The notes beneath the pieces were generated by a model, which saw nothing but the letters and a program-made list of their open reading frames with translations, was not told the origin of the DNA and did not search any database. The translations under genes were made by a program, and so were the position numbers. From assembly GCF_025836975.1 (NCBI RefSeq), contig NZ_CP107548.1:1426001-1490000 (forward strand): a stretch of 64,000 bases of DNA. The letters are read 5' to 3'. Below, one piece after another: positions 1 to 64,000 of the stretch. Source of the stretch: Pollutimonas sp. M17. Its GTDB lineage: Bacteria; Pseudomonadota; Gammaproteobacteria; Burkholderiales; Burkholderiaceae_B. Every line of letters begins with the position of its first letter. Position 1 is the first letter of the stretch.

Positions 1-1007
1 TCGCCATGGTGATTCCTCCCGCCCAGTTCGATGGATGGAAGGTTACGACGGTGGGCGACGACATCGCCTGGATCAAGCCCGGGCCCGACGGCCGCCTTCG
101 GGCCATCAACCCCGAGGCGGGCTACTTCGGCGTGGCGCCCGGCACCAGCGAGAAGACGAACTACAACGCCATGGCGACGCTGCGGGAAAACGTCATCTTC
201 ACCAATGTCGCCCTGACGGACGATGGCGATGTGTGGTGGGAGGGCATGAGCTCTGAAGCACCGGCGCACCTGACCGATTGGCAGGGCCGGGACTGGACTC
301 CCGAGATCGCCCGGGAAACCGGACGCAAGGCGGCTCATCCGAATGCGCGCTTTACCGCTCCGGCTTCCCAGTGCCCGTCCATCGACCCGGAGTGGGAGAA
401 TCCTGAAGGAGTGGTGATGGACGCCTTCCTGTTCGGCGGCCGGCGATCCGATACCGTCCCGCTGGTGACCGAGGCACGCAACTGGGCCGAGGGCGTTTAC
501 ATGGCGGCCACCATGGGTTCGGAGACCACGGCGGCGGCAGCCGGCAAGCAGGGGGTGGTGCGGCGCGACCCTTTCGCCATGCTGCCGTTTTGCGGTTACA
601 ACATGGGCGATTATTTCGCGCATTGGCTCAGCCTGGGATCCGGCCTGGAACGCCTGGGCGTGACGCCCCCACGCATCTATTGCGTGAACTGGTTCCGCAA
701 GGACGCCGACGGCAAGTTCATCTGGCCTGGCTTTGCCGACAATGTGCGGGTGCTCAAATGGATTATCGGCCGGCTGGAAGGCGGCGCCCAGGGCGAGGAG
801 GGCTTCTTCGGCATCTCGCCGCAGTTTCAGGACATGGACTGGGCCGGCCTGCCGCTGGACGATGCGCAATTCGAGCAACTGATGATTTGCGATGCCGAAG
901 CCTGGCGCAGGGAGCTGGAACTGCACGACGAGCTGTTCGCCCGCATGGAGGGCACGCTGCCCGAAGCGCTGCGCCGGGTCCGGCATGAGTGGGCGCAGGC
1001 GCTGTAG
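1..1007 (+). CDS. pckG: Phosphoenolpyruvate carboxykinase (GTP), 3' part only
   Basis: Cytosolic enzyme converting oxaloacetate plus GTP to phosphoenolpyruvate, CO2 and GDP, the first committed step of gluconeogenesis. The reading frame is open at the left edge of the window, so the gene starts outside it; about 335 of the usual 600-620 residues are visible. Visible family motifs include [67 protein letters not shown] and VNWFRK. The GTP-binding P-loop should lie just upstream of the edge. These motifs are specific for the GTP type, not the ATP type (PckA). The gene ends in TAG seven bases before the end of the convergent toxin gene. Confidence 0.95.
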
Positions 1008-1014
1008 ATGATGG

Positions 1015-1425
1015 TTACGTGACCATGGCGACATTCAGTCCGTGGACGCGTTCAAATGCCGGGTCGCCTGTCAGTAGCAGGTGATCCGCGCCCAATTGCA
1101 GGCAACTGGCCGCCTGCAGGGCATCCGGCGTGCGAAGCCCGTGGCGCACTCGAATTGCGGCAGCCAGTTCCACGACTTGGCGGTTCAACTCGACCCATAC
1201 GATATCCTGGCGAGCGAAGAATGCATCGTACCGGGCCAATACATCGAGATCATTGCTCTTCATTGGTCCGACACGGCATTCCGGCCAGGACAGCCGGCTG
1301 ATGGCCGCTTGGGCATCTGGGTGAGCTTGCGATAGTGCGGCAAGCTGACCGCGCACCCGTGCCGCGAACGGCTCTTTGCCTTCAATCAGATAGATCAGGG
1401 TGCAGGCATCGAAGAACGCAATCAC
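1015..1425 (-). CDS. PIN-domain toxin, VapC-like
   Basis: Probable ribonuclease toxin of a type II toxin-antitoxin pair. The 136-residue protein starts with the PIN signature FFDACTLIYLIEG, whose Asp would bind the catalytic metal, and carries further conserved acidic positions including TPDALQAAS near residue 100. Length fits PIN toxins (about 130 aa). It starts with GTG, and its first four bases overlap the stop of the upstream antitoxin gene (GTGA), which indicates translational coupling. Family membership is clear from motifs; the RNA target cannot be read from sequence. Confidence 0.85.
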   Translation of the reverse strand: MIAFFDACTLIYLIEGKEPFAARVRGQLAALSQAHPDAQAAISRLSWPECRVGPMKSNDLDVLARYDAFFARQDIVWVELNRQVVELAAAIRVRHGLRTPDALQAASCLQLGADHLLLTGDPAFERVHGLNVAMVT

Positions 1426-1691
1426 CAGTCGCGCTCTTCAGCCAGCTTGGCATCGATCTCGGCCTTTTCGCGTGAGCCCGCAGACGGCTGCGTCAACAAC
1501 CACTGCAACGCGGTCATTTCAGAGCCGGCTTGTGGCTGTTCGCCAACAAGGCGCTGGTATTCCTCTTCGGACAACACAACGGCGGCTGACTTGTTGCGCT
1601 TGATGATATGGACTGGACCTCGACGCAAGCCTTCATCGATCGCGGCCATGCCGCGGCGCTTGATCTCGGCGACCGTCACCGTATTATGCAT
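1422..1691 (-). CDS. Phd/YefM-family antitoxin
   Basis: Antitoxin partner of the PIN toxin, 89 residues starting MHNTVTVAEIKRRGMAA. The N-terminal part resembles the Phd/YefM DNA-binding fold (TVAEIKRRG, then VHIIKRNKSAAVVLSEEEY), and the C-terminal part (ending AEIDAKLAEERDW) would wrap the toxin. The ATG at 1691 was chosen over upstream in-frame codons because GGAGG sits at the right distance before it and because the upstream extension runs through the promoter palindromes. It probably represses its own promoter with the toxin as co-repressor, as is usual in this family. Confidence 0.85.
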   Translation of the reverse strand: MHNTVTVAEIKRRGMAAIDEGLRRGPVHIIKRNKSAAVVLSEEEYQRLVGEQPQAGSEMTALQWLLTQPSAGSREKAEIDAKLAEERDW

Positions 1692-1705
1692 ATAAGGCCT
1701 CCAAA

Positions 1706-1754
1706 TCAGTACTGAATCTATATAAATGATATCAATTTCAGTACTGAGGGGCAA
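1706..1754 (-). promoter_or_regulatory. Toxin-antitoxin promoter with two identical palindromic operators
   Basis: The perfect 10-bp palindrome TCAGTACTGA occurs twice, at 1706-1715 and 1738-1747, with centres 32 bp apart (about three helical turns). On the minus strand a -35 TTGCCC (1749-1754) and a -10 TATCAT (1726-1731) are separated by 17 bp. One palindrome lies in the spacer between them and the other just past the likely start of transcription. This geometry suits cooperative autorepression by the antitoxin-toxin complex. Sequences are seen directly; the regulatory role is inferred. Confidence 0.7.
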
Positions 1755-1764
1755 TCCTTCCGCT

Positions 1765-3468
1765 TCAATTTCCGGAATAGGCCAGGGCGGGCTTGCCATG
1801 CCGTCCAGGATCGCGGCCGACCCCGCTTTGAGGCAACGCGGGTTCGGCTGCCGGCCTTCCCGTTTGAGCGGCAGCGACGGAGCCAACCTGCTTCCCCGTA
1901 TTCAGTACTTCTATCGCCTGCCGCAGGCCGCCGGCTTCGCCGGTCAGTGCCCGTACGGTGTTGCCCAGGTCCTGGACCAGGGCGGCGTTTTGATGGGTGA
2001 CGCCGTCCATCTGGGCGATGGCCTGGTTGATCTGTTCCAGGCCGCTGGACTGTTCCACCGATGCGGTGGAGATCTCGCCCATGATGTCGGTGACGCGCCG
2101 CACGGAGTCGACGATCTCCTGCATGGTCTGGCCGGCGCGGGCGGCGTGTTCGGAACCGACCGCCATGCGGTCGACCGATTCATCGATCAGCGTCTTGATT
2201 TCCTTGGCGGCCTGCGAGCTCTTCTGGGCCAGGCTGCGCACTTCGCCCGCGACCACGGCAAAACCGCGGCCGGCCTCGCCGGCGCGGGCCGACTCCACGG
2301 CGGCGTTGAGGGCCAGGATGTTGGTCTGAAAGGCGATCTCTTCTATCAAGGAGACGATGTCGCCGATCTTGCGCGAGCTGTCGTGTATGCCCTGCATGGT
2401 ATTGACGACGTCGCCCACCACGGCGCCGCCGCGTTGCGCGATCTGCATGCTGTCGTCGGCCAGCTGGCTGGCCAGATGGGCGTTGTCGGCGTTCTGCTTG
2501 ACGGTTACGGTCAGCTCTTCCATGCTGGCGGCGGTTTCCTGCAGGGATGCGGCCTGGTCTTCGGTGCGGGCGGACAGGTTGGTGTTGCTGGCATCCAGGA
2601 TCTGGGCCATGCGAGCGGTGGCGTAGGCGCCGGCATGCACGTCGTTGGCGATGCCCAGCAGGCTCTTGCGCATCATGTCCAGATAGAAATACAGGTTGCC
2701 GACCTCGCCTTGCTGGCGGGTGTCGATGTCGATAAGCAGATTGCCGGACGCGACCTGGCGGGCGATTTTTGCGGCGCCGTCCAGCGGCTGAATGACGCTC
2801 TGGGCAATGCGCCAGCCATAGGCCAGGCTGGCCGCGGTGGCGGCGCCGATGCCGGCCAGCGTCCATGCCTGGTAGGGGGCGGAAACGCCGCCGGTCAAGG
2901 CCAGCCAGGTGGCGGCGGCGATGGTGGCCGTGGACAGCACCGCCATGCGGAACATGCCGGCCTTCAGGGTTCGGGCGAAAGGCAGGGCGGCGACGTCGAA
3001 AATCCGCCGCCATCCGGTGCGCACGCGCTGGCCGTGCCTGACGGTGTAGCCGCCGGCCCGGCCCGCGTTGATGTCGTCATAGAATTCCTGGGCGGCATCG
3101 ATCTGCTCCTGGGTGGGCTGGATCCGGACCGAGGCGTACCCGCTGACTTCGCCATGCTCGTAAATGGGCACCGCGTTGGCCAGCACCCAATAGAAGCCGC
3201 CGTCCTTGCGCCGGTTCTTGACCAGACCCAGCCAGGGCTTGCGCGCATGCAGGGTATCCCATAGATCCTGGAACGCCGCGGGCGGCATGTCGGGGTGGCG
3301 GATCAGGTTATGCGGCTTGCCGATAAGCTCTTCGCGGGTATAGCCGCTGATTTCGATGAATGCCGGGTTGGCATAGGTGATTCGGCCTTTCTTGTCGGTT
3401 TTGGAGATCAGGTACTGGTCAGGCCGGAGCTTGGTTTCGACGTTGTTGACGGGAAGATTGACGCGCAT
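1765..3468 (-). CDS. aer: Aer-like energy-taxis methyl-accepting chemotaxis protein
   Basis: Inner-membrane receptor that signals redox or energy state to CheA/CheW. Residues about 10-120 form a PAS domain close to that of Aer ([42 protein letters not shown]). A hydrophobic pair follows near 175-225, then a HAMP-like stretch and the highly conserved signalling hairpin ([36 protein letters not shown]). The start at 3468 (MRVNLPVN) was chosen by alignment with the Aer N-terminus; it has no good ribosome-binding site. An upstream ATG at 3615 would add 49 unconserved residues. Length from 3468 is 567 aa, slightly longer than E. coli Aer. Confidence 0.88.
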
Positions 3469-3688
3469 GGAATGGAAGTAGGTAGTCTCAAGGGGCCGGC
3501 GCCGGGGGCGCAGGCTGCGGGTTCTTGTTGTGAAAATGGGGAATAAGGGCGATGTTAGGATGGTTCTGGGGACACCGTCTTGATGTAGATCATGTTTGCG
3601 ACTGTTGGCAAGCATTTGTATTTGTTGTTGATTATAACCATGTCAATAAAATGGTTATTGCTACCGCAAGTTTATATTTTTGCGCTAC

Positions 3689-3715
3689 AAAAAAACCGGC
3701 TCCTTGCGGAGCCGG
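3689..3715 (-). terminator. Rho-independent terminator of the dct operon
   Basis: Perfect 8-bp stem (CCGGCTCC at 3696-3703, GGAGCCGG at 3708-3715) with a TTGC loop, followed on the minus strand by seven T residues. It lies about 45 bp beyond the stop of the large TRAP permease gene. Confidence 0.9.
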
Positions 3716-3757
3716 CTTGCTGCGTGGGACCCTGGCGGCCCTCTTGTTATTTACGGA

Positions 3758-5653
3758 TCAGTAAAGCACCCTGGGCAGCCACAGGCCGATTTCCGGGAAC
3801 ACATACAGCATCACGATGGCGATGATCTGTATTCCCATGAAGGGCAGCATCCCCGCGAAGATCTGGTTCAGGGTGACATGCGGCGGCGCGACCCCCTTCA
3901 GGTAGAACGCGGACATGGCGACCGGCGGCGACAGGAAGGCCGTTTGCAGGTTCAGGGCCACCAGCAGGCCGAAGAACAGCGGATCGATCTGGTAGTGCGC
4001 CAGCAGGGGCAGGAAGATGGGCATGAAGATCACGATGATCTCGGTCCATTCCAGCGGCCAGCCCAGCAGGAAGATGACGATCTGCGCCAGGATCATGAAC
4101 TGCACCGGGGTCAGGTCCATGCCCAGCACCCAGCTGTTGATGATCTCCTGGCCGCCCAGCAGCGCGAAGGCGGCCGAGAAGATGCTGGAGCCCACGAACA
4201 GCCAGCACACCATGGCGCTGGTCTTGGCCGCCAGGTACACCGATTCCTTCAGCATCTCCATGTTCAGTCGCCGGTAGGCCAGCGCCAGCAGCAGGCCGCC
4301 GAACGAGCCCATGGCCGCCGCTTCCGACGGTGTGGCCAGGCCGAACACGATGCTGCCCAGCACCGCAAGGATCATGATGGCCAGCGGGAAGAAGGAGCTG
4401 AGCAGCATCTTGAAGACTTCAAGGCGCGCAAAGGTGAAGATGGCGTAGAAGATAATCAGCAGGACCGTGCCCACGGCCAGGGTGATCCAGAAGCTTGTAG
4501 GGGCGGGAACCGAATCGGCCGCCGCGTCGGCTTCCGCGCCCGCCGCATCGCCGGTGTCGGCTGCGGATTCAACCGCCTCCGCGCCCGCCGGTTCGGCCAG
4601 TCCGGCCGAGCCTTCCGGTTCTTGCAGGCCGCCGCTGTCAAGGCTGTTGTCGAACTCGGCCGCAAAGCCCATTTCGACCAGGCCGCTTTCCTGGGCGGGA
4701 GCGGGCTTGGTGACGATCTCGTAGCTGAGCAGCATGGCGGCGGCAAATACCAGGGCGGGCAGCAGCGCGATGACCAGGTGGTTGAACAAGGTGCGCATGG
4801 GCACGTTGGCGTTGCGCTTGCCTTTCATGGCGCCGATCAGGCCGGGGAGCACCCGGTTGCTGACGGTTTCCTTGATGGTCTGGGCGAACTCGGGCAGCGT
4901 GACGCGGCGTTCTTCCTCGGTCAGCGGAGGCGCCGACTTGGGGCTGACTTTTGCCACGATCATGATGTACGCGACGTACAGCAGGGCCAGCATGATGCCG
5001 GGAAAGAAGGCCCCCGCATACAGCTTGACTACCGACACGCCGGCTACCGCGCCGTACACGATGAGCAGCACTGATGGCGGGATCATGATGCCCAGGCAAC
5101 CGCCCGCGGTGATGGCGCCGGCGGTCAGCCGTATGCTGTAGCCCGCCTTGAGCATGGCCGGCAGGGCCAGCAGGCCCATCAGCGTGACCACGGCGCCTAC
5201 GATGCCCGTGGCCGTGGCGAAAACGGCGCAGGTAATGACGGTGGCCACGGCCAGCGAGCCCGGCACGCGGGCCATGGCCAGGTGCATGCTCTTGAACAGT
5301 TTTTCAATGAGGTTGGCGCGCTCGACCAGATAGCCCATGAAAATGAACAGCGGCACGGCGATCAGCACGTCGTTGGTCATGACCGCATAGGTGCGCAGCA
5401 CCATCAGGTCCAGCGTTTGTTCGATGGCGACCTGCGGCCCCATGCCGCGGTAGGCCAGGTAGGTGAACATGACGCCCATGCCCATCAGGGTGAAGGCCGT
5501 CGGAAACCCCAGCATGATGGTCACGACGATCAGGCCCAGCATCAGCAGGCCCAGGTGGCCGTTGGTAATGTCCGCCGGCGATGGCATGAGCACTATCAGG
5601 GCGATGACGACGGCCGCTAATATAGAGAGGCCGAACCATATCTCTTTTCTCAT
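3758..5653 (-). CDS. dctM: TRAP transporter large permease (DctM-type) with acidic insert
   Basis: Twelve-helix-type inner-membrane subunit of a sodium-driven tripartite transporter that moves an organic acid delivered by the periplasmic receptor. Family motifs include GLPTAF-like LGFPTAFTLMGMG, VPLFIFMG, TAGGCLGIMIPPS and LATPSEAAAMG. At 631 aa it is about 200 longer than the common DctM. Most of the excess is a cytoplasmic-looking segment (residues 235-290) plus an Ala/Glu/Pro-rich acidic stretch (about 316-386) between two membrane helices. Long forms like this occur in the mannitol/chloroaromatic-type TRAP subfamily. Its start overlaps the dctQ stop by 4 bp (ATGA). Confidence 0.9.
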   Translation of the reverse strand: MRKEIWFGLSILAAVVIALIVLMPSPADITNGHLGLLMLGLIVVTIMLGFPTAFTLMGMGVMFTYLAYRGMGPQVAIEQTLDLMVLRTYAVMTNDVLIAVPLFIFMGYLVERANLIEKLFKSMHLAMARVPGSLAVATVITCAVFATATGIVGAVVTLMGLLALPAMLKAGYSIRLTAGAITAGGCLGIMIPPSVLLIVYGAVAGVSVVKLYAGAFFPGIMLALLYVAYIMIVAKVSPKSAPPLTEEERRVTLPEFAQTIKETVSNRVLPGLIGAMKGKRNANVPMRTLFNHLVIALLPALVFAAAMLLSYEIVTKPAPAQESGLVEMGFAAEFDNSLDSGGLQEPEGSAGLAEPAGAEAVESAADTGDAAGAEADAAADSVPAPTSFWITLAVGTVLLIIFYAIFTFARLEVFKMLLSSFFPLAIMILAVLGSIVFGLATPSEAAAMGSFGGLLLALAYRRLNMEMLKESVYLAAKTSAMVCWLFVGSSIFSAAFALLGGQEIINSWVLGMDLTPVQFMILAQIVIFLLGWPLEWTEIIVIFMPIFLPLLAHYQIDPLFFGLLVALNLQTAFLSPPVAMSAFYLKGVAPPHVTLNQIFAGMLPFMGIQIIAIVMLYVFPEIGLWLPRVLY

Positions 5654-6279
5654 GGTTGCTTCCCTTTTTCCTGGTCGATGACGATAGAGTCAAGCGCGTT
5701 GATTTCGTTGGTATCCACATGCACCATGTCTTTGAGTTTGTCCACGTCGACTTCTTCGACGTCTTTGTCGCGCTTGGGCCAGTCGCCTTGTTTGAGGCAC
5801 TGGATGCAGTAGACGATTTCGACAAAGCCCTGGAACAGCAGGGTGACGCCGGCCAGGGGAATGATGAACTTGAAGGGATAGATGGGCGGGCCGTCGGCGG
5901 TAATGGTGGAGTGTTCATTGATCATGTACGACTCCAGGGCATAGTTGTAGCCGGCCCAGGCCAGCGCCACGACGCCGGGTATGAAGAACAGGATGTACAG
6001 GGTCAGGTCCAGGCCGGCCTGCAGGCGGGGCGGGAAGAAGCCGTACAGAACGTCGCCGCGCACGTGTCCGTTCTTGGACAGGGTGTAGGCGCCGGCCATC
6101 ATGAACAATGCGCCGTACATCATGTTCATGGCGTCGAAGGCCCATGAGTGCGGATCGCCCAGCGCGTAGCGCGAAAACACTTCGTAAGTCACGAACAGCG
6201 TCAATGCCAGGACAAACCAGCCAAAAAGCTGCCCTATCCAGGTATTGACCCGGTCTATTGTTTGCAAAAATTTTTGCAT
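5650..6279 (-). CDS. dctQ: TRAP transporter small permease (DctQ-type)
   Basis: Four-helix inner-membrane subunit that pairs with DctM. The 209-residue protein starts MQKFLQTIDRVNTWIGQL and has the typical WIGQLFGWFVLALTLFVTYEVFSRY first helix, then NGHVRGDVLY and a last helix with PLAGVTLLFQGFVEIV. The ATG at 6279 is preceded by AAGGTG nine bases upstream; an in-frame ATG at 6324 would add a stretch not seen in the family and lies beyond that site. An acidic C-terminal tail (DKDVEEVDVDKLKD) is longer than usual. Confidence 0.9.
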   Translation of the reverse strand: MQKFLQTIDRVNTWIGQLFGWFVLALTLFVTYEVFSRYALGDPHSWAFDAMNMMYGALFMMAGAYTLSKNGHVRGDVLYGFFPPRLQAGLDLTLYILFFIPGVVALAWAGYNYALESYMINEHSTITADGPPIYPFKFIIPLAGVTLLFQGFVEIVYCIQCLKQGDWPKRDKDVEEVDVDKLKDMVHVDTNEINALDSIVIDQEKGKQP

Positions 6280-6352
6280 GGTTGATTCACCTTGCTGGGG
6301 AAGAAGCAGCGGAACCGCGCGCAAGGCGCTGCGGCTCCGGGGCAGCCGATTT

Positions 6353-6384
6353 AAAAAACACTACCCGTACAGCTGGGTAGTGTT
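6353..6384 (-). terminator. Hairpin between dctP and dctQ (partial terminator or mRNA stabiliser)
   Basis: A perfect 10-bp stem, AACACTACCC (6357-6366) with GGGTAGTGTT (6375-6384), with an 8-nt loop and four T residues after it on the minus strand. It lies inside the operon, after the receptor gene and before the permease genes. Such hairpins commonly give more receptor than permease; that role is inferred. Confidence 0.75.
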
Positions 6385-6404
6385 CTGTGCAGCAGCGCTA
6401 CGGC

Positions 6405-7571
6405 TTAGCTTTTCTTCTTGGCGGCTGGCTTTTTGCCGAAATAGTGGTTGTAAGCCATGCGCCGGTTGTTGTTGGTGTCCATGTCCCAGGACACCGCGCG
6501 CGCTGCAAAGGCGCGCTGCGACTGTTCGATTTCCTTGAAGAGCGGATTGGTTTCACCCTTCTTGGCGACGATGTCGTCCCAGACGGTAAGCTGCTCTTGC
6601 AGGATGGCGTCGGGCGTCTTGTAGAACTTGACGCCGTCTTCCTTTTGCAGCTTGATGTAGTCCTGCGAGTAGCGGTCGACCGCCTTCCAGGACATGTCGG
6701 CCGACGCGGCCTCCACGGCGTTGGCGATGATGGCTTTCATCTTCTCGGGCAAGGCCTTGTATTTGTCCCGGTTGAAGATGATCTCGAAGGTTTCGGACGA
6801 TTGGTGGAAGCTTTGCAGCATGCACACCTTGGACACGTCGGGGAAGCCCAGCAGGCGATCCGATGTGGCGTTGTTGAACTCGGCGCCGTCCAGCAGGCCG
6901 CGGTCCAGGGCCGGGACGATTTCGCCGCCGGGCAGGGCGTTGACCGCCGCGCCCATGGCCGTGAACAGGTCGATGGCCAGGCCGTTGGTGCGGAACTTCA
7001 GGCCTTTCAGGTCGGCCGTCTTGGTGACGGGTTTCTTGAACCAGCCAAAGGCCTGCGTGGGCATGGGGCCGCTGAGGAAGGACTCCACGTTGCCGCCGAT
7101 GTCGTTGTACAGCTTGACCAGAAGCTCTTTGCCGCCGCCGTATTTGTGCCAGGCCAGAACCATGTTGGCGTCCATGCCGAAGGCCGGGCCGGACGAATAC
7201 AGCGCCAGGGCGTTCTGCTTGCCGTAGTTGTAGCCCAGCACGCCGTGGCCGCCGTCCAGAGTGCCCTTGGACACGGCGTCGAGCAGGGCGAATGCGGGCA
7301 CGACCGCGCCGGCCGGCAAGACTTCGATCTTGAGCTCGCCGCCGGTCATGTCGTTGATCTTCTTGGCGAAATCCAGAGCGTATTCGTGGAAGATGTCGAC
7401 CGTCGGCCAGGTGCTCTGGAAGCGGAAATTGATGGGGGTTTGCGCACTGACGATGGCGGGGAAGCCCATGCCGACGGCGGCCACCGTACCGGCGGCGGCG
7501 CCGCCTAGGAACTGGCGACGCGACGACTTGGCGGGGGCGAGGCTGCTATCCGATTTAGCACTGCTTTTCAT
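6405..7571 (-). CDS. dctP: TRAP transporter periplasmic substrate-binding protein (DctP/TakP-like)
   Basis: Periplasmic receptor for the TRAP transporter. A twin-arginine signal is visible (SRRQFLGG, residues 17-24, hydrophobic run, AQ cleavage region near 44). The mature part has the DctP fold signatures (TWPTVDIFHEYALDFAKKI, EVLPAGAVVPAFALLDAV, GYNYGKQNALALYSSGPAFG, FRTNGLAIDLFTAMGAA, LDGAEFNN). The YNYGK and Pro-Ala-Gly-Ala segments resemble the 2-oxo-acid/mannitol-type receptors (TakP, FcbT1), so a carboxylate such as a keto acid is the likely ligand; this is not proven. AGGAG precedes the ATG. It is the first gene of dctP-dctQ-dctM. Confidence 0.9.
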   Translation of the reverse strand: MKSSAKSDSSLAPAKSSRRQFLGGAAAGTVAAVGMGFPAIVSAQTPINFRFQSTWPTVDIFHEYALDFAKKINDMTGGELKIEVLPAGAVVPAFALLDAVSKGTLDGGHGVLGYNYGKQNALALYSSGPAFGMDANMVLAWHKYGGGKELLVKLYNDIGGNVESFLSGPMPTQAFGWFKKPVTKTADLKGLKFRTNGLAIDLFTAMGAAVNALPGGEIVPALDRGLLDGAEFNNATSDRLLGFPDVSKVCMLQSFHQSSETFEIIFNRDKYKALPEKMKAIIANAVEAASADMSWKAVDRYSQDYIKLQKEDGVKFYKTPDAILQEQLTVWDDIVAKKGETNPLFKEIEQSQRAFAARAVSWDMDTNNNRRMAYNHYFGKKPAAKKKS

Positions 7572-7892
7572 TTCTGTGTCTCCTGGCTTATATGACTACG
7601 TATCGTTGGTTGCAACAAGGTACAAACTATCAACTGCCGTCGCTTTTATAGGCTATCCGAATAGGCGAGTCAACAATTTGTAAGCTGGTCGATTTTTAGT
7701 GCCAGGAAGATTTCTCGGTTCTTGATTTCTCCTGAAAGCCAGTGTTCATAAGGGTTTCAAAAGAAGCTTCAAGCTTCGATATTTGCGTCAGCCAGAATTT
7801 TTTCTGGCCAGCTGGCAGGGTTATCACGTAGAAATTCGGTGTTTCCACTAAGCCCCGGATTGTGGCTGTGCGCCACATCCGGTAGGGGGCTT
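7572..7892. other. Intergenic region upstream of dctP
   Basis: About 320 bp without a convincing gene. It must hold the dctP promoter on the minus strand. A short palindromic repeat AGAAGCTTCAAGCTTC lies near 7763-7778. A 60-codon frame on the minus strand (7696-7878) has no clear ribosome-binding site or recognisable motif and was not called. Confidence 0.5.
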
Positions 7893-8075
7893 TCAGGGGC
7901 GGCGCGCGCCCTGCCCGCGGTTGCGCTGGCTGTTCTGATCCTGGCCGGTGCCGATCTGGCTGGTATGGCCGTCTTTCTTGCTTCGATTCTGTTGGTCGCG
8001 ATGGCTGCGCTGCTCCTCGCGAAGGCGGTCGTCTTTTTGCAGGCTTTCGGAAGGTTGATCAGGTCGGTTCGTCAT
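7893..8075 (-). CDS. Small hydrophilic protein, unknown function
   Basis: A 60-residue very polar protein (MTNRPDQPSESLQKDDRLRE at its start) rich in Arg, Gln, Asp and Ser, with no hydrophobic segment and probably disordered. The ATG at 8075 has AAGGAA six bases upstream, which is why it was chosen over an in-frame ATG at 8138. It is divergent from the mscS gene. I do not recognise a family. Confidence 0.5.
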   Translation of the reverse strand: MTNRPDQPSESLQKDDRLREEQRSHRDQQNRSKKDGHTSQIGTGQDQNSQRNRGQGARRP

Positions 8076-8212
8076 GGCGATTTCCTTGCATGTTGAAATG
8101 GACGGGCTGCGGCGGCAGCCCGCATGGCGGTGCAGCAATCGGCGTTCCCGGTTTCCGGGGCATGGAATTTGCTGCCGCTTCTGGGCTTGTACCCGATGAA
8201 AGGAGCGGACCG

Positions 8213-9295
8213 ATGCGCGAGTGGTGGCTGGAAACCAGAATCTTGTCTATTCCCATTTGGAACTGGCTGTCGGCCTGCGTGGTGGCCGCGCTGGTTCTGA
8301 TGGCTTTGCTGCTGATCAGGCAATGGGTGCGGCGGCGCGCCGGACAGGACGCCGAGCACAAGCGCCGGGTATTCACCCGCATGTTTTTCCAGATCGCGGC
8401 CAGCACCAGTTCCTTCGCCCTGCTTGTCCTGTCCATCCTGATCGGCGTGAAATTCCTGGACATGCCCCCGGCCTGGCGGGCCGGCATGTCGCAACTGTGG
8501 TTCGTGGCTGTGGTGCTGCAAGTGGCCCTGTGGCTGAATGGGGCCATTACATTCGGCCTGGCGCGGTATCTGGAGCGCCGCGCCGACCTGAACGCCGTCG
8601 CAATGAGTATAGTGGGGTTTGCGGCCCGGGCCGTGCTGTGGGTGGTGGCCGTGCTGGCGGTTCTGGACAACCTGGGGGTCAACATCACGGCCTTCATCGC
8701 CAGTCTGGGCATAGGCGGCGTGGCCGTCGCGCTGGCGGCGCAAGTGGTGCTAAGCGATCTGTTCGCTTCGGTGTCGATAGGGCTGGACAAGCCTTTCGAG
8801 CCGGGCGACTTCATCGTGGTGGGCGGCATCGCCGGCAGCATCGAACACGTTGGGCTGAAGACAACGCGCATCCGCAGCCTGGGCGGCGAGCAGATCGTGT
8901 GCTCCAACACCGAACTGCTCAAGCAGACCATACAGAACTACAAGCGCATGGACCTGCGCCGTGTGGCTTTCCGCTTCAGCGTGGCCTATGGCGCGGATGC
9001 GGGGCAGGCGGAGGAAATAGCCCACGCCGTCAAGGCCTTGATCCAGGCCCAGGACGGCACGCGTTTCGACCGGGCGCATCTGCTTCAGTTCACCGAGCGG
9101 GGGCTGGAATATGAGGTGGTCTATTATGTGCTGAGCGCCGACTACAACCGGTATATGGATATTCAGCAAACGATCAATCTGGGCATCATGCGCGAAGTGG
9201 CGGACCGCGGACTGACTTTCGGGCGTAGCGAAATGAAGGTCTATCAAGCGCCTGTCGCCGAGGGCGGCGCGGAACCCGCGGGCGGAGCCGGATAG
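8213..9295 (+). CDS. Small-conductance mechanosensitive channel family protein (MscS)
   Basis: Inner-membrane channel that opens on osmotic downshock. The 360-residue protein has four or five N-terminal hydrophobic segments, then the pore-lining helix ITAFIASLGIGGVAVALAAQ and the conserved beta domain (LFASVSIGLDKPFEPGDFIV, GIAGSIEHVGLKTTRIRSL). The start at 8213 is preceded by AAGGAG; an in-frame ATG at 8090 would add an unlikely Gly-rich stretch. Its last 52 bp overlap the 3' end of the convergent DUF3820 gene. Confidence 0.9.
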   Translation: MREWWLETRILSIPIWNWLSACVVAALVLMALLLIRQWVRRRAGQDAEHKRRVFTRMFFQIAASTSSFALLVLSILIGVKFLDMPPAWRAGMSQLWFVAVVLQVALWLNGAITFGLARYLERRADLNAVAMSIVGFAARAVLWVVAVLAVLDNLGVNITAFIASLGIGGVAVALAAQVVLSDLFASVSIGLDKPFEPGDFIVVGGIAGSIEHVGLKTTRIRSLGGEQIVCSNTELLKQTIQNYKRMDLRRVAFRFSVAYGADAGQAEEIAHAVKALIQAQDGTRFDRAHLLQFTERGLEYEVVYYVLSADYNRYMDIQQTINLGIMREVADRGLTFGRSEMKVYQAPVAEGGAEPAGGAG

Positions 9296-9507
9296 CGCCG
9301 CGTCCTGAGCGGCGTCAGCAGGGCGGTCAACCCGTTGTGATCCAGTTCGTGCATCAATGCAAGAAGGCGGCCGACCTCGCCCTTGGGAAAGCCTTCCCGG
9401 GCGAACCAGTTCAGGTAGTGGCCGGGAAGGTCGGCGATGAGGCGTCCCTTGTATTTGCCGTAAGGCATGCGCTGCGTAATCAGCCGCTCCAGGTCTTCCG
9501 GGTTCAT
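9244..9507 (-). CDS. DUF3820-family protein
   Basis: An 87-residue protein starting MNPEDLERLITQRMPYGKYK. The pattern MPYGKYKGRLIADLPGHYLNWF is the hallmark of the DUF3820 family, whose function is not established; related quorum or exonuclease-linked proteins share the M-P-[FY]-G-K-[YH]-K-G signature. The start at 9507 is preceded by GAAGAG, and upstream in-frame sequence overlaps the neighbouring VOC gene. It ends inside the convergent mscS gene. Confidence 0.8.
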   Translation of the reverse strand: MNPEDLERLITQRMPYGKYKGRLIADLPGHYLNWFAREGFPKGEVGRLLALMHELDHNGLTALLTPLRTRRYPAPPAGSAPPSATGA

Positions 9508-9511
9508 GGTT

Positions 9512-9934
9512 CTACTCTTCAGGCAGCAATTCGGGATTCCAGACAACTTCCCACAGGTGGCCGTCCGGATCCTGGAAATAACCGGCATAGCCGCCCCAGA
9601 ACGTTTCTTGGGCAGGCTTGACGATGACGGCGCCGGCGGCTTGTGCCTGGTCCATGACATCGTCCACTTCATTCCGGGTGGCCACGTTGTGTCCCAGCGA
9701 AAGCTCCGTGGCGCTTGGCTTGTCCGCTGAAAGCCCCGAGTCGTGCGCCAGGCTTTTGCGCGGCCAGACGGCCAGCTTCAGCCCCGGCTGAAGATCGAAG
9801 AAGGCGACGGCTCCATGCTCGAATTGCTGGCCCATGATGCCCTCGGTGGGCAGGTGCAGCCCGTCGCGATAGAAGCGCAGCGACCGTTCAAGGTCGTCGA
9901 CGCCCAGGGTAATCACGGTTATGCGTGGCTTCAT
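9512..9934 (-). CDS. VOC (glyoxalase/bleomycin-resistance) superfamily protein
   Basis: A 140-residue single-domain metalloenzyme-type fold with two beta-alpha-beta-beta-beta units: ITVITLGVDDLERSLRFYRDGL at the start and YAGYFQDPDGHLWEVVWNP near the end. His and Glu in HLWEVVW would be metal ligands. GGAG precedes the ATG. It lies four bases upstream of the DUF3820 gene and may share its transcript. The substrate cannot be predicted. Confidence 0.85.
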   Translation of the reverse strand: MKPRITVITLGVDDLERSLRFYRDGLHLPTEGIMGQQFEHGAVAFFDLQPGLKLAVWPRKSLAHDSGLSADKPSATELSLGHNVATRNEVDDVMDQAQAAGAVIVKPAQETFWGGYAGYFQDPDGHLWEVVWNPELLPEE

Positions 9935-10009
9935 GAGTGCTCCGTGTTTATGGGTTTCGCTGCTCTTGAAGTGCGGCGCTGCGTATATGCCGGCGACCCT
10001 GGACCCTGA

Positions 10010-11224
10010 TTACGCCGCCTGCCTGTCGCGCGGCAGGAACACGAGCACGAGCAGGGTGCAGGCGCCCACGAAGCCGAAGGCATAATCATAGCGGCCGCTG
10101 AATGCCACGAAGGCCGCGAAGGCGGTCGGCACCAGCATATTCATCAGGTTGACCAGAATGCTGGAGCCCGCCGAGGTTTCGGAGATCAGGTCGGGCGGTG
10201 AGCGGCGCGCCACTTCGGCGATCTGCACGCCGTTCCAGCTTGCCGCCGAGCAACCCGCCACGAACGCCAGCACCACGATCGTCCACAAAGGCCATTCGGG
10301 CTTGCTCAACCCCAGCAGTATCGTCGTGGCTGCCGACAGGATCGCCACGATGGACAGCGTTGCGGTGGCTGACCGCAAGCGGTCGGAAAGCCATCCCCAC
10401 GCGATGCGGCCCAGCACGCCGCCGGCCTGCATGACGGCGAACACCACGCCGGCCATGCCCAGCGAGAATCCCAGCCTGTCGATCAGATAGATGACGGTGA
10501 AGGTGAACCAGCAGCTTTGAGATACGGCGAACAGGCTGCCGACGATGGACATCTTCATCAGGCCGCGATTGCTCATCAGTGATTGCAGGGGCACCTGAAG
10601 GGTGTGCAGCGTTTGACGGCCGGGCATGGTGAAATGCCAGCCCCCCTCGTCGTCGGTCTGGTCCAGACCCTGGCTCATGCGCCATGTCAGGATGGTGGGC
10701 AAGGCAACCAGGATGGCGCAGGCAAACAGCGCGACCCGCCATCCGGCCACGACGATCATGGCCGGAATGACCAGCCCCGCAATGACGCCGCCAAGCGGGA
10801 CACCGGCTTGCTTGATGGAAAAGACCAGGTTGCGTTTCCCGGGCGGCGAATAGCGCTGCAGGACTTCGCTGCCCGCCGGGTTGGCGGTGCCGCCGCTCAA
10901 TCCCATCACGAAGCAGGCGGCCAGGGCGATGCCGACGCATGGACTCAGGAACAGAGCCATGCTGGCCGCCCCGATCAACAGGCAAATCTGCAAAGTGCGC
11001 ATGCCCCCCACCTGTTTCATCAGGGCCGAGCCCCCGATCAATATGGCGAGTCCGCCCAGCGAGTTGCTCGCCGTCAGGTAGCCGATGGAACTGCCGCTCC
11101 AGCCGAACTCCTCGGACATCGCGGGGGCAATGATGGGAATGAACCGTGACAGGAAGGATGTAGTGGTTTGTAGTATGAAGATGGCTGCTATGGGTACCAG
11201 CCAGGCAGGCGCTGCCTTGATCAT
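10010..11224 (-). CDS. Major facilitator superfamily permease
   Basis: Twelve-helix secondary transporter of 404 aa. Visible signs are the first helix IAAIFILQTTTSFLSRFIPI, the G-x-L-x-D/R-type loop after helix 2 around MKQVGGMRTLQIC, a repeat of that motif after helix 8 (GRIAWGWLSDRL), and hydrophobic segments throughout. SPPGKRNLVFSIKQAGVPLG between helices 4 and 5 resembles the NNP/CynX-like MFS members. It stands alone, with no enzyme gene beside it to hint at the substrate. Confidence 0.88.
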   Translation of the reverse strand: MIKAAPAWLVPIAAIFILQTTTSFLSRFIPIIAPAMSEEFGWSGSSIGYLTASNSLGGLAILIGGSALMKQVGGMRTLQICLLIGAASMALFLSPCVGIALAACFVMGLSGGTANPAGSEVLQRYSPPGKRNLVFSIKQAGVPLGGVIAGLVIPAMIVVAGWRVALFACAILVALPTILTWRMSQGLDQTDDEGGWHFTMPGRQTLHTLQVPLQSLMSNRGLMKMSIVGSLFAVSQSCWFTFTVIYLIDRLGFSLGMAGVVFAVMQAGGVLGRIAWGWLSDRLRSATATLSIVAILSAATTILLGLSKPEWPLWTIVVLAFVAGCSAASWNGVQIAEVARRSPPDLISETSAGSSILVNLMNMLVPTAFAAFVAFSGRYDYAFGFVGACTLLVLVFLPRDRQAA

Positions 11225-11326
11225 TGGGCTTCTCTTGTTTTTGCTAGGGTGCTGCGGATGAGGTATACGTAGTTTCCCTATTGTATGCGCGTGTCACGGC
11301 GCTGCGGCGTTGTGCAGTTCTGGCAT

Positions 11327-11345
11327 GTAAATGAGAATCATTGTT
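11327..11345 (+). promoter_or_regulatory. Fur box upstream of the ECF sigma gene
   Basis: GTAAATGAGAATCATTGTT matches the 19-bp Fur consensus at 14 of 19 positions and contains the 7-1-7 core TGAGAAT-C-ATTGTTA. It lies 43 bp before the sigma gene, so iron-loaded Fur probably represses the locus. Confidence 0.85.
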
Positions 11346-11387
11346 AATATACGGGATTCAACATGCTGACTTTCTTCCACATTTGCC

Positions 11388-11891
11388 ATGTCCCGTCCAT
11401 CTGCGCCCAAGAAAGGCTGGCTCGCTTACTACAGCGGGCTGGTCGGGTCGTGGGCAAAAGGGCATGTCAATATGCAGGATGCGGAGGATGCCGTGCAGGA
11501 TGCTGCAGAACGGATGCTGGGCGTGGACATGCTTGGCATCCGCGACACGCGTGCTTATTTGCATCGGAGCGCGGCCAATGGCCTGGTCAGCCGCTACCGC
11601 CGAGAACAGGCTTTTCCAACCGTTCCCTTGAATGAGTTGACTGAGGATGCCCATCCCGTCGTTGAAGATGTCGAATCGACCGCCTATGTCGCTCAGTTGT
11701 CGCGGGCCTTGGCCGACTCGCTGGAGGAACTGCCGCTGGTTTGCCAGCAGATATTCGCCTGGCATCGAATCGAGAATTGGACAGTGCCGGAGATTGCCCG
11801 GCATATGGGCTTGTCGATCAGTACTGTGGAAAAGCACCTGACGAAGACGATGAGGCATTTGCACCAACAGTTACAAAGATTCTCCTCGTAA
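11388..11891 (+). CDS. fecI: ECF sigma factor, FecI type
   Basis: Extracytoplasmic-function sigma factor that would direct RNA polymerase to the receptor gene when FecR passes on a siderophore signal. The 167-residue protein has region 2 (NMQDAEDAVQDAAERML, TRAYLHRSAANGLVSRYRRE) and a region 4 helix-turn-helix (TVPEIARHMGLSISTVEKHL). FecI-type proteins end in this ISTVEKHL pattern. No good ribosome-binding site precedes the ATG at 11388. The fecR-like gene follows after 82 bp on the same strand. Confidence 0.9.
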   Translation: MSRPSAPKKGWLAYYSGLVGSWAKGHVNMQDAEDAVQDAAERMLGVDMLGIRDTRAYLHRSAANGLVSRYRREQAFPTVPLNELTEDAHPVVEDVESTAYVAQLSRALADSLEELPLVCQQIFAWHRIENWTVPEIARHMGLSISTVEKHLTKTMRHLHQQLQRFSS

Positions 11892-11973
11892 ACTTACGGG
11901 GTTTGCTATTGCCAAGCGTCTTTCATATGAAAGGGTAGCTGAAAATCCACGTTCATCGGCCTCAGCGTCCATT

Positions 11974-12969
11974 ATGACCACGAACAAGCAGAAACCTCCC
12001 GACGACCCACATGATGCAGCCGCTCATTGGTTTACCCGTGAACACGGTGGTCTGATGACGCCCGATGAGCGCCGCATGTTCGAAGCGTGGCGCCAGGCGG
12101 ACGTCCGGCATGAGCAGGCCTATCAGGAAATGATGCGGGTGTGGAGCATGGCAAAGGCCACGCCCGATGCCGTTTTCGAGAATATCCTGGATCGCCGCCC
12201 TGGGTGGACTTCCGTCATGGCGTCTCGCCGTCGCGTGCTTGGGGTGGGTGCCGGCGCCGCCTGTTGCGCCGCCGCGGCGGCGGTGCTGATGGGGCCCGAG
12301 CGGTGGCTGCACGCTCCCGAGTTCTCCGAGCGCTATCTTACCCGGCGCGGTGAACGCCGCAGGGTCGATCTGCCCGACGGCTCGATGCTGACGCTCAATA
12401 CCGACAGTGTTGCCCAGGTACGGTTTTACCGATCCGAACGGCACGTCCGGCTGGAGCAGGGGGAAGTGTTCTTCGCGGTGGCGTCGGCACTCGACCGCCC
12501 CTTTATGGTCGATGCCGGGCTAGCTGCCGTAACGGTCACGGGCACTGCTTTCAACGTCCGGCGTGATCCAGACCATCAGGTGTCGGTCGTGGTCGAGTCC
12601 GGTTCGGTGGAAGTGGCGGGGGGCAGGTGGTGGAATCGGGACGTGCGCCGGTTGACCGCCCGCCAAGCCGTACAGGTTGACCGCTCGGCGGTGGCATCCG
12701 AGGTGTTCCCAGCCGATGTCAACGTCGCGATGGCATGGCGGCAAGGCAAGGTGGTATTTGACGCTACGTCGTTGGAAGCCATCGTGGCCGAGATCAACCG
12801 CTACCGGACTCGGCCCATTCAACTGCAAAGCGCCTCTTTGCGGCAACTGCGCGTGGCGGGCGTATTCAGCACGGACGACCCCGACGCTTTCCTCGATGTC
12901 CTGCCGTCGCTCGCGCCTGTCACTGTGCTGCGGCTGCCTGATGGGCGGACTATGATCACGCCAAGATAA
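11974..12969 (+). CDS. fecR: FecR-type anti-sigma regulator / surface-signalling protein
   Basis: Inner-membrane protein linking the outer-membrane receptor to the ECF sigma factor. The N-terminal cytoplasmic part (AAAHWFTREHGGLMTPDERRMF, residues 15-45) is the sigma-binding domain. A single hydrophobic segment follows at about 88-107, then the periplasmic FecR domain (TRRGERRRVDLPDGSMLTLN, GTAFNVR, VESGSVEV) and a C-terminal STN-like part. SRRRVLGVG just before the membrane segment looks like a twin-arginine export signal. Total length 331 aa is normal. Confidence 0.92.
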   Translation: MTTNKQKPPDDPHDAAAHWFTREHGGLMTPDERRMFEAWRQADVRHEQAYQEMMRVWSMAKATPDAVFENILDRRPGWTSVMASRRRVLGVGAGAACCAAAAAVLMGPERWLHAPEFSERYLTRRGERRRVDLPDGSMLTLNTDSVAQVRFYRSERHVRLEQGEVFFAVASALDRPFMVDAGLAAVTVTGTAFNVRRDPDHQVSVVVESGSVEVAGGRWWNRDVRRLTARQAVQVDRSAVASEVFPADVNVAMAWRQGKVVFDATSLEAIVAEINRYRTRPIQLQSASLRQLRVAGVFSTDDPDAFLDVLPSLAPVTVLRLPDGRTMITPR

Positions 12970-13212
12970 AGAATTTTTACTTTCCCCGATCTAGTATAAC
13001 TGTTTGATTAAAAATGAGATTTTATCTCTTTCTTTCTGTTCAGAAATATATTGTTTCTAAATAGGGGTGAAAATCTTTACGGGGTTCCCCTCTCTCAATC
13101 CTCTTTACTAATGAAGAGCCTGGTTTCATCGAGTGATGGGGACAGGCTGTAACGAACCTTTGGCCAAAGGGTTTGGCGCGCATGCGCTGTTTTCATTATT
13201 AAGAGAATATCG

Positions 13213-15663
13213 GTGGAACCTCATATCACGACACACGCATTGGCTGCGGTCCGCAGCAAGCGGCTCGGCTTTAGCCTGAATGCCCTCGCTATTTCGTTCG
13301 CACTCATCCTTGGCTTATTGCCCGATGCGGCCCATGCGCAAAGCACGGTCTCGGCACAGGTCAATATCGCGGCGCAATCGCTGAACTCGGCTTTGCTTCA
13401 GTTGGGACAGCAGACAGATATCCAGATCTACTACTTGCCGGAAACCGTGGCCAACCTGAGAGCGCCTGCCGTATCGGGCACCTTGACGGCGGAGCAGGCT
13501 CTGGCGCGATTGCTGCGGGGAACGAATATTGATGTGCGCTGGAAGGGAAATACAGTTTCGCTTTCAGCGCCAGCGGCCACTACGGAATTGGAGCCGGTGG
13601 TAGTAACCGGCTCTCGAGATTTGCCACCGGCTTATGCCGGCGGGCAGGTCGCGCGGGCCGGCCGGCTAGGCATGCTTGGCAATAAAGACGTCATGGATAC
13701 GCCATTCAGCCAGACCAGCTACACGAACAAGACGATCCAGGATCAGCAAGCGCAGACCATTCAGGATGTTCTGTCGAATGATCCGTCCATCGTGACGAAA
13801 CAAAACAGCGCGAGCGATGAGGACGGCTCGATCAATATCCGGGGCTTTCCGACGACCTTCGCATCCGGTGCCGGCAGTCTGAACGGATTGACGGGCATGG
13901 CGCCGTTGCGTGCGCCGGACATGGATTACATCGAGCGCGTCGAGGTGCTCAAGGGGCCGAACGCCTTGCTGAACGGCATGGCGGCATCCGGGGCCAGCGG
14001 CCCCGGCGGTTCGTACAACCTCGTCACCAAACAGGCCGACGACGAGCCGCTCACCGAATTGACCACGCGATATGACTCCCGCTCGCAGCTTGGCGCTCAT
14101 TTGGATGTCGGCCGCCGCTTCGGTGCGGAGAACCGGTTCGGAATTCGCTTCAACGGGGCGTACCGCAAGGGCGATACGCCGGTGGATCCGATCTCCGCGG
14201 AAGTGGGGTCGGCGGCGATCAATCTGGACTATCGCGGCGAGCGTGTCCGGATATCCGCTGATGTCGCGCATCAGTCGAACGACGCCAATCCCCAGGTGAT
14301 ACAGCAGCTTGCTGTGACCAATCTCGGCTTCGTTCCGCAGGCCCCCGACGCCGGAACCAGCCTCAATCCCGCATGGAGCAAACAACACAGTAGATTGACG
14401 CTGGGCATGGTGCAGGGCGAAGTTGACGTGACCGACAATATCACGGCCTATGCCGCCATCGGCAAACAGAAGCTGGATTTCTTTCTCATCGGCCCCAGCC
14501 AGCCGACGCTGCGCGATACGAGCGGAACGTATGGGTGGAATAGCGCCGAATATTCGAGATATGCCTATGATGTGTTGTCCATGCAGGGTGGATTGAGGGC
14601 CAAGGCGACGACCGGACCGGTGGATCATGCCCTCAGCCTCAATCTGTCGCAGTCCCGGATGGAGACGGGGTCGGCTGAAACGCAAATCCCATATACCGGC
14701 ACCACGAATCTTTACAATCCGGTATTCGGGTCCGCCCCGTTCCTTGCTGATCCCGGCGATCCGAGCACATCCAGTAAAAGCCGCGTTTCCAGCACAGCCA
14801 TCGCCGACACCTTGTCGATCCTTGACGAGCGAATCCAGTTCACCGCAGGCATCCGCTACCAGGAAGTGCAAGGCACAAATTTCGACATGGCGACCGGTGC
14901 CGAAACCTCTAATTACGATAGCGACGCATGGACACCGGCCCTAGGCTTGATCGTCAAGCCTAGGGAGAACGTCTCACTCTATGCCAACTATATAGAAAAT
15001 CTGCAGCGGGGAGCCATCGTTGGTCCATCGTATTCGAATTCCGGCGAGGTATTTTCACCTTATGTCAGCAAGCAATATGAAACTGGCGTCAAGGTCGATT
15101 GGGGTACGGTGACGACGACGCTGGCGGCGTTCCAGATCGCCCAGCCCAACACGATCTCCATCGACGGTCCGGCCGGCGGCCTGCCGGCGCTGGCGCTCGA
15201 CGGCGAGGTGCGCAATCGCGGAATCGAGCTGAGCGCCTACGGCGAGATCACGCCCGGCGTTCGCTTGATGGGGGGCGTCACCTTGCTGGATTCCCGCCAG
15301 ACCAAGACCAAGGATGGTCTCTATGACGGCCACCGTGAAGCGGGCGCTCCGGCCGTTCGCGCTGTGCTGGGCGGCGAATGGGATACGCCGTTCATGCAGG
15401 GCCTGACGCTGACCGGCCGCATCATCTATTCCGGAGATCAGGTGGTCAGCAGCAACAACGAGCATCTGAAGCTTCCTGCATGGACGACTGTCGATCTGGG
15501 CGCGCGGTATGTCCTCGATTCGCCTTGGAACAAGCAGCCGGTCACGCTCCGCTTCAACGTCGATAATGTGTTCGGCAAGAACTATTGGTCGGGGACGAAC
15601 AACCGGTATATCCAGCTTGGCTCGCCGCGCACCTTTCGTCTTTCGGCGACATTCGCCTTCTAA
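13213..15663 (+). CDS. TonB-dependent siderophore receptor with N-terminal signalling domain
   Basis: Outer-membrane ferri-siderophore receptor of 816 aa. A signal peptide ends near residue 42 (AHAQ). An STN signalling domain (about 46-105) would contact FecR. A TonB-box-like EPVVVTG sits near residue 125, followed by a plug (IQDVLSNDPSIV, INIRGFPT, ERVEVLKGPNALLNGM) and a 22-strand barrel ending in Phe. It starts with GTG at 13213, behind AAGAGA. The fold is close to the FpvA/FhuE hydroxamate or mixed-type receptors, but the ligand is not determined. Energy would come from the TonB-ExbBD proteins, also encoded in this window. Confidence 0.93.
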   Translation: MEPHITTHALAAVRSKRLGFSLNALAISFALILGLLPDAAHAQSTVSAQVNIAAQSLNSALLQLGQQTDIQIYYLPETVANLRAPAVSGTLTAEQALARLLRGTNIDVRWKGNTVSLSAPAATTELEPVVVTGSRDLPPAYAGGQVARAGRLGMLGNKDVMDTPFSQTSYTNKTIQDQQAQTIQDVLSNDPSIVTKQNSASDEDGSINIRGFPTTFASGAGSLNGLTGMAPLRAPDMDYIERVEVLKGPNALLNGMAASGASGPGGSYNLVTKQADDEPLTELTTRYDSRSQLGAHLDVGRRFGAENRFGIRFNGAYRKGDTPVDPISAEVGSAAINLDYRGERVRISADVAHQSNDANPQVIQQLAVTNLGFVPQAPDAGTSLNPAWSKQHSRLTLGMVQGEVDVTDNITAYAAIGKQKLDFFLIGPSQPTLRDTSGTYGWNSAEYSRYAYDVLSMQGGLRAKATTGPVDHALSLNLSQSRMETGSAETQIPYTGTTNLYNPVFGSAPFLADPGDPSTSSKSRVSSTAIADTLSILDERIQFTAGIRYQEVQGTNFDMATGAETSNYDSDAWTPALGLIVKPRENVSLYANYIENLQRGAIVGPSYSNSGEVFSPYVSKQYETGVKVDWGTVTTTLAAFQIAQPNTISIDGPAGGLPALALDGEVRNRGIELSAYGEITPGVRLMGGVTLLDSRQTKTKDGLYDGHREAGAPAVRAVLGGEWDTPFMQGLTLTGRIIYSGDQVVSSNNEHLKLPAWTTVDLGARYVLDSPWNKQPVTLRFNVDNVFGKNYWSGTNNRYIQLGSPRTFRLSATFAF

Positions 15664-15666
15664 GCC

Positions 15667-15939
15667 ATGATCGTAATTCTTGCGCTGACGCTGGTCATTC
15701 TCGGTTGTGCGTGCCTTTACCTCGCCAGCCCCAATCAAAAATGGCGTTCTCGGCCTTTCCCGCGAGCGCCGCTTCGGGGTGCCGGTAGCCTGCTGCTGGC
15801 GGCCGGCCTTGCCGCATGGATCGCGGCATTGCGGCCCTTGTCCGGCTTCTTCGTAACCTTGCATGTCGCGATGGTATGCCTGTTCGCCTTTCCCTACCTC
15901 GCCGTGCTTCGCGGCATCTGGAGAACCCGGCATGGCTGA
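15667..15939 (+). CDS. DUF3325-like small inner-membrane protein
   Basis: A 90-residue protein with three hydrophobic segments (IVILALTLVILGCACLYLA, AGSLLLAAGLAAWIAAL, FFVTLHVAMVCLFAFPYL). Proteins of this size and layout (DUF3325) are regular partners of siderophore receptors and PepSY proteins in proteobacterial iron loci. It begins three bases after the receptor stop and overlaps the next gene by 8 bp, so it is translated as part of the operon. Its biochemical role is unknown. Confidence 0.75.
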   Translation: MIVILALTLVILGCACLYLASPNQKWRSRPFPRAPLRGAGSLLLAAGLAAWIAALRPLSGFFVTLHVAMVCLFAFPYLAVLRGIWRTRHG

Positions 15940-16225
15940 AAGAATCCGTCCCGACTGGTGGGGAAAGGCCAGTGCCGGCGCAATCCTCGGGCTAGGCCTG
16001 GCTCTCGCGCTAATCGGGCTTTACGCTTATCTGGGGCCTGGCGGCATCAATGCGCCGGGCGGGCGCTACTCGCTGATGCGCTATCTGGAAGCATTGGTCT
16101 GGATCGTGGTCTTCGGCTTCTGTTTCCTGTTTCGCAGCGGTCGTGCGGCCTGGGCGTGGCTAGCTGCGGCGAACCTGATTGCCTTCGCGGCGTTGTTTGC
16201 TTGCCGCTTCTATTTCTTCGTGTGA
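15932..16225 (+). CDS. Small inner-membrane protein of the siderophore locus
   Basis: A 97-residue protein starting MAERIRPDWWGKASAG with three hydrophobic segments, separated by a short periplasmic-type loop (GPGGINAPGGRYSLMRY). It resembles the DUF3649-type iron-uptake-associated membrane proteins in size, order and neighbours, though the family assignment is tentative. The start at 15932 overlaps the preceding gene by 8 bp. Confidence 0.7.
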   Translation: MAERIRPDWWGKASAGAILGLGLALALIGLYAYLGPGGINAPGGRYSLMRYLEALVWIVVFGFCFLFRSGRAAWAWLAAANLIAFAALFACRFYFFV

Positions 16226-16232
16226 GGGCAGC

Positions 16233-17885
16233 ATGATCCGCGCCGACATCATCAAGATCTACAAGACCGTCCATACATGGACGGGTATCACCTGTGGCTT
16301 CGCGCTGTTCATCGCCTTCTATGCGGGCGCGCTCACCATGTTCAAGGAGCCGATCGCGCGCTGGGCGTCGCCGCCTGCCGTGGGTGTGGCGGCGGTTCCT
16401 TTGGACGATGCGCCCCGCCTCCTTGAATTAGTCGCCGCCGAGCATCCTGAAGCACGGGAGCACGGCATCATGCTGCATCTGCGCGGATACGAGAACGAGC
16501 CTGCGAGGGTGACGTGGGAAGAGGATGCGCCGCATCAAGCAGGCCGGCCGCACGAGCACGTTCATTGGTGGGCGACGCTGAAACACGATGGCACGCTGCT
16601 GGCCAGGGAGGAGGAGCCGTCCGAACTGGCGGAGTTCATCAACGAAATCCATATGCGCGTCGGGATTGCCAGACCATGGGGGGCATATCTCATGGGAGCG
16701 GTTTCGCTGCTCTACGGTGTGGCGCTGATCGCCGGCGTGATCGTGCTGCTGCCGTCGCTCGTCAAGGATTTTTTCGCGCTGCGTGTCGGCAAGAATCTCA
16801 AGCGCATGTGGCTGGACGCCCACAATGTCGTCGGAATCACAGCACTGCCATTTCATATTGCGATGGCGATAACCGCGACCGCATTGAGCTTGAGCGGCCC
16901 GCTCTGGTCTGCGCAAGAAAGCGTGATCTTCGGCGGCAAGCAGGAGATCCTGAATGAGCTCGATAACGAGCCATTCAGGCCGCCAAAGCCGACCGGCGAG
17001 GCGGGTGCAATGATGGCCCCCGCACAATTGCTTCAACAGCTAAAAGTGCAGGTGCCCGATTTCGAACCGAAGATCATGATCTTCAAGAACTTTGGAGACA
17101 AGGCCGCTTCGGTGAGGGTGCCCGGCTCCGAGCGTGGCTATGTCGGTGACTACCATCTTGGAGGCGTCATGCTCAGCGCCGTAACCGGCGAGTTGCTCAA
17201 AGACCGCACACGCCCATCCCGTCAGGATCCGGGTCGTCGAGCGTCAGAGACGTTTTACGGTCTGCACGCGGGGCAGTATGAAGGGGCAACGGTTACCTGG
17301 GCATATTTCTTCCTGGGTTTTTCCGGCGCGTGGCTGTTTTATAGCGGCAATCTGCTTTGGATCGAGACACGCCGCAAGAAGGCGCACCAGAGCGGCGAGG
17401 CCGGGCAGCCGCGCTCGACGCGCCTTTTGGGCAGTGCAACGGTGGGCGTTTGCCTCGGCTGCGTGGCGGGCCTTTCGCTCACCATCGTTGCGGCGAAGTG
17501 GCTGCATGGCCGCGTCGACAATCTCAATCAGTGGCATGAGTACATCTATTACGTCGCCTTCCTCGTCTCGGTCGCCTGGGCCTTCGCCTTGGGTGCGGCG
17601 CGCTCGGCCGTGCATCTGCTGTGGTTGTCCGCCGCCGCGACGATGGCGATCCCGCTGACCACACTGGCTGCGCTGCTGTTCCCGGCGCTCGGCATGTGGG
17701 CGCACGGCAGCACCGCGACCATCGGCGTTGATATAGTCGCCTTCATCGCTGCGCTCTGCTTCGCATGGATGGCGGTCGCTACCGCCCGCCGGATCAGGAA
17801 AGGCCCTGCCGATAGCATCTGGTCCATTCGAAAGGCCGACACGGCCACGCCGCTGCGTGAGCCCGCGGCGGTCTTGGCCGAATAA
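16233..17885 (+). CDS. PepSY-domain iron-uptake membrane protein (ferric-siderophore reductase type)
   Basis: A 550-residue PepSY-associated transmembrane protein. The N-terminus has IYKTVHTWTGITCGFALFIA, the first helix of the family, followed by a large periplasmic PepSY region, then helices near 150-175 (YLMGAVSLLYGVALIAGVIV) with a HNVVGITALPFHIAMAIT segment whose His residues are typical haem-ligand positions in PepSY reductases. Further helices close the protein. GAGGG precedes the ATG at 16233. By family knowledge it may release iron from the siderophore by reduction in the periplasm; that is inference. Last gene of the operon. Confidence 0.85.
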   Translation: MIRADIIKIYKTVHTWTGITCGFALFIAFYAGALTMFKEPIARWASPPAVGVAAVPLDDAPRLLELVAAEHPEAREHGIMLHLRGYENEPARVTWEEDAPHQAGRPHEHVHWWATLKHDGTLLAREEEPSELAEFINEIHMRVGIARPWGAYLMGAVSLLYGVALIAGVIVLLPSLVKDFFALRVGKNLKRMWLDAHNVVGITALPFHIAMAITATALSLSGPLWSAQESVIFGGKQEILNELDNEPFRPPKPTGEAGAMMAPAQLLQQLKVQVPDFEPKIMIFKNFGDKAASVRVPGSERGYVGDYHLGGVMLSAVTGELLKDRTRPSRQDPGRRASETFYGLHAGQYEGATVTWAYFFLGFSGAWLFYSGNLLWIETRRKKAHQSGEAGQPRSTRLLGSATVGVCLGCVAGLSLTIVAAKWLHGRVDNLNQWHEYIYYVAFLVSVAWAFALGAARSAVHLLWLSAAATMAIPLTTLAALLFPALGMWAHGSTATIGVDIVAFIAALCFAWMAVATARRIRKGPADSIWSIRKADTATPLREPAAVLAE

Positions 17886-17910
17886 CTGTATGCGGGAGTA
17901 GGGGTAAAAG

Positions 17911-17969
17911 ATAAGGCTTTACAGGAAATCCCTGCAAGCCTTATCAATTTTGGTGGTGTATCCCTAATG
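17911..17969. repeat. Hairpin plus degenerate copy of the tRNA-Met 3' end
   Basis: A 9-bp stem (ATAAGGCTT 17911-17919, AAGCCTTAT 17936-17944), extended by CAGG/CCTG inside the loop, is followed by TGGTGGTGTATCCCTAATG (17951-17969). That 19-mer matches the tRNA-Met 3' end at 15 of 19 positions. The same order, hairpin then tRNA end, recurs at 18.85, 23.75 and 32.12 kb, so this may be the oldest integration scar. The hairpin can also terminate the PepSY operon on the plus strand. Confidence 0.5.
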
Positions 17970-18120
17970 ATGGGATTTGCGCAGTATTTTAAAAATAATT
18001 ATTATTTTCAACTAGTTACAGTCTATTTGCTGGCAGTGCAGCAGCAGGATATACCAGTCTCCGGGCGAAAACGATCACGAAGTTGTTGGGTAGAAACATC
18101 CTCGTTGTTCGACCAATATG

Positions 18121-18133
18121 CACATATAATGTG
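18121..18133 (+). promoter_or_regulatory. ccdAB promoter -10 inside a palindrome
   Basis: CACATATAATGTG is a perfect 5-3-5 inverted repeat containing the consensus -10 TATAAT (18125-18130). It lies 46 bp upstream of the antitoxin start and is a natural site for autorepression by CcdA/CcdB. No good -35 was seen. Confidence 0.55.
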
Positions 18134-18178
18134 TTGTAAAGGGTGCGCATGTCTACGCTATTGAACAGGGAGAGTGTC

Positions 18179-18427
18179 ATGTTGACCATCAACCGTCCCC
18201 GCAGTGCACTCAGGCGTGCCACGAATGTGTCATTGCCTGAGGACCTTCTTTCCGAGGCAAAGGCCTTGCAAATTAATATCTCGCAGGCCGCTGAAGCTGG
18301 TGTTGTCCAGGCCATCGCACGCACGCGCAGCGAGCGCTGGCTTACCGAGAATCAGGAAGCCATTGAGAGCTCCAACGCTTTTGTCGAAAAACACGGCCTT
18401 CCACTGGCAAAGTACCGGATGTTCTGA
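18179..18427 (+). CDS. ccdA: CcdA-type antitoxin
   Basis: Antitoxin of 82 residues. The N-terminal half (RATNVSLPEDLLSEAKALQI) is the ribbon-helix-helix DNA-binding part, and the C-terminal half (RWLTENQEAIESSNAFVEKHG) is the CcdB-binding tail typical of CcdA, which ends close to GLPLAKYRMF. The ATG at 18179 is preceded by AGGGAGAG, while an in-frame GTG at 18143 has no such site. Its stop shares one base with the ccdB start (TGATG). Confidence 0.92.
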   Translation: MLTINRPRSALRRATNVSLPEDLLSEAKALQINISQAAEAGVVQAIARTRSERWLTENQEAIESSNAFVEKHGLPLAKYRMF

Positions 18428-18726
18428 TGAGCCGCTACGACGTTTACGCGAACCCGTCAGGCCATGGGTATCTTCTTGATGTCCAGGCGGACATCCTGCA
18501 GCCGCTAAATACAAGGGCTGTTGTGCCGCTGGTGCCCTTAAGTGAAGCGCCCAAGCCGGCGAAGACACTTAACCCTGTTTTCGACATACATGATGAGCTG
18601 CACGCGATGGTGACGCAATATATCGCTGCAGTTCCGGTCAGCGAGCTACAGAACCCGGTATGCAGCCTCCGACAGCGGCACGACGATATTGTGGGTGCCA
18701 TTGACTTTTTGTTTCATGGATTCTAG
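18427..18726 (+). CDS. ccdB: CcdB-type toxin
   Basis: Gyrase-poisoning toxin of 99 residues. It begins SRYDVYANPSGHGYLLDVQA, and ILQPLNTRAVVPLVP plus the C-terminal HDDIVGAIDFLFHGF match the family, in which the last residues (Trp/Gly/Phe or equivalents) contact GyrA. Here the penultimate positions are HGF in place of the WGI of F-plasmid CcdB. The pair lies between two tRNA-end scars, so it may stabilise a small integrated segment. Confidence 0.92.
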   Translation: MSRYDVYANPSGHGYLLDVQADILQPLNTRAVVPLVPLSEAPKPAKTLNPVFDIHDELHAMVTQYIAAVPVSELQNPVCSLRQRHDDIVGAIDFLFHGF

Positions 18727-18835
18727 CCGGCAGGAGTCACAACTCCCGACTGCTGGCGCTTCAGAAGAATATGGTGAGCGTGCGGAAGGCTAATGGTCCT
18801 GGGGGCTGGCTAAAATGGAGAGAGGGCCAAGAGCC

Positions 18836-18903
18836 CAAAAAAAGCTGCCCCGAACCTTGCGGTGTCGGGGCAGCTTGTATTCTTTGGTGGCGCATCCCTG
18901 ATT
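18836..18903 (-). repeat. Terminator plus 19-bp tRNA-Met 3'-end scar, left end of the ars island
   Basis: On the minus strand this reads as a tRNA 3' end (TGGTGGCGCATCCCTGATT on plus, 18885-18903) followed by a 12-bp stem terminator (AAGCTGCCCCGA 18842-18853, TCGGGGCAGCTT 18865-18876) and a T-run. The 62 bp from 18842 to 18903 resemble 23748-23807 closely, so the two probably are the ends of one integrated segment. Identity to the tRNA stops in the T-loop. Confidence 0.7.
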
Positions 18904-18972
18904 GTCTCGAGTTGCGCCAAAAAAACAATAAAATAGCCATTAATCAAAGACTTACAAGCTGCTTGACTGGCA

Positions 18973-18994
18973 TTGTATCAGTTCTTTGTAGCAG
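18973..18994 (+). repeat. 22-bp direct repeat, left copy
   Basis: TTGTATCAG-TT-CTTTGTAGCAG; the right copy at 23626-23647 differs only in the two central bases. Both copies lie just inside the tRNA-end scars that flank the ars genes. They may be recombinase arm sites or ends of the island. Confidence 0.55.
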
Positions 18995-19036
18995 TGGAGA
19001 TAAGCGCGGCCACCGCCTTCAACGGGTCGAAGTTGC

Positions 19037-19079
19037 TTGACGCGATTCCACTATTCCAATATGATGGAACTATGGAATC
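19037..19079 (+). promoter_or_regulatory. ars promoter and ArsR operator
   Basis: A -35 TTGACG (19037-19042) and a -10 TATGAT (19060-19065) are spaced by 17 bp, each 5 of 6 to consensus. An inverted repeat spans 19044-19079 (GATTCCA at the left end, TGGAATC at the right, 12 of 15 arm positions paired) and covers the -10 and the arsR start. The expected start of transcription, seven bases past the -10, is the A of the arsR ATG. Confidence 0.75.
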
Positions 19080-19398
19080 TAAAGACGTCGTTCAGGCTCT
19101 CGCCGCCCTAGCACATCCCTTACGCCTCGAAGTTTTCCGGGCGCTTGTCGTCGCCGGAGGCGAAGGCCTTACGCCCGGTGTCATCCAGGAAAGGTTGGAC
19201 GTGCCGCCTGCGACCTTGTCCTTTCACCTCAAGGATTTGACCAACGCCGGTTTGGTGTCGCAGGAACGGGCTAGCCGTAACCTCATCTACCGGGCGCAGT
19301 ACGAGAACATGAATCAGCTGCTGACTTATCTCACCGAAAACTGTTGCCAGGGTGTGCCGTGCACGGCTGACGCTGACAGCGCCACATTCAAGTGCTGA
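19072..19398 (+). CDS. arsR: ArsR-family arsenite-responsive repressor
   Basis: A 108-residue winged-helix repressor controlling the ars operon. The core (ALAALAHPLRLEVFRALV, VPPATLSFHLKDLTNAGLVS, SRNLIYRAQY) is standard. It lacks the classical ELCVCDL site in helix 4; instead the C-terminus has ENCCQGVPC (Cys91, Cys92, Cys97) and a final Cys108, the arrangement known from the Acidithiobacillus ferrooxidans-type ArsR with an As(III) site near the C-terminus. The start codon coincides with the predicted transcription start, so the mRNA looks leaderless. Confidence 0.93.
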   Translation: MESKDVVQALAALAHPLRLEVFRALVVAGGEGLTPGVIQERLDVPPATLSFHLKDLTNAGLVSQERASRNLIYRAQYENMNQLLTYLTENCCQGVPCTADADSATFKC

Positions 19399-19420
19399 CC
19401 TTTCCCAGGAGTACACCGCC

Positions 19421-19894
19421 ATGCGATTCCATGTACATTTGCACGTCAATAACTTAGAGGTGAACATCGCCTTCTATTCAAAGCTCTTTGCCGCCAAGCC
19501 AATTCGCATCGAGGCGGACTACGCTAAGTGGATGCTTGAGGACCCACGTGTCAATTTCGCTATCTCGACGCGAGGCAATGCAACGGGCGTTGACCATTTG
19601 GGGCTCCAGGCCGATGGGCCTGAAGAATTGGCAATGCTCAAAGGTCGTGCGCATGATGCCGATATGGTGCTTCTCGACCAGGGCGAGACGAACTGCTGCT
19701 ACGCCCGGAGTGCAAAACACTGGGTCACCGACCCCCAAGGCGTTGCCTGGGAGCATTTTCATACGCTGAAGAACATTCCTGTATTCGGGCAGAACTCGGA
19801 GCGTGGTGCTTCGTGCGAGAAAGTTTGCTGCGCTGCATCCAACCCAGGGAACTCGGCCAGTCCGTCCACGCAAGATACCCCAACCTGTTGTTAA
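19421..19894 (+). CDS. arsI: ArsI/CadI-family VOC protein, probable organoarsenical C-As lyase
   Basis: A 157-residue metalloenzyme of the vicinal-oxygen-chelate fold. MRFHVHLHVNNLE, YAKWMLEDPRVNFAIS, GVDHLGLQ and TDPQGVAWEHFHTL are family signatures. His4/His6, His59 and the Glu of WEHFH are likely Fe(II) ligands. The paired Cys92-Cys93 in NCCYARS is the substrate-thiol site known for ArsI; CadI-type relatives keep this region too. The C-terminal 30 residues add CEKVCC and a terminal CC, perhaps for metalloid binding. AGGAG precedes the ATG. Such enzymes remove the methyl or aryl group from trivalent organoarsenicals. Confidence 0.88.
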   Translation: MRFHVHLHVNNLEVNIAFYSKLFAAKPIRIEADYAKWMLEDPRVNFAISTRGNATGVDHLGLQADGPEELAMLKGRAHDADMVLLDQGETNCCYARSAKHWVTDPQGVAWEHFHTLKNIPVFGQNSERGASCEKVCCAASNPGNSASPSTQDTPTCC

Positions 19895-19905
19895 AGGACG
19901 CCGCT

Positions 19906-20406
19906 ATGGCCGATAAGATTTACAACGCGCTATTTCTCTGTAGTCGAAATTCAGCACGCTCCATCCTGGCCGAAGGCCTTTTGAACGAACATGGGCATGG
20001 TCGGTTCAAGGCGTATTCGGCTGGAAGTGACCCTTCCGATGAGGTCCATCCGCTCGCGCTCGAGACGCTACAGTCGCTAAGAATGCCGACGGCCGGATTT
20101 CGCAGCAAGAGCTGGAACGAGTTTGCAAAACCCGATGCCCCTCAGATGGACTTCATTCTCACGGTCTGCGACAAAGCGGCCGGAGAAGTCTGCCCAGTAT
20201 GGCCTGGACAACCGATAACCGCACACTGGGGTGTAGCTGACCCAGTTGCCTTTGAAGGGGATGACGCAGCGAAGCTGCACCAGTTCCGTGCAGCGGCGGT
20301 CACCCTTACACGTCGTATTGAGCTTCTTCTGTCGTTGCCTTTGCATCGACTAGATGCGCTTGCCATTAAGCGTGAAATCACAGATATCGGATTGGCTGAC
20401 CAATGA
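19906..20406 (+). CDS. arsC: Arsenate reductase, low-molecular-weight phosphatase type (first copy)
   Basis: Cytosolic enzyme reducing As(V) to As(III). The 166-residue protein has the N-terminal P-loop CSRNSARS (Cys-x5-Arg), YSAGSDPSDEVHPLALETL, and FILTVCDKAAGEVCPVWPG with a second Cys pair near residues 90-98. An HWGVADP motif follows. The P-loop has Ser-Arg where most relatives have Thr-Gly or Thr-His. AAAGGA precedes the ATG; the last four bases overlap the second arsC (ATGA). Confidence 0.92.
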   Translation: MADKIYNALFLCSRNSARSILAEGLLNEHGHGRFKAYSAGSDPSDEVHPLALETLQSLRMPTAGFRSKSWNEFAKPDAPQMDFILTVCDKAAGEVCPVWPGQPITAHWGVADPVAFEGDDAAKLHQFRAAAVTLTRRIELLLSLPLHRLDALAIKREITDIGLADQ

Positions 20407-20891
20407 CCGTGAACGTTCTTATTCTTTGTACCCACAACTCGGCACGCAGCGTACTGGCCGAGGGCATGCTCAACCACTGGGCAAGAGTGCTCGGTAAAGA
20501 CGTACGCGCCTACAGCGCGGGCAGCACACCGAGTGGGCGAATCAATCCCCACGCTTTAACAGCGTTGCAGGCCGCTGGAATAAGTACCGAAGGCTATCGG
20601 AGTAAGAGCTGGGATGAGTTTACGGGTGCCTCGGCGCCCGAAATGCACGTGGTAATTACCGTGTGCGACAGCGCGGCTGCCGAGCAGTGTCCATATTGGC
20701 CCGGCAAACCGGTAAAAGTTCATTGGGGATATCCGGACCCCTCAAACGCACCGGAGGAGCAAAAGGCCAATGCCTTTGAGCTTACACGTCAGGCGCTCGG
20801 CTATCGCATGCTGCAACTACTCTCCTACCCACTGAACGAGCTTGATAGTTCCGAATTGCAAGTCATCCTTACGCGTATTTCCAAGACCTAG
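20403..20891 (+). CDS. arsC: Arsenate reductase, low-molecular-weight phosphatase type (second copy)
   Basis: A 162-residue paralogue of the preceding protein with the more typical P-loop LCTHNSARSVLAEGML, YSAGSTPSGRINPHAL, VVITVCDSAAAEQCPYWPG and VHWGYPDPS. The two copies differ at many positions, so they are diverged paralogues and not a recent tandem duplication. Translation is coupled to the first copy through a 4-bp overlap. Different electron donors (thioredoxin, glutaredoxin) are possible but cannot be read from sequence. Confidence 0.92.
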   Translation: MTVNVLILCTHNSARSVLAEGMLNHWARVLGKDVRAYSAGSTPSGRINPHALTALQAAGISTEGYRSKSWDEFTGASAPEMHVVITVCDSAAAEQCPYWPGKPVKVHWGYPDPSNAPEEQKANAFELTRQALGYRMLQLLSYPLNELDSSELQVILTRISKT

Positions 20892-20896
20892 TTCTT

Positions 20897-21976
20897 ATGA
20901 CCGCTTCTACATTAGCCGCCGAAACGTCGGCCAAGCCCGCTATTTCCTTTTTTGAGCGATACCTTACTGTCTGGGTGGCCGCTTGCATCGTGATAGGGAT
21001 TGGGCTGGGCCAGTTGCTGCCCGGGTTCTTTCACGATGTGGCTAACCTGGAAGTCGCAAAGGTGAATATCCCGGTGGGGGTGCTCATCTGGGTCATGATT
21101 ATTCCGATGCTCTTGAAAATCGACTTCGGAGCCCTGAATCAAGTCACATCGCATTGGCGTGGTATTGGCGTCACGCTCTTCATCAACTGGGCGGTCAAGC
21201 CGTTCTCGATGGCGTTACTTGGGTGGATTTTTATTCGCCACATATTTGCGCCGTACCTGCCAGCCGAACAATTGGACAGCTATGTGGCTGGGCTCATCCT
21301 GCTTGCGGCCGCGCCGTGCACAGCCATGGTCTTTGTATGGAGTCAACTCTGCAAAGGTGACCCATACTTCACGCTTTCTCAGGTGGCGCTGAATGACGCC
21401 ATTATGGTCGTCGCCTTCGCACCGGTGGTCGCGTTGTTGTTGGGGCTGTCGTCGATTACGGTCCCATGGGACACGTTGCTGGTCTCAGTTGGTCTATACA
21501 TCGTGGTTCCGGTCATCATTGCTCAAGTTTGGCGCAAGAGGTTGCTACTTCGCGGTGCCGGACACTTCCAGGCCGTTACCTCGAAGCTGGGACCATTGTC
21601 CATTGGCGCCTTGTTGCTGACGCTGGTTTTGCTTTTCGCCTTCCAAGGAGAGGCTATCCTTGAGCAGCCGCTAGTTATTGCACTGCTTGCAGTGCCCATC
21701 TTTATACAGGTGGTGCTCAACTCCGGCTTGGCTTATGTGCTCAATCGAAAGCTGGGCGTCAAACACTGTGTCGCCGGTCCATCCGCCCTCATTGGAGCGA
21801 GCAATTTCTTCGAGCTCGCCGTGGCGACAGCGATTAGTCTTTTCGGCTTCCAGTCTGGCGCTGCACTGGCGACGGTAGTCGGCGTACTCATTGAAGTCCC
21901 GTTGATGCTCGCCGTGGTCGCCATCGTTAACCGTACACAATCTTGGTATGAAGCAGGGCAAACCGCTGCTCAGTAA
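20897..21976 (+). CDS. acr3: Arsenite efflux permease, ACR3 family
   Basis: Inner-membrane As(III) exporter with ten hydrophobic helices, 359 aa. Diagnostic features are [31 protein letters not shown] and the conserved Cys in [20 protein letters not shown], with a last-helix [19 protein letters not shown]. This is the ACR3 type and not the ArsB type. It lies five bases after the second arsC and completes the arsenate detoxification route: reduction then export. Confidence 0.95.
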
Positions 21977-21981
21977 ATCGC

Positions 21982-22719
21982 ATGACCGATATCACTTATC
22001 TTCAGAACCCCACAGAATTCCCTGCGCTTGATGAGGCGCTCTTCGAAGTCCCTTCGGTGGCAAGGCTCGCCACTCACGAACGGTCTCGGCACAAACCGCG
22101 CTTTCTAATGCTTTATGGCTCGGTTCGGCAGCGCTCATACAGTCGACTGTTGACGTTCGAGGCCGCTCGCCTCCTTGAGGCGATGGGCGGCGAGGTCAAA
22201 GTATTTAATCCCAGCGGCTTGCCGCTACCCGATGACGCGCCGGATACTCATCCTAGAGTCAAGGAACTGCGCGAGCTGGTGCAGTGGGCCGAAGGGATGG
22301 TTTGGACGTCTCCCGAGCGCCATGGTGCGATGACCGGCATCATGAAAGCACAGATTGATTGGATTCCGTTGGCGCTGGGAGCCGTCCGCCCGACACAGGG
22401 TAAGACATTGGCGGTCATGCAGGTGTCGGGAGGGTCACAGTCCTTCAACGCCGTGAACCAGATGCGTGTGCTTGGGCGCTGGATGCGGATGGTGACCATC
22501 CCCAATCAATCGTCCGTCGCGAAGGCGTTTATGGAGTTCGACGAAGAAGGTCGCATGAAGCCATCCAGTTATTACGACCGGGTCGTCGATGTGATGGAGG
22601 AGCTCGTTAAGTTCACACTGCTCACGCGCGACGCCAGCTCGTACCTTGTAGACCGTTATAGCGAACGCAAGGAGAGTGCCAAGGAGCTCTCCAAGCGCGT
22701 GAATCAGCGGTCCATATGA
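21982..22719 (+). CDS. arsH: ArsH, NADPH-dependent FMN reductase-type organoarsenical oxidase
   Basis: Flavoprotein of 245 aa. The flavodoxin-like core has [22 protein letters not shown] (FMN phosphate loop within GSVRQRS), [20 protein letters not shown] and [20 protein letters not shown]. By family knowledge ArsH oxidises trivalent methyl or aromatic arsenicals to less toxic pentavalent forms, which complements ArsI. Last recognised gene of the ars operon, five bases after acr3. Confidence 0.94.
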
Positions 22720-23620
22720 GGCTGCTCATCCGCATATGAGCCCGGTTCGCGGGAGACGCATTTACAAACGTTGCGGGGCCGAAGGCTTGCTGTACATCGC
22801 GGAGCTCATGGAGTATGAAACGCTCGGAGTCTGTGCTTCGAAGCTGCAAGAGTTAAAGCGCAAATTGCCTCCGTCAATGCGGAGGAAATCGCAGGACAGC
22901 GACGCCCGGGTTGAGCCCCGAAGGGGTGGCGACGGCGTACAGCCGTGGCCAGTGCTGGTCGCCCACGACCAGTACCGTGGGGGGGCCAAAATGAAATGTA
23001 GTGAGCGAACGCGAACGAAAGGCCGCCCCAGCGGCCGCTTTCATTTTGGGGGCGAAGCCCCCGTTCCCCTGGAGCAAAGCGCCAGGGGCTCATGCGCTTA
23101 AAGTGAGCCGGCGGCGGATGCCGCAGCGAACGGTCGCGAGGACGGATGTCCGGGCGATTCAAGCGTATGAGCCCATGGGGCGAACCACCCCACACGGGGG
23201 TGGTTTGAACCAGGGGAACGGCCACGTTAGGAAAGCAGCCCTAGCTGCTTAGTTCGCGGCCTGGCGTCCAGCCAGGTAAGAGCGAACGGTCCGCTTTCAC
23301 TGTTAACCCGCTCGTTAATTTGCCTGTAAGAACCCTCTTTAACAGGGAGGCCTACAGGGGGACGCAGCTTGCGAGACCGATTATGTACTGTTAATTGGAG
23401 CAATTGACAGCTGGTACCTGAACTAACATCAACGGGGTCCCGCTTCGCGCTTATCCGACGTTTCCAAGGAGAGAAAAATCTCCCGGCGGCCGAGCTGCGG
23501 ACGGAGGCGCAGGGGAACACCCCTGCGAAACCAAAGATTGGAGGATTGAGGCCCAGTGGTGAGGTACGGAACGGACTGTGACATAGATTTCCTTGCGCCA
23601 AGTTTCGCTACCGCCGACAC
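22720..23620. other. Hairpin-dense region without a recognised gene, right part of the ars island
   Basis: About 900 bp with short open frames on both strands but no protein motif. It holds an unusual series of hairpins: CTGGTCG/CGACCAG (22955-22972), GGGGGC-GAA-GCCCCC (23048-23062), CCCCTGG/CCAGGGG (23066-23088), AACCACCCC/GGGGTGGTT (23183-23205), AAGCAGC/GCTGCTT (23233-23250), a two-tier stem GTTCGC/CCTGGC with GCCAGG/GCGAAC (about 23252-23286), GGAGA/TCTCC (23468-23483) and CGCAGGGG-AACA-CCCCTGCG (23508-23527). A structured RNA, a transfer or replication origin, or decayed element DNA are all possible. Confidence 0.5.
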
Positions 23621-23625
23621 ATGCT

Positions 23626-23647
23626 TTGTATCAGCGCTTTGTAGCAG
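23626..23647 (+). repeat. 22-bp direct repeat, right copy
   Basis: TTGTATCAG-CG-CTTTGTAGCAG, 20 of 22 identical to 18973-18994 and in the same orientation. A perfect AT-rich palindrome (GCTAAATTT/AAATTTAGC) follows within 35 bp. Confidence 0.55.
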
Positions 23648-23742
23648 CTTGTCTGTCTAATCACTTCCGCTAAATTTAAAATTTAGCGTCAGTTTAGATT
23701 AGGAAAACCTAGATAAATCAATGTGCTATACAATCCAGGGAC

Positions 23743-23778
23743 AAAAAAACTGCCCCGAAACTTGAAGTCTCGAGGCAG
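23743..23778 (-). terminator. Terminator attached to the third tRNA-end copy
   Basis: On the minus strand, stem CTGCC/GGCAG (23750-23754, 23774-23778) continues with CGA/TCG after one mismatch and is followed by seven T residues. It is homologous to the terminator at 18842-18876, including the following GGCAGCTTGTATTC. Confidence 0.75.
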
Positions 23779-23787
23779 CTTGTATTC

Positions 23788-23835
23788 CTGGTGGCGCATC
23801 CCTGATTCGAACAGGGGACCTGCGGATTATGATTC
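23788..23835 (+). repeat. attL: 48-bp direct repeat of the tRNA-Met 3' half
   Basis: Identical over 48 bp to 32155-32202 inside the intact tRNA gene. It runs from the CCA end to the anticodon loop, where identity stops (TTCTGC here, TTCCGTC in the tRNA), as expected for a tyrosine recombinase that crosses over at the anticodon loop. It marks the left end of an 8.4-kb element. Confidence 0.92.
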
Positions 23836-23900
23836 TGCAAAATATTATATTTCATTGCATTTTTCAGTGTTGATAAAAAGACTAAGAACAAGCAAATAAG

Positions 23901-23984
23901 CGCTTTACACAATGTTTACATGAATCCGAAGGTTGATTAATGTTGAGCTCTATTCCATAATAGTGTTTACATAGTGCTTACATG
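23901..23984 (+). promoter_or_regulatory. Putative integrase arm-type sites, left end
   Basis: The heptamer TTTACAT and close variants recur: TTTACAC (23904), TTTACAT (23915), TTTACAT (23966) and CTTACAT (23977). TGTTTACATAGTGCTTACATG (23964-23984) reappears with one change at 32079-32099 near the right end, in the same orientation. Confidence 0.65.
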
Positions 23985-23986
23985 GG

Positions 23987-25408
23987 ATGCTGGGCATGGC
24001 AAAGGTGAAATTAACGGCAGGACGTATCCAGGCGTTTACATGCCCGCCAGACAAGCGCCAAGCGTTTCTATGGGATGCTGACGTTAATGGGCTAGCTGTA
24101 CGTGCTACCGCTGGCGCAAAGGCGTATATCTACCAAGGTCGTCTAAAGGGCAAAAGCTTGCGTATGACCATTGGCGATGTGAGCGTATGGAGCTTGGAAG
24201 AATACCGGCACCCGAAAACTGGTGAGGTGATTACGCCGGGAGCGCGGCCCGAAGCCCGCCGCCTGCAAGCCATTATCGACCAAGGCCGCGACCCGCGAGA
24301 GGTGAAAGCCGAGCTTACCGTCGCCGATGTTGCCAAGCGTACAAAGGCTAAGCAGGAAGAAGCGCCCGCCCTGGATGCCTGGAACGTCTATATTGCAGCC
24401 CGAGCTCCAAAATGGAGCGAACGCCACAAGGCCGACCACGAGAACATGGCCCGCGACGGGGGCGAGAAAATCACCCGAGGACGCCGTAAAGGGATGCCCG
24501 AGAAGAAAGAGCCAGGCATACTGCGCCCCCTGCTGGACTTACCACTAAGCCAAATTACCCGCGATGCGGTGGCCGACTGGCTGGAACAAGAAGCACCAAA
24601 ACGCCCAACCCGCACCCGGCTAGCCTTGTCTTTATTGGCGACCTTTATCAACTGGTGTAGCGACCGCCCGGAATACCGTGAGCAGGTAAACGCCGATGCT
24701 TGTGTGCGCCTGAAAAGGGAATTACCCAAAGCCCAGGCAAAAGATGATTGCTTGCAGCGTGAACAGTTGGCGCTATGGTTCGAGCATGTGCGCAAGATAG
24801 GCAGCCCGGTTATTTCCGCCTACCTGCAAACCGCGCTACTGACTGGCGCACGCCGTGAGGAAATCGCCGCCCTACGATGGGAGGATGTAGATTTTCAATG
24901 GGACAGCCTTCAGATTGCCGATAAGGTAGAGCGGGAAACAGGCCGCGTCATTCCGCTGACGCCTTACGTTAAATCTCTGCTGCTGGAGCTTCGACGCGTC
25001 AATAACACGCCCACCGTTCGCCAGTTGCGTAGCAAGGAAGCCGAGGACAAGCCCTGGACGCCTTCGCCGTGGGTATTCTCAAGCCCCACCGCCGAGGCTG
25101 GATACATTGCCGAGCCGCGTATAGCCCACAACAAGGCTATCCAGGCCGCTGGATTGCCACACCTCACCATCCATGGCCTACGCCGTTCCTTCGGCACCCT
25201 GGCGGAATGGGTGGAGTGTCCGGCTGGCGTGGTGGCACAGATTCAAGGCCACAAGCCGAGCGCCATTGCCGAAAAGCACTACCGTCGTCGCCCCCTGGAT
25301 TTGCTGCGCATGTGGCACACCAAGATTGAAGGCTGGATATTGAAGCAGGCCGGTATTGAGCAGCCAACGGAACAGGCGCAACCGCTGAAGGCAATCAACG
25401 CCGCCTGA
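23987..25408 (+). CDS. int: Tyrosine-type integrase of the tRNA-Met element
   Basis: Site-specific recombinase of 473 aa, P4/prophage-island type. The N-terminus (LTAGRIQAFTCPPDKRQAFL, WDADVNGLAVRATAGAKAYI) is the arm-binding DUF4102-like part. Catalytic residues are visible: Arg289 in TGARREEIAALRW, His396 and Arg399 in HGLRRSF, His422 in GHKPSAIAEKHY, and Tyr432 in the same stretch. It lies 150 bp inside attL and reads into the element. ATG at 23987 and at 23996 are both possible; neither has a strong ribosome-binding site. Confidence 0.93.
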   Translation: MLGMAKVKLTAGRIQAFTCPPDKRQAFLWDADVNGLAVRATAGAKAYIYQGRLKGKSLRMTIGDVSVWSLEEYRHPKTGEVITPGARPEARRLQAIIDQGRDPREVKAELTVADVAKRTKAKQEEAPALDAWNVYIAARAPKWSERHKADHENMARDGGEKITRGRRKGMPEKKEPGILRPLLDLPLSQITRDAVADWLEQEAPKRPTRTRLALSLLATFINWCSDRPEYREQVNADACVRLKRELPKAQAKDDCLQREQLALWFEHVRKIGSPVISAYLQTALLTGARREEIAALRWEDVDFQWDSLQIADKVERETGRVIPLTPYVKSLLLELRRVNNTPTVRQLRSKEAEDKPWTPSPWVFSSPTAEAGYIAEPRIAHNKAIQAAGLPHLTIHGLRRSFGTLAEWVECPAGVVAQIQGHKPSAIAEKHYRRRPLDLLRMWHTKIEGWILKQAGIEQPTEQAQPLKAINAA

Positions 25409-25506
25409 CCACATACGCCAGCGTCTAGCCCGACGGGGTAAAAAGCCGGAAACCTTCACCGGCCTGACGCTGGCACCTTATTTTTGAAGGCGCATTGAAG
25501 GATGCA

Positions 25507-26442
25507 ATGAAGAAAATCGGGTACAGCGATTTCATACGGATATGCCAAATCGAGTGTGTCGATACGTGGTGTGATTGGCTGTCGCTTCGGAAGGATGGCG
25601 TATATATCAAAAAGCCTGATGATGGCGTCGAGCTTACGCCGGACGAACGCGCCGTTCTGACGGAGCATCCCACGGGCAACCTAAACGAACCCGCTTTATC
25701 GTTTCCGTGTGATATTTCGACGCTCATGGCTTTCCTAGAAAGTCAGGAAATAGGTGTGGATATTGACGATGCGTATCTACGAGCCGTCGGGTACCAAGAT
25801 AATGATGCTTTTAGCGTAGGAGGCGCTATCAGTGTCAGTGTTGGAGACAGTGATGTACTGCTGAATGTCGAGGCAATCCTTAATCGCATTGCTGATGCAC
25901 GGTATCCGCCTACATTGAATACCGACGTTGACCTGAATACGCTGGAACTGCAAAAACAAGCTCACATGATGCACCTGAGTGGCGATATTCGCGATGCGTT
26001 CAGAACAGGCTGTTTAACCGCTCGAGGCCGCGACGGACTCAAGTACAGCGCCCCACCCCTGGGTGAGACTTTCGACGACGTTTATGTGTCGCGCCTGGAA
26101 TTTGAAGGTTTTAGTGAAAATGAGTGGTTGGTGAGGATTGTTGATGCGACGCCCGAAAATCAAGCCGCACCAAAGTCGAAGACAAGCCATAAGCTGCGGA
26201 ATCGCGTTCGTCTTTTGGATGCCGAGGTACAGACAGCAAAAGGCCGCGCCTTGAATGCTGGCGATGCAAATAGCGTATGGGCGGAGCTGACGAAGATGGC
26301 TGAAAAGCAAGAGGGCTTGCTTATTGGGCATTCTTCCGACGGACTGCAATATAAGGGAAAGACGCATCAAGATACCGGCACGCCTGATGTATTTACGTTG
26401 AAGGCGCTACGCGACAGAATGAGACGCGCTAAGAAGCGATAA
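25507..26442 (+). CDS. Element-borne protein of unknown function
   Basis: A 311-residue soluble protein starting MKKIGYSDFIRICQIECVDT. No catalytic motif was recognised. The middle part (RYPPTLNTDVDLNTLELQKQ, through SGDIRDAFRTGCLTARGRDG) and a basic C-terminus (LKALRDRMRRAKKR) suggest a nucleic-acid-associated or host-takeover protein of the kind found next to integrases in genomic islands. ATG at 25507 is preceded by GAAGG; an in-frame TTG at 25495 is less likely. Confidence 0.7.
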   Translation: MKKIGYSDFIRICQIECVDTWCDWLSLRKDGVYIKKPDDGVELTPDERAVLTEHPTGNLNEPALSFPCDISTLMAFLESQEIGVDIDDAYLRAVGYQDNDAFSVGGAISVSVGDSDVLLNVEAILNRIADARYPPTLNTDVDLNTLELQKQAHMMHLSGDIRDAFRTGCLTARGRDGLKYSAPPLGETFDDVYVSRLEFEGFSENEWLVRIVDATPENQAAPKSKTSHKLRNRVRLLDAEVQTAKGRALNAGDANSVWAELTKMAEKQEGLLIGHSSDGLQYKGKTHQDTGTPDVFTLKALRDRMRRAKKR

Positions 26443-26505
26443 AGCGCGGTATGGCGCGATAGCACGCGCGCATATCGGGAGAACATCGTATGAGATAAAG
26501 AATCC

Positions 26506-26534
26506 GTATCACCACAAATAAACAGAGGTGATAC
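26506..26534 (+). promoter_or_regulatory. Inverted repeat covering the ribosome-binding site of the AlpA-like gene
   Basis: GTATCACC (26506-26513) and GGTGATAC (26527-26534) are perfect complements 13 bp apart. The right arm includes the GAGGTG ribosome-binding site, so the repeat could be an operator or an mRNA hairpin that limits translation. Confidence 0.6.
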
Positions 26535-26537
26535 ACG

Positions 26538-26762
26538 ATGGATACTATCCAACAGCCGCACACCACCGCTTCACAATTCCCCCCGCTGGAAGCGGTAACC
26601 AGCCCGGCAGTACCAACCCCCCAGGCCGCCCACTATCTGAACCGCCAGCCGCAGACCCTCCGCGTGTGGGCTTGCTGCGAGAATGGCCCAATTCGCCCCC
26701 TGCGTATCAATGGCCGACTTGCATGGCGCGTGTCCGATATTAAAGCTGTGATGGGGGTGTAA
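26538..26762 (+). CDS. AlpA/excisionase-like helix-turn-helix protein
   Basis: A 74-residue DNA-binding protein. After a Pro-rich start, PQAAHYLNRQPQTLRVWACC and GPIRPLRINGRLAWRVSDIK match the MerR/AlpA-like winged helix used by excisionases and regulators of integrase in islands. It may promote excision of the element. GAGGTG precedes the ATG at the right distance. It heads a run of closely packed small genes. Confidence 0.75.
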   Translation: MDTIQQPHTTASQFPPLEAVTSPAVPTPQAAHYLNRQPQTLRVWACCENGPIRPLRINGRLAWRVSDIKAVMGV

Positions 26763-26764
26763 GT

Positions 26765-26950
26765 ATGAGACCCGAAACCATCGTTACCTATCAGGACCCG
26801 GATGGCCCGCGCATCGTGTTTGATGCCGACCAATTGATGGTGACAGCCAGAGACGCTGATGGCACAACCGTACATATTGAAATCGGGCGGCTTGGAATGC
26901 TTGAGCTTGGGCGCGCCGTGATTCGCATTGGTCAACCGGAGGGCAAATAA
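26765..26950 (+). CDS. Small element-borne protein, unknown function
   Basis: A 61-residue acidic protein (MRPETIVTYQDPDGPRIVFD at the start) that looks like a single beta-sheet domain. It begins two bases after the AlpA-like gene stop, behind GGGGGTG, and its stop TAA shares a base with the next ATG. No family recognised. Confidence 0.6.
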   Translation: MRPETIVTYQDPDGPRIVFDADQLMVTARDADGTTVHIEIGRLGMLELGRAVIRIGQPEGK

Positions 26951-27294
26951 TGAAAAACGCCCCCGACCGCAAAGCAATCGAGAGCGCCAAAGACCAAGGC
27001 CATTCTAACACTCGCAACAATTTTAAAGGTACCGACAATCCCCGGCACCTTCGCACCCTGCAAGCCTTGTTGAAACGTCCCCTACCGCGTGAAACGCTGG
27101 ATAAGGTAGCGGGGTGCTCCAATGGCCCCGACCTTGTTGCAGAGCTTCGCCGCCGTGGCCTGAAAGTGCCCTGCGAACGTATCCGTTTCATTGACCGCGA
27201 CGGCAAGCTGTGTAGCCCAGGCGTTTACAAGCTGCTGTCCACCGACCGCACCCTGATTTACCGTTGGCTTGCACAAGGCCGGAGGGTGGCGTAA
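26950..27294 (+). CDS. Small element-borne protein, possible winged-helix
   Basis: A 114-residue basic protein. The segment LRTLQALLKRPLPRETLDKV, then GPDLVAELRRRGLKVPCERI has the layout of a winged-helix domain of the type seen in phage and island regulators, and YKLLSTDRTLIYRWLAQGRR closes it. Overlap of one base on each side (TAATG) shows tight translational coupling. Confidence 0.65.
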   Translation: MKNAPDRKAIESAKDQGHSNTRNNFKGTDNPRHLRTLQALLKRPLPRETLDKVAGCSNGPDLVAELRRRGLKVPCERIRFIDRDGKLCSPGVYKLLSTDRTLIYRWLAQGRRVA

Positions 27295-27368
27295 TGAGCG
27301 CCATGCAAGTCGTGGTTTTTTGGCTAGTCGTCGCGTGCCGTTGGTTATTTAGCAAGGGAGCGCGATGA
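27294..27368 (+). CDS. Possible 24-residue hydrophobic microprotein
   Basis: A short frame starting at the A of the preceding stop (TAATG) and ending one base before the next gene's ATG. The peptide begins MSAMQVVVFWLVVACRWLF and ends in SKGAR, that is, one membrane-length hydrophobic stretch with a basic tail. Its exact fit between two coupled genes supports translation; it may only serve to carry ribosomes to the next start, since it contains that gene's GGGAG site. Confidence 0.4.
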   Translation: MSAMQVVVFWLVVACRWLFSKGAR

Positions 27369-27773
27369 ATGGCAACGAAATCACGCTTCAAACCGAACCG
27401 GCGAGACGCGGGCATATTCATTCAGGTTCCGCTGTCCGTACTAGATTCCGAGGCTTACCTGACGCTTACGGCCCATGAGGCAATGCTGTTATGGGATATC
27501 GCCAGTCAGTATCGCGGCATGAATAACGGTCGGTTGTTGGCAGGATGGAAGTACATGCATGAGGCCCGCAGATGGAAGTCCCGCGACACACTGGACAGGG
27601 CAAGGGCGGCGCTACTGGAACGAGGGCTGATATTTCGTACCCGCCAAGGCCGAATGCCGAATCTATCAAGCTGGTACGCCTGCACTTGGTGGCCTCTGGA
27701 CCACTGCCCAGAGATGGACGTTGGCTCGCAATCACTACCGCGAGGGCAATACAACCGCTGGAGGTCCGAGTAG
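27369..27773 (+). CDS. Element-borne helix-turn-helix protein, possible replication or regulatory protein
   Basis: A 134-residue basic protein. FIQVPLSVLDSEAYLTLTAH, EAMLLWDIASQYRGMNNGRL and SRDTLDRARAALLERGLIFR resemble the winged-helix domains of small island replication/regulator proteins, where a tail such as NLSSWYACTWWPLD follows. It directly precedes the palindrome cluster at 27789-27911, which could be its binding target. GGGAG precedes the ATG. Confidence 0.6.
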   Translation: MATKSRFKPNRRDAGIFIQVPLSVLDSEAYLTLTAHEAMLLWDIASQYRGMNNGRLLAGWKYMHEARRWKSRDTLDRARAALLERGLIFRTRQGRMPNLSSWYACTWWPLDHCPEMDVGSQSLPRGQYNRWRSE

Positions 27774-27788
27774 AAATTGATTTCATGT

Positions 27789-27911
27789 GCACGGCAGCCG
27801 TGCCTAGAGCACCCATATAAGCACGGTAGCCGTGTATAGGGAATCGTCATGAGCACGGCAACCGTGTCTATGGAGACCGCTTTTACCCCATCCCTATACA
27901 CGGTGGCCGTG
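27789..27911. repeat. Cluster of four CACGG-N3-CCGTG palindromes
   Basis: Four inverted repeats share CACGG-N3-CCGTG: 27790-27802 (flanks extend it to GCACGGC-A-GCCGTGC), 27822-27834, 27854-27866 and 27899-27911. The first three are spaced exactly 32 bp apart and the last 45 bp. A larger inverted repeat links copies two and four: CCGTGTATAGGGA (27830-27842) and TCCCTATACACGG (27891-27903). No gene lies here. Cooperative operator sites, an origin with iterons, or a structured 5' leader of the next gene are the main options. Confidence 0.8.
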
Positions 27912-27962
27912 CACTATCTAGATAAGCCATCTGTATAGGCACGAATCGAAAGGACAGGCAAC

Positions 27963-28442
27963 ATGAACGCCCAACTACCAGAACTGAAAATTAAGCGGAT
28001 CGAGGATGAATTCGGTAAAGGGCCGATTTTTCTGGAACAGGACACATCCGGGGGATTCGACCATGTGCCATCCTGTGATGAGCAGGCTCAAGCCGGCTTT
28101 TTGTCGGGCATACCGGCGATGCTTATAGGGCAGTCTAAGCGTGAGCGTCACGCTGAACGGACATCCGAATGGGTAAGCAATAGTCAGTCTTGCTGCGCCG
28201 TTGCCACGGATTTAAAGAAAGCGAGGGCTCATAAGGTGACGAACCCCGACCCTGCCAATCCTAAAACCACGGTATCTGTATCGCTTACCAACCTACAAGG
28301 AATTGAAGATGAAACGACCTGCTCGTTTGCTGAAGGGGCTTGTTCGACTCCTGACCTTTGGCCACTACCGACGAAACATGAATGCATGGACAGACTTGGT
28401 GCTGGCGCAGTCCATCCTCCAGCCATTGACCTACGAGTCTAG
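27963..28442 (+). CDS. Element-borne protein of unknown function
   Basis: A 159-residue protein starting MNAQLPELKIKRIEDEFGKG behind AGGACAGG. No family recognised. Its last 134 bp overlap the next gene in another frame, which is unusually long; the C-terminal part after about residue 115 may be a run-on past an ancient frameshift, or the next gene may be the true reading there. Confidence 0.5.
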   Translation: MNAQLPELKIKRIEDEFGKGPIFLEQDTSGGFDHVPSCDEQAQAGFLSGIPAMLIGQSKRERHAERTSEWVSNSQSCCAVATDLKKARAHKVTNPDPANPKTTVSVSLTNLQGIEDETTCSFAEGACSTPDLWPLPTKHECMDRLGAGAVHPPAIDLRV

Positions 28443-28548
28443 TCGTTTTGATGATGACAGGCGAGACCGATATATAGCCGAGGCGGCGTACTACATCGAC
28501 AGTGCAATGCGCAAACTCTATGGCGAAATGTACACAGGTGGAAGATGA
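28309..28548 (+). CDS. Small element-borne protein, unknown function
   Basis: A 79-residue basic protein starting MKRPARLLKGLVRLLTFGHY. The C-terminal part (DDDRRDRYIAEAAYYIDSAM) looks helical. The ATG at 28309 is preceded by AAGGA; it overlaps the previous frame by 134 bp and the next gene by 4 bp (ATGA). Confidence 0.55.
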   Translation: MKRPARLLKGLVRLLTFGHYRRNMNAWTDLVLAQSILQPLTYESSRFDDDRRDRYIAEAAYYIDSAMRKLYGEMYTGGR

Positions 28549-28919
28549 GCATGACAAACAATAACGCTCAACGGTTGGCAGCGTACCGGAAGCGACTTGA
28601 AGAGGGTGGCTTCAAACGCGTTAGTGCCTACGTGTCGCTTGACCTGGTTGCGTACCTTCAAAGCCAGAACGCGCCGGGCGAATGCATTGGCCGCACACTG
28701 GAACGGCTACTTCTGGGTAGCGCAAAGGAACGCCCTCGATACTATTCTGATGAAGAAATGGTGCGCAAAGAAGCGCGGCGGCGTGAGAGGGTCACGCAAC
28801 GTGCTCAAGTGAGGAAAGCAATCCGAGTCGAGCAACGAGCACTTCGTCGCGCCGAATGGGAACGGCTCAGGCAGGAAGCAATGGAGCGCATTGGCTTGTT
28901 GAGAAAACCTGAGACTTGA
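28545..28919 (+). CDS. Element-borne protein with possible ribbon-helix-helix N-terminus
   Basis: A 124-residue strongly basic protein. AQRLAAYRKRLEEGGFKRVS and AYVSLDLVAYLQSQN resemble the strand-helix-helix of RHH proteins, and the rest is a long charged helix rich in Arg and Glu (QVRKAIRVEQRALRRAEWER). It may be a DNA-binding maintenance or relaxase-accessory protein; this is a guess from composition. Last gene of the rightward run in the element. Confidence 0.55.
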   Translation: MSMTNNNAQRLAAYRKRLEEGGFKRVSAYVSLDLVAYLQSQNAPGECIGRTLERLLLGSAKERPRYYSDEEMVRKEARRRERVTQRAQVRKAIRVEQRALRRAEWERLRQEAMERIGLLRKPET

Positions 28920-29081
28920 GGGTTGTGCTCATGCGTGCGGGATGGTGGAAGTAGGACGTGGCAATCCCGATTGTCCAAATGCTAGCTTTTGTTAACATGC
29001 TGGCTTCACAGGCCGGCGGATTTCCAGGCGCTGCCGTGAACAAAAGAGCACTGGGCGAGTTGCGTTAATTGCACGGTGCGC

Positions 29082-29453
29082 TTACCTCAGGCCGACCTTT
29101 TTCAGGTACTCGTCCAGATAGTCCCCCGTCAGGTCGTACAAGCTCATTGGCTCGGCCGGTTCGTCTTCGGTCGCTTCCAGCGGCATAGCTTCGATTGCTT
29201 GCGACAGGGCCACTTCCTCGGCCGTCTTGCGAACCATTTCTGCATGTTGCACGCGTTTCATGGGGTCGTTTATGCCCATCAGATTGTCTGGTATCTGGTC
29301 GGTTACCGTGCTGATCGAGTCCATCGCTTCACCGGTCAAGCTGTCCAAATATGTCGCCAATTGCCGCTGGCATTTCATTTCTTTGTACGCGGTCGGTGCG
29401 CGGTCTTCGAGCGCCAGTTCCAGCGTCCGCCACATTTGCTGGTAGTTCATCAT
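29082..29453 (-). CDS. Partner gene downstream of the Sir2 gene, unknown function
   Basis: A 123-residue acidic, mostly helical protein starting MMNYQQMWRTLELALEDRAP and ending in YDLTGDYLDEYLKKVGLR. It lies 46 bp after the Sir2 gene on the same strand and is likely co-transcribed with it. No family recognised. Its position suggests a functional partner of the Sir2-like protein or an unrelated passenger. Confidence 0.6.
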   Translation of the reverse strand: MMNYQQMWRTLELALEDRAPTAYKEMKCQRQLATYLDSLTGEAMDSISTVTDQIPDNLMGINDPMKRVQHAEMVRKTAEEVALSQAIEAMPLEATEDEPAEPMSLYDLTGDYLDEYLKKVGLR

Positions 29454-29499
29454 TTTGATCCTGCCGTGGTTAATATGTGCTCGTTGGGACAGGCATCAT

Positions 29500-30351
29500 T
29501 TATGCCGTCAACAGAGCGTTTATTTCTTGCAGAGCCTGCATACCATCCATCGCGAGGCTGACGTGGCCAGGATGGCCGTGAATTTCAGGTTCTCGTGGAT
29601 TAATGCGTATAACTGGCGCCCGGTGGTTAAAGGAAACCGCGTGCGTGAAGTCGCGGGTAGTGGGAATCGCTGTACCGGCACCAATCTCGATCACGAGCAG
29701 CCGCTCGGCATCCAGCAGCCAGTGCTCAAGCCTTCTTTGCTGCATACGGACGCGCTGCTCCTGCCATTCATCGTCGCCAAACATGTAAATGTTCGGACGT
29801 GCTAAGCCACCGCAGTGTGGGCAACGTGGCGGCTCGTTCAGCAACCGGCAGTTTTCTTCGTCCACATCCGGTGTGAAATCATCGGTGGACCAGATGTCGG
29901 TTGTACATGCGTCCAGGCATTGAAGGTAGTGAATTGAGCCGTGGCACTCAGTGATCAGGCTGGCATCGAAACTTGCCTTTTGGAAGTGCCCATCAACATT
30001 GCTGGTAAAAGCCATGTAGCCGCACGGACTGTTTTTACCCCATTTCCTAAGTATGTCGTAGCCTGCATGTGGTGCTGTTTGGCGATACAGGTTGAGCCGG
30101 TGGCCGTAAAAACCCCATGCAACTTTAGGCTGCTGCCGGAACGCACGGGGTGATGCAATCGATATGAAATCGAGGCTGCTGCGTTCAAGCGCCGGGTAGG
30201 CACGCCAGAAACCTTGATTTCCGCGAAAGTCTGGTAGGCCAGAATCAATACCCATACCGGCTCCTGTAACGACCAATATCATTTCTGCCGTGTCTACGAG
30301 TTGAGCCGCTTTCTCAACGCTTTGGTATGGTGTGGCTGTGTACTTATCCAT
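29500..30351 (-). CDS. Sir2-family NAD-dependent protein
   Basis: A 283-residue single-domain Sir2 fold. NAD-binding motifs are VTGAGMGIDSGLPDFRGNQG (residues 28-47), FYGHRLNLYRQTAPHAGYDI and TSNVDGHFQKA (116-126). His137 in ECHGSIHYLQC is the catalytic position, and four Cys (145, 149, 177, 180) form a zinc knot. GAGTAIP follows. The start at 30351 (MDKYTATPYQ) was chosen because the upstream in-frame extension to 30474 shows no conservation-like features. Deacylase activity is the default; Sir2 domains on mobile elements also serve as NAD-depleting phage-defence effectors, so both roles are open. Confidence 0.88.
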   Translation of the reverse strand: MDKYTATPYQSVEKAAQLVDTAEMILVVTGAGMGIDSGLPDFRGNQGFWRAYPALERSSLDFISIASPRAFRQQPKVAWGFYGHRLNLYRQTAPHAGYDILRKWGKNSPCGYMAFTSNVDGHFQKASFDASLITECHGSIHYLQCLDACTTDIWSTDDFTPDVDEENCRLLNEPPRCPHCGGLARPNIYMFGDDEWQEQRVRMQQRRLEHWLLDAERLLVIEIGAGTAIPTTRDFTHAVSFNHRAPVIRINPREPEIHGHPGHVSLAMDGMQALQEINALLTA

Positions 30352-30492
30352 TGCGACGACTCTATTTTTACGGGTTTTCTGCAAATATGGTGCGCACGAA
30401 AATTGCATAGAACTGATTATGTTCTTTGGGCCAATATGAGCGTTACGAATGCAGTTCCCTGTCCCCACTTCCAAATTGAAATGCTAACTGAG

Positions 30493-30849
30493 CTAGAAAG
30501 ATCCAACCCCAGCAATACTAGAAGAATAGGGAAGATCAGAAAAATCGAGATGATTCCTGCGCTCACAATGTGAAAAATCCCAATCTAAAAAACCATCTAA
30601 CTGTTCCGGCCTCTCGCCCGTTTTTTTACGCTTAATCCAGGAAGCCCACAAGGAAATAAAATGACGCCAGGCGATGAAAGACAATACCAGCCCGGCGATA
30701 TAAGTGAGTATGCTTGGATCTGGGCCGTAGCTGTCGTATTCAAGATCAATGTTGTCATACGCACCATATCGGTCAGCTTGAGTGGCAGTGGAGAAGGCAG
30801 CTAGTAATGCAATCGCTATACCACGATGTGATTTTGAAGGCTTTGGCAT
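30493..30849 (-). CDS. Small exported or membrane-anchored protein, unknown function
   Basis: A 118-residue protein with a signal peptide (MPKPSKSHRGIAIALLAAFS, cleavage near TQA-DRY) and one further hydrophobic stretch (ILTYIAGLVLSFIAWRHFIS), then a polar tail. An in-frame ATG at 30891 overlaps the preceding gene by 22 bp and has no ribosome-binding site at a usable distance. It follows the lipoprotein gene on the same strand, so both act at the envelope. Confidence 0.55.
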   Translation of the reverse strand: MPKPSKSHRGIAIALLAAFSTATQADRYGAYDNIDLEYDSYGPDPSILTYIAGLVLSFIAWRHFISLWASWIKRKKTGERPEQLDGFLDWDFSHCERRNHLDFSDLPYSSSIAGVGSF

Positions 30850-30869
30850 ATCTATTGGTCTGTCCACGC

Positions 30870-31625
30870 TTAGGGTTTCACGTCGGGCCATCCCTGCGCA
30901 CAGTAATCGGTGATGAAGTCGACGAAATTTTCAGTTGGTACTTCGGGTGCTGAATATCGCGTGTTTGTTGACCAAAGCAGGTAGGCAGCACTTTGGTGGC
31001 TGATCTTGTTGTTCTTCGATGTGGTGAGCATGAGATTAAGGGCATCTTCTTTAGGAACACCATCGCGCATTAACTTGTCGATTGAGCCTGCCAGCTTACG
31101 ATGTGATGAACACGACAACTCGACGTATTTCTGTTCATCGATAATCCCTTTGGGCTTGTCGCCATTGTTGGCATAACTAACAGGTGAAGTTGACGCCTGT
31201 TCTTCGGTTGGTGGTTTGTCTGTCCAGCCAAGCTTGATCATGCAGCCTTTCATAATTGCATCCTGCGCTCGTCGAGCACGTATGGAAGCGCCAAGTGCCG
31301 CGCCTTGCGCAACCCCTGATGAGAATGCTGACCCTGGGCTGGGTGTGACATAGCCCGAGTAGTTACTGGTCCGAAAACCGCCTTGGCCGTATGAACTGAT
31401 CGTACCGGTAATGTTGTAGCTTTGTTGGGCGGGGGCGTAGACGCGAGCATCTGGCATTGGCGCAGCGCCGTGGGCTACCTGTGTGCAATAACCTTCATCG
31501 ACTGCTTTTTGGTTAGCTATCAGTTCTGCATCGCCGGCAGAGTAATTGTGGTTGTACCACTGAGTGTTGGCACACCCGACAAGTATTCCGGCCAGGGATG
31601 CGCATACTGCCATTCTTTTTATCAT
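30870..31625 (-). CDS. Lipoprotein of unknown function
   Basis: A 251-residue protein with a lipoprotein signal: MIKRMAVCASLAGILVGCAN, where LVGC is the lipobox. The next part is Gly/Ser/Tyr-rich (GTISSYGQGGFRTSNYSGYV) with a glycine-zipper-like segment (GVAQGAALGASIRARRA), and the C-terminal part is helical with two Cys. An ATG 12 bp upstream would put acidic residues in the signal, so the later one was preferred. It may be a cell-envelope or superinfection-type cargo gene; no family recognised. Confidence 0.65.
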   Translation of the reverse strand: MIKRMAVCASLAGILVGCANTQWYNHNYSAGDAELIANQKAVDEGYCTQVAHGAAPMPDARVYAPAQQSYNITGTISSYGQGGFRTSNYSGYVTPSPGSAFSSGVAQGAALGASIRARRAQDAIMKGCMIKLGWTDKPPTEEQASTSPVSYANNGDKPKGIIDEQKYVELSCSSHRKLAGSIDKLMRDGVPKEDALNLMLTTSKNNKISHQSAAYLLWSTNTRYSAPEVPTENFVDFITDYCAQGWPDVKP

Positions 31626-31703
31626 GTCAGCGTCCATTGAGATTTAAAAACAGTAGAGTTACATACTGTAGTATATAAAGCAGTAGTGCGCCACTCTACG
31701 CGC

Positions 31704-31964
31704 ATGAGCACAAATACAGTTTCTAACCCCGCGACAGCACGTACCAGAATCGCAGTAAACCTAAAACGCCTGCGTACCGAGCGGGGGTTGAGTCAGGAAC
31801 GTATGGCTGAGTTGGCCGACTTTCACCGAACGTATGTGTCTCAGCTTGAGCGCTGCGTTACCAACATAAGTATTGACGGCCTAGAACGCATTGCCCACGC
31901 CTTAGGTGTTGATGTCGTTGAGCTGCTGGTGGCCCAGTCAGATGAGGGGCAGACGGACGAGTAA
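31704..31964 (+). CDS. XRE-family transcriptional regulator
   Basis: An 86-residue helix-turn-helix protein: ARTRIAVNLKRLRTERGLSQ, MAELADFHRTYVSQLERCVT and IDGLERIAHALGVDVVELLV are the five-helix XRE fold, as in controller proteins and small repressors. It is divergent from the lipoprotein gene; the shared 78-bp region holds CAGTAG twice and CTGTAG once between 31650 and 31690, possible operators. It likely controls the cargo genes and/or itself. No ribosome-binding site is evident at 31704. Confidence 0.85.
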   Translation: MSTNTVSNPATARTRIAVNLKRLRTERGLSQERMAELADFHRTYVSQLERCVTNISIDGLERIAHALGVDVVELLVAQSDEGQTDE

Positions 31965-32078
31965 CGCCAGGTTATAAGGTAAGGTGCTATGCGGAGAATG
32001 CTTGAAGCGCATGGCGTGGCGGCGACAGTGGGGAAGAGCCATATTTTTATTGGCTCGTAGTCCTGCATTTCACAAAAC

Positions 32079-32099
32079 TGTTTACAAAGTGCTTACATG
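32079..32099 (+). promoter_or_regulatory. Putative integrase arm-type site, right end
   Basis: TGTTTACAAAGTGCTTACATG, 20 of 21 identical to 23964-23984 and in the same orientation. It lies 56 bp inside the right attachment site. Confidence 0.65.
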
Positions 32100-32111
32100 A
32101 AACCAGAAAGC

Positions 32112-32139
32112 AAAAACGCCAACCCCGGGGGATTGGCGT
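32112..32139 (-). terminator. Terminator of tRNA-Met, right copy
   Basis: On the minus strand, stem ACGCCAA/TTGGCGT (32116-32122, 32133-32139) with an inner CCCC/GGGG and a T-run after it. It lies 17 bp beyond the tRNA 3' end. The copy is brought by the element. Confidence 0.8.
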
Positions 32140-32154
32140 AAGTGCTTGATATCT

Positions 32155-32202
32155 CTGGTGGCGCATCCCTGATTCGAACAGGGGACCTGCGGATTATGAT
32201 TC
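32155..32202 (+). repeat. attR: 48-bp direct repeat within tRNA-Met
   Basis: Right-hand copy of the 48-bp sequence at 23788-23835. It supplies the 3' half of the tRNA gene, so integration leaves the gene intact. Confidence 0.92.
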
Positions 32203-32232
32203 CGTCGCTCTAACCGGCTGAGCTAATGCGCC
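32156..32232 (-). tRNA. tRNA-Met(CAT), integration target
   Basis: A 77-nt cloverleaf with encoded CCA: acceptor GGCGCAT/ATGCGCC, D-stem GCTC/GAGC, anticodon loop ATCATAA (CAT) and T-loop TTCGAAT. The anticodon stem has one A-C mismatch at its base. CAT also occurs in tRNA-Ile2 with a modified C34, so the elongator-Met assignment is likely but not certain. The 3' half is duplicated at attL. Confidence 0.88.
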
Positions 32233-32377
32233 AAAGTCCGACACTTTAGCATACTTTTTTTGATTTGTGTAGCAGCGAAAAGAACCGGCTGGCGGCGAAA
32301 AATGGGCTGATACGTTCGGAGGCGGAGCGATCGATACGGCTAGCTCGATTATGCGTGCGTAGGGCGGGGAAAAATCA

Positions 32378-32486
32378 AAGGCCCCGCCTTTTGGCGGGGC
32401 CTTACTGCCGGTATGGCAGTGAACACCACACTGAAGGTAGTGTCGGATTAACTACCGGAGAGGGTAGCTAGACTGCCGTCTGGCAG
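32378..32486. other. Terminator plus four consecutive small hairpins
   Basis: A strong bidirectional terminator stem (AAGGCCCCGCC 32378-32388, GGCGGGGCCTT 32393-32403, TTTT loop) is followed by ACTGCC/GGCAGT (32404-32420), ACACT/AGTGT (32428-32443), CTACC/GGTAG with loop GGAGAG (32452-32467) and CTGCC/GGCAG (32473-32486). Read on the minus strand it is the 3' region of the glutamate-synthase-like gene, ending in the terminator. The small hairpins are not explained by that gene and could be a small RNA. Confidence 0.6.
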
Positions 32487-32535
32487 CGATTCCACAATAA
32501 ATCCGATACACGGCAATTGCAAGTACGGGAAAACA

Positions 32536-34230
32536 CTAGGTCGGAATGCTGTGGGCCTTATGGGTCTGGCTGGCGTCTTCGGGCAGCGGGCTGTTGGTGT
32601 TGCCCGACAGCGCCGCGCTAAGGCTGTATAGGGGGGCGAAGGACTCCGCCTGGGCCATGGGCCAGCCGGTCCGGAATATGGTCAGCCGGAACTTGCCTTC
32701 CAGCAGTTCGCCTTTTTCCAGGTCGGGAAACAGGGCGGACAGCACCCGTACTTCGCCGTTGGAAATACGCTTGGCGATATGGTGCGGGCGCAGTTCGTCG
32801 GGATGCCGCAGGCCGGCCGCACCCAACAGCTCGGCCAGGGCCTTCAGGGTATTTCCATGGAAGCTGGCGACCCGCAGCGACTTGTCGCTCACCACCAGCG
32901 CGGCCTGGCGTTTGGGGTCCTGGGTGGTGACTCCGGTGGGGCATTTGCCCGTGTGACAGGCCTGCGCCTGTATGCAGCCGATGGCGAACATGAAGCCGCG
33001 TGCGCTGTTGCACCAGTCCGCGCCCAGTGCCATGACCCGCGCCATGTCGAAGGCGCTGATGATCTTGCCCGAAGCGCCCAGCTTGATCTGGTCGCGCAGG
33101 CCGATGCCGACCAGCGTGTTATGGACCAGGCGCAATGCTTCGCGCAGCGGTGTGCCCACGTGGTCGACGAATTCGATCGGCGCCGCGCCGGTGCCGCCTT
33201 CTGCGCCGTCGACCACGATGAAGTCGGGCGTGATGCCGGTCTTGAGCATGGCCTTGGCGATGGCGAACCATTCCCAGGGGTGGCCGATGCAAAGCTTGAA
33301 TCCGACCGGCTTGCCGCCCGACAGCGTACGCAGGCGGGCGATGAAGTGCATGAGTTCGATGGGAGTGGTGAAGGCGCTGTGCTTCGAGGGTGAATTGCAG
33401 TCCTGCCATACGGGCACGCCTCGCGCCTCGGCGATCTCGGGGGTGACTTTGGGACCGGGCAGTATGCCGCCGTGGCCGGGCTTGGCGCCTTGCGACAGCT
33501 TGATCTCTATCATCTTGATGCTGTCCTGGCGGGCGCGGGCGGCAAAGATATCCTCGGAGAAGTTTCCTTTTTCATCGCCGCAGCCGAAATAGCCCGATCC
33601 GATGTTCCAGATCAGGTCGCCCTGATGCTCCAGGTGGTAGCGGCTGACGCCGCCTTCGCCGGTGTCGTGGGCGAAGTTGCCCAGCGCCGCGCCCTTGTTC
33701 AGCGCCAGCACGGCGTTGGCCGACAGGGCGCCGAAGCTCATGGCGGATATGTTCAGTGCCGACAGGCTGTAGGGTTGCGTGCAGTCCGGCCCGCCGACCA
33801 TGACGCGAAAGTCGCTGGTCTCGGGGTGGGCGGGTTCCATCGAATGGTTGATCCACTCGTAGTCGGTACGGTAGACATCGCCTTGTGTGCCGAAGGGGCG
33901 CTTGTCGATCTGGCGCTTGGCGCGCTGATACACCAGCGAACGGTCCACGCGCGAGAAGGGCAGCGAGGTCGTGTCGTCCTCGAAGAAGTATTGCCGCATC
34001 TCGGGGCGTATGAACTCGAAGAGAAAGCGCAGGTTGCCGATTACCGGGTAATTGCGCCGGATGGCGTGCCGGGTTTGCCGCAGGTCCAGGATGCCCAGCG
34101 CGGTCAGGGCGGCGAACAGGGCGGCGGCCAGCAGCCACCAGGCATCGGCAGCCATGCCCATGACGAGAAAAACCAGGGTCCCCAGTATGACCAGATAAAA
34201 GGCGGTATAGCGTGTCAGCAGGCGGTCCAT
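32536..34230 (-). CDS. FMN-binding glutamate synthase family protein
   Basis: A 564-residue protein with two N-terminal hydrophobic segments (FYLVILGTLVFLVMGMA, WWLLAAALFAALTALGIL), then the GltB-type FMN/synthase domain: ALNISAMSFGALSANAVLAL, HDTGEGGVSRYHL, HGGILPGPKVTPEIAEARG, DFIVVDGAEGGTGAAP and the 3Fe-4S Cys cluster CIQAQACHTGKCPTG. It has no amidotransferase domain, so it is not a full glutamate synthase; the true reaction of this membrane-anchored family is unsettled. ATG at 34230 has AAGGAA before it. It stands alone. Confidence 0.88.
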   Translation of the reverse strand: MDRLLTRYTAFYLVILGTLVFLVMGMAADAWWLLAAALFAALTALGILDLRQTRHAIRRNYPVIGNLRFLFEFIRPEMRQYFFEDDTTSLPFSRVDRSLVYQRAKRQIDKRPFGTQGDVYRTDYEWINHSMEPAHPETSDFRVMVGGPDCTQPYSLSALNISAMSFGALSANAVLALNKGAALGNFAHDTGEGGVSRYHLEHQGDLIWNIGSGYFGCGDEKGNFSEDIFAARARQDSIKMIEIKLSQGAKPGHGGILPGPKVTPEIAEARGVPVWQDCNSPSKHSAFTTPIELMHFIARLRTLSGGKPVGFKLCIGHPWEWFAIAKAMLKTGITPDFIVVDGAEGGTGAAPIEFVDHVGTPLREALRLVHNTLVGIGLRDQIKLGASGKIISAFDMARVMALGADWCNSARGFMFAIGCIQAQACHTGKCPTGVTTQDPKRQAALVVSDKSLRVASFHGNTLKALAELLGAAGLRHPDELRPHHIAKRISNGEVRVLSALFPDLEKGELLEGKFRLTIFRTGWPMAQAESFAPLYSLSAALSGNTNSPLPEDASQTHKAHSIPT

Positions 34231-34299
34231 GCGTTTCCTTTGTTTCAGAGTGTTGCTCCGTTCGATAGCCACAATGGTAAAATGCTTACCCTTCCAACA

Positions 34300-34358
34300 G
34301 CAAGGACGACCTTGCCGCTTAGGCGCCGCCAAGCGAACATGCAAGGGGACGGCCCCTG
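34300..34358 (+). promoter_or_regulatory. Guanidine-II (mini-ykkC) riboswitch
   Basis: Two hairpins with ACGR tetraloops, the defining form of this class: GCAAGG-ACGA-CCTTGC (34300-34315) and AGGGG-ACGG-CCCCT (34344-34357). The second lies just before the GGAG ribosome-binding site of gdx (34361-34364). Guanidinium binding to both loops would free the ribosome-binding site. The 28-bp linker is within the usual range. Confidence 0.93.
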
Positions 34359-34370
34359 TCGGAGAATCCT

Positions 34371-34697
34371 ATGTCGACATCCATGTCCTGGCTGATCCTG
34401 CTTGTCGCGGGCCTTTTTGAAACAGGCTGGGCCATCGGCCTGAAGTACACCGAAGGTTTCACCCGATTCTGGCCCAGCGCGGGTACATTGCTGGCCATGC
34501 TGATCAGCGTGGTGATGCTGGGCATCGCCATGAAGCAGTTGCCGGTGGGCTCGGCCTACGCCGTTTGGGTGGGGATAGGCGCCGTGGGAACGGTTATATT
34601 GGGAATCGTTCTGTTCGGCGATTCAGCCAGTCTTCCCCGATTGGTCAGCGTCGGCTTCATTATCCTGGGGATCATCGGCCTGAAGCTGGCCGGCTGA
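34371..34697 (+). CDS. gdx: Guanidinium exporter, SMR family (Gdx/SugE)
   Basis: A 108-residue four-helix small multidrug-resistance-type protein: [20 protein letters not shown] holds the essential Glu in helix 1, then [40 protein letters not shown] and a last helix. The helix-1 G-x-x-W-A-x-G-L-K pattern marks the Gdx subtype over EmrE. The guanidine-II riboswitch in front fixes the function as guanidinium/H+ antiport. Confidence 0.95.
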
Positions 34698-34714
34698 AAC
34701 AAGGGGGCATTCCA

Positions 34715-35149
34715 TTGAGTCAGAAAATCAAGGTCGTCGTGAGCGATTGGGTGTCGTGTCGGCACGACGCCATGGCCATACGGCACGAGGTCTTCGTAGT
34801 GGAGCAGCATGTGCCCCCTGAACTCGAAATGGACGACCATGACCCACACTGCATGCATGCCGTGGCTTATGACGAGCGGGGCAGGGCGCTGGGAACCGGC
34901 CGCTTGCTGCCCGATGCGCATATCGGCAGGATGGCGGTCCGGGCGGACTGCCGCGGGGCCGGAATCGGCTCGATGCTGCTGGCGGCCCTGGTTGAAGAGG
35001 CCAGGCGCCGCCATTACATGGAAGTGGTGCTTTCCGCGCAACTGCATGCCCAGGATTTCTACGCCCGACACGGTTTCGTGCCGGAGGGAAGCATCTATAT
35101 GGATGCGGGCATCGAGCACGTAACCATGCGGCGCGCCCTGACCGCCTGA
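34715..35149 (+). CDS. GNAT-family N-acetyltransferase
   Basis: A 144-residue acetyltransferase of the ElaA/YjcF-like subgroup. AMAIRHEVFVVEQHVPPELE is the N-terminal signature, IGRMAVRADCRGAGIGSMLL is the acetyl-CoA pyrophosphate loop, and FYARHGFVPEGSIYMDAGIE the C-terminal end. A TTG start at 34715 behind AGGGGG is preferred; there is no ATG near. It follows gdx by 17 bp and may share its riboswitch-controlled transcript. Substrate unknown; an action on guanidine-related compounds is conceivable only from context. Confidence 0.85.
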   Translation: MSQKIKVVVSDWVSCRHDAMAIRHEVFVVEQHVPPELEMDDHDPHCMHAVAYDERGRALGTGRLLPDAHIGRMAVRADCRGAGIGSMLLAALVEEARRRHYMEVVLSAQLHAQDFYARHGFVPEGSIYMDAGIEHVTMRRALTA

Positions 35150-35158
35150 GCCCTTGCT

Positions 35159-36235
35159 CTAATCGCCGCCGGCTATGGCCGCGGCCACCGCATCGCCCAT
35201 TTCCGACGTCCCTACCTGCCTGCATCCGGGCTGGGCGATGTCGGCCGTGCGGTAGCCGTCGGCCAGCACCTTGCGCACGGCGCGCTCGACGCGGTCGGCC
35301 TGGTCGGGCTGGTTGAGCGAGTATCGCAGCATCATGCCCATGGAAAGTATCGAGGCGATCGGATTGGCCAGGTTGCGGCCGGCGATATCCGGCGCGGTGC
35401 CGTGCACGGGCTCATACAGGCCTTTTTGATCGAGCGCCAGCGAGGCCGACGGCAGCATGCCGATGGAACCGGTCAGCATCGCGGCGGCGTCCGACAGGAT
35501 GTCGCCGAAGATATTGCCGGTCACCATGACGTCGAACTGGCGGGGAGCCCGCATGAGCATCATCGCCGCGGCGTCCACGAACAGATGCGTCAGTTCGACG
35601 TCCGGGTACTGACTGGACACGCGCGTGACCACCTCGCGCCACAATTGCCCGGTTTCCAGGACATTGGCCTTGTCCACCGAGCAGACCTTGCCGCGGCGCT
35701 TGCGCGCCGTCTGGAACGCGACATGCGCGATGCGCTCGACTTCGGACTCCGAATAGCGCATGGTGTTATAGCCTTCGCGCTCTCCGGAGGGCAGTGTGTG
35801 GATGCCGCGCGGTTCGCCGAAGTAGATGTCGCCGGTCAGTTCGCGCAATATCATCAGATCCAGCCCCTCCACGATTTCCGGCTTCAGGCTGGATGCCCCC
35901 GCCAGTTCGGGAAACAGGAAGGCAGGGCGGAAATTGGCGAACAGCCCCAGCTTTTTGCGCAGGCGCAGCAGGCTCGCCCCGGGCCGCATGGCGTAAGGGA
36001 TGGTCTCGTCGCCCGGGACGCCGGCCGCGCCGAACAGGATGGCGTCCGCGGCGCCGGCGATCTCGGCGGTTTCGGCGGGCAGCGGGTCGCCCGCGGCGTC
36101 TATGCCCGCCTGGCCTATGGGCGCTTCGATCAGCTCCAGCGCCGTATCCCGGCCCAGGACTGCGCGCAATACCTTTACGGCTTCGGTTGTCACTTCTTTG
36201 CCTATGCCGTCGCCTGGCAGGACCGCGATTTTCAT
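35159..36235 (-). CDS. leuB: 3-isopropylmalate dehydrogenase
   Basis: NAD-dependent decarboxylating dehydrogenase, third step of leucine synthesis, 358 aa. Motifs are [66 protein letters not shown] and [26 protein letters not shown] precedes the ATG at 36235. Last gene of the bug-leuC-leuD-leuB operon. Relatives act on other 2-alkylmalates; the presence of complete leuC and leuD beside it supports the assignment. Confidence 0.93.
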
Positions 36236-36282
36236 TGAATGTTCCTCAAGATTGAACAGTGGGTGGCTTGTCGTGCCCGCCG

Positions 36283-36882
36283 CTATGGATGCGTGGCGGC
36301 GTAGCGTTGTTCGAACGCGGCGATCTGATCGGCCTTTTGCAAGGTGTAGTCCAGCTCGTTCAGGCCTTCGATCAGGCATTTCTTCGAAAAGGCGTCGATG
36401 TCGAAGCTATGGGTGGCGCCGTCGGGAGCCGTGACGGTCTGGGCGGGAAGATCCACAATCGCGCGTGCGCCCGGCTTGGCCTGCGCCATTTCCAGCAGCC
36501 GGGCGACAGCCTGGGCGGGCAGCACCACCGGCAGCAGGCCGTTCTTGAGCGCATTGGAGAAGAAGATGTCGCCGAAGCTGGGCGCGATCACGGCGCGAAA
36601 GCCATAGTCGTGCAAAGCCCATACGGCATGCTCTCGCGAGGAACCGCAGCCGAAGTTTTCTTGAGCGACCACGATGCGGGCCTGGCGGTAGGCTTGCTGG
36701 TTCAGCACGAATTCCGGATTCTCCCTGCCTTCTTTATCGAAGCGCAGATCGCGGAACAGGAACTGGCCGAAATCGTCCGAGCGCGGCTTTTGCAGGTAGC
36801 GTGCGGGAACGACCTGGTCGGTATCCACATTGGCGCGAGCAACGGGCAGCATCGCGGCGTCGAGATGGGGAAAGGGTTCCAT
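36283..36882 (-). CDS. leuD: 3-isopropylmalate dehydratase small subunit
   Basis: A 199-residue swivelling subunit of isopropylmalate isomerase, pairing with Leu[36 protein letters not shown] and [20 protein letters not shown] are diagnostic. It starts three bases after the leuC stop, so the pair is made in step. Confidence 0.94.
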
Positions 36883-36885
36883 GTT

Positions 36886-38310
36886 TCAGCTCCTGGCTGG
36901 AAGTTGCCGGACGTCGACCAGATGGCCGGCGATCGCCGCGGCGGCCGCCATGGCGGGGCTCATCAGATGGGTGCGCGCGCCCGGGCCCTGGCGTCCGACG
37001 AAGTTGCGGTTCGACGTCGAGGCGCAGCGCTGTTGCGGCGCCACCAGGTCGCCATTGGTGGCCAGGCACATGGAGCAGCCGGCATGGCGCCAGTCGAATC
37101 CGGCATCGCGAAATATCTTGTCCAGCCCTTCGCGCTCGGCCTGCGCCTTGACCAGGCCCGAGCCCGGAACGACCCAGGCCTGGACGCCCTTGGCGACATG
37201 GCGTCCCTCGGCCACCGCGGCCGCGCTGCGCAGGTCTTCGATGCGGCCGTTGGTACAGGAGCCGATGAAGACCCGGTCGACGGCGATATCCGTCAGGGGA
37301 GTGCCGGGCTTCAGGCCCATATAGGCCAGGGTGCGCGCCATGGCATCGCGCCGCCGGGGATCTTGCGCGGCGCTGGGGTCGGGCACGCGCCCCGAGATGG
37401 GCAAGGCGTCTTCGGGGCTGTTGCCCCAGGTGACCATGGGGCCGATTTCATCGGCGTGCAGGACGACTTCCCGATCGAACCGGGCACCGGGATCGCTGGG
37501 CAGGGTGCGCCAGCCGGCCACGGCGGCGTCCCAATCGGCGCCCTGCGGGGCGTAGGGGCGGCCCTTGAGCCAGGCGAAGGTGGTTTCGTCCGGAGCGATC
37601 ATGCCGGCGCGCGCGCCGGCTTCGATCGACATATTGCAGACGGTCAGCCGCCCTTCCATCGACAGGGCCGTGATCGCGGAGCCGGCATACTCGATGACGT
37701 GCCCGGTGGCTCCTGCGGCGCCGATGCGGCTGATGATCGCCAGGATGATGTCTTTCGCCGTGACGCCGTCGGCAAGGCGCCCGTCTATGCTTACCCGCAA
37801 GGTGGCGGGCTTGTTCTGCCAGATCGATTGCGTTGCCAGCACGTGGGCGACCTCGGAAGCGCCGATTCCGAAAGCCAGTGCGCCCAGTGCGCCATGGGTG
37901 GAGGTGTGGCTGTCGCCGCAGACGATCAGCGAGCCGGGCAGGCTGAGGCCCTGCTCCGGCCCGACGACATGGACGATGCCCTGGCGCGGGTCGTCCAGCC
38001 CGAAGTACTCGATGCCCGCCCCGGTGCTGTCCTGGCGCAGCGCGTCGACCATGGCCCGTTTTTCCGGGTCGGCGATATCGGCCAGGTCGCGGCTGCCGGT
38101 CGGCACGTAATGGTCCGGCGTCGCGAACGCGCGCTGCGGGGCGCGCAGCGGCAAGCCTTGCTGGCGCAGCATTTCGAAGGCGGGCGCCGAGCCGTCCTGG
38201 ACCAGGTGGCGGTCCACATACAGCAGGCTCTGGCCGTCTTCACGGCGCAGTATTTCATGGCGCGCCCAGATCTTCTCGAACAGGCTGCGGGGCGGAGGAG
38301 TCGTCTGCAT
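36886..38310 (-). CDS. leuC: 3-isopropylmalate dehydratase large subunit
   Basis: A 474-residue aconitase-family enzyme with a 4Fe-4S cluster. [11 protein letters not shown] and [20 protein letters not shown] are visible in the first part; the cluster Cys residues lie in [12 protein letters not shown] and in [11 protein letters not shown] (Cys412, Cys415), followed by [15 protein letters not shown]. No strong ribosome-binding site precedes its ATG. It follows the Bug-type gene by 23 bp. No leuA is present in the window. Confidence 0.94.
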
Positions 38311-38333
38311 GATGTCTACGGTATGGTGGGGGT

Positions 38334-39305
38334 TCAGTCCAGCTTGGCGCCCGACAGTTTCACGATGCTTTCATAGCGCTTGGTTTCGGAAGCCATGAAG
38401 GCGGCGAATTCTTCGGGGGTGCCGCCGCCCACTTCCGCGCCATAGTCGGCCATGAGGGTCTGCACTCTCTTGTCCGACTTGAGCACTTCATTGGCTTCGC
38501 GGTTGAGCCGCTCGATGATGGGGCGCGGCGTGCCGGCGGGCGCCATCAGGCCATACCAGGACGAGGCATATATGGGCATGCCCAATTCGTCAAAAGTCGG
38601 GACGTCGGGCAGCGCGGGGTTGCGCTTTTTTGATGCCACGGCCAGGGCCCTGAGCTTGCCTCCGGCGATCAGCGGCAGACAGGTGGTGGTGTCGAGCATC
38701 AGTGAAATCTGGCCCGCCATCAGGTCGGCTTCGGCCGGCGCCGTGCCTTTGTAGGGCACGTGAACGATGTCGATCTTCGCGGTGCTCATGAACTGCACCG
38801 CGGCCAGGTGCTGCGAGGATCCGACCCCTCCCGATCCGTAGTTCAGCTTGCCGGGATTGGCCTTGGCGTAGTCCACGACGTCCTGCACGCTCTTGAAGGG
38901 CGATGCGGTGGGAACGACCAGGATATTGGGCACCGACGACACGAACATGATGGGCGCGAAATCCTTGACGGGATCGAAGCCCAGCTTGGAATAGAGGTGG
39001 ACGTTGACGGCATTGGGGCTGATCGAGCCCATCAGCAGGTTGTAGCCGTCGGGTTCGCTGCGTGCGGCGATCGCCGTGCCGATGTTGCCGCCGGCGCCGG
39101 CCTTGTTGTCCACCACGATGGACTGGCCCAGCCGTTTGGCCAGGGGTTCGGCCAGCATGCGGCCCATGGTGTCCACGCCGCCGCCCGGTGGCCAGGGCAC
39201 ATACATGCGGATGGCATGGTCGGGATAGTCTTGCGCCTGAACGGCGCAAGTGAAGGTGCCGCAGGCTAGCAGTATTCCGGCCAGCCAAGTATGTATCTTA
39301 TTCAT
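38334..39305 (-). CDS. Bug-family (TctC) tripartite tricarboxylate transporter receptor
   Basis: A 323-residue periplasmic solute-binding protein. The signal peptide [18 protein letters not shown] ends near AVQA. The mature part has the family pattern [60 protein letters not shown] and [15 protein letters not shown] precedes the ATG at 39305. No TctA/TctB genes are nearby, as is common for Bug proteins in Alcaligenaceae. Its place ahead of leuCDB suggests a dicarboxylate or malate-like ligand sensed or taken up with that pathway. Confidence 0.93.
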
Positions 39306-39395
39306 GATGGAAGTCTCCTTGGGTCTTGTAATAGTTCTGCCCGGCCATTCTTGAATAAAAGGAGACCCCTGGCAAACACAATTAAGGCATAATAA

Positions 39396-39414
39396 GCATG
39401 AGTAAAACTCATGC
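39396..39414. promoter_or_regulatory. Palindromic LysR-type operator between bug and lysR
   Basis: GCATGAGT-AAA-ACTCATGC is a perfect 8-3-8 inverted repeat and includes the T-N11-A pattern of LysR sites. It lies 12 bp before the lysR gene and 90 bp from the divergent bug gene. Confidence 0.8.
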
Positions 39415-39426
39415 CTGGGCTGTCTT

Positions 39427-40353
39427 ATGCGTCGTTTGCCTCCCTTGAATGCTTTGCGCGCTTTTGAAGCTTCCGCGCGCAACACCAGTTTTACCCGCGC
39501 CGCCCAGGAACTTTGTGTGACCCAGGGCGCGGTCAGCCGCCACGTCGGCGCGCTGGAGGACTGGCTGAAGATCAAACTGTTCGAACGCGGGCGCTATGGG
39601 ATAGAGCTCACCGTCCAGGGCTCCGTGTATTTCCGCACGATCAAGAATGCGCTGGACCAGATCGAGTACGGCAGCCAGCAGCTGCGCCAGCGTCCGGATG
39701 AAAACCGGCTGCGCATCAAATTGCCGCCGACCTTCGCGATACGCTGGCTGGTGCCGCGGCTCGCCCGCTTCCACGCCTTGCATCCGGGCATCGACGTCCA
39801 GATCACCACCTCGCACCAGCGCGCCGATTTCGATCGGGAGGACGTGGACGTCAGCATCCATTCCGAAGCTCATCATCCCGGCGATTCGGCCGGTACGCGG
39901 TATCTTTATCTGTTTGGCGAAACCCTGCTGCCGGTCTGCGCTCCCGGCCTGCTCGGCAGGGAGCCGGCGCTGTCCGAACCCGGCGACCTGGCGGGCCATG
40001 TCCTGCTGTGCTCGATGAATCGCCCCATGGACTGGCCGACCTGGCTGGAGGCGGCGGATGTCGGACATATCGATGGCAACAGCGGACTGAAATTCGAGAA
40101 TGCCGCGCTGGCCTACCAGGCGGCCACGGACCAGTTGGGCGTGATGGTGGCGCAGCTTGCCTTCGTCAATGACGACCTTGCTTCCGGACGCCTGGTGGCG
40201 CCTTTCGGCTTGCGGGTGGCCACCCCGGGTGCTTATTATCTGGCGTACCGCGCCGACGTCCCCAAGCCGGCCCGCATCCAGACATTCGAAGACTGGATAC
40301 TCGCGGAAGCCGATGCCATGAGCCGCCAGTTCGCGGACGAGAAGGGCGGTTAG
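39427..40353 (+). CDS. LysR-family transcriptional regulator (GcvA-like)
   Basis: A 308-residue regulator. The winged helix-turn-helix LNALRAFEASARNTSFTRAA plus ELCVTQGAVSRHVGALEDWL is of the GcvA type, and the rest is the effector-binding domain (LPPTFAIRWLVPRLARFHAL). Divergent from bug-leuCDB, so it most likely controls that operon and itself, perhaps with an isopropylmalate-like effector. Ends 16 bp before the convergent DMT gene. Confidence 0.93.
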   Translation: MRRLPPLNALRAFEASARNTSFTRAAQELCVTQGAVSRHVGALEDWLKIKLFERGRYGIELTVQGSVYFRTIKNALDQIEYGSQQLRQRPDENRLRIKLPPTFAIRWLVPRLARFHALHPGIDVQITTSHQRADFDREDVDVSIHSEAHHPGDSAGTRYLYLFGETLLPVCAPGLLGREPALSEPGDLAGHVLLCSMNRPMDWPTWLEAADVGHIDGNSGLKFENAALAYQAATDQLGVMVAQLAFVNDDLASGRLVAPFGLRVATPGAYYLAYRADVPKPARIQTFEDWILAEADAMSRQFADEKGG

Positions 40354-40368
40354 CCGCGCCTGGAAGCC

Positions 40369-41274
40369 CTACCGGCCGGTTGTCCGGGGCTTGCGGCGCG
40401 GCTTGAGCTCGCTGACGACGACGCTGACGACGATCAAGGCTCCACCCAGCAGGGCCAGGCCGGGAAGGCGTTCGCCCGCGATGCGCCCGACGATGCCGGC
40501 CCATACGGGTTCGCCCGCATAGATGACGGTGGCCCGGGTGGGCGCGACCGACTTTTGCGCCCAATTTATGGTCAGCTGGATCAGGGCGCTGGCGACGCCC
40601 ATTCCCATCGCCAGGCCAATCAGCAGCCAGGAAAAGGCGGGCAGCGCTTCTCCGGTTGCCGGCATCAGCAGAAAGGATATCAAGGCGGTCACGGCAAGCT
40701 GCACGACCGTGACCCGCCGGCTGTCCACCGAGCCTGCAAAATGGCCGATGAGGATGATTTCGACGGCGATGGACAGCGCGCCGATCAGCGTCAGGAATTC
40801 CCCCAGGCTGAACGCCACCTGGCCGGCCTGGGGGCCGGCCAGCAGGATCAATCCCGTAAAGGCCAATGCAATGCCGACCCAGCTCATGACCAGCGGACGG
40901 CGCTTCAGCACGCCCCATTGAAGCAGGGGAACAATCGGAACGTACAGCGCGGTGATGAAGGCGGACTTGCTGCTCGAAATCGTTTGCAATCCATAGGTCT
41001 GGAGTGCGTAGCCGAAGAAAATGGTGACGCCGATGGCCGAGCCGGCCCACAACTCGCGGCGCGTCAGTCCCCGCATGACCTTGCGGGAAAAAACCGCCGC
41101 CAGCAACGCCGCCGAGGCGAATCGCAGCCCCACAAAAAACAGGGGGCCGCTGACGGTGAGCGCCTGCTGGACCGCCAGGAAGGTGCCGCCCCAGATCATG
41201 GTGATGGCAATCAGGGCCAGCTCCTGGCGGCTGATGGCAGGCTTGTTTTGGGCTAGCTGGGTGACCGTTTCCAT
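40369..41274 (-). CDS. EamA/DMT-superfamily permease
   Basis: A 301-residue transporter with ten hydrophobic helices in two EamA repeats (LIAITMIWGGTFLAVQQAL and, in the second half, ALIQLTINWAQKSVAPTRAT then YAGEPVWAGIVGRIAGERL). The layout fits drug/metabolite exporters of the YedA type. Substrate unknown. It stands alone between lysR and tRNA-Leu. Confidence 0.88.
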   Translation of the reverse strand: METVTQLAQNKPAISRQELALIAITMIWGGTFLAVQQALTVSGPLFFVGLRFASAALLAAVFSRKVMRGLTRRELWAGSAIGVTIFFGYALQTYGLQTISSSKSAFITALYVPIVPLLQWGVLKRRPLVMSWVGIALAFTGLILLAGPQAGQVAFSLGEFLTLIGALSIAVEIILIGHFAGSVDSRRVTVVQLAVTALISFLLMPATGEALPAFSWLLIGLAMGMGVASALIQLTINWAQKSVAPTRATVIYAGEPVWAGIVGRIAGERLPGLALLGGALIVVSVVVSELKPRRKPRTTGR

Positions 41275-41290
41275 GAAGGGCGCCGTAAAT

Positions 41291-41325
41291 ACAAAAAACC
41301 TCGTAATCCGGCGGATTACGAGGTT
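41291..41325 (-). terminator. Terminator of the first tRNA-Leu
   Basis: Perfect 13-bp stem, AACCTCGTAATCC (41297-41309) with GGATTACGAGGTT (41313-41325), 3-nt loop and a run of T residues on the minus strand. Confidence 0.92.
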
Positions 41326-41352
41326 TCTCGAGGGCTTTCCGTAAAAAGCCTA

Positions 41353-41437
41353 TGGTGCCCAGGAGAGGACTCGAACCTCCACACCTTGCGGCACATGGAC
41401 CTGAACCATGCGCGTCTACCAATTCCGCCACCTGGGC
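41353..41437 (-). tRNA. tRNA-Leu(CAG), first copy
   Basis: An 85-nt class II tRNA with encoded CCA: acceptor GCCCAGG/CCTGGGC, anticodon stem CATGG/CCATG with loop TTCAGGT, a long variable arm (TGCCGCAAGGTGTG region) and T-loop TTCGAGT. Identical to the copy at 44567-44651. Confidence 0.96.
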
Positions 41438-41554
41438 ACGACGAGGGCGAATCATACACCAAATATGCGCGCCGCACATAGCTCTTACTGGCTATATGTT
41501 TCCAAATGTATTGCATCCATAATGTGCGTCAATTTTCAACGATGAGCAGCCGCC

Positions 41555-44449
41555 ATGACAAAACGCAGCTTTACCCTCCGTGCTGTTTTTACCGCGCTGG
41601 CCTGTGCCGGGCTTGCGGCATCTCCGGCGCAGGCCGTAAACATAAACAACGATTACCTGGACGCCTATTACGGCGGCATTCTGGGCAATTACTACGACAG
41701 CGGCGATACCATGCCCAATGTCGCGGCTATATTTCTCGACTATCAAGGGCATGGGCCCGAGCAATGGTGTACCGGCACCTTGATCAATTCGCGGGTGATA
41801 TTGACGGCGGCGCATTGCGTTGCCAATGACAATGCAGAGACGATGCATTCGGGGATAGGGGGCCTGGAGGTCCGCTTTTCCCCCACGCCCGCCACGGCGT
41901 CCAGTCCTTACGATCGCCGTGTGCGTGACATCGTCTTTCACAGCGACTACTTCACCGATGACGATCGGGATATTGCCCTAATCTCGCTGGATCGCCCGGT
42001 GCATGGTCTGGATCTGGTGCAACTGGCTCCCAAGGGGTATGTGGTCGACAAAGAGACGCTCGCCACTATCGTCGGCTATGGCCTGGCGGGAACCGGAACG
42101 AATCCCGGAAGGCCTTCGGGCGGCAGCGGCATCCCCGTGCTGGACGGCTACAACGATGCCAAGCGGCGTATTGCGGTCACGCGGATCGGGGGCGTCCGGG
42201 CGGAAGGGGACATCATTGTCGCGGAGTTCCGGGATCCCGCTCGGCCGGACGAATACAACCAGTATCACCTTGATAGTCCGGTGCCGGTTAACCAGGGCGA
42301 GCCCGAGGGCGGCGACAGCGGCGGACCGCTCTTTATTGAAACGGCTTCCGGCTGGTTGCAGATCGGCACCGTCATGCGGGGCGGTGGCGGCGCATATGGC
42401 AATGCGGGGTACGGCTCTTCGGACGATTGGACCTTCGTGCCTTTCTATTCGGACTGGATCATGGGGAATTTGACAGCTTTGCTCGATGGCGGCGTCGAAT
42501 CGGCCCGGGTCAACCCTTCGGCACCGGGGGTGCCACTACGTTGGAGCGATGCCGCCGCCTGGAGCGGAGCCAAGGTGCCGGGCAACCAGTCCGGCACGGT
42601 AGACGGCGCGACGGGCTTGTGGAATACCGGCACCTATTACAACGTTGCCCTGGACAGCGCCACGCACTTGCAGGTGGACCAGAACGCCAGCGTGGATGCC
42701 GTCAGCATCGATCACGCCGATGCAAGATTGGACGTGCTCACCGGCCAGGAACTGTACACGGTGCTGAACACGGATGTGCTGGCGGGCGAATTGCGGGTCG
42801 ACGGCGGGCTGGACAGCGACGCCCTGAACCTGAAGGGCGGCCGCTTGTCGGGGACCGGCACGATCAAGGTCGCCGACGGCCTGCTCCAGACGGGCGGCGT
42901 GCTGGCGCCGGGTGCATCACCCGGAACACTGACAGTCATCGGCGATCTGAGCCAGGCGGCCGGCGCCCGGTTCGAGGCGGACATCGACGGGCCGGGCATC
43001 GCCAGCGGCGCGGGCAACCATGACCGCGTTCTGGTGTCGGGCACCTATACGGCGGGCGGAACCATCGCTCCGATTCTGCGGGGCATCACGGGCTCGGCCA
43101 ACAATACGTTCACGCCTTCGCTTGGCCAGGGTTTCCAGGTGGTGTCCGCCGCCGGAGGCGTCAAGGGCAGCTATGCGGCGCTGGAGCAGCCGGTTGGCGG
43201 CCTTCCGGCGGGCACGCGTTTCGATACGGTCTATGGTGGCACGTCCGTCACCCTGTATGCAACGCCGTCGGCCTACGGCAACCTGGCCGCGGCGGGCGTG
43301 GATGACAACCATAACCGGCGCGAGCTGGGCAGGGCGCTGGACGCGGCGCGGCCCCAGGCCGGCGTGCGGGCGGCCGATGCCGGAATCAAACAGCTTTACG
43401 ACGGACTGGCGCCCCAGACGGCCGGGAACCTGCCTGTGGCCATGGACCAGCTTGGCGGCGTGGGCTATGCGCAATTGATCCAGGCTGGATTCGAGAACAG
43501 CAAGTTCCTGGTGGAGCAGACCGAACTGGCCCTGGCCGCGCAACGCCGCGGCGATGCCTTGATGCCGCCGTCGCGCTCGATGGCCGGTCTCGAGGCACGG
43601 GCGGGGGCGGAGCCCTCCAATCCGGAGCGCCGGGCATGGGCGACGGCCATAGGGCGGATGTCGTCGCAAAAGGCCGACAACGGCGGCTACAAGACGACGG
43701 ATACGCTGGCGGGCTTGATCGGAGGCGTGCAGCAGCGCCTGGACTCGGGCACCACCGTCGGCTATTCACTGGGCTATGCGCACGGCGGGCCCGACGTGAA
43801 AAGCGGCATGGGCAGCGGCCGCACGGACAATGCGCAACTGATGGTGTATGCAAGCCACGCCCTGGATTCCGGTTATTTCATGCAGGGCACCTTCGGCGCG
43901 GGTCTGGGCCGCAGCAAAGTGGCCCGCCACGTCGCCGTGACGGGGGCCAGCCACAACGGCGGCATGAACACGCGCAATGTCGCGGCGTCGGCCACGTTCG
44001 GCTGGGCCAGCGGCAAGGCGGACGAGCCGCGATTCGAACTGACGGCCGGCATGCGCTACATGGCTCATCATTACCAGGGATTCAGCGACAGCGGCTCGCG
44101 CGCGGCCAGTGCGCTGGACGTCAGCGGCGGCACCCTGCAGTCGATGGCGGCGACGCTGGGCGCGGCGGCCACGGTGCCGTTCAGCGCCGGGTCCGTCGAT
44201 TGGCGCGCCTCGGCATGGGCCAATGTCGGGCATGAATTCGCCGACCGCCATGCCACGATGCGGGCACGCCTGCTGAATGTCTCGTACGAACAGCGCAGCG
44301 GGGATATCGGGCGCGACCGGCTGGCCGCGGGGCTGTCCCTGTCGGGCCAGATGTCCAGGCGCACGGTCCTCAGCCTGGGCGTGTCCGGCGAGCTTGCAAA
44401 AAACTGGAAGGCGGCCGGCGCAACGCTGGGCCTGCAGGTCGCGTTTTAA
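41555..44449 (+). CDS. Autotransporter with trypsin-like (S1) serine-protease passenger
   Basis: A 964-residue type Va secreted protein. The signal peptide ends near residue 27 (AQA-VN). The passenger starts with a chymotrypsin-fold protease: His87 in LTAAHC, Asp139 in DRDIALISLDRPV and Ser255 in EGGDSGGPLF form the triad. A beta-helix-like Gly/Ala/Asp-rich region follows (about 330-560), including the PGASPGTLTVIGDL-type repeat typical of autotransporters. The last ~280 residues form the barrel, ending LGLQVAF with terminal Phe. The protease could act at the surface or release the passenger. It is flanked by two identical tRNA-Leu genes. Confidence 0.93.
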   Translation: MTKRSFTLRAVFTALACAGLAASPAQAVNINNDYLDAYYGGILGNYYDSGDTMPNVAAIFLDYQGHGPEQWCTGTLINSRVILTAAHCVANDNAETMHSGIGGLEVRFSPTPATASSPYDRRVRDIVFHSDYFTDDDRDIALISLDRPVHGLDLVQLAPKGYVVDKETLATIVGYGLAGTGTNPGRPSGGSGIPVLDGYNDAKRRIAVTRIGGVRAEGDIIVAEFRDPARPDEYNQYHLDSPVPVNQGEPEGGDSGGPLFIETASGWLQIGTVMRGGGGAYGNAGYGSSDDWTFVPFYSDWIMGNLTALLDGGVESARVNPSAPGVPLRWSDAAAWSGAKVPGNQSGTVDGATGLWNTGTYYNVALDSATHLQVDQNASVDAVSIDHADARLDVLTGQELYTVLNTDVLAGELRVDGGLDSDALNLKGGRLSGTGTIKVADGLLQTGGVLAPGASPGTLTVIGDLSQAAGARFEADIDGPGIASGAGNHDRVLVSGTYTAGGTIAPILRGITGSANNTFTPSLGQGFQVVSAAGGVKGSYAALEQPVGGLPAGTRFDTVYGGTSVTLYATPSAYGNLAAAGVDDNHNRRELGRALDAARPQAGVRAADAGIKQLYDGLAPQTAGNLPVAMDQLGGVGYAQLIQAGFENSKFLVEQTELALAAQRRGDALMPPSRSMAGLEARAGAEPSNPERRAWATAIGRMSSQKADNGGYKTTDTLAGLIGGVQQRLDSGTTVGYSLGYAHGGPDVKSGMGSGRTDNAQLMVYASHALDSGYFMQGTFGAGLGRSKVARHVAVTGASHNGGMNTRNVAASATFGWASGKADEPRFELTAGMRYMAHHYQGFSDSGSRAASALDVSGGTLQSMAATLGAAATVPFSAGSVDWRASAWANVGHEFADRHATMRARLLNVSYEQRSGDIGRDRLAAGLSLSGQMSRRTVLSLGVSGELAKNWKAAGATLGLQVAF

Positions 44450-44514
44450 GCGGCCATGGCGCGGGCCGCCGCCCGCGCCATGGCAGGGATGGCGCCTGCA
44501 AAGCCCGTTGCAAA

Positions 44515-44548
44515 AGCAAAAAACCCAGCTAAACGTGCGCTTAGCTGG
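44515..44548. terminator. Terminator between the autotransporter and the second tRNA-Leu
   Basis: Stem CCAGCTAA (44525-44532) with TTAGCTGG (44541-44548) and A-rich/T-rich flanks on either side. It can end the tRNA transcript on the minus strand and the autotransporter transcript on the plus strand. Confidence 0.82.
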
Positions 44549-44566
44549 ATTTTCTGTATTTAGCGA

Positions 44567-44651
44567 TGGTGCCCAGGAGAGGACTCGAACCTCCACACCT
44601 TGCGGCACATGGACCTGAACCATGCGCGTCTACCAATTCCGCCACCTGGGC
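44567..44651 (-). tRNA. tRNA-Leu(CAG), second copy
   Basis: Identical over all 85 nt to 41353-41437, while flanks and terminators differ. The two copies are direct repeats 3.2 kb apart. Confidence 0.96.
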
Positions 44652-44752
44652 ATAAAGTGTATGCTATCGCTTTACCGGTACTGCTGTTGCGTTAGCCACA
44701 TCTTTAAGAGGCGCAAAGTATAGCGTACTTTTTAAATTTATGGAAATCACCT

Positions 44753-47194
44753 TTGATCAAACGATCTAAAAACGACACCAACAACAAAGAAACCGCCGCT
44801 GGCCAGCACGAGCTGCCCCCGGATTTCGATCCGGACGTGCCCAGTCGGGAAGTCATACTGCAGCACCTGCGTTCTTCTGAAACGCCCATCGACCCCAAGG
44901 GTCTGGCCAAGGCATTGGGGGCATCGCTGCCGTTGTCCGTCGGGTTCGACCGCCGCCTGAAGGCCATGGAGCGCGACGGGCAGATTTTTTTCAATCCGCA
45001 AGGTCAGTTGTTGTTGAATAGCAAGCTGGATTTCATCGCCGGGAAAGTGCAGGGCCATCGCGACGGCTTCGGTTTTCTGTTGCGCGACGACGGCGGCCCC
45101 GATCTGTTCCTGTCTCCGCGCGAGATGCTCAAGGTCTTGCACGGCGATCGTGTGCTGGCCAAGCCCGACGGCGAGTACCGCGGCAAGCCCGAAGCCACCA
45201 TCGTCGAGGTGGTCGAGCGGCGCACGAACAAGCTGGTGGGGCGCTTTCTTAAAGAGCGCGGCGCCTTCATCGTGGTGCCCGAAGACCAGCGCATCAAGCA
45301 TGACATCATCATCCAGGCATCGGATACGTCCGGCGCCGAGCACGGACAGGTCGTCACCGTGGAAATCGTTCAGCAACCGACCCGCCACACGCAGCCCCTG
45401 GGCAGAGTGGTCGAGGTCCTGGGCGAAATCGACGACCCGGGCATGGAGATCGAGATCGCGGTGCGCAAGTTCGATGTGCCGCACGAGTTTTCCGACGCCG
45501 CGCTGCAACAGGCCGCCAAAGTTCCGTCCACCGTCAAGCCGGCCGAGCTGAAAGGGCGCGTCGACCTGCGCGATGTGCCTTTCGTGACCATCGACGGCGA
45601 GGATGCCCGCGACTTCGACGATGCCGTATTCTGCATGCCGGTCGACCTGGGCACCGAGAAGCGCAAGAAGCCCGGCTGGCGGTTGTTGGTCGCCATCGCG
45701 GACGTCAGCCACTATGTTCAGCCGGGCGATGCCCTGGATGAAGATGCGCTCGATCGCGGCACCAGCGTTTATTTTCCGCGCCGTGTCATTCCCATGCTGC
45801 CCGAAGCGCTGTCCAACGGCATCTGCTCGCTGAATCCGGACACCGACAGGCTGGTCCTGATCTGCGACATGGCCATTGCGGCCAGCGGCGCCAAGGCCGG
45901 CGGCATCAGCGCCTACCAGTTCTACGAAGCGGTCATCCATTCGCATGCGCGCACCACGTACAACGATGTCTGGGCCGCCCTGCAGCAGCCGACGGGTCCG
46001 GCCGCGCAGTCCATGCAAGCCGTTTTGCCGCACATACAGAATCTGTACGAGCTTTACCAGCTGTTTGCCGAAGCGCGCGTAAAGCGCGGCGCCATCGATT
46101 TCGACACGGTCGAGACCCGCATCGTCTGCAATCCCCTGGGCAAGATCGAGCGCATCGAGGCCTATAGCCGCAACGATGCACACAAGCTGATCGAAGAATG
46201 CATGCTGGCCGCCAACACCTGCGCCGCCGAATTCATGACGCGCAACAAGCGCCTGGGGCTTTACCGGGTGCACGAGGGGCCCACGCCGGAGAAGCTCAAG
46301 TCCCTGCGCGACTACCTGCGCAATCTGGGCCTGACGCTGGACGGCGGCGACGATCCGTCGACCACCGATTATGCGCGCCTGATCAAGGCGGCCCGGAACC
46401 GGCCCGACTTCGAGATCATCCAGACCATGTGCCTGCGGTCCTTGCAGCAGGCCATCTACAGCCCCGAACAGGTCGGCCATTTTGGCTTGTCCTACGAACA
46501 CTACGCGCACTTCACCTCGCCCATACGCCGCTACCCCGATCTGCTGACGCATCGCGTCATAAAGGGCGTCCTGCTCGGCAAGCGCTATCTGCCCGCCCTG
46601 GCCGATGTCAGCGGCGTCGCGGCCTTGCCCAAGAACGAGCGCGAACACGCGGTATGGGAAAAACTGGGCCTGCTGCTCTCGGCGCGCGAACGCCGCGCCG
46701 ACGATGCCTCGCGCGATGTCGAGGCATGGCTGAAATGCTGGTTCGTCAAGGAACACGTGGGCGAGGTATTCAGCGGGCGGGTCACCGGCGTGGCCACGTT
46801 CGGCATATTCATTACGCTCGATACCCTGTTCGTGGAAGGCATGGTGCACGTGTCCGAGCTGGGCTCCGATTACTTCCAGTACAACGAGGCCATGAACGAA
46901 CTGCGCGGCGAACGCACCGGCATCCGCTATCGCCTCACCGATGCGGTGCAGGTGCAGGTTTCCCGCGTCGACCTCGAGGCGCGCCGAATCGAATTCCGCC
47001 TGGTAAAGGGCACCGGATTCAAGGCGCTCAAGGCTTCCATCGAGCCCGAGGCCACCACCGAACGCAAGGTCAAGCGCGCGGCCCCGGCCAAGCCGGCCGC
47101 CTTGAAGGGCACGACCTCGCGCCAGCGCAGGGCCGCCGCCAAGCGCGGCGCCAAGTCCGAGACACCCAAGAAGTCGGGGCGCGGCCGTCGCTGA
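44753..47194 (+). CDS. rnr: Ribonuclease R
   Basis: Processive 3'-5' exoribonuclease of 813 aa, acting on structured RNA in decay, rRNA quality control and trans-translation. Order of parts: N-terminal helix-turn-helix (REVILQHLRSSETPIDPKGL), two cold-shock domains (GHRDGFGFLLRDDGGPDLFL), the RNB catalytic domain (TIDGEDARDFDDAVF with four Asp ligands; HFTSPIRRYPDLLTHR), an S1 domain (GRVTGVATFGIFITLDTLFV) and a Lys/Arg-rich tail. It starts with TTG at 44753 behind GGAA. A nine-codon frame beginning at the ATG at 44740 overlaps this start and could modulate it. Confidence 0.93.
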   Translation: MIKRSKNDTNNKETAAGQHELPPDFDPDVPSREVILQHLRSSETPIDPKGLAKALGASLPLSVGFDRRLKAMERDGQIFFNPQGQLLLNSKLDFIAGKVQGHRDGFGFLLRDDGGPDLFLSPREMLKVLHGDRVLAKPDGEYRGKPEATIVEVVERRTNKLVGRFLKERGAFIVVPEDQRIKHDIIIQASDTSGAEHGQVVTVEIVQQPTRHTQPLGRVVEVLGEIDDPGMEIEIAVRKFDVPHEFSDAALQQAAKVPSTVKPAELKGRVDLRDVPFVTIDGEDARDFDDAVFCMPVDLGTEKRKKPGWRLLVAIADVSHYVQPGDALDEDALDRGTSVYFPRRVIPMLPEALSNGICSLNPDTDRLVLICDMAIAASGAKAGGISAYQFYEAVIHSHARTTYNDVWAALQQPTGPAAQSMQAVLPHIQNLYELYQLFAEARVKRGAIDFDTVETRIVCNPLGKIERIEAYSRNDAHKLIEECMLAANTCAAEFMTRNKRLGLYRVHEGPTPEKLKSLRDYLRNLGLTLDGGDDPSTTDYARLIKAARNRPDFEIIQTMCLRSLQQAIYSPEQVGHFGLSYEHYAHFTSPIRRYPDLLTHRVIKGVLLGKRYLPALADVSGVAALPKNEREHAVWEKLGLLLSARERRADDASRDVEAWLKCWFVKEHVGEVFSGRVTGVATFGIFITLDTLFVEGMVHVSELGSDYFQYNEAMNELRGERTGIRYRLTDAVQVQVSRVDLEARRIEFRLVKGTGFKALKASIEPEATTERKVKRAAPAKPAALKGTTSRQRRAAAKRGAKSETPKKSGRGRR

Positions 47195-47267
47195 CGGCCG
47201 GGGTTAAAATCCCTGCATCGGGCGCGTATGCCGAACCGCGCCCGGCTACCCAACTCTAAGGAAAATC

Positions 47268-48014
47268 ATGTCGTCTCATCAGGTCCTCGCCGGCTTCCAT
47301 GCGGTGGTTGCCCGCCTGCGCTATGCGCCGGACTCCATCAAGGAACTCTATGCCGAGGCATCGCGGCGCGACAAGCGCATGCAGGCCTTGATCGAGCAGG
47401 CGCAGGCCGCCGGGATCCGCGTTCATCCCGTGTCCGTCGACCGGCTGGACGGCCTGGCGCGCGGCACGCGCCATCAGGGCGTGGTGGCGCTGGCCCAGGC
47501 GCGCGAACTCGCGGTCGACGTGAATGAAGTGCTGGACGTGCTTGAAGACAGGGCCGAGCCGGCGCTATTGCTCATTCTCGACGGCGTGACCGATCCGCAC
47601 AACCTGGGTGCATGCCTGCGCACGGCCGACGCCGCCGGCGTGCATGCGGTCATTGCCCCCCGCGACAGGGCGGTGGGGCTGAACAGCACCGTGCAGAGGG
47701 TGGCCTGCGGCGCCGCCGAAACAGTGCCGTATATCATGGTCACGAATCTTGCGCGTGCCATGCGCCAGCTGAAGGAACGCGACGTCTGGCTGGTGGGCAC
47801 CGATGACCAGGCCGGCGCGAGCATGCACCAGGTGGATGCGCGGCGCGCCATGGCGTGGGTCATGGGCGCGGAAGGCGAGGGGATGCGCCGCCTCACCCGG
47901 GAGACGTGCGACGAACTGGTGGCCATTCCCATGCGGGGTTCGGTAGAGAGCCTGAACGTCAGCGTCGCCAGCGCAGTGTGCCTGTACGAGGCGGTGCGTC
48001 AACGGCAGCCGTAG
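47268..48014 (+). CDS. rlmB: 23S rRNA (guanosine-2'-O)-methyltransferase RlmB
   Basis: SPOUT-class enzyme of 248 aa that methylates G2251 of 23S rRNA. An N-terminal substrate-binding domain ([30 protein letters not shown]) precedes the knotted catalytic domain: [33 protein letters not shown] and [20 protein letters not shown]. It follows rnr by 73 bp, the same pairing as in many proteobacteria. Confidence 0.95.
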
Positions 48015-48109
48015 AGCCGGCAAGGGCATGCTTGCCGGCCTCCGCGGCCAATGCCTGCCTTTGCGCTTCTCCCTTTTTCTTTCACTCAAATCATCGTTGT
48101 CCCGACACC

Positions 48110-49339
48110 ATGGCTAATAACGGTTTTACCACCACCATCGTCCATTCCGACCGCCGCTCCGCGGTGGAGCACGGCGCCATCCACAAGCCCATGCATCCCT
48201 CGTCCGAATACGCATTCGCCGATTCGCGCGAGCTGGCGGCGGTGTTCCAGGGCAAGGCGGGTTTCACGTACGCGCGGCAGGGCACGCCGACCACCGCCGC
48301 ATTGGAATCGAAGATCACTCAAATGGAAGAGGGTGAAGGCACGGTCAGTTTCGCCACGGGCATGGCGGCGCTGGCAGCCACCTTTTTTACCTTGCTCAAG
48401 GCCGGCGACCACCTGATCAGCAGCCAGCACATTTTCGGCAATACCAACAGCCTGCTCGGTACGCTGGCCGACCTGGGCGTGCAGGTAACGATGGTCGACG
48501 CAACGGATGCGCGCAACGTCGTGGCCGCCTTGCGGCCCGAAACCAAGATGGTGTTCACCGAATCGCTGGCCAATCCGGGCACCCAGATTGCCGACCTGAA
48601 GACCATCGGCGATTGGTGCCGCAAGGAAAACCTGGTGTATGTCGTCGACCATACCCTGGTCACGCCTTTGCTTTGCACGGGCAAAAGCGTGGGCGCTGCG
48701 CTGGTCGTCAATTCCTTGTCCAAGCACATAGGCGGACACGGCAATGCCTTGGGCGGCGCCGTGACCAGCACCGGTTTGTATGACTGGTCCGGCTATGCCA
48801 ATATCGCCGAACCCTACCGCAAGGGCAAGCCGACTACATGGGGATTGACGCAGATAAAGAAGAAGGGGTTGCGCGACATGGGCGGCACGCTGTCGTCCGA
48901 GGCGGCGCACCGCCTGGCGGCCGGCGCCGAAACGCTTTCATTGCGAATGGACAAGATATGCGCGAATGCGCTGGCGCTGGCGCAGGCCTTGAGCGCTCAT
49001 CCCAAGGTCGCCAAGGTCCATTACCCCGGCCTGCCCGGCCATGAGCAGCATGCGCGCGCCACGCAGCTGTTCGGCAAGCGCTACGGCGGGCTGATGGGCA
49101 TAGAGCTGATCGATGAGATCGACGTGTTCGATTTCCTGAATCGCCTCAAGGTGCTGGCCCTGGCCACGCACCTGGGCGACAACCGCACGCTGGTCCTGCC
49201 GATGGCGCATACCATCTATTACGAGATGGGCCCTGAGCGCCGTGCCCTGATGGGGATTTCCGACAACTTCCTGCGCGTCTCGATAGGCATCGAAGACGCC
49301 GAAGACCTGATCGGCGATTTTGAGCAGGCCCTGGAATAG
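48110..49339 (+). CDS. Cystathionine gamma-synthase family PLP enzyme
   Basis: A 409-residue fold-type I PLP enzyme of the Cys/Met metabolism family. Visible are YARQGTPTTAALESKITQME, the aromatic-type SFATGMAALAATFF, VDHTLVTPLL and the PLP lysine in VNSLSKHIGGHGNALGG. The C-terminal IGIEDAEDLIGDFEQAL is typical. Several activities (cystathionine synthase/lyase, O-acylhomoserine sulfhydrylase) share these motifs, so no gene name is given. No ribosome-binding site is evident before the ATG. Confidence 0.88.
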   Translation: MANNGFTTTIVHSDRRSAVEHGAIHKPMHPSSEYAFADSRELAAVFQGKAGFTYARQGTPTTAALESKITQMEEGEGTVSFATGMAALAATFFTLLKAGDHLISSQHIFGNTNSLLGTLADLGVQVTMVDATDARNVVAALRPETKMVFTESLANPGTQIADLKTIGDWCRKENLVYVVDHTLVTPLLCTGKSVGAALVVNSLSKHIGGHGNALGGAVTSTGLYDWSGYANIAEPYRKGKPTTWGLTQIKKKGLRDMGGTLSSEAAHRLAAGAETLSLRMDKICANALALAQALSAHPKVAKVHYPGLPGHEQHARATQLFGKRYGGLMGIELIDEIDVFDFLNRLKVLALATHLGDNRTLVLPMAHTIYYEMGPERRALMGISDNFLRVSIGIEDAEDLIGDFEQALE

Positions 49340-49680
49340 CCGGGTAGCGGCCGGCGGTTTTACCATAAATATGGCTGGGCCGAAATGCCTTTCAAAAAAG
49401 CATTGTAAATTTCCATCATGTTGGCCTGTGCAGGTAAAAAGTGAGTAACTATGCGGGTTTTGAGAGCTTTTTTGCTTGACAGGCCTGGCGTTCAAAGGCT
49501 TAATACGCGTTAGCCAGCCGCGTGCGTGTATTGTTTTGAATACGCCACATGGTTGCGCCGCATAGTCCTATGCGGGTAATACGACCAGCGCCGATCACCG
49601 TGCCTCGTATATTTTCATCAAGCGCCAAGCCAGTCTTTCAGACGACGCTTGGCTACAATAATTTTTAGGGGTAATCCTTA
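49340..49680. promoter_or_regulatory. Long leader region with hup promoter
   Basis: No gene in 341 bp. A -35 TTGACA (49476-49481) and a -10 CTTAAT (49499-49504), 17 bp apart, point to the HU gene and would give a leader of about 170 nt. The rest contains short AT-rich runs but no clear hairpin terminator for the upstream gene. Confidence 0.6.
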
Positions 49681-49953
49681 ATGAACAAAACAGAGCTTAT
49701 CGAACACATTTCCACCAAAGCCGATTTGTCCAAGGCCGATGCCGGCCGCGCACTCGAAGCCTTTATCGGCGCCGTCAAAACTACACTAAAAAAGAAAGGC
49801 TCGGTAACCTTGGTGGGCTTTGGAACGTTCGCCGTATCCGAGCGCGCTGCGCGCACCGGCCGCAACCCCCGCACGGGCGAAGCCATCAAGATCAAGAAAG
49901 CACGCGTGCCCAAGTTCCGTCCGGGCAAGGCACTGAAAGACGCCGTCAACTAA
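49681..49953 (+). CDS. hup: DNA-binding protein HU
   Basis: Histone-like nucleoid protein of 90 aa. [20 protein letters not shown], the conserved [20 protein letters not shown] arm and the C-terminal [13 protein letters not shown] leave no doubt about the family. The HU-beta-like sequence would form a homodimer that bends DNA. AGGGG precedes the ATG. Confidence 0.96.
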
Positions 49954-50070
49954 GACAGTCTTTGTTGCAACGCAAGACGCGCTGGGATATAATTTTTTTC
50001 TTATCGCGTTTTGCAGCAAGTGTAGTGGCCCCAGGGTTGCAGGCAATGAAAATTGCCAGCCCGAAAAAAT

Positions 50071-50146
50071 GGGTGCTTAGCTCAGCTGGTAGAGCGGCGC
50101 CCTTACAAGGCGTAGGTCGGCGGTTCGAACCCGTCAGCACCCACCA
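50071..50146 (+). tRNA. tRNA-Val(TAC)
   Basis: A 76-nt cloverleaf with encoded CCA: acceptor GGGTGCT/AGCACCC, D-stem GCTC/GAGC, anticodon loop CTTACAA with TAC, T-loop TTCGAAC. Confidence 0.97.
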
Positions 50147-50162
50147 CTAAAACTGCAGATCG

Positions 50163-50194
50163 AAAAGCCGCTTAAAGTCTTAAGCGGCTTTTTT
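50163..50194 (+). terminator. Terminator of tRNA-Val
   Basis: Stem AAAGCCGCTTAA with TTAAGCGGCTTT (about 50164-50191), 4-nt AGTC loop, followed by T residues on the plus strand. Confidence 0.93.
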
Positions 50195-50246
50195 ATTTGT
50201 CCGGCGTTCCGATCAGTTTTTTTCACGGCATGGTTGCAATGTTTAT

Positions 50247-50261
50247 TGCGAATAGTTCGCA
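50247..50261 (+). promoter_or_regulatory. Fur box upstream of tonB
   Basis: TGCGAAT-A-GTTCGCA is a 7-1-7 palindrome-like site matching the TGAGAAT-N-ATTCTCA Fur core at 11 of 14 positions, within AT-rich DNA 86 bp before tonB. It suggests iron repression of tonB-exbB-exbD. Confidence 0.7.
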
Positions 50262-50346
50262 TTATTGTTAATATCCTAGCCTTGTCTGAGAAACAGCCGT
50301 TTGTGCACGATACTGACGCTGTACAACTTTTTTGATTGCTGGATTC

Positions 50347-51183
50347 ATGCCGCGTTCTCGTGTTCAACCGAAACTTCGCCCCGCCTTGATCAAGGCGGTG
50401 GGGGCTACTGCCGCAGTGGGCCTGCATCTTGCAGTATTGGGGGCGATATTGACTGCTCCTCCCGCCAAGCCTGAAATCGACATGCCTGAAACGGTTGAGG
50501 TGCGTTTCGTCGAGATTGCCGATGAGATTGTCGAGGCGGCTCCAGCCGTCGAGCCCGTTGAAGAGGTCATACCGGAACCTGTGCCCGAGCCGCCGCCTGA
50601 ACCGGAGCCGGAGCCTGAACCCGAGGTCATACCCGAGCCCGAACCCCTGGTCGAGCCTGAACCGGAGCCCGAGCCCGAACCGGTCGTCGAGGAGCCCGAG
50701 CCGGAAAGCATTACCCCGGAGCCTCCTCCGGAACCCAAGCCGGAACCGAAACCAGAGCCCAAGCCTAAACCCAAGCCGAAGCCCAAACCCAAACCCAAGC
50801 CGGTGGTCAAGCCCGAGCCTGTACAGCCTCCGGCGGCGCCTGAGGGCAGGGCAGCCGCTCCGGCCGTGCCCAAGGCGCCGCCCGCGCCCGTGGATCCGGA
50901 TCGGCCGCGCCTGATCGGCAAGGTCGACTATCTGGGCAAGCGGCCCAGCCCCGTTTATCCGCGGATTTCCGAGAGGCGCGGCGAGCAGGGACGTGTCGTG
51001 GTGCGTGTATTGATTTCCCCCCAGGGAAGTGTGGTGAGTGTAACGGTGCGTTCGTCGTCGGGTTACGAGCGGCTGGACGAGGCGGCGGTGAAGGCAGCCC
51101 GATCCGCGCGCTTCAAGCCTTACACAGAAAACGGCATTGCATACCAGGCCATGGCCGACATCCCTTTTGATTTCGTTTTATAG
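50347..51183 (+). CDS. tonB: TonB energy-transducing protein
   Basis: Periplasm-spanning protein of 278 aa that passes the ExbBD proton-motive-force signal to outer-membrane receptors. One N-terminal membrane anchor (about 14-37), then an Ala/Pro-rich spacer with Glu-Pro repeats (about 76-130) and Lys-Pro repeats (131-157), and the C-terminal TonB fold (199-278; [20 protein letters not shown] holds the YP motif). The opposite charges of the EP and KP blocks can stiffen the spacer. It likely energises the siderophore receptor at 13.2 kb. Confidence 0.95.
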
Positions 51184-51193
51184 GACGCAATGA

Positions 51194-52081
51194 ATGTTCG
51201 ATCTAGTTAATAGCGCAATGCATGTGCTGGCACAGCTTGGCGAGGCCGCTCCCGCTGTGCAGTCGGGTGCGACCGCCGCAGCGGCGGCGGCCGACGTGGC
51301 GGCGGCGCCGGGGCTTGCCGCCGCCACGTCCGCCGTCGACGTCGCCCAGGGCGGAGGCATGCTGCATTTCATTTCGCAAAGCGACGTCGTCGGAAAATCG
51401 CTGTTCGGCATTCTGGTGCTGATGTCGCTGATCAGCTGGTACCTGATTTTCGTCAAGTGCTTCATCAACTGGCGCATCAGCAGCCGCTCGAAGAAGTTCC
51501 TGAACGAGTTCTGGGCGGCCAGCTCGCTGGAACAGGTCGAGAATGAAATCGCCACGCATGGCGCGAACGAACCTTTCGCGCACGTGGCCAGCCACGCCAT
51601 CCATGCCAGTAACCATCATGCCAAGTATGGCGCGCTGAAGCTGGAGGAAAAGGGCTCCACCGGCGCCTTCGTGACGCGTACCATCCGCAAGGTCATCGAC
51701 GAGGAAACAGCGCGCCTGGAAAACGGCCTGACGGTGCTGGCCTCCATCGGCTCCACAGCGCCGTTCGTGGGCCTGTTCGGCACGGTCTGGGGCGTGTACC
51801 ATGCGCTGATCGGCATCGCGCTGTCGGACGGCGTCACGGTCAATCGCATCGCCGGCCCGGTGGGCGAAGCGCTGATCATGACCGGCCTGGGGCTGGCCGT
51901 GGCCATACCCGCCGTGTTGGCGTATAACGGCTTCGTGCGCGGCAACCGGGTTTACCTCGCCCGCCTGGATGCCTTCGCCCACGATTTATATACTTTCCTT
52001 TCAACCGGCCAGCAGGCGTACGAATCGACCGGCAAGGTGCGCCGCGTGACGCTCGCCGCCGCCAAGGCTAAAGGTGAATAA
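51194..52081 (+). CDS. exbB: ExbB proton-channel subunit
   Basis: Inner-membrane pentamer-forming subunit of 295 aa. An Ala-rich periplasmic N-terminus is followed by three membrane helices: FGILVLMSLISWYLIFVKCF, then TVLASIGSTAPFVGLFGTVW and GEALIMTGLGLAVAIPAVLA, which line the channel with conserved Thr residues. The start at 51194 follows tonB by 10 bp. The N-terminal extension is longer than in E. coli ExbB. Confidence 0.94.
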   Translation: MFDLVNSAMHVLAQLGEAAPAVQSGATAAAAAADVAAAPGLAAATSAVDVAQGGGMLHFISQSDVVGKSLFGILVLMSLISWYLIFVKCFINWRISSRSKKFLNEFWAASSLEQVENEIATHGANEPFAHVASHAIHASNHHAKYGALKLEEKGSTGAFVTRTIRKVIDEETARLENGLTVLASIGSTAPFVGLFGTVWGVYHALIGIALSDGVTVNRIAGPVGEALIMTGLGLAVAIPAVLAYNGFVRGNRVYLARLDAFAHDLYTFLSTGQQAYESTGKVRRVTLAAAKAKGE

Positions 52082-52572
52082 TGGCTTTCGGCAGCTTCGA
52101 CAACAATAAAGGGGTCAGCCATACGGTCTCCGAGATCAACATGGTGCCTCTGATCGACGTGATGCTGGTCTTGCTGGTGATCTTCATCATCACCGCGCCT
52201 CTGCTCAGCCATTCGATCAAGATCAATGTGCCGCAGGCCAGCGCCCAGCCGGTCGATCAGGAGCCCAAGGTCATCGACTTGGCCGTGGACGCGCAGGGGC
52301 AGATGTACTGGAACGAGGTGGCGGTCAACGCCGAGCAACTGACGCAGAAGTTCGCGGCCGAATCGGCGCTCGATCCCCAGCCCGAACTGCGTATCCGGGC
52401 CGATCTGAACACGCGTTACGAAGTCCTAGCCCAGGTCATGAGCAGCGCCAAGGCCGCCGGCCTGAAGCGTCTGGGCTTCATCACGCGCCCGGGATCCGAC
52501 ACCGCTCCCGCTCCGGCGGGGGATGCGGCGCCGGGCAGCGCGCCGCAATCCGCCGAGGCGCCGTCCCAGTGA
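52081..52572 (+). CDS. exbD: ExbD proton-channel subunit
   Basis: A 163-residue protein with one membrane helix carrying the essential Asp (INMVPLIDVMLVLLVIFIIT) and a periplasmic domain (VPQASAQPVDQEPKVIDLAV, LNTRYEVLAQVMSSAKAAGL). It starts on the last base of the exbB stop (TAATG). A Pro/Ala-rich tail of about 20 residues is added at the end. Confidence 0.94.
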   Translation: MAFGSFDNNKGVSHTVSEINMVPLIDVMLVLLVIFIITAPLLSHSIKINVPQASAQPVDQEPKVIDLAVDAQGQMYWNEVAVNAEQLTQKFAAESALDPQPELRIRADLNTRYEVLAQVMSSAKAAGLKRLGFITRPGSDTAPAPAGDAAPGSAPQSAEAPSQ

Positions 52573-52693
52573 TCCGACGGGGCGGGGCAAGGCCCGCCCC
52601 ATTGAAATCAGCCCGTCGTCAGGGTTGTAACCGCGGCGTCCAATATGGCGCCCGATCATAACAATCAGGCCCGCTTCGATATAGAATCACACC

Positions 52694-53368
52694 ATGCGAG
52701 TTCTAGTTATCGAAGACGACACTACTCTTGGGCACGCCCTGCAGGAATTCCTGGTCGAGCAGGGGTATGCGGTCGACTGGCTTGCCGATGGCGACAAGGC
52801 ATTGGGCGCCATCGCCGGGCAAAGCTACGATCTGCTGCTGCTCGATCTGAATCTGCCGGGGCAAAGCGGCCTTGAGATCCTGCGCAAGCTGCGCGCCGGA
52901 AACGAGCAGGTTCCAGTCCTTATCCTGACGGCGCGCGACGGCGTGGAAGACCGTGTGGCGGGGCTGGACGCCGGCGCCGACGATTACGTGACCAAGCCGT
53001 TCGAACTGGCCGAGCTGGCCGCGCGCGTGCGTGCCTTCGGCCGCCGCCGTGCCGGCCAGGCCCAGCCCTTCATCGAGGCCGGACCATTGCTGTTCGACTC
53101 CGTCGGCCGCGAGGTGCGCGTCAACGGCGAACGCCTGTCGCTGTCCGTGCGCGAGCTTTCCGTACTGGAAATGCTCATGGCCCGGGCCGGCCGCGTGGTC
53201 ACCAAGCGCCAGATCGTCAACTCGCTTTCGGCATGGGATGCCGACTTCAGCGAGAACGCGGTCGAAGTCTATGTCTACCGCCTGCGCAAGCGGCTCGAGG
53301 GCACCGGCGCGGGGATACAAACGGTGCGCGGCTTCGGCTATCTCCTAGACGTGGAAAGTGCTGCGTAG
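52694..53368 (+). CDS. OmpR/TctD-type response regulator
   Basis: A 224-residue regulator. The receiver has the acidic pair in IEDDTT, phospho-accepting Asp51 in LLLLDLNLPGQSGL and the KPF loop in DYVTKPFELAEL. The winged-helix output follows (VTKRQIVNSLSAWDADFSEN, VYVYRLRKRLEGTGAGIQTV). It resembles TctD/QseB. Its stop lies inside the kinase gene, an 11-bp overlap. Confidence 0.94.
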   Translation: MRVLVIEDDTTLGHALQEFLVEQGYAVDWLADGDKALGAIAGQSYDLLLLDLNLPGQSGLEILRKLRAGNEQVPVLILTARDGVEDRVAGLDAGADDYVTKPFELAELAARVRAFGRRRAGQAQPFIEAGPLLFDSVGREVRVNGERLSLSVRELSVLEMLMARAGRVVTKRQIVNSLSAWDADFSENAVEVYVYRLRKRLEGTGAGIQTVRGFGYLLDVESAA

Positions 53369-54443
53369 ATTCTGGACGGCATGGCTGCCGTCGGGCTCCC
53401 TGGCCCGCCACCTGGTTCTGCGCCTGTTTCCGGCCGTGGTCGTGCTGGTCGTCCTGGACCTGAGCGCCACCTGGGTCATGACGCGCAAGATGACCATGGA
53501 AACGTGGCTGCTGCGCGATATCTTCTGGACGATGGTGATCAGCCAGGTCCTGCTGGTGTCCGTATTCGCGTGGGTGCTGATCTCGGGCGTCCGCTCGGGG
53601 CTGGCTTCGATCAACCGCCTCTCACAGGAGATCAGCCAGCGCAGCATTGAAGACTTGCAGCCGCTGGACATGGCGGGCCTGCCGACCGAAGTCGCCCCCC
53701 TGGTCACTCATTTCAATGACCTGCTTTTGCGCCTGGACGATTCCATGCAGGCCCAGAAGCGTTTCATCGGGCATGCGGCGCACCAGATACGCACGCCCCT
53801 GACAGGCCTGAAGCTGGAGCTGGAGCTGATGCTGACGCGTCCGCTGCCCGACGATGTGAGGGAGCGCGCGGAGCGGATCAAGTCGGTCACCGACCGCATG
53901 ATACGCTTGGGCCAGCAGTTGCTGGTGCTGGCGCGCGCCGATTCATCGACCCGGCCGCAGGACAGCTTCATGCGCGTGGACTTGTGCGAATGGGCGCGCG
54001 TGAGCGGGGCGGAATGGATACCCGCGGCCCGCAGCCGCCATATCGAAATACAGCTCATCGCGCCGGACGAGCCGGTATGGGTCGACGTGGATTCCCTGCT
54101 GCTCGAAGAGCTGCTGAGCAATCTGATCGACAATGCGCTTCGATACGGCGTGGGCGCCACGACCATCAAGCTGCAGGTGGCGGCCAATCCGCCATCGCTA
54201 TCCATCGAGGACAATGGCCCGGGCATCGATCCCGAGGACAGCGAACGCGTATTCGAGGCCTTTTACCGCTCGCCGCGTGCCAGCGCCGAGGGGTCGGGAC
54301 TGGGGCTGGCCATCGTACGCGAGATTGCGCGGGCGCACGGAGCCTGGTGGAATCTTTCCAGCCGTCCGGATTTTCCGGGTACCCGCATCACCGTGGTTTT
54401 TCCGGGGCCGCGCATAGGCGCCAAACTAAGCAGACAGGAATGA
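53358..54443 (+). CDS. TctE-type sensor histidine kinase
   Basis: A 361-residue inner-membrane kinase. Two hydrophobic segments (about 18-40, 56-77) enclose a short periplasmic loop, so it may sense through the membrane or a small ligand. A HAMP-like region precedes the H-box GHAAHQIRTPLTGL with phospho-accepting His142. The N box (LLSNLIDNALRYG) and G boxes (DNGPGID, GSGLGLAIV) are intact. It starts with GTG and overlaps the regulator by 11 bp and kup by 4 bp. Confidence 0.93.
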   Translation: MLRRFWTAWLPSGSLARHLVLRLFPAVVVLVVLDLSATWVMTRKMTMETWLLRDIFWTMVISQVLLVSVFAWVLISGVRSGLASINRLSQEISQRSIEDLQPLDMAGLPTEVAPLVTHFNDLLLRLDDSMQAQKRFIGHAAHQIRTPLTGLKLELELMLTRPLPDDVRERAERIKSVTDRMIRLGQQLLVLARADSSTRPQDSFMRVDLCEWARVSGAEWIPAARSRHIEIQLIAPDEPVWVDVDSLLLEELLSNLIDNALRYGVGATTIKLQVAANPPSLSIEDNGPGIDPEDSERVFEAFYRSPRASAEGSGLGLAIVREIARAHGAWWNLSSRPDFPGTRITVVFPGPRIGAKLSRQE

Positions 54444-56335
54444 AGGCCGAGCACCAGGAACTATCCTCTTCGCATTCCTCGTCGCATGCGGGCCTTTGGC
54501 TGGGCGCGCTGGGCGTGGTCTACGGGGATATCGGCACCAGCCCCCTGTATACGGTGCGCGCCGCGCTTTCGCGCATGCCCTCGCAGGGCGCCGCGGACAT
54601 CCTGGGCCTGCTTTCCCTGCTGTTCTGGATGCTGATGATCGTCGTGTCGCTGAAGTACGTGACCATCATCCTCAAGGCGGACAACCGGGGCGAGGGCGGC
54701 ACCCTGGCGTTGATGGAACTGGCCCTGCGCGGCAAATCGGGCAAGACGCGCTGGCGCCTGATGTTCCTGGGCCTGATCGGCGCCTGCCTGTTCTACGGCG
54801 ACAGCATGATCACGCCGGCCATATCGGTCCTTTCGGCGATCGAGGGGATCAGCATTGTGTCGCATCGCTTCGACGATTGGGTGGTGCCCATCGCCGTGGC
54901 GGTGCTGGGCGTATTGTTCGCGGTGCAGTCGCGCGGCACGGGCGCAATGGGGAAGCTTTTCGGCCCCATCATGCTGGCCTGGTTCGCCACGCTGGGCGTG
55001 CTGGGCGCATGGCGCATCGTGCTCGAGCCTTCCGTGCTGCAGGCGCTGGATCCACGGTGGGCCTGGGCGTTCATCGGAGCCGCGCCATGGGAGACTTTCT
55101 TGCTGCTCGGCGCCATCGTGCTGGCGCTGACCGGCGCGGAAACACTGTATGCCGATATGGGGCATTTCGGCCGCAAGGCCATACGGCGCGCCTGGTTCGG
55201 CGCGGTGCTGCCGGCGCTGGTCCTGTGTTATTTCGGGCAGGGAGCGCTGCTGCTGGCCGACCCCTCGGCGGTCAAGAATCCCTTCTTCCTGATGGCGCCG
55301 GCCTGGGGGCTGGCGCCGCTGGTCGGCCTGGCCACCGTGGCCACCATCATCGCCTCGCAGTCGGTGATTTCGGGCGCGTTTTCGGTGACCCGCCAGGCCG
55401 TGCAACTGGGGTTCTGGCCCCGCATGGTCATTTTGCATACGTCGGCGCAGGAAGAGGGCCAGATCTACCTGCCGCGCGTGAATCTGCTTCTTTTCATGGC
55501 CGTGCTGATTCTGGTGCTGTCCTTCGGTTCCTCCGATGGATTGGCCCACGCCTACGGCTTCGCCGTGACGGGAACCATGCTGATGACATCCCTGCTGGCC
55601 TTTGCGGTCCTGCCAGGCGAGACCACAGGTCCGCGGCGCCTGGCCTGGCTGGGGCTGGTCAGCGGCTTTTTGCTGATGGACGTCCTGCTGTTCTCCTCGA
55701 ACGCCCTGAAGCTGTTCGACGGCGGATGGGTGCCCCTGCTGGTGGGCGGGGCCTTGCTGATGCTGATGGTCACCTGGAAGCAGGGCCGCGAAGCCATGCA
55801 TGCGAAGCTGGCGGGCGACCATCAGCCGCTGAAGTCTTTCATGGAGTCCCTGGAGGACTATCCACCCACGCGTGTACCGGGCACCGCGGTGTTCATGAGC
55901 ATGATCGTCAATACCGTGCCGCCCGCCTTGCTACACAATCTGAAGCACAACAAGGTGCTGCACGAGCAGGCTGTGTTCCTGACCGTCGAAAGCGCCGATG
56001 TGCCCTACGTCCCGTTTTCAGAGCGCTTCCAACTGGAACGAATGAGCCGGACCAGCTGGCAGGCGGTCGCGCGCTGGGGGTTCAAGCAGGAGCCCAACGT
56101 TCCGCAAGCGCTGGAGCAGATCGCTACGGCGCATCCGGAAATCAATCTGGACCCGATGCAGACATCTTATTTCCTGTCCCGCCAGACCGTGATCGTGGTG
56201 CGCAAGCTGCCGTTTCACCAAGCCTGGCGCAGGCGCCTGTTTGCCTTCATGGCCCGCAATGCCAGCCGCAGCACGCGTTTTTATCGCATACCGCCCAACC
56301 GCGTGGTTGAAATGGGCATGCAGATGGAACTGTAG
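54440..56335 (+). CDS. kup: KUP-family potassium uptake permease
   Basis: A 631-residue K+/H+ symporter with about 12 helices. GALGVVYGDIGTSPLYTVRA, LKYVTIILKADNRGEGGTLA and DSMITPAISVLSAIEGI are diagnostic, and the C-terminal cytosolic domain (after about 440) is complete. The ATG at 54440 overlaps the kinase stop (ATGA) and is preceded by AGGA. Its coupling to the two-component genes suggests K+ or osmotic signalling as their role. Confidence 0.94.
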   Translation: MKAEHQELSSSHSSSHAGLWLGALGVVYGDIGTSPLYTVRAALSRMPSQGAADILGLLSLLFWMLMIVVSLKYVTIILKADNRGEGGTLALMELALRGKSGKTRWRLMFLGLIGACLFYGDSMITPAISVLSAIEGISIVSHRFDDWVVPIAVAVLGVLFAVQSRGTGAMGKLFGPIMLAWFATLGVLGAWRIVLEPSVLQALDPRWAWAFIGAAPWETFLLLGAIVLALTGAETLYADMGHFGRKAIRRAWFGAVLPALVLCYFGQGALLLADPSAVKNPFFLMAPAWGLAPLVGLATVATIIASQSVISGAFSVTRQAVQLGFWPRMVILHTSAQEEGQIYLPRVNLLLFMAVLILVLSFGSSDGLAHAYGFAVTGTMLMTSLLAFAVLPGETTGPRRLAWLGLVSGFLLMDVLLFSSNALKLFDGGWVPLLVGGALLMLMVTWKQGREAMHAKLAGDHQPLKSFMESLEDYPPTRVPGTAVFMSMIVNTVPPALLHNLKHNKVLHEQAVFLTVESADVPYVPFSERFQLERMSRTSWQAVARWGFKQEPNVPQALEQIATAHPEINLDPMQTSYFLSRQTVIVVRKLPFHQAWRRRLFAFMARNASRSTRFYRIPPNRVVEMGMQMEL

Positions 56336-56396
56336 AACGTGGCAGGCCGCGCGCCGGCCATGAGGCCGGCGGCGCGAAGGGATGAAGCGGACCGTG

Positions 56397-56957
56397 TTAT
56401 TGCGTGGTGCCGGGAACCGGCGTAACGGTGGTGCCTGGAGCGGCGGGCGCCGTGGGCGCCAGGGACGGAGCCGGCACGGTGGCCGGCGGATTGGGAGTCA
56501 GGCCGGGGGCCGGAGTTACTGGCGGGGCGGCCGGCGTTGTGGCGGGTACGGGCGTACCTGGGATCGTGATGGTCGTTTCCCGCAGGACGCCGCCGGCGCC
56601 CACGCTGCCTTCCACCCTGGTGTCCTGGCCGGACATCTGCAGCATGCAGTCCTGGCGCTCGGCCACCGGCAAGGCCTGGCATCGGGATACCTGGTTCTGC
56701 TGATAGGACTCGTTGGCGTTGGTCAGGCGGTTGCGGCGCGATTCGTCGCGCGCCGCGCCGGCTTCCCGCAGGCAGGTGGCCTTGTCCTGATTGGTTTGCC
56801 CCATGTTGCAGCGCTCGACGTCCAGCTTGTAGCGGGCTTCGATATCCGCGTTGGTCCCGGTGCCGGCAGCCATGGCCATCGTTGCGGCCAGGCACATGCC
56901 GGCAAGGCTTGCGGACGCCAAAAGGCGGGGAACAGATGTCGATCGAGTAAGCATCAT
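56397..56957 (-). CDS. Exported Pro/Thr-rich protein, unknown function
   Basis: A 186-residue protein with a signal peptide (MMLTRSTSVPRLLASASL, cleavage near AMAAG). The mature N-terminal half is polar and helical with four Cys (RCNMGQTNQDKATCLREAG, SRCQALPVAERQDCMLQMSG), followed by a tail rich in Pro, Thr and Ala. AAGGAG is well spaced from the ATG at 56957; the ATG at 56963 is too close to it. I do not recognise a named family. Confidence 0.7.
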   Translation of the reverse strand: MMLTRSTSVPRLLASASLAGMCLAATMAMAAGTGTNADIEARYKLDVERCNMGQTNQDKATCLREAGAARDESRRNRLTNANESYQQNQVSRCQALPVAERQDCMLQMSGQDTRVEGSVGAGGVLRETTITIPGTPVPATTPAAPPVTPAPGLTPNPPATVPAPSLAPTAPAAPGTTVTPVPGTTQ

Positions 56958-57091
56958 ATACATACTCCTTTTCTTTGGAACATGGATCCGCCTGGACGGC
57001 GGAGCCTGTAAAGGAAGTATATAAGGGCTGGCAAGGGGCGGTGTAAGTGAACGTTTCCCGCCTTGCGGGGCCTGCGCCCGTTCCCGGCCTG

Positions 57092-57490
57092 CTAGCCCCG
57101 GGGCGCGTCGGGCTTGCGGTCTTCTGCTCGAGGCGCCGCGGCCGCGCCGGCGTCTTCTTGCGGGGCCTGCACCGCCGCTGCGGAGGGCTTCTGGCGCTTG
57201 ATGGCGGCGCGCATCAGCAGCATGGCCGTCACGGGCGAGGTGATCACCAGGAAGACTGTGATGAGGATCTGATGCACCACATAGCGTTCTTCCACCGTGG
57301 AGGACACCAGGATGGACGCCAGCAGCACGCCGAACACGCCCAGGGTGTTGCCCAGGGTGGGCGCGTGGATGCGGGTGTAGAAGGTGGGCAGGCGCAGCAG
57401 GCCCAGCGAGCCGGTCAGGGTAAGGAAGCCGCTGGCTACCAACAGAAGGGCGACGGGGATGGCGACCCAGGCGGGCAAGGCGTCGATCAT
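57092..57490 (-). CDS. mrpG: Mrp Na+/H+ antiporter subunit G
   Basis: Small inner-membrane subunit of 132 aa with three helices (VAIPVALLLVASGFLTLTGS, LGVFGVLLASILVSS, ILITVFLVITSPVTAMLLMR) and the LRLPTFYTRIHAPTLGNTLG signature. The tail is longer and Ala/Pro-rich. Last gene of the operon; overlaps mrpF by 4 bp. Confidence 0.92.
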   Translation of the reverse strand: MIDALPAWVAIPVALLLVASGFLTLTGSLGLLRLPTFYTRIHAPTLGNTLGVFGVLLASILVSSTVEERYVVHQILITVFLVITSPVTAMLLMRAAIKRQKPSAAAVQAPQEDAGAAAAPRAEDRKPDAPRG

Positions 57491-57768
57491 GGCTCGATGA
57501 CCTCGCCGCGCAGCAGGAACTTGGCCATGGCGACCGATCCGACGAAGCCGAACAGGCTGATGAGCAGGGCGATGTCGAAATACAGCGTCGAACCGAACTG
57601 CAGCCCCAGCACCAGCAGGATCAGCATGCCGTTGATGTACATGGTGTCCAGCGCCAGCACGCGGTCGGTGGAGGCGGGCCCGCGCAGCAGGCGCAGGGCG
57701 GCGAAGGCCAGGCTTACCACGAAGCATCCGAGCGCGAACGTGGCGGCCCAATAGACAAGGCTGTTCAT
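57487..57768 (-). CDS. mrpF: Mrp Na+/H+ antiporter subunit F
   Basis: A 93-residue three-helix subunit. LRGPASTDRVLALDTMYING is the family signature. Overlaps mrpE and mrpG by 4 bp each, which shows coupled translation across the complex. Confidence 0.92.
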   Translation of the reverse strand: MNSLVYWAATFALGCFVVSLAFAALRLLRGPASTDRVLALDTMYINGMLILLVLGLQFGSTLYFDIALLISLFGFVGSVAMAKFLLRGEVIEP

Positions 57769-58259
57769 TCGAAAATCTCCATCAGGGGGCATTCATAGCG
57801 TTGTTGTATGGTGTGGAACCATTCGGCTTCGTCCTTCAGGTCGAGCACGTGCAAGGTCAGCAGGTCGTCGGCCTCGGAATAATCCGACCACACGGTTCCG
57901 GGGGTGTAGGTGACGATGCAGGCCAGGGCCGCCAGGCCGTGCGGGTCGCGTATGCGCAGCGGGATCTTCAGGAATCCCGGTGTGGCGCCGGCGCGCCGCC
58001 CCAGCCAGATCAGCCGCGCCACGGCAATGTTCGACCTGGTGATGTCGATGGCCACATGCCCGATGAGCCGCAGGATGGTCAGCGGATGCTTGGGAATGGA
58101 TCGCAAGGGGCGCAATCTGGAGGCGGCCAGCGCCCAGCCCAGCAGGGCGGCCAGCAGGATCCCCAGCGCGATGTTGCCCGCGGACAGCGTATCGTTCAGC
58201 AGCAGCCACAGTATCAGCAACACCAACGGCATGACGAAAGGGGCCAGATAGCGCTTCAT
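57765..58259 (-). CDS. mrpE: Mrp Na+/H+ antiporter subunit E
   Basis: A 164-residue subunit with two N-terminal helices and a soluble C-terminal domain: TRSNIAVARLIWLG and VTYTPGTVWSDYSEADDLLT are the family motifs. The ATG at 58259 overlaps the mrpD stop. Confidence 0.92.
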   Translation of the reverse strand: MKRYLAPFVMPLVLLILWLLLNDTLSAGNIALGILLAALLGWALAASRLRPLRSIPKHPLTILRLIGHVAIDITRSNIAVARLIWLGRRAGATPGFLKIPLRIRDPHGLAALACIVTYTPGTVWSDYSEADDLLTLHVLDLKDEAEWFHTIQQRYECPLMEIFE

Positions 58260-59893
58260 TGGGGGGCTCCCGGTTCGACCGCGCGGCTGGAGCTTTGCGT
58301 CAGCACGGCATTGATGTACGAGGAAGGGCGGTCGAGGTAGCTTGCGGTTTGCCCCATGTAATGCATGACGGGGCCGGCCCAGAAAGCCAGGGCGACGCAG
58401 GTCAGGATCAGCACGCCCACGGGCGCGGCTTCGTTCACGCGCAGCCGTGGCGTGATGGTTTCCTCGGAACTCCAGAACAGGCGTATGCCGGTGCGGCCCA
58501 GCGCAATGATGCCCGCCAGTCCCGAAAGCAGCACGGCGGCCACCAGAGACCAGGCCGCCACCGACGGTGTATCGGTGCTGGAGGTCTGCAGCGCCGCCGA
58601 CAGCAGGGAGAACTTGGCGACGAAGCCCGAAAGCGGCGGCAGGCCGGTGATGAGCAATGCGCAGGCGATGAAGGACATGCCCAGGAAGGCCATGGCGGCC
58701 GGAATGGCCACCCCCACCACGTCGTCGGACCGGTCCGCCGATTCGGGATCTTCGAGATCGAAGGCTTCCAGGCTGACCGCCAGCAGGTCGGCGCCGAAGG
58801 TCTGGGTGCGCTCCACCATTTCCAGCAGCATGAACAAGGCGCCCAGCGCCAGCACGGAGCTGATCAGGTAGAACAGGGCGGGGCCGGTCAGCACGACGCC
58901 GGGCATGCCCAGGGCCGCCAGCAGCGTTCCGGAGGACATGATGATGCAGTAGCCGGCCTGGCGCTCGGCCTGCGGCGCGGCCAGGATGCCCACGGTGCCG
59001 AATATCAGGGTGGCCATGCCCAGTGGAAACATCCATTCGCCGCCGAAGGCGGCCGGAGCGCCCGTGGGCAGCAGCAGGGAGCCTATGCGCAGCAGGGCAT
59101 AGATGCCGACCTTGGTCATGACGGCGAACACCGCGCCCACGGGCGCGCAGGCATTGGCATAGGCGGCCGGCAGCCAGAAATTGAGGGGCCAGGCGGCGGC
59201 CTTGATAAGGAAGGCGATGCCCAGTATGGCCGCCCCCGATTCGAACAGTATCCGCTCCGAACCGGTCAGCTGGCCCGCCCTGAGGGCCAGATCGGCCATG
59301 TTCAGCGTCCCCGTGATCCCGTAGATCAGGGCCATCGCGATGAGCAGCAGGAAGGAGGCCACCAGGTTGACCACGATGTAGTGCAGTCCGGCGGCCACCC
59401 GGGCCTTGCCCGATCCGTGCAGCATCAGGCCGTAGGAGGCGGCCAGCAGCACTTCGAAGAAGACGAACAGATTGAACAGGTCGCCGGTCAGGAAGGCGCC
59501 GTTCAGGCCCATCAGCAGGAACTGGAACAGCGGATGGAAATGCACCCCTGCGCGATCCCAGCGCGCCGTGGCGTAGATCCAGGTGGCGGCGCCCAGTACC
59601 GAGGTCAGCAGCAGCATGATGGTCGACAGGCGGTCGACCACGGCCACGATGCCGAAGGGCGCCGGCCAGTCGCCCAGCAGGTAGACGCCCACGCCGTCGG
59701 GCCAATTGCTGGGCAGGTAGCCCGCCGACAGGCTGAGCAGGGTGATGGCACAGTAGATCTGGGCCGCAATGGACAGGAAGCCCATGGCAAGCCGCAGATG
59801 CCGCTGCGTGTCGTTCAGCAGCAGCATGGCCGCGCCGAACATCAGCGGCACGGCCACTGGAAGAATGGGAAGATGCTGCATCCATCCGTTCAC
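58256..59893 (-). CDS. mrpD: Mrp Na+/H+ antiporter subunit D
   Basis: A 545-residue proton-pumping-type subunit related to NuoM/NuoN. MGLNGAFLTGDLFNLFVFFE carries the conserved Glu in helix 5, and KAAAWPLNFWLPAAYANACA the Lys in helix 7. PPLSGFVAKFSL follows in the last third. It overlaps mrpC and mrpE by 4 bp. Confidence 0.94.
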   Translation of the reverse strand: MNGWMQHLPILPVAVPLMFGAAMLLLNDTQRHLRLAMGFLSIAAQIYCAITLLSLSAGYLPSNWPDGVGVYLLGDWPAPFGIVAVVDRLSTIMLLLTSVLGAATWIYATARWDRAGVHFHPLFQFLLMGLNGAFLTGDLFNLFVFFEVLLAASYGLMLHGSGKARVAAGLHYIVVNLVASFLLLIAMALIYGITGTLNMADLALRAGQLTGSERILFESGAAILGIAFLIKAAAWPLNFWLPAAYANACAPVGAVFAVMTKVGIYALLRIGSLLLPTGAPAAFGGEWMFPLGMATLIFGTVGILAAPQAERQAGYCIIMSSGTLLAALGMPGVVLTGPALFYLISSVLALGALFMLLEMVERTQTFGADLLAVSLEAFDLEDPESADRSDDVVGVAIPAAMAFLGMSFIACALLITGLPPLSGFVAKFSLLSAALQTSSTDTPSVAAWSLVAAVLLSGLAGIIALGRTGIRLFWSSEETITPRLRVNEAAPVGVLILTCVALAFWAGPVMHYMGQTASYLDRPSSYINAVLTQSSSRAVEPGAPQ

Positions 59894-60234
59894 GGGCGGG
59901 CCTCCTGTCCGTCGACGTGGTCGGTATCGGAAAGCCCGCGCGAGGCCAGGAGCACGACCAGGAACAGCGCGGTCGTGGCAAAGCCGATGACGATGGCGGT
60001 CAGGACCAGCGCCTGCGGCAGCGGGTCGGCATAATGGCTCGCATCGGCGGCCCAGTCGGTATTGATCACGGGCGGCGCATCCAGGGTGATCCGGCCCATG
60101 CCGAATATGAACAGGTTGACGGCATAGGAGATCAGGGAAAGGCCCATGATCACCTGGAAGGTGCGCGGGCGCAGAAGCAGCCAGATGCCGGAGCCGGCGA
60201 GCACGCCGATGGCCAGGGCAAGCACGATTTCCAT
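59890..60234 (-). CDS. mrpC: Mrp Na+/H+ antiporter subunit C
   Basis: A 114-residue NuoK-like three-helix subunit. LRPRTFQVIMGLSLISYAVN and DPLPQALVLTAIVIGFATTA with conserved Glu-like positions replaced as in other MrpC. It starts within the mrpA stop (TAATG). Confidence 0.94.
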   Translation of the reverse strand: MEIVLALAIGVLAGSGIWLLLRPRTFQVIMGLSLISYAVNLFIFGMGRITLDAPPVINTDWAADASHYADPLPQALVLTAIVIGFATTALFLVVLLASRGLSDTDHVDGQEARP

Positions 60235-63158
60235 TAAGCGGCTCCTTTTTCGTTGGCGGGGGCGATGGCCGCCGGTTTCCGGTACAGCCGCAGCGATTGG
60301 TGGGCCAGCGCGACCAGCATCAGCACGGTGGCTCCGACCACCAGCATGTAGACGCCGATGTCGAACAGCAGCACGGTGGACAGGTGGACGTGGCCGATGA
60401 CGGGAAGGACCAGGTCCAGGCTGTTGGCGGCCAGGAAGGGCTTGGCCGCCCACCAGACCGACATGGCGGCGGTGCCCGCGGCCAGCAGGCCCATGGCGAT
60501 CCAGTACTGCGGATGGATGCGGGGCCGCGCTTCGACCCAGATGACGCCGCCGACCATGTATTGCAGGATGATGGCGGTGGCCATGATCAGCCCGCCGACG
60601 AATCCGCCGCCCGGCAGGTTGTGCCCGCGTATCAGGAAATACAGGGAGATCAGGGCGGCCATGGGCAGCAGCAGGCGCACGAGCACGGCGGGCACTTTCA
60701 TGACGCCGTCCGGAATCGGCGCCTTGGGGTCGGGGTCGGCGAAGGTGTCCAGCAGCCGGTTGGCCGGCAGCGGACGCTGACGCGCCTTGGGCAGGGTCAT
60801 GCTTTCGGGCGGCGGCCGGAAGCGGCGCAGCAGCGCGTAGACCGTCAGGGCCACGATGCCCAGGACGGTGATCTCGCCGAAGGTATCGAAGCCGCGGAAG
60901 TCGACCAGGATGACGTTGACCACATTGGCCCCGCCGCCCAGCGGCAGCGATTGCTCGACGAAGAAGGACGAGATGCCCCGGGGATGATGGCGGGTCAGCA
61001 CGGCGTACGCGATGGCCGAAAGCCCCGCGCCGGCGATGACGGCGATGATCAGGTCGCGGAAGCGGCGCACGTAGGCGCGCACGGTGCTGGTCAGCGGCGG
61101 CGGTTCGTCGTCTCCGGCCACGCGTGGAGGCAGCCAGCGCAGGCCCAGCAGGATCAGCACCATGGTGACGACCTCGACCGCCAGCTGCGTGAGCGCCAGG
61201 TCGGGGGCGGAGAGCCAGGCGAAGGTCAGCGCGGTCACCAGGCCGGCGCCGCCCGTGAGCAGCAGCGATACGGGGCGGTGGTACTTGGCCTGGCGGGCGG
61301 CGCCGATGGCGCAGGCGCCGCCGGCCAGCCACATCAACGCAAAGAAGGGGTCGATGGGCGTGGCGATCTGCGGGTCCAGCCATTTGCCGGGCAGCAGCGG
61401 CAGCATCGCCACGAAGAAGGTGAGCAGGACCACCAGCAGCAATTGGGGTTGCAGGCGGGGCGACCGCGTCCAGTCGAGCACGAAGGCGGACGCGGTGTCC
61501 AGCGCTTCCAGCAGGAGCTCGAAGCTGCGGCGCCCGTCGAAGCGGTAGATGAGAGGCGCCTTGCCCGGACGGCTGCGGTGTCGGTGCCGCAACAGCCAGA
61601 GCAGGCAGATGCCGCCGCCCAGGGCCAGGAAGCTCATGGCCAGCGGCAGATTGAAGCCGTGCCAGATGCGCAGGTCGTAGACCGGCGTGGCTTCTCCCAG
61701 GATGGCCAGGGCGGCGTTATGCAGGAAGGGCCCCAGGGTGAAGCTGGGCAGCATGCCCACGACCAGGCAGGTCAGGACCAGGATGGCGCTGGGTATCAGC
61801 ATGCGCAATGGCGGCTCGTGGGGCGCGCGAGGCAGGTCGCGCGGCGCGGGCCCGAAGAAAACCTGCATCACGAAGCGCAGCGAATAGGCCACGCTGAATG
61901 CGCTGGCAATGACGGCGGCGACGGGCAGGCCGACCCGGTTGAACCAGCTCCCGCTGACGAACACGGTTTCGGCAAAGAACATTTCTTTCGAGATGAAGCC
62001 GTTGAGCAGGGGCACGCCGGCCATGGAGGCGGCCGCCACGACGGCCAGCGTGGCGGTGATGGGCATGCTTCGGTACAGGCCCGACAGGCGGCTGAGATCG
62101 CGCGTGCCCGTTTCGTGGTCCACGATGCCCGCCGCCATGAAAAGCGAGGCTTTGAAGGTGGCATGGTTGATCATGTGGAACACGGCGGCGACCAGCGCCA
62201 GCCGGCTGTTCATGCCCAGCAGCAGCGTGATCAGGCCCAGGTGGCTGATGGTCGAATACGCCAGCACTCCCTTCATGTCCATCTGGAAGGTGGCCGCGTA
62301 GGCGCCCAGCACCAGCGAACAGAGTCCGGCACCGCCGATGATCCAGGTCCATTCGTCGGTGCCCGCCATGACGGGCCAGAACCGCGCCAGCAGGAATACG
62401 CCCGCCTTGACCATGGTGGCCGAGTGCAGATAGGCGGACACCGGCGTGGGCGCCGCCATGGCGTTGGGCAGCCATACGTGGAAAGGGAATTGCGCGCTTT
62501 TGGTCAGGGCGCCCAGCGCGACCAGCACCAGTATGGTCGTGTACCACGGGTGGTTGCGGATGACGTCGCCCGAGGACAGCACGGTATCCATGTCGTAGCT
62601 GCCCACGACATGGCCCAGCATCAGCACTCCGCCCAGCAGGCACAGGCCACCCGCGCCGGTGATGGTCAGGGACATGCGGGCGCCACGCCGGGCGTCCACC
62701 CGATGGTGCCAGTAGGCAATGAGCATGAAGGACGACAGGCTGGTCAGTTCCCAGAACACGACGAGCTGGATCAGGTTGCCCGACAGCACCACGCCCAGCA
62801 TGGAACCCATGAAGGCCAGGAAGAAAGAGAAAAAGCGGGGAACAGGATCTTGCGGCGAAAGATAGTAGCGTGCGTACAGCACGATGAGCGCGCCCATGGT
62901 CGTGATGATCATGGAAAACAGCCACGAGTAGCCATCCATGCGCAAACTGAAATCGACCCCCTGCTCGGGCAGCCACGGCACGACCGCCTTGACGACATGG
63001 CCGTCGAGCACATGCGGAAACTGGGTAAACACGAGGACGGCGCAGACGACGGCGACGAATCCGGCCAGCCAGGCCTCGAGCTTGCGTGCATTCGACGGCA
63101 GCAGCGCAGCGATGATGCTGCCTGCGAAAGGCAGGGCAAGTATGAAGAATAACGACAT
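60234..63158 (-). CDS. mrpA: Mrp Na+/H+ antiporter subunits A and B, fused
   Basis: A 974-residue inner-membrane protein. The first part (about 1-500) is NuoL/MrpA-like, with QLVVFWELTSLSSFMLIAYW (helix-5 Glu), TKSAQFPFHVWLPNAMAAPT and LLNGFISKEMFFAETVF. The later part contains the MrpA C-terminal section and an MrpB module (DILILVA-type helices; GGGFVGGLIMATAIILQYMV and LFDIGVYMLVVGATVLMLVA). The A-B fusion is normal in proteobacterial group-2 Mrp (PhaAB). The complex exports Na+ or K+ for protons and supports pH and salt tolerance. First gene of the operon; its promoter shares the 256-bp region with hemN. Confidence 0.94.
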   Translation of the reverse strand: MSLFFILALPFAGSIIAALLPSNARKLEAWLAGFVAVVCAVLVFTQFPHVLDGHVVKAVVPWLPEQGVDFSLRMDGYSWLFSMIITTMGALIVLYARYYLSPQDPVPRFFSFFLAFMGSMLGVVLSGNLIQLVVFWELTSLSSFMLIAYWHHRVDARRGARMSLTITGAGGLCLLGGVLMLGHVVGSYDMDTVLSSGDVIRNHPWYTTILVLVALGALTKSAQFPFHVWLPNAMAAPTPVSAYLHSATMVKAGVFLLARFWPVMAGTDEWTWIIGGAGLCSLVLGAYAATFQMDMKGVLAYSTISHLGLITLLLGMNSRLALVAAVFHMINHATFKASLFMAAGIVDHETGTRDLSRLSGLYRSMPITATLAVVAAASMAGVPLLNGFISKEMFFAETVFVSGSWFNRVGLPVAAVIASAFSVAYSLRFVMQVFFGPAPRDLPRAPHEPPLRMLIPSAILVLTCLVVGMLPSFTLGPFLHNAALAILGEATPVYDLRIWHGFNLPLAMSFLALGGGICLLWLLRHRHRSRPGKAPLIYRFDGRRSFELLLEALDTASAFVLDWTRSPRLQPQLLLVVLLTFFVAMLPLLPGKWLDPQIATPIDPFFALMWLAGGACAIGAARQAKYHRPVSLLLTGGAGLVTALTFAWLSAPDLALTQLAVEVVTMVLILLGLRWLPPRVAGDDEPPPLTSTVRAYVRRFRDLIIAVIAGAGLSAIAYAVLTRHHPRGISSFFVEQSLPLGGGANVVNVILVDFRGFDTFGEITVLGIVALTVYALLRRFRPPPESMTLPKARQRPLPANRLLDTFADPDPKAPIPDGVMKVPAVLVRLLLPMAALISLYFLIRGHNLPGGGFVGGLIMATAIILQYMVGGVIWVEARPRIHPQYWIAMGLLAAGTAAMSVWWAAKPFLAANSLDLVLPVIGHVHLSTVLLFDIGVYMLVVGATVLMLVALAHQSLRLYRKPAAIAPANEKGAA

Positions 63159-63278
63159 CGAGGACGGTTGGGTTGAAATGGGTGAATCCAGCCTTAATAA
63201 TACGATATGTTTTGTTCAGCTTTGAGAAAGCTTGTGCCAGATTGGCGTTGCACGCCTTTTGGGGTATCGGGCATTTGC

Positions 63279-63320
63279 TTGACCTAGGTCAAAAAAGATA
63301 AAGGCGTCCGGTTTCACAAT
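63279..63320 (+). promoter_or_regulatory. FNR/Anr-type box and promoter of hemN
   Basis: TTGACCTAGGTCAA (63279-63292) is a perfect 14-bp palindrome of the FNR type (TTGAC-N4-GTCAA). A -10-like CACAAT lies at 63315-63320, which puts the box centre at -41.5 from a start near 63327, the geometry of FNR-activated class II promoters. Confidence 0.82.
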
Positions 63321-63414
63321 AGGACATTCAAGCATAGTCTGCATGCGGCGCGCCGTACAGGCAACGTCCGCAGCGGTTTTTTTTGACGCTAACAGGCCCA
63401 TATCGGAGAAAGAC

Positions 63415-64000
63415 ATGGACAGCAGCATTCCAGTCGCCAGCCATGATACGGTTTCTTTTCCGGACATCGAGATTTCCGAGGCCTTGATCCGGCGTTTCGA
63501 TCATTCGGGACCTCGCTACACGTCCTATCCCACCGCCGATCGCTTCCGCTCCGGCTTCGATGAGCATGCCTACCTGGGCTATCTGGCGCAGCGGACCGGC
63601 GCGCAGCCTGGAACGAATCCGCCGCTGTCGGTTTACGTGCACCTGCCTTTTTGCGAGTCCCTCTGTTATTTCTGCGCCTGCAACAAGGTCATCACGCAGG
63701 ATCATGGCCGGGCGGCCCAGTATCTCGACTACCTGGACAAGGAGATGGACCTGGTGGCTGGCCAACTGGGGCCGGATCGCAAGACGGCCCAGCTGCATCT
63801 GGGCGGCGGCACCCCCACATTTCTGAGCGCCGCCGAGCTGACCGGGCTCATGGCGTCCTTGCGCCGGCATTTCGAATTCACGCCGGATGCCGAATTGGGG
63901 GTCGAGATCGACCCGCGAACGGTGAACGAGGGAACGCTGTCCATGCTGGCCGGGCTGGGCTTCAATCGGACCAGCTTCGGGGTGCAGGATTTCGACCCGG
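63415..64000 (+). CDS. hemN: Oxygen-independent coproporphyrinogen III oxidase, 5' part only
   Basis: Radical-SAM enzyme that makes protoporphyrinogen IX precursors without oxygen. The frame runs off the right edge; 195 of about 460 residues are visible. The 4Fe-4S motif is CESLCYFCACNK (Cys-x3-Cys-x2-Cys), preceded by YVHLPF, and HLGGGTPTFL, EIDPRTVNEG and FNRTSFGVQDFDP follow. GGAG precedes the ATG. The FNR-type box upstream fits anaerobic haem synthesis. Confidence 0.95.
   Translation, partial: MDSSIPVASHDTVSFPDIEISEALIRRFDHSGPRYTSYPTADRFRSGFDEHAYLGYLAQRTGAQPGTNPPLSVYVHLPFCESLCYFCACNKVITQDHGRAAQYLDYLDKEMDLVAGQLGPDRKTAQLHLGGGTPTFLSAAELTGLMASLRRHFEFTPDAELGVEIDPRTVNEGTLSMLAGLGFNRTSFGVQDFDP

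Follow-up and report, generated by a model that had tools for sequence, protein, structure and literature searches.

A palindrome cluster within a small integrative element

The window analysed here is a 64,000-nucleotide stretch of the genome of Pollutimonas sp. M17 (NZ_CP107548.1, positions 1,426,001 to 1,490,000), and it contains an element of about 8.4 kb whose ends are a 48-bp exact direct repeat (Table 1). Of 20 relatives searched, G370 and G374 have an empty site, with flanks contiguous across one copy of the repeat; most of the others matched at the tRNA side only. The end repeats, the integrase gene and the empty site in a relative identify the segment as a tyrosine-integrase integrative element, and an excised form of it would fit the att repeat together with the two empty sites.

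Besides the integrase, the element encodes an AlpA-like protein, several small proteins without assignment, a 134-aa helix-turn-helix protein and, rightward, a Sir2-type deacylase. The 74-aa AlpA-like protein matches HTH_17 (0.0051, below the Pfam cut-off) and phrog_66, excisionase and regulator (0.0039), and a 59%-identical match of 61 residues lies upstream of a homologue of the 134-aa protein in another locus (L049). No family match was obtained for the 114-aa protein in Pfam, PHROGs and further scans; its blastp relatives are encoded upstream of the homologue in L065 and L061. The 159-aa ORF gave no family match in Pfam, PHROGs, further profile scans or PADLOC, and no blastp relative in the other loci. 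Plasmids yielded no close DNA relatives of the region 26500-29100.

Table 1. Features of the element; positions are those of the window.
Feature	Position	Strand	Remarks
Left att repeat	23788..23835	.	48 bp, identical to the 3' portion of the right-end tRNA
Tyrosine integrase, 473 aa	23987..25408	+	Phage_integrase 1.5e-10, Arm-DNA-bind_3 1.5e-7, phrog_1 1.2e-33
AlpA/excisionase-like small HTH protein, 74 aa	26538..26762	+	Weak matches
114-aa protein	26950..27294	+	Immediately precedes the initiator candidate
134-aa winged-helix protein, proposed short initiator	27369..27773	+	Model, PHROG matches, covariation
Palindrome 1	27787..27805	.	Core 27790-27802
Palindrome 2	27819..27837	.	Core 27822-27834
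Palindrome 3	27851..27869	.	Core 27854-27866
Palindrome 4	27896..27914	.	Core 27899-27911
Degenerate copy of AT-rich box, proposed DNA-unwinding element	27913..27930	+	Window version ACTATCTAGATAAGCCAT
Next ORF, 159 aa	27963..28442	+	No assigned family
Right att repeat	32155..32202	.	Inside tRNA(CAT) 32156-32232, minus strand

A preliminary description of this DNA had reported four CACGG-N3-CCGTG palindromes at regular spacing between the helix-turn-helix gene and the next ORF, and both the palindromes and the flanking genes are present at the positions it gave. The four cores are exact CACGGNNNCCGTG sites, which follow one another at 32, 32 and 45 bp. The claim that the cluster is beyond chance also holds, as none of 100 dinucleotide shuffles of the window contained four such sites (mean 0.13, largest 1). 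The second-order 13-bp inverted repeat said to link two of the palindromes was likewise recovered: site 2 has CCGTGTATAGGGA, and site 4 the reverse complement of it, TCCCTATACACGG. It is a piece of a longer pair of 22 nt with 86% complementarity. Sixteen sites of the CACGGNNNCCGTG type occur in the 3.85-Mb genome; apart from the four described here they are scattered, and no two of them are closer than 5 kb. A motif search of the same genome found no second CACGG-motif array. The unit that recurs in relatives is closer to 19 bp than to the 13-bp core.

Phased arrays recur after the 134-aa gene in related loci

Homologues of the 134-aa protein were collected from a class-wide set (18 of 369 genomes matched, the source genome included), from GTDB genomes (43 loci), viral contigs (11 loci) and one phage record, and from a phylum-wide set (27 of 398 genomes matched, the source genome included). 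The first scan of viral contigs, made with the single 134-aa protein, had given no relative. We searched the 280 bp after each gene for a symmetric 19-bp motif by expectation-maximisation, and counted as arrays those that scored above 10 and above ten shuffles. The shuffles used here, in the control windows, in the second set and in the box test described below kept single-base composition only.

Arrays were found after the gene in 42 of 55 loci, or 41 of 54 when the window itself is set aside, some of these loci being near-identical and one at a contig end (L041) having been left out. The same test was passed by none of the 55 control windows upstream of the gene and by 12 of 1094 elsewhere in the same loci. 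In the second, phylum-wide set, which shares at least two genomes with the earlier ones, 20 of 26 loci passed when the same thresholds were applied to scores from a 340-bp stretch. In many loci the array extends into the 3' end of the homologue's ORF. The four palindromes of the window thus belong to a recurrent layout, found next to relatives of the 134-aa protein in many bacteria. It is the layout that is conserved, and the sequence of the palindrome varies from locus to locus; therefore a search for the same motif next to homologues, as the preliminary description proposed, would have missed the arrays of the relatives.

Homologues without a detectable array, a case that the same description regarded as counter-evidence, do occur (for example L042, L057 and L003/L170) and are a minority. 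Eleven of the 13 loci that failed the first test show, by eye, the AT-rich box described below and mostly degenerate or direct repeats, and L042 and L057 show neither array nor box. The six loci of the second set that fall short of the threshold are L166, L170 (from the same genome as L003), L171, L178, L182 and L185.

Spacings between neighbouring palindromes in the relatives cluster around 22, 32, 43 and 53 bp. The final two palindromes are 43-45 bp apart in 35 of 38 loci. With the window set aside, 115 adjacent spacings from 38 loci fit a period of 10.7 bp best (R of 0.85), compared with R of at most 0.36 in 2000 spacing sets drawn evenly from 19-60 bp; the near-identical loci L037, L071 and L074 and one site each of L033 and L052 were left out of this test. 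When each distinct layout is counted once, R is 0.81. The window spacings of 32, 32 and 45 bp correspond to 2.98, 2.98 and 4.19 helical turns. Since the spacings are close to multiples of 10.7 bp, the palindromes point to roughly the same side of the helix, which would be expected if proteins bound to neighbouring sites touch one another.

Recognition-helix residues covary with the half-site

The half-sites found across the loci include CACG, CTAC, GTAC, CCCG and others. In the structural model of the 134-aa protein the predicted recognition helix comprises residues 72-85, and R72 and D73 stand at its start. In a set of 46 loci, all less than 60% identical to one another, half-site similarity is 0.669 for pairs with the same residues 72 and 73 (27 pairs), as against 0.469 for the remaining pairs (1008), and none of 5000 permutations was as high, a permutation that removes relatedness only in part. 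The difference persists among pairs below 45% identity (0.642 for 19 pairs versus 0.454 for 839 pairs; 0/5000 permutations). The six best of 83 alignment columns are 75, 73, 67 and 72, which lie at or near the start of the predicted recognition helix, together with 56 and 25. Residues 72-73 were picked in a first test of 30 loci that were reused in the 46-locus test, so that the two tests are not independent; in that first test no single column passed the 95% best-column null (0.338 versus 0.362).

Grouping of loci by these two residues gives CACG for RD in 10 of 11 cases, GTAC for K[ES] in 10 of 11, CTAC for E[AQT] in seven of eight and CCCG for K[DQ] in six of nine. These counts come from the 71 of 98 loci with a passing array of three or more sites, from which the 46 loci above were drawn, and they contain some duplicated or closely related loci (L004 and L022 are one contig, as are L010 and L036). 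Exceptions include L007, L012, L016, L067 and L189. We conclude that the 134-aa protein very probably reads the palindromes, and that two of its amino acids most likely help to decide which palindrome is read.

An AT-rich box follows the last palindrome

A shared AT-rich box, roughly CTTTATAKATNTACCAT, lies right after the last palindrome. With leave-one-out scoring it exceeds all 30 shuffles in 43 of 56 loci. The window version ACTATCTAGATAAGCCAT is in the right place and scores 8.2 against shuffles of up to 14.1, which is not above chance when taken alone; its AT-lability is at the 99.1 percentile within 400 bp on either side. On the same scale the box in the family has a median percentile of 98.9 and reaches at least 95 in 27 of 39 loci, and in only 12 of 39 is it the site of the single most AT-labile 20-mer. 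The order typical of O-type origins, repeats at the gene and then an AT-rich stretch, is thus found in the family, with a weak box in the window. A scan of viral contigs with the box pattern returned 83 matches, three of them with an array above threshold; two were already known and one (L111) was new. A homologue is encoded upstream in L111 and, judged by eye, a capsid-like protein downstream.

Sites for host replication factors were also sought. Exact DnaA boxes number two in 39 loci, compared with 0.7 in shuffles (largest 3), and those with one mismatch number 21 against 29.8, so there is no clear excess. A site for IHF that appears plausible by eye in the spacer between palindromes 3 and 4 was rejected as a feature of the family, as it recurs with one mismatch in 0 of 36 loci and with two in 8 of 36, where 7.3 are expected.

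Fold and family relations of the 134-aa protein

The predicted structure (mean pLDDT 90.9) is a winged helix with no second domain. No C-terminal recruiting domain was recognised in the modelled protein, whose ORF ends before the array; homologues have longer tails of variable sequence. Profile searches with the window protein matched phrog_270 (0.0018) and the O-like phrog_678 (0.0034). Across the 49 family members the DnaD-like loader profile phrog_186 was matched by 14 and phrog_678 by 13, the best matches reaching about 1e-6. None of the 16 Pfam families matched by any of the 49 members at an E-value of 0.1 is RepA_N or phage O, and TIGR01610 is matched by one member (0.0046). A distant relative, L188, matches TIGR01610 at 1.6e-6, below the curated cut-off, and has its repeats inside the gene.

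Structural comparisons lead, weakly, in a similar direction. In a profile search of the PDB, RepA-type initiators are the top four of six matches, all weak (E 0.046-0.15). Foldseek against the PDB returned no match at 0.001 or better; its first match is a RepA-type initiator domain (E 0.017), and ranks 2 and 3 are a zinc regulator. The first Foldseek match among viral models is named RepA-like replication initiator (E 0.0015). Alignment to RepA-type domains with VIA-align gave a Z of 7.2, no higher than for unrelated winged helices. Taken together, profiles and folds point weakly to initiators of the phage-O, DnaD and RepA_N types.

Gene neighbourhoods of the homologues

In Pseudomonas phage vB_Pae_U1 the homologue is annotated by the depositors as replication protein O and the next gene as DNA primase. 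In Cupriavidus locus L189 the homologue is flanked by genes for a Toprim protein and a DEAD helicase; the repeats in the interval between these two score 6.2, which is below threshold, and do not fit the recognition code. Blastp of the other loci found no relative of the L189 Toprim protein and a single distant one of the helicase, far away in L028, and replication enzymes detectable with these two queries are absent from most of the elements. We therefore rejected replication genes beside the homologue as a general rule, and the replication-gene context rests on one element because the two L189 proteins have no adjoining relatives elsewhere. Ahead of its homologue, L189 also has at 5681-5947 a shorter second copy of the DNA-binding domain, which matches homologues of 17 loci by blastp.

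A probable replication origin and competing explanations

Iteron origins are built in this way: palindromes in phase next to the gene whose product recognises them and, after the palindromes, a segment of readily melted DNA. On the strength of the sequence comparisons above we consider it probable that the region is a replication origin and that the 134-aa gene encodes the initiator of an 8.4-kb integrative, satellite-like element. From these features we infer a course of events in which dimer binding, unwinding, replisome loading and replication itself would follow one another. The element would first be excised by its integrase. Dimers of the winged-helix protein would then occupy the four palindromes, on about one face of the helix, and form a nucleoprotein complex; this complex would open the AT-rich stretch just beyond palindrome 4, and a host or helper replisome would be loaded there.

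The preliminary description had offered an origin, a cooperative operator and a structured leader RNA as explanations. The origin is the best supported of the three. The leader RNA is disfavoured because both the helical phasing and the link between recognition helix and half-site suggest that a protein reads the region as duplex DNA. The operator is the principal competitor, although we regard it as unlikely: here the 134-aa protein would be a transcription factor, and the phased array would control a downstream operon for packaging, cargo or another function. Winged-helix regulators do have the same fold, the next ORF of at least 80 aa is co-directional in 33 of the 37 loci with data, and the box is, by eye, T/A-rich like a -10 region. 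However, the array comes after the gene to which it belongs and in many loci runs into the 3' end of that gene, and the distance from the box to the next ORF ranges from 12 to 1137 bp, with that ORF on the other strand in four loci (ORFs were called mechanically). The PHROG relations, moreover, are with replication proteins.

A role in packaging appears improbable. The protein would in that case act as a small terminase at repeats by a cut site of the cos or pac kind and would direct how a helper phage packages the element. A cos layout does look much like repeats next to a short conserved box, and terminase, portal or HK97-type capsid genes lie near the homologue in L023, L065, L068 and L070, with capsid and portal genes in L065 and L070. 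Yet L023 encodes a separate small terminase, no capsid, portal or packaging gene was found among the ten proteins of the window element scanned against Pfam and PHROGs, and, as the box is shared among elements whose hosts differ widely, a single cutter would have to serve them all. It is more improbable still that the cluster is a centromere-like partition or incompatibility site instead of a start site. Partition systems too have clustered palindromes bound by a dedicated protein, but no ParA-like gene was found among the element proteins scanned and the PHROG relations point to initiators.

If the origin reading is extended to the whole family, these elements may share, across the phylum, a minimal type of origin that depends on a helper or the host. 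We put this forward tentatively, as a possibility somewhat less likely than not. Such origins would combine a single-domain initiator that has no recruiting domain, four phased and freely varying palindromes and a shared AT-rich entry box, and their identity would be set largely by two residues of the recognition helix (RD for CACG, K[ES] for GTAC, E[AQT] for CTAC, and K[DQ] often for CCCG). Were the proposal to hold, many small integrative, satellite-like elements would have a recognisable origin and initiator, in bacteria for which initiators of the RepA_N type are described as rare (PMC7145576), and it could be predicted which element's protein recognises which origin. The single-domain initiator would also be a clean system for studying how such proteins start replication, which for RepA_N-type initiators is described as unknown (PMC7145576).

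Comparison with known replication systems

Searches of open-licence literature gave no description of the 134-aa family, and the nearest case among their results is the PLE satellite of Vibrio cholerae. According to the accounts of this satellite, its RepA_N protein binds semi-palindromic iterons and varies together with the origin (PMC7145576, PMC8263062). The present element would resemble PLE in having a winged-helix initiator, in being an integrative satellite, and in the semi-palindromic iterons and the joint variation of DNA-binding domain and origin. PLE differs in the C-terminal domain of its RepA, a serine recombinase and an origin of three repeats of about 30 bp, as described in the same accounts (PMC7145576, PMC8263062), whereas the window element has a short protein, a tyrosine integrase, four phased palindromes of about 19 bp and the shared AT box.

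RepA_N plasmid initiators (PDB 4pql, 4pt7, 4pta and 5kbj) are the closest solved folds and profile matches, if weakly so, and their iterons are described as carrying inverted sub-repeats (PMC7145576). We nevertheless set the 134-aa family apart, and judge from its sequences that it is not a member of RepA_N, because no separate C-terminal domain was recognised, none of the 49 members matches the Pfam RepA_N family, and the four-site layout with its box is the family's own.

Initiators of the lambda O type resemble the family through the O-like PHROG matches and the TIGR01610 match of L188, with its repeats in the gene. In lambda the repeats lie at or in the 3' part of the O gene and are followed by an AT-rich stretch, and the C-terminal half of O, encoded after the repeats, recruits the helicase loader. 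The 134-aa gene, in contrast, ends before the repeats in the window, and those of its relatives end near or within them. PICMI satellites of the Vibrionaceae are also small elements with an integrase and alpA that replicate after excision; their replication gene is described as a putative primase (PMC10803314).

Further genes of the element and its left flank

The four genes at the right end of the element (29500-31964) were scanned against NCBIfam or PADLOC only. One of them, on the minus strand at 29500-30474, is the Sir2-type NAD-dependent deacylase (NF001753, 4.7e-37, below the curated cut-off), which has no PADLOC match and is possibly cargo. At 31686-31964, on the plus strand, lies a gene for a small HTH protein like the control proteins of restriction-modification systems (PADLOC, 2e-22); PADLOC scans of seven further proteins of the element detected neither restriction nor methylase genes. 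The ORF at 29082-29453, on the minus strand, has a weak TnpV-like match (5e-5, below the Pfam cut-off).

Close to the element on its left side, at 19813-22719, several ORFs resemble, as judged from their translations, arsenate reductases, an arsenite transporter and an ArsH-like protein. An 88%-identical second copy of the surroundings of the left att repeat (23743-23807) occurs 4.9 kb leftward, at 18838-18903 (1444838-1444903 of the genome), so that the segment that holds the arsenic-type genes may stem from another, earlier insertion into the site that the element occupies.
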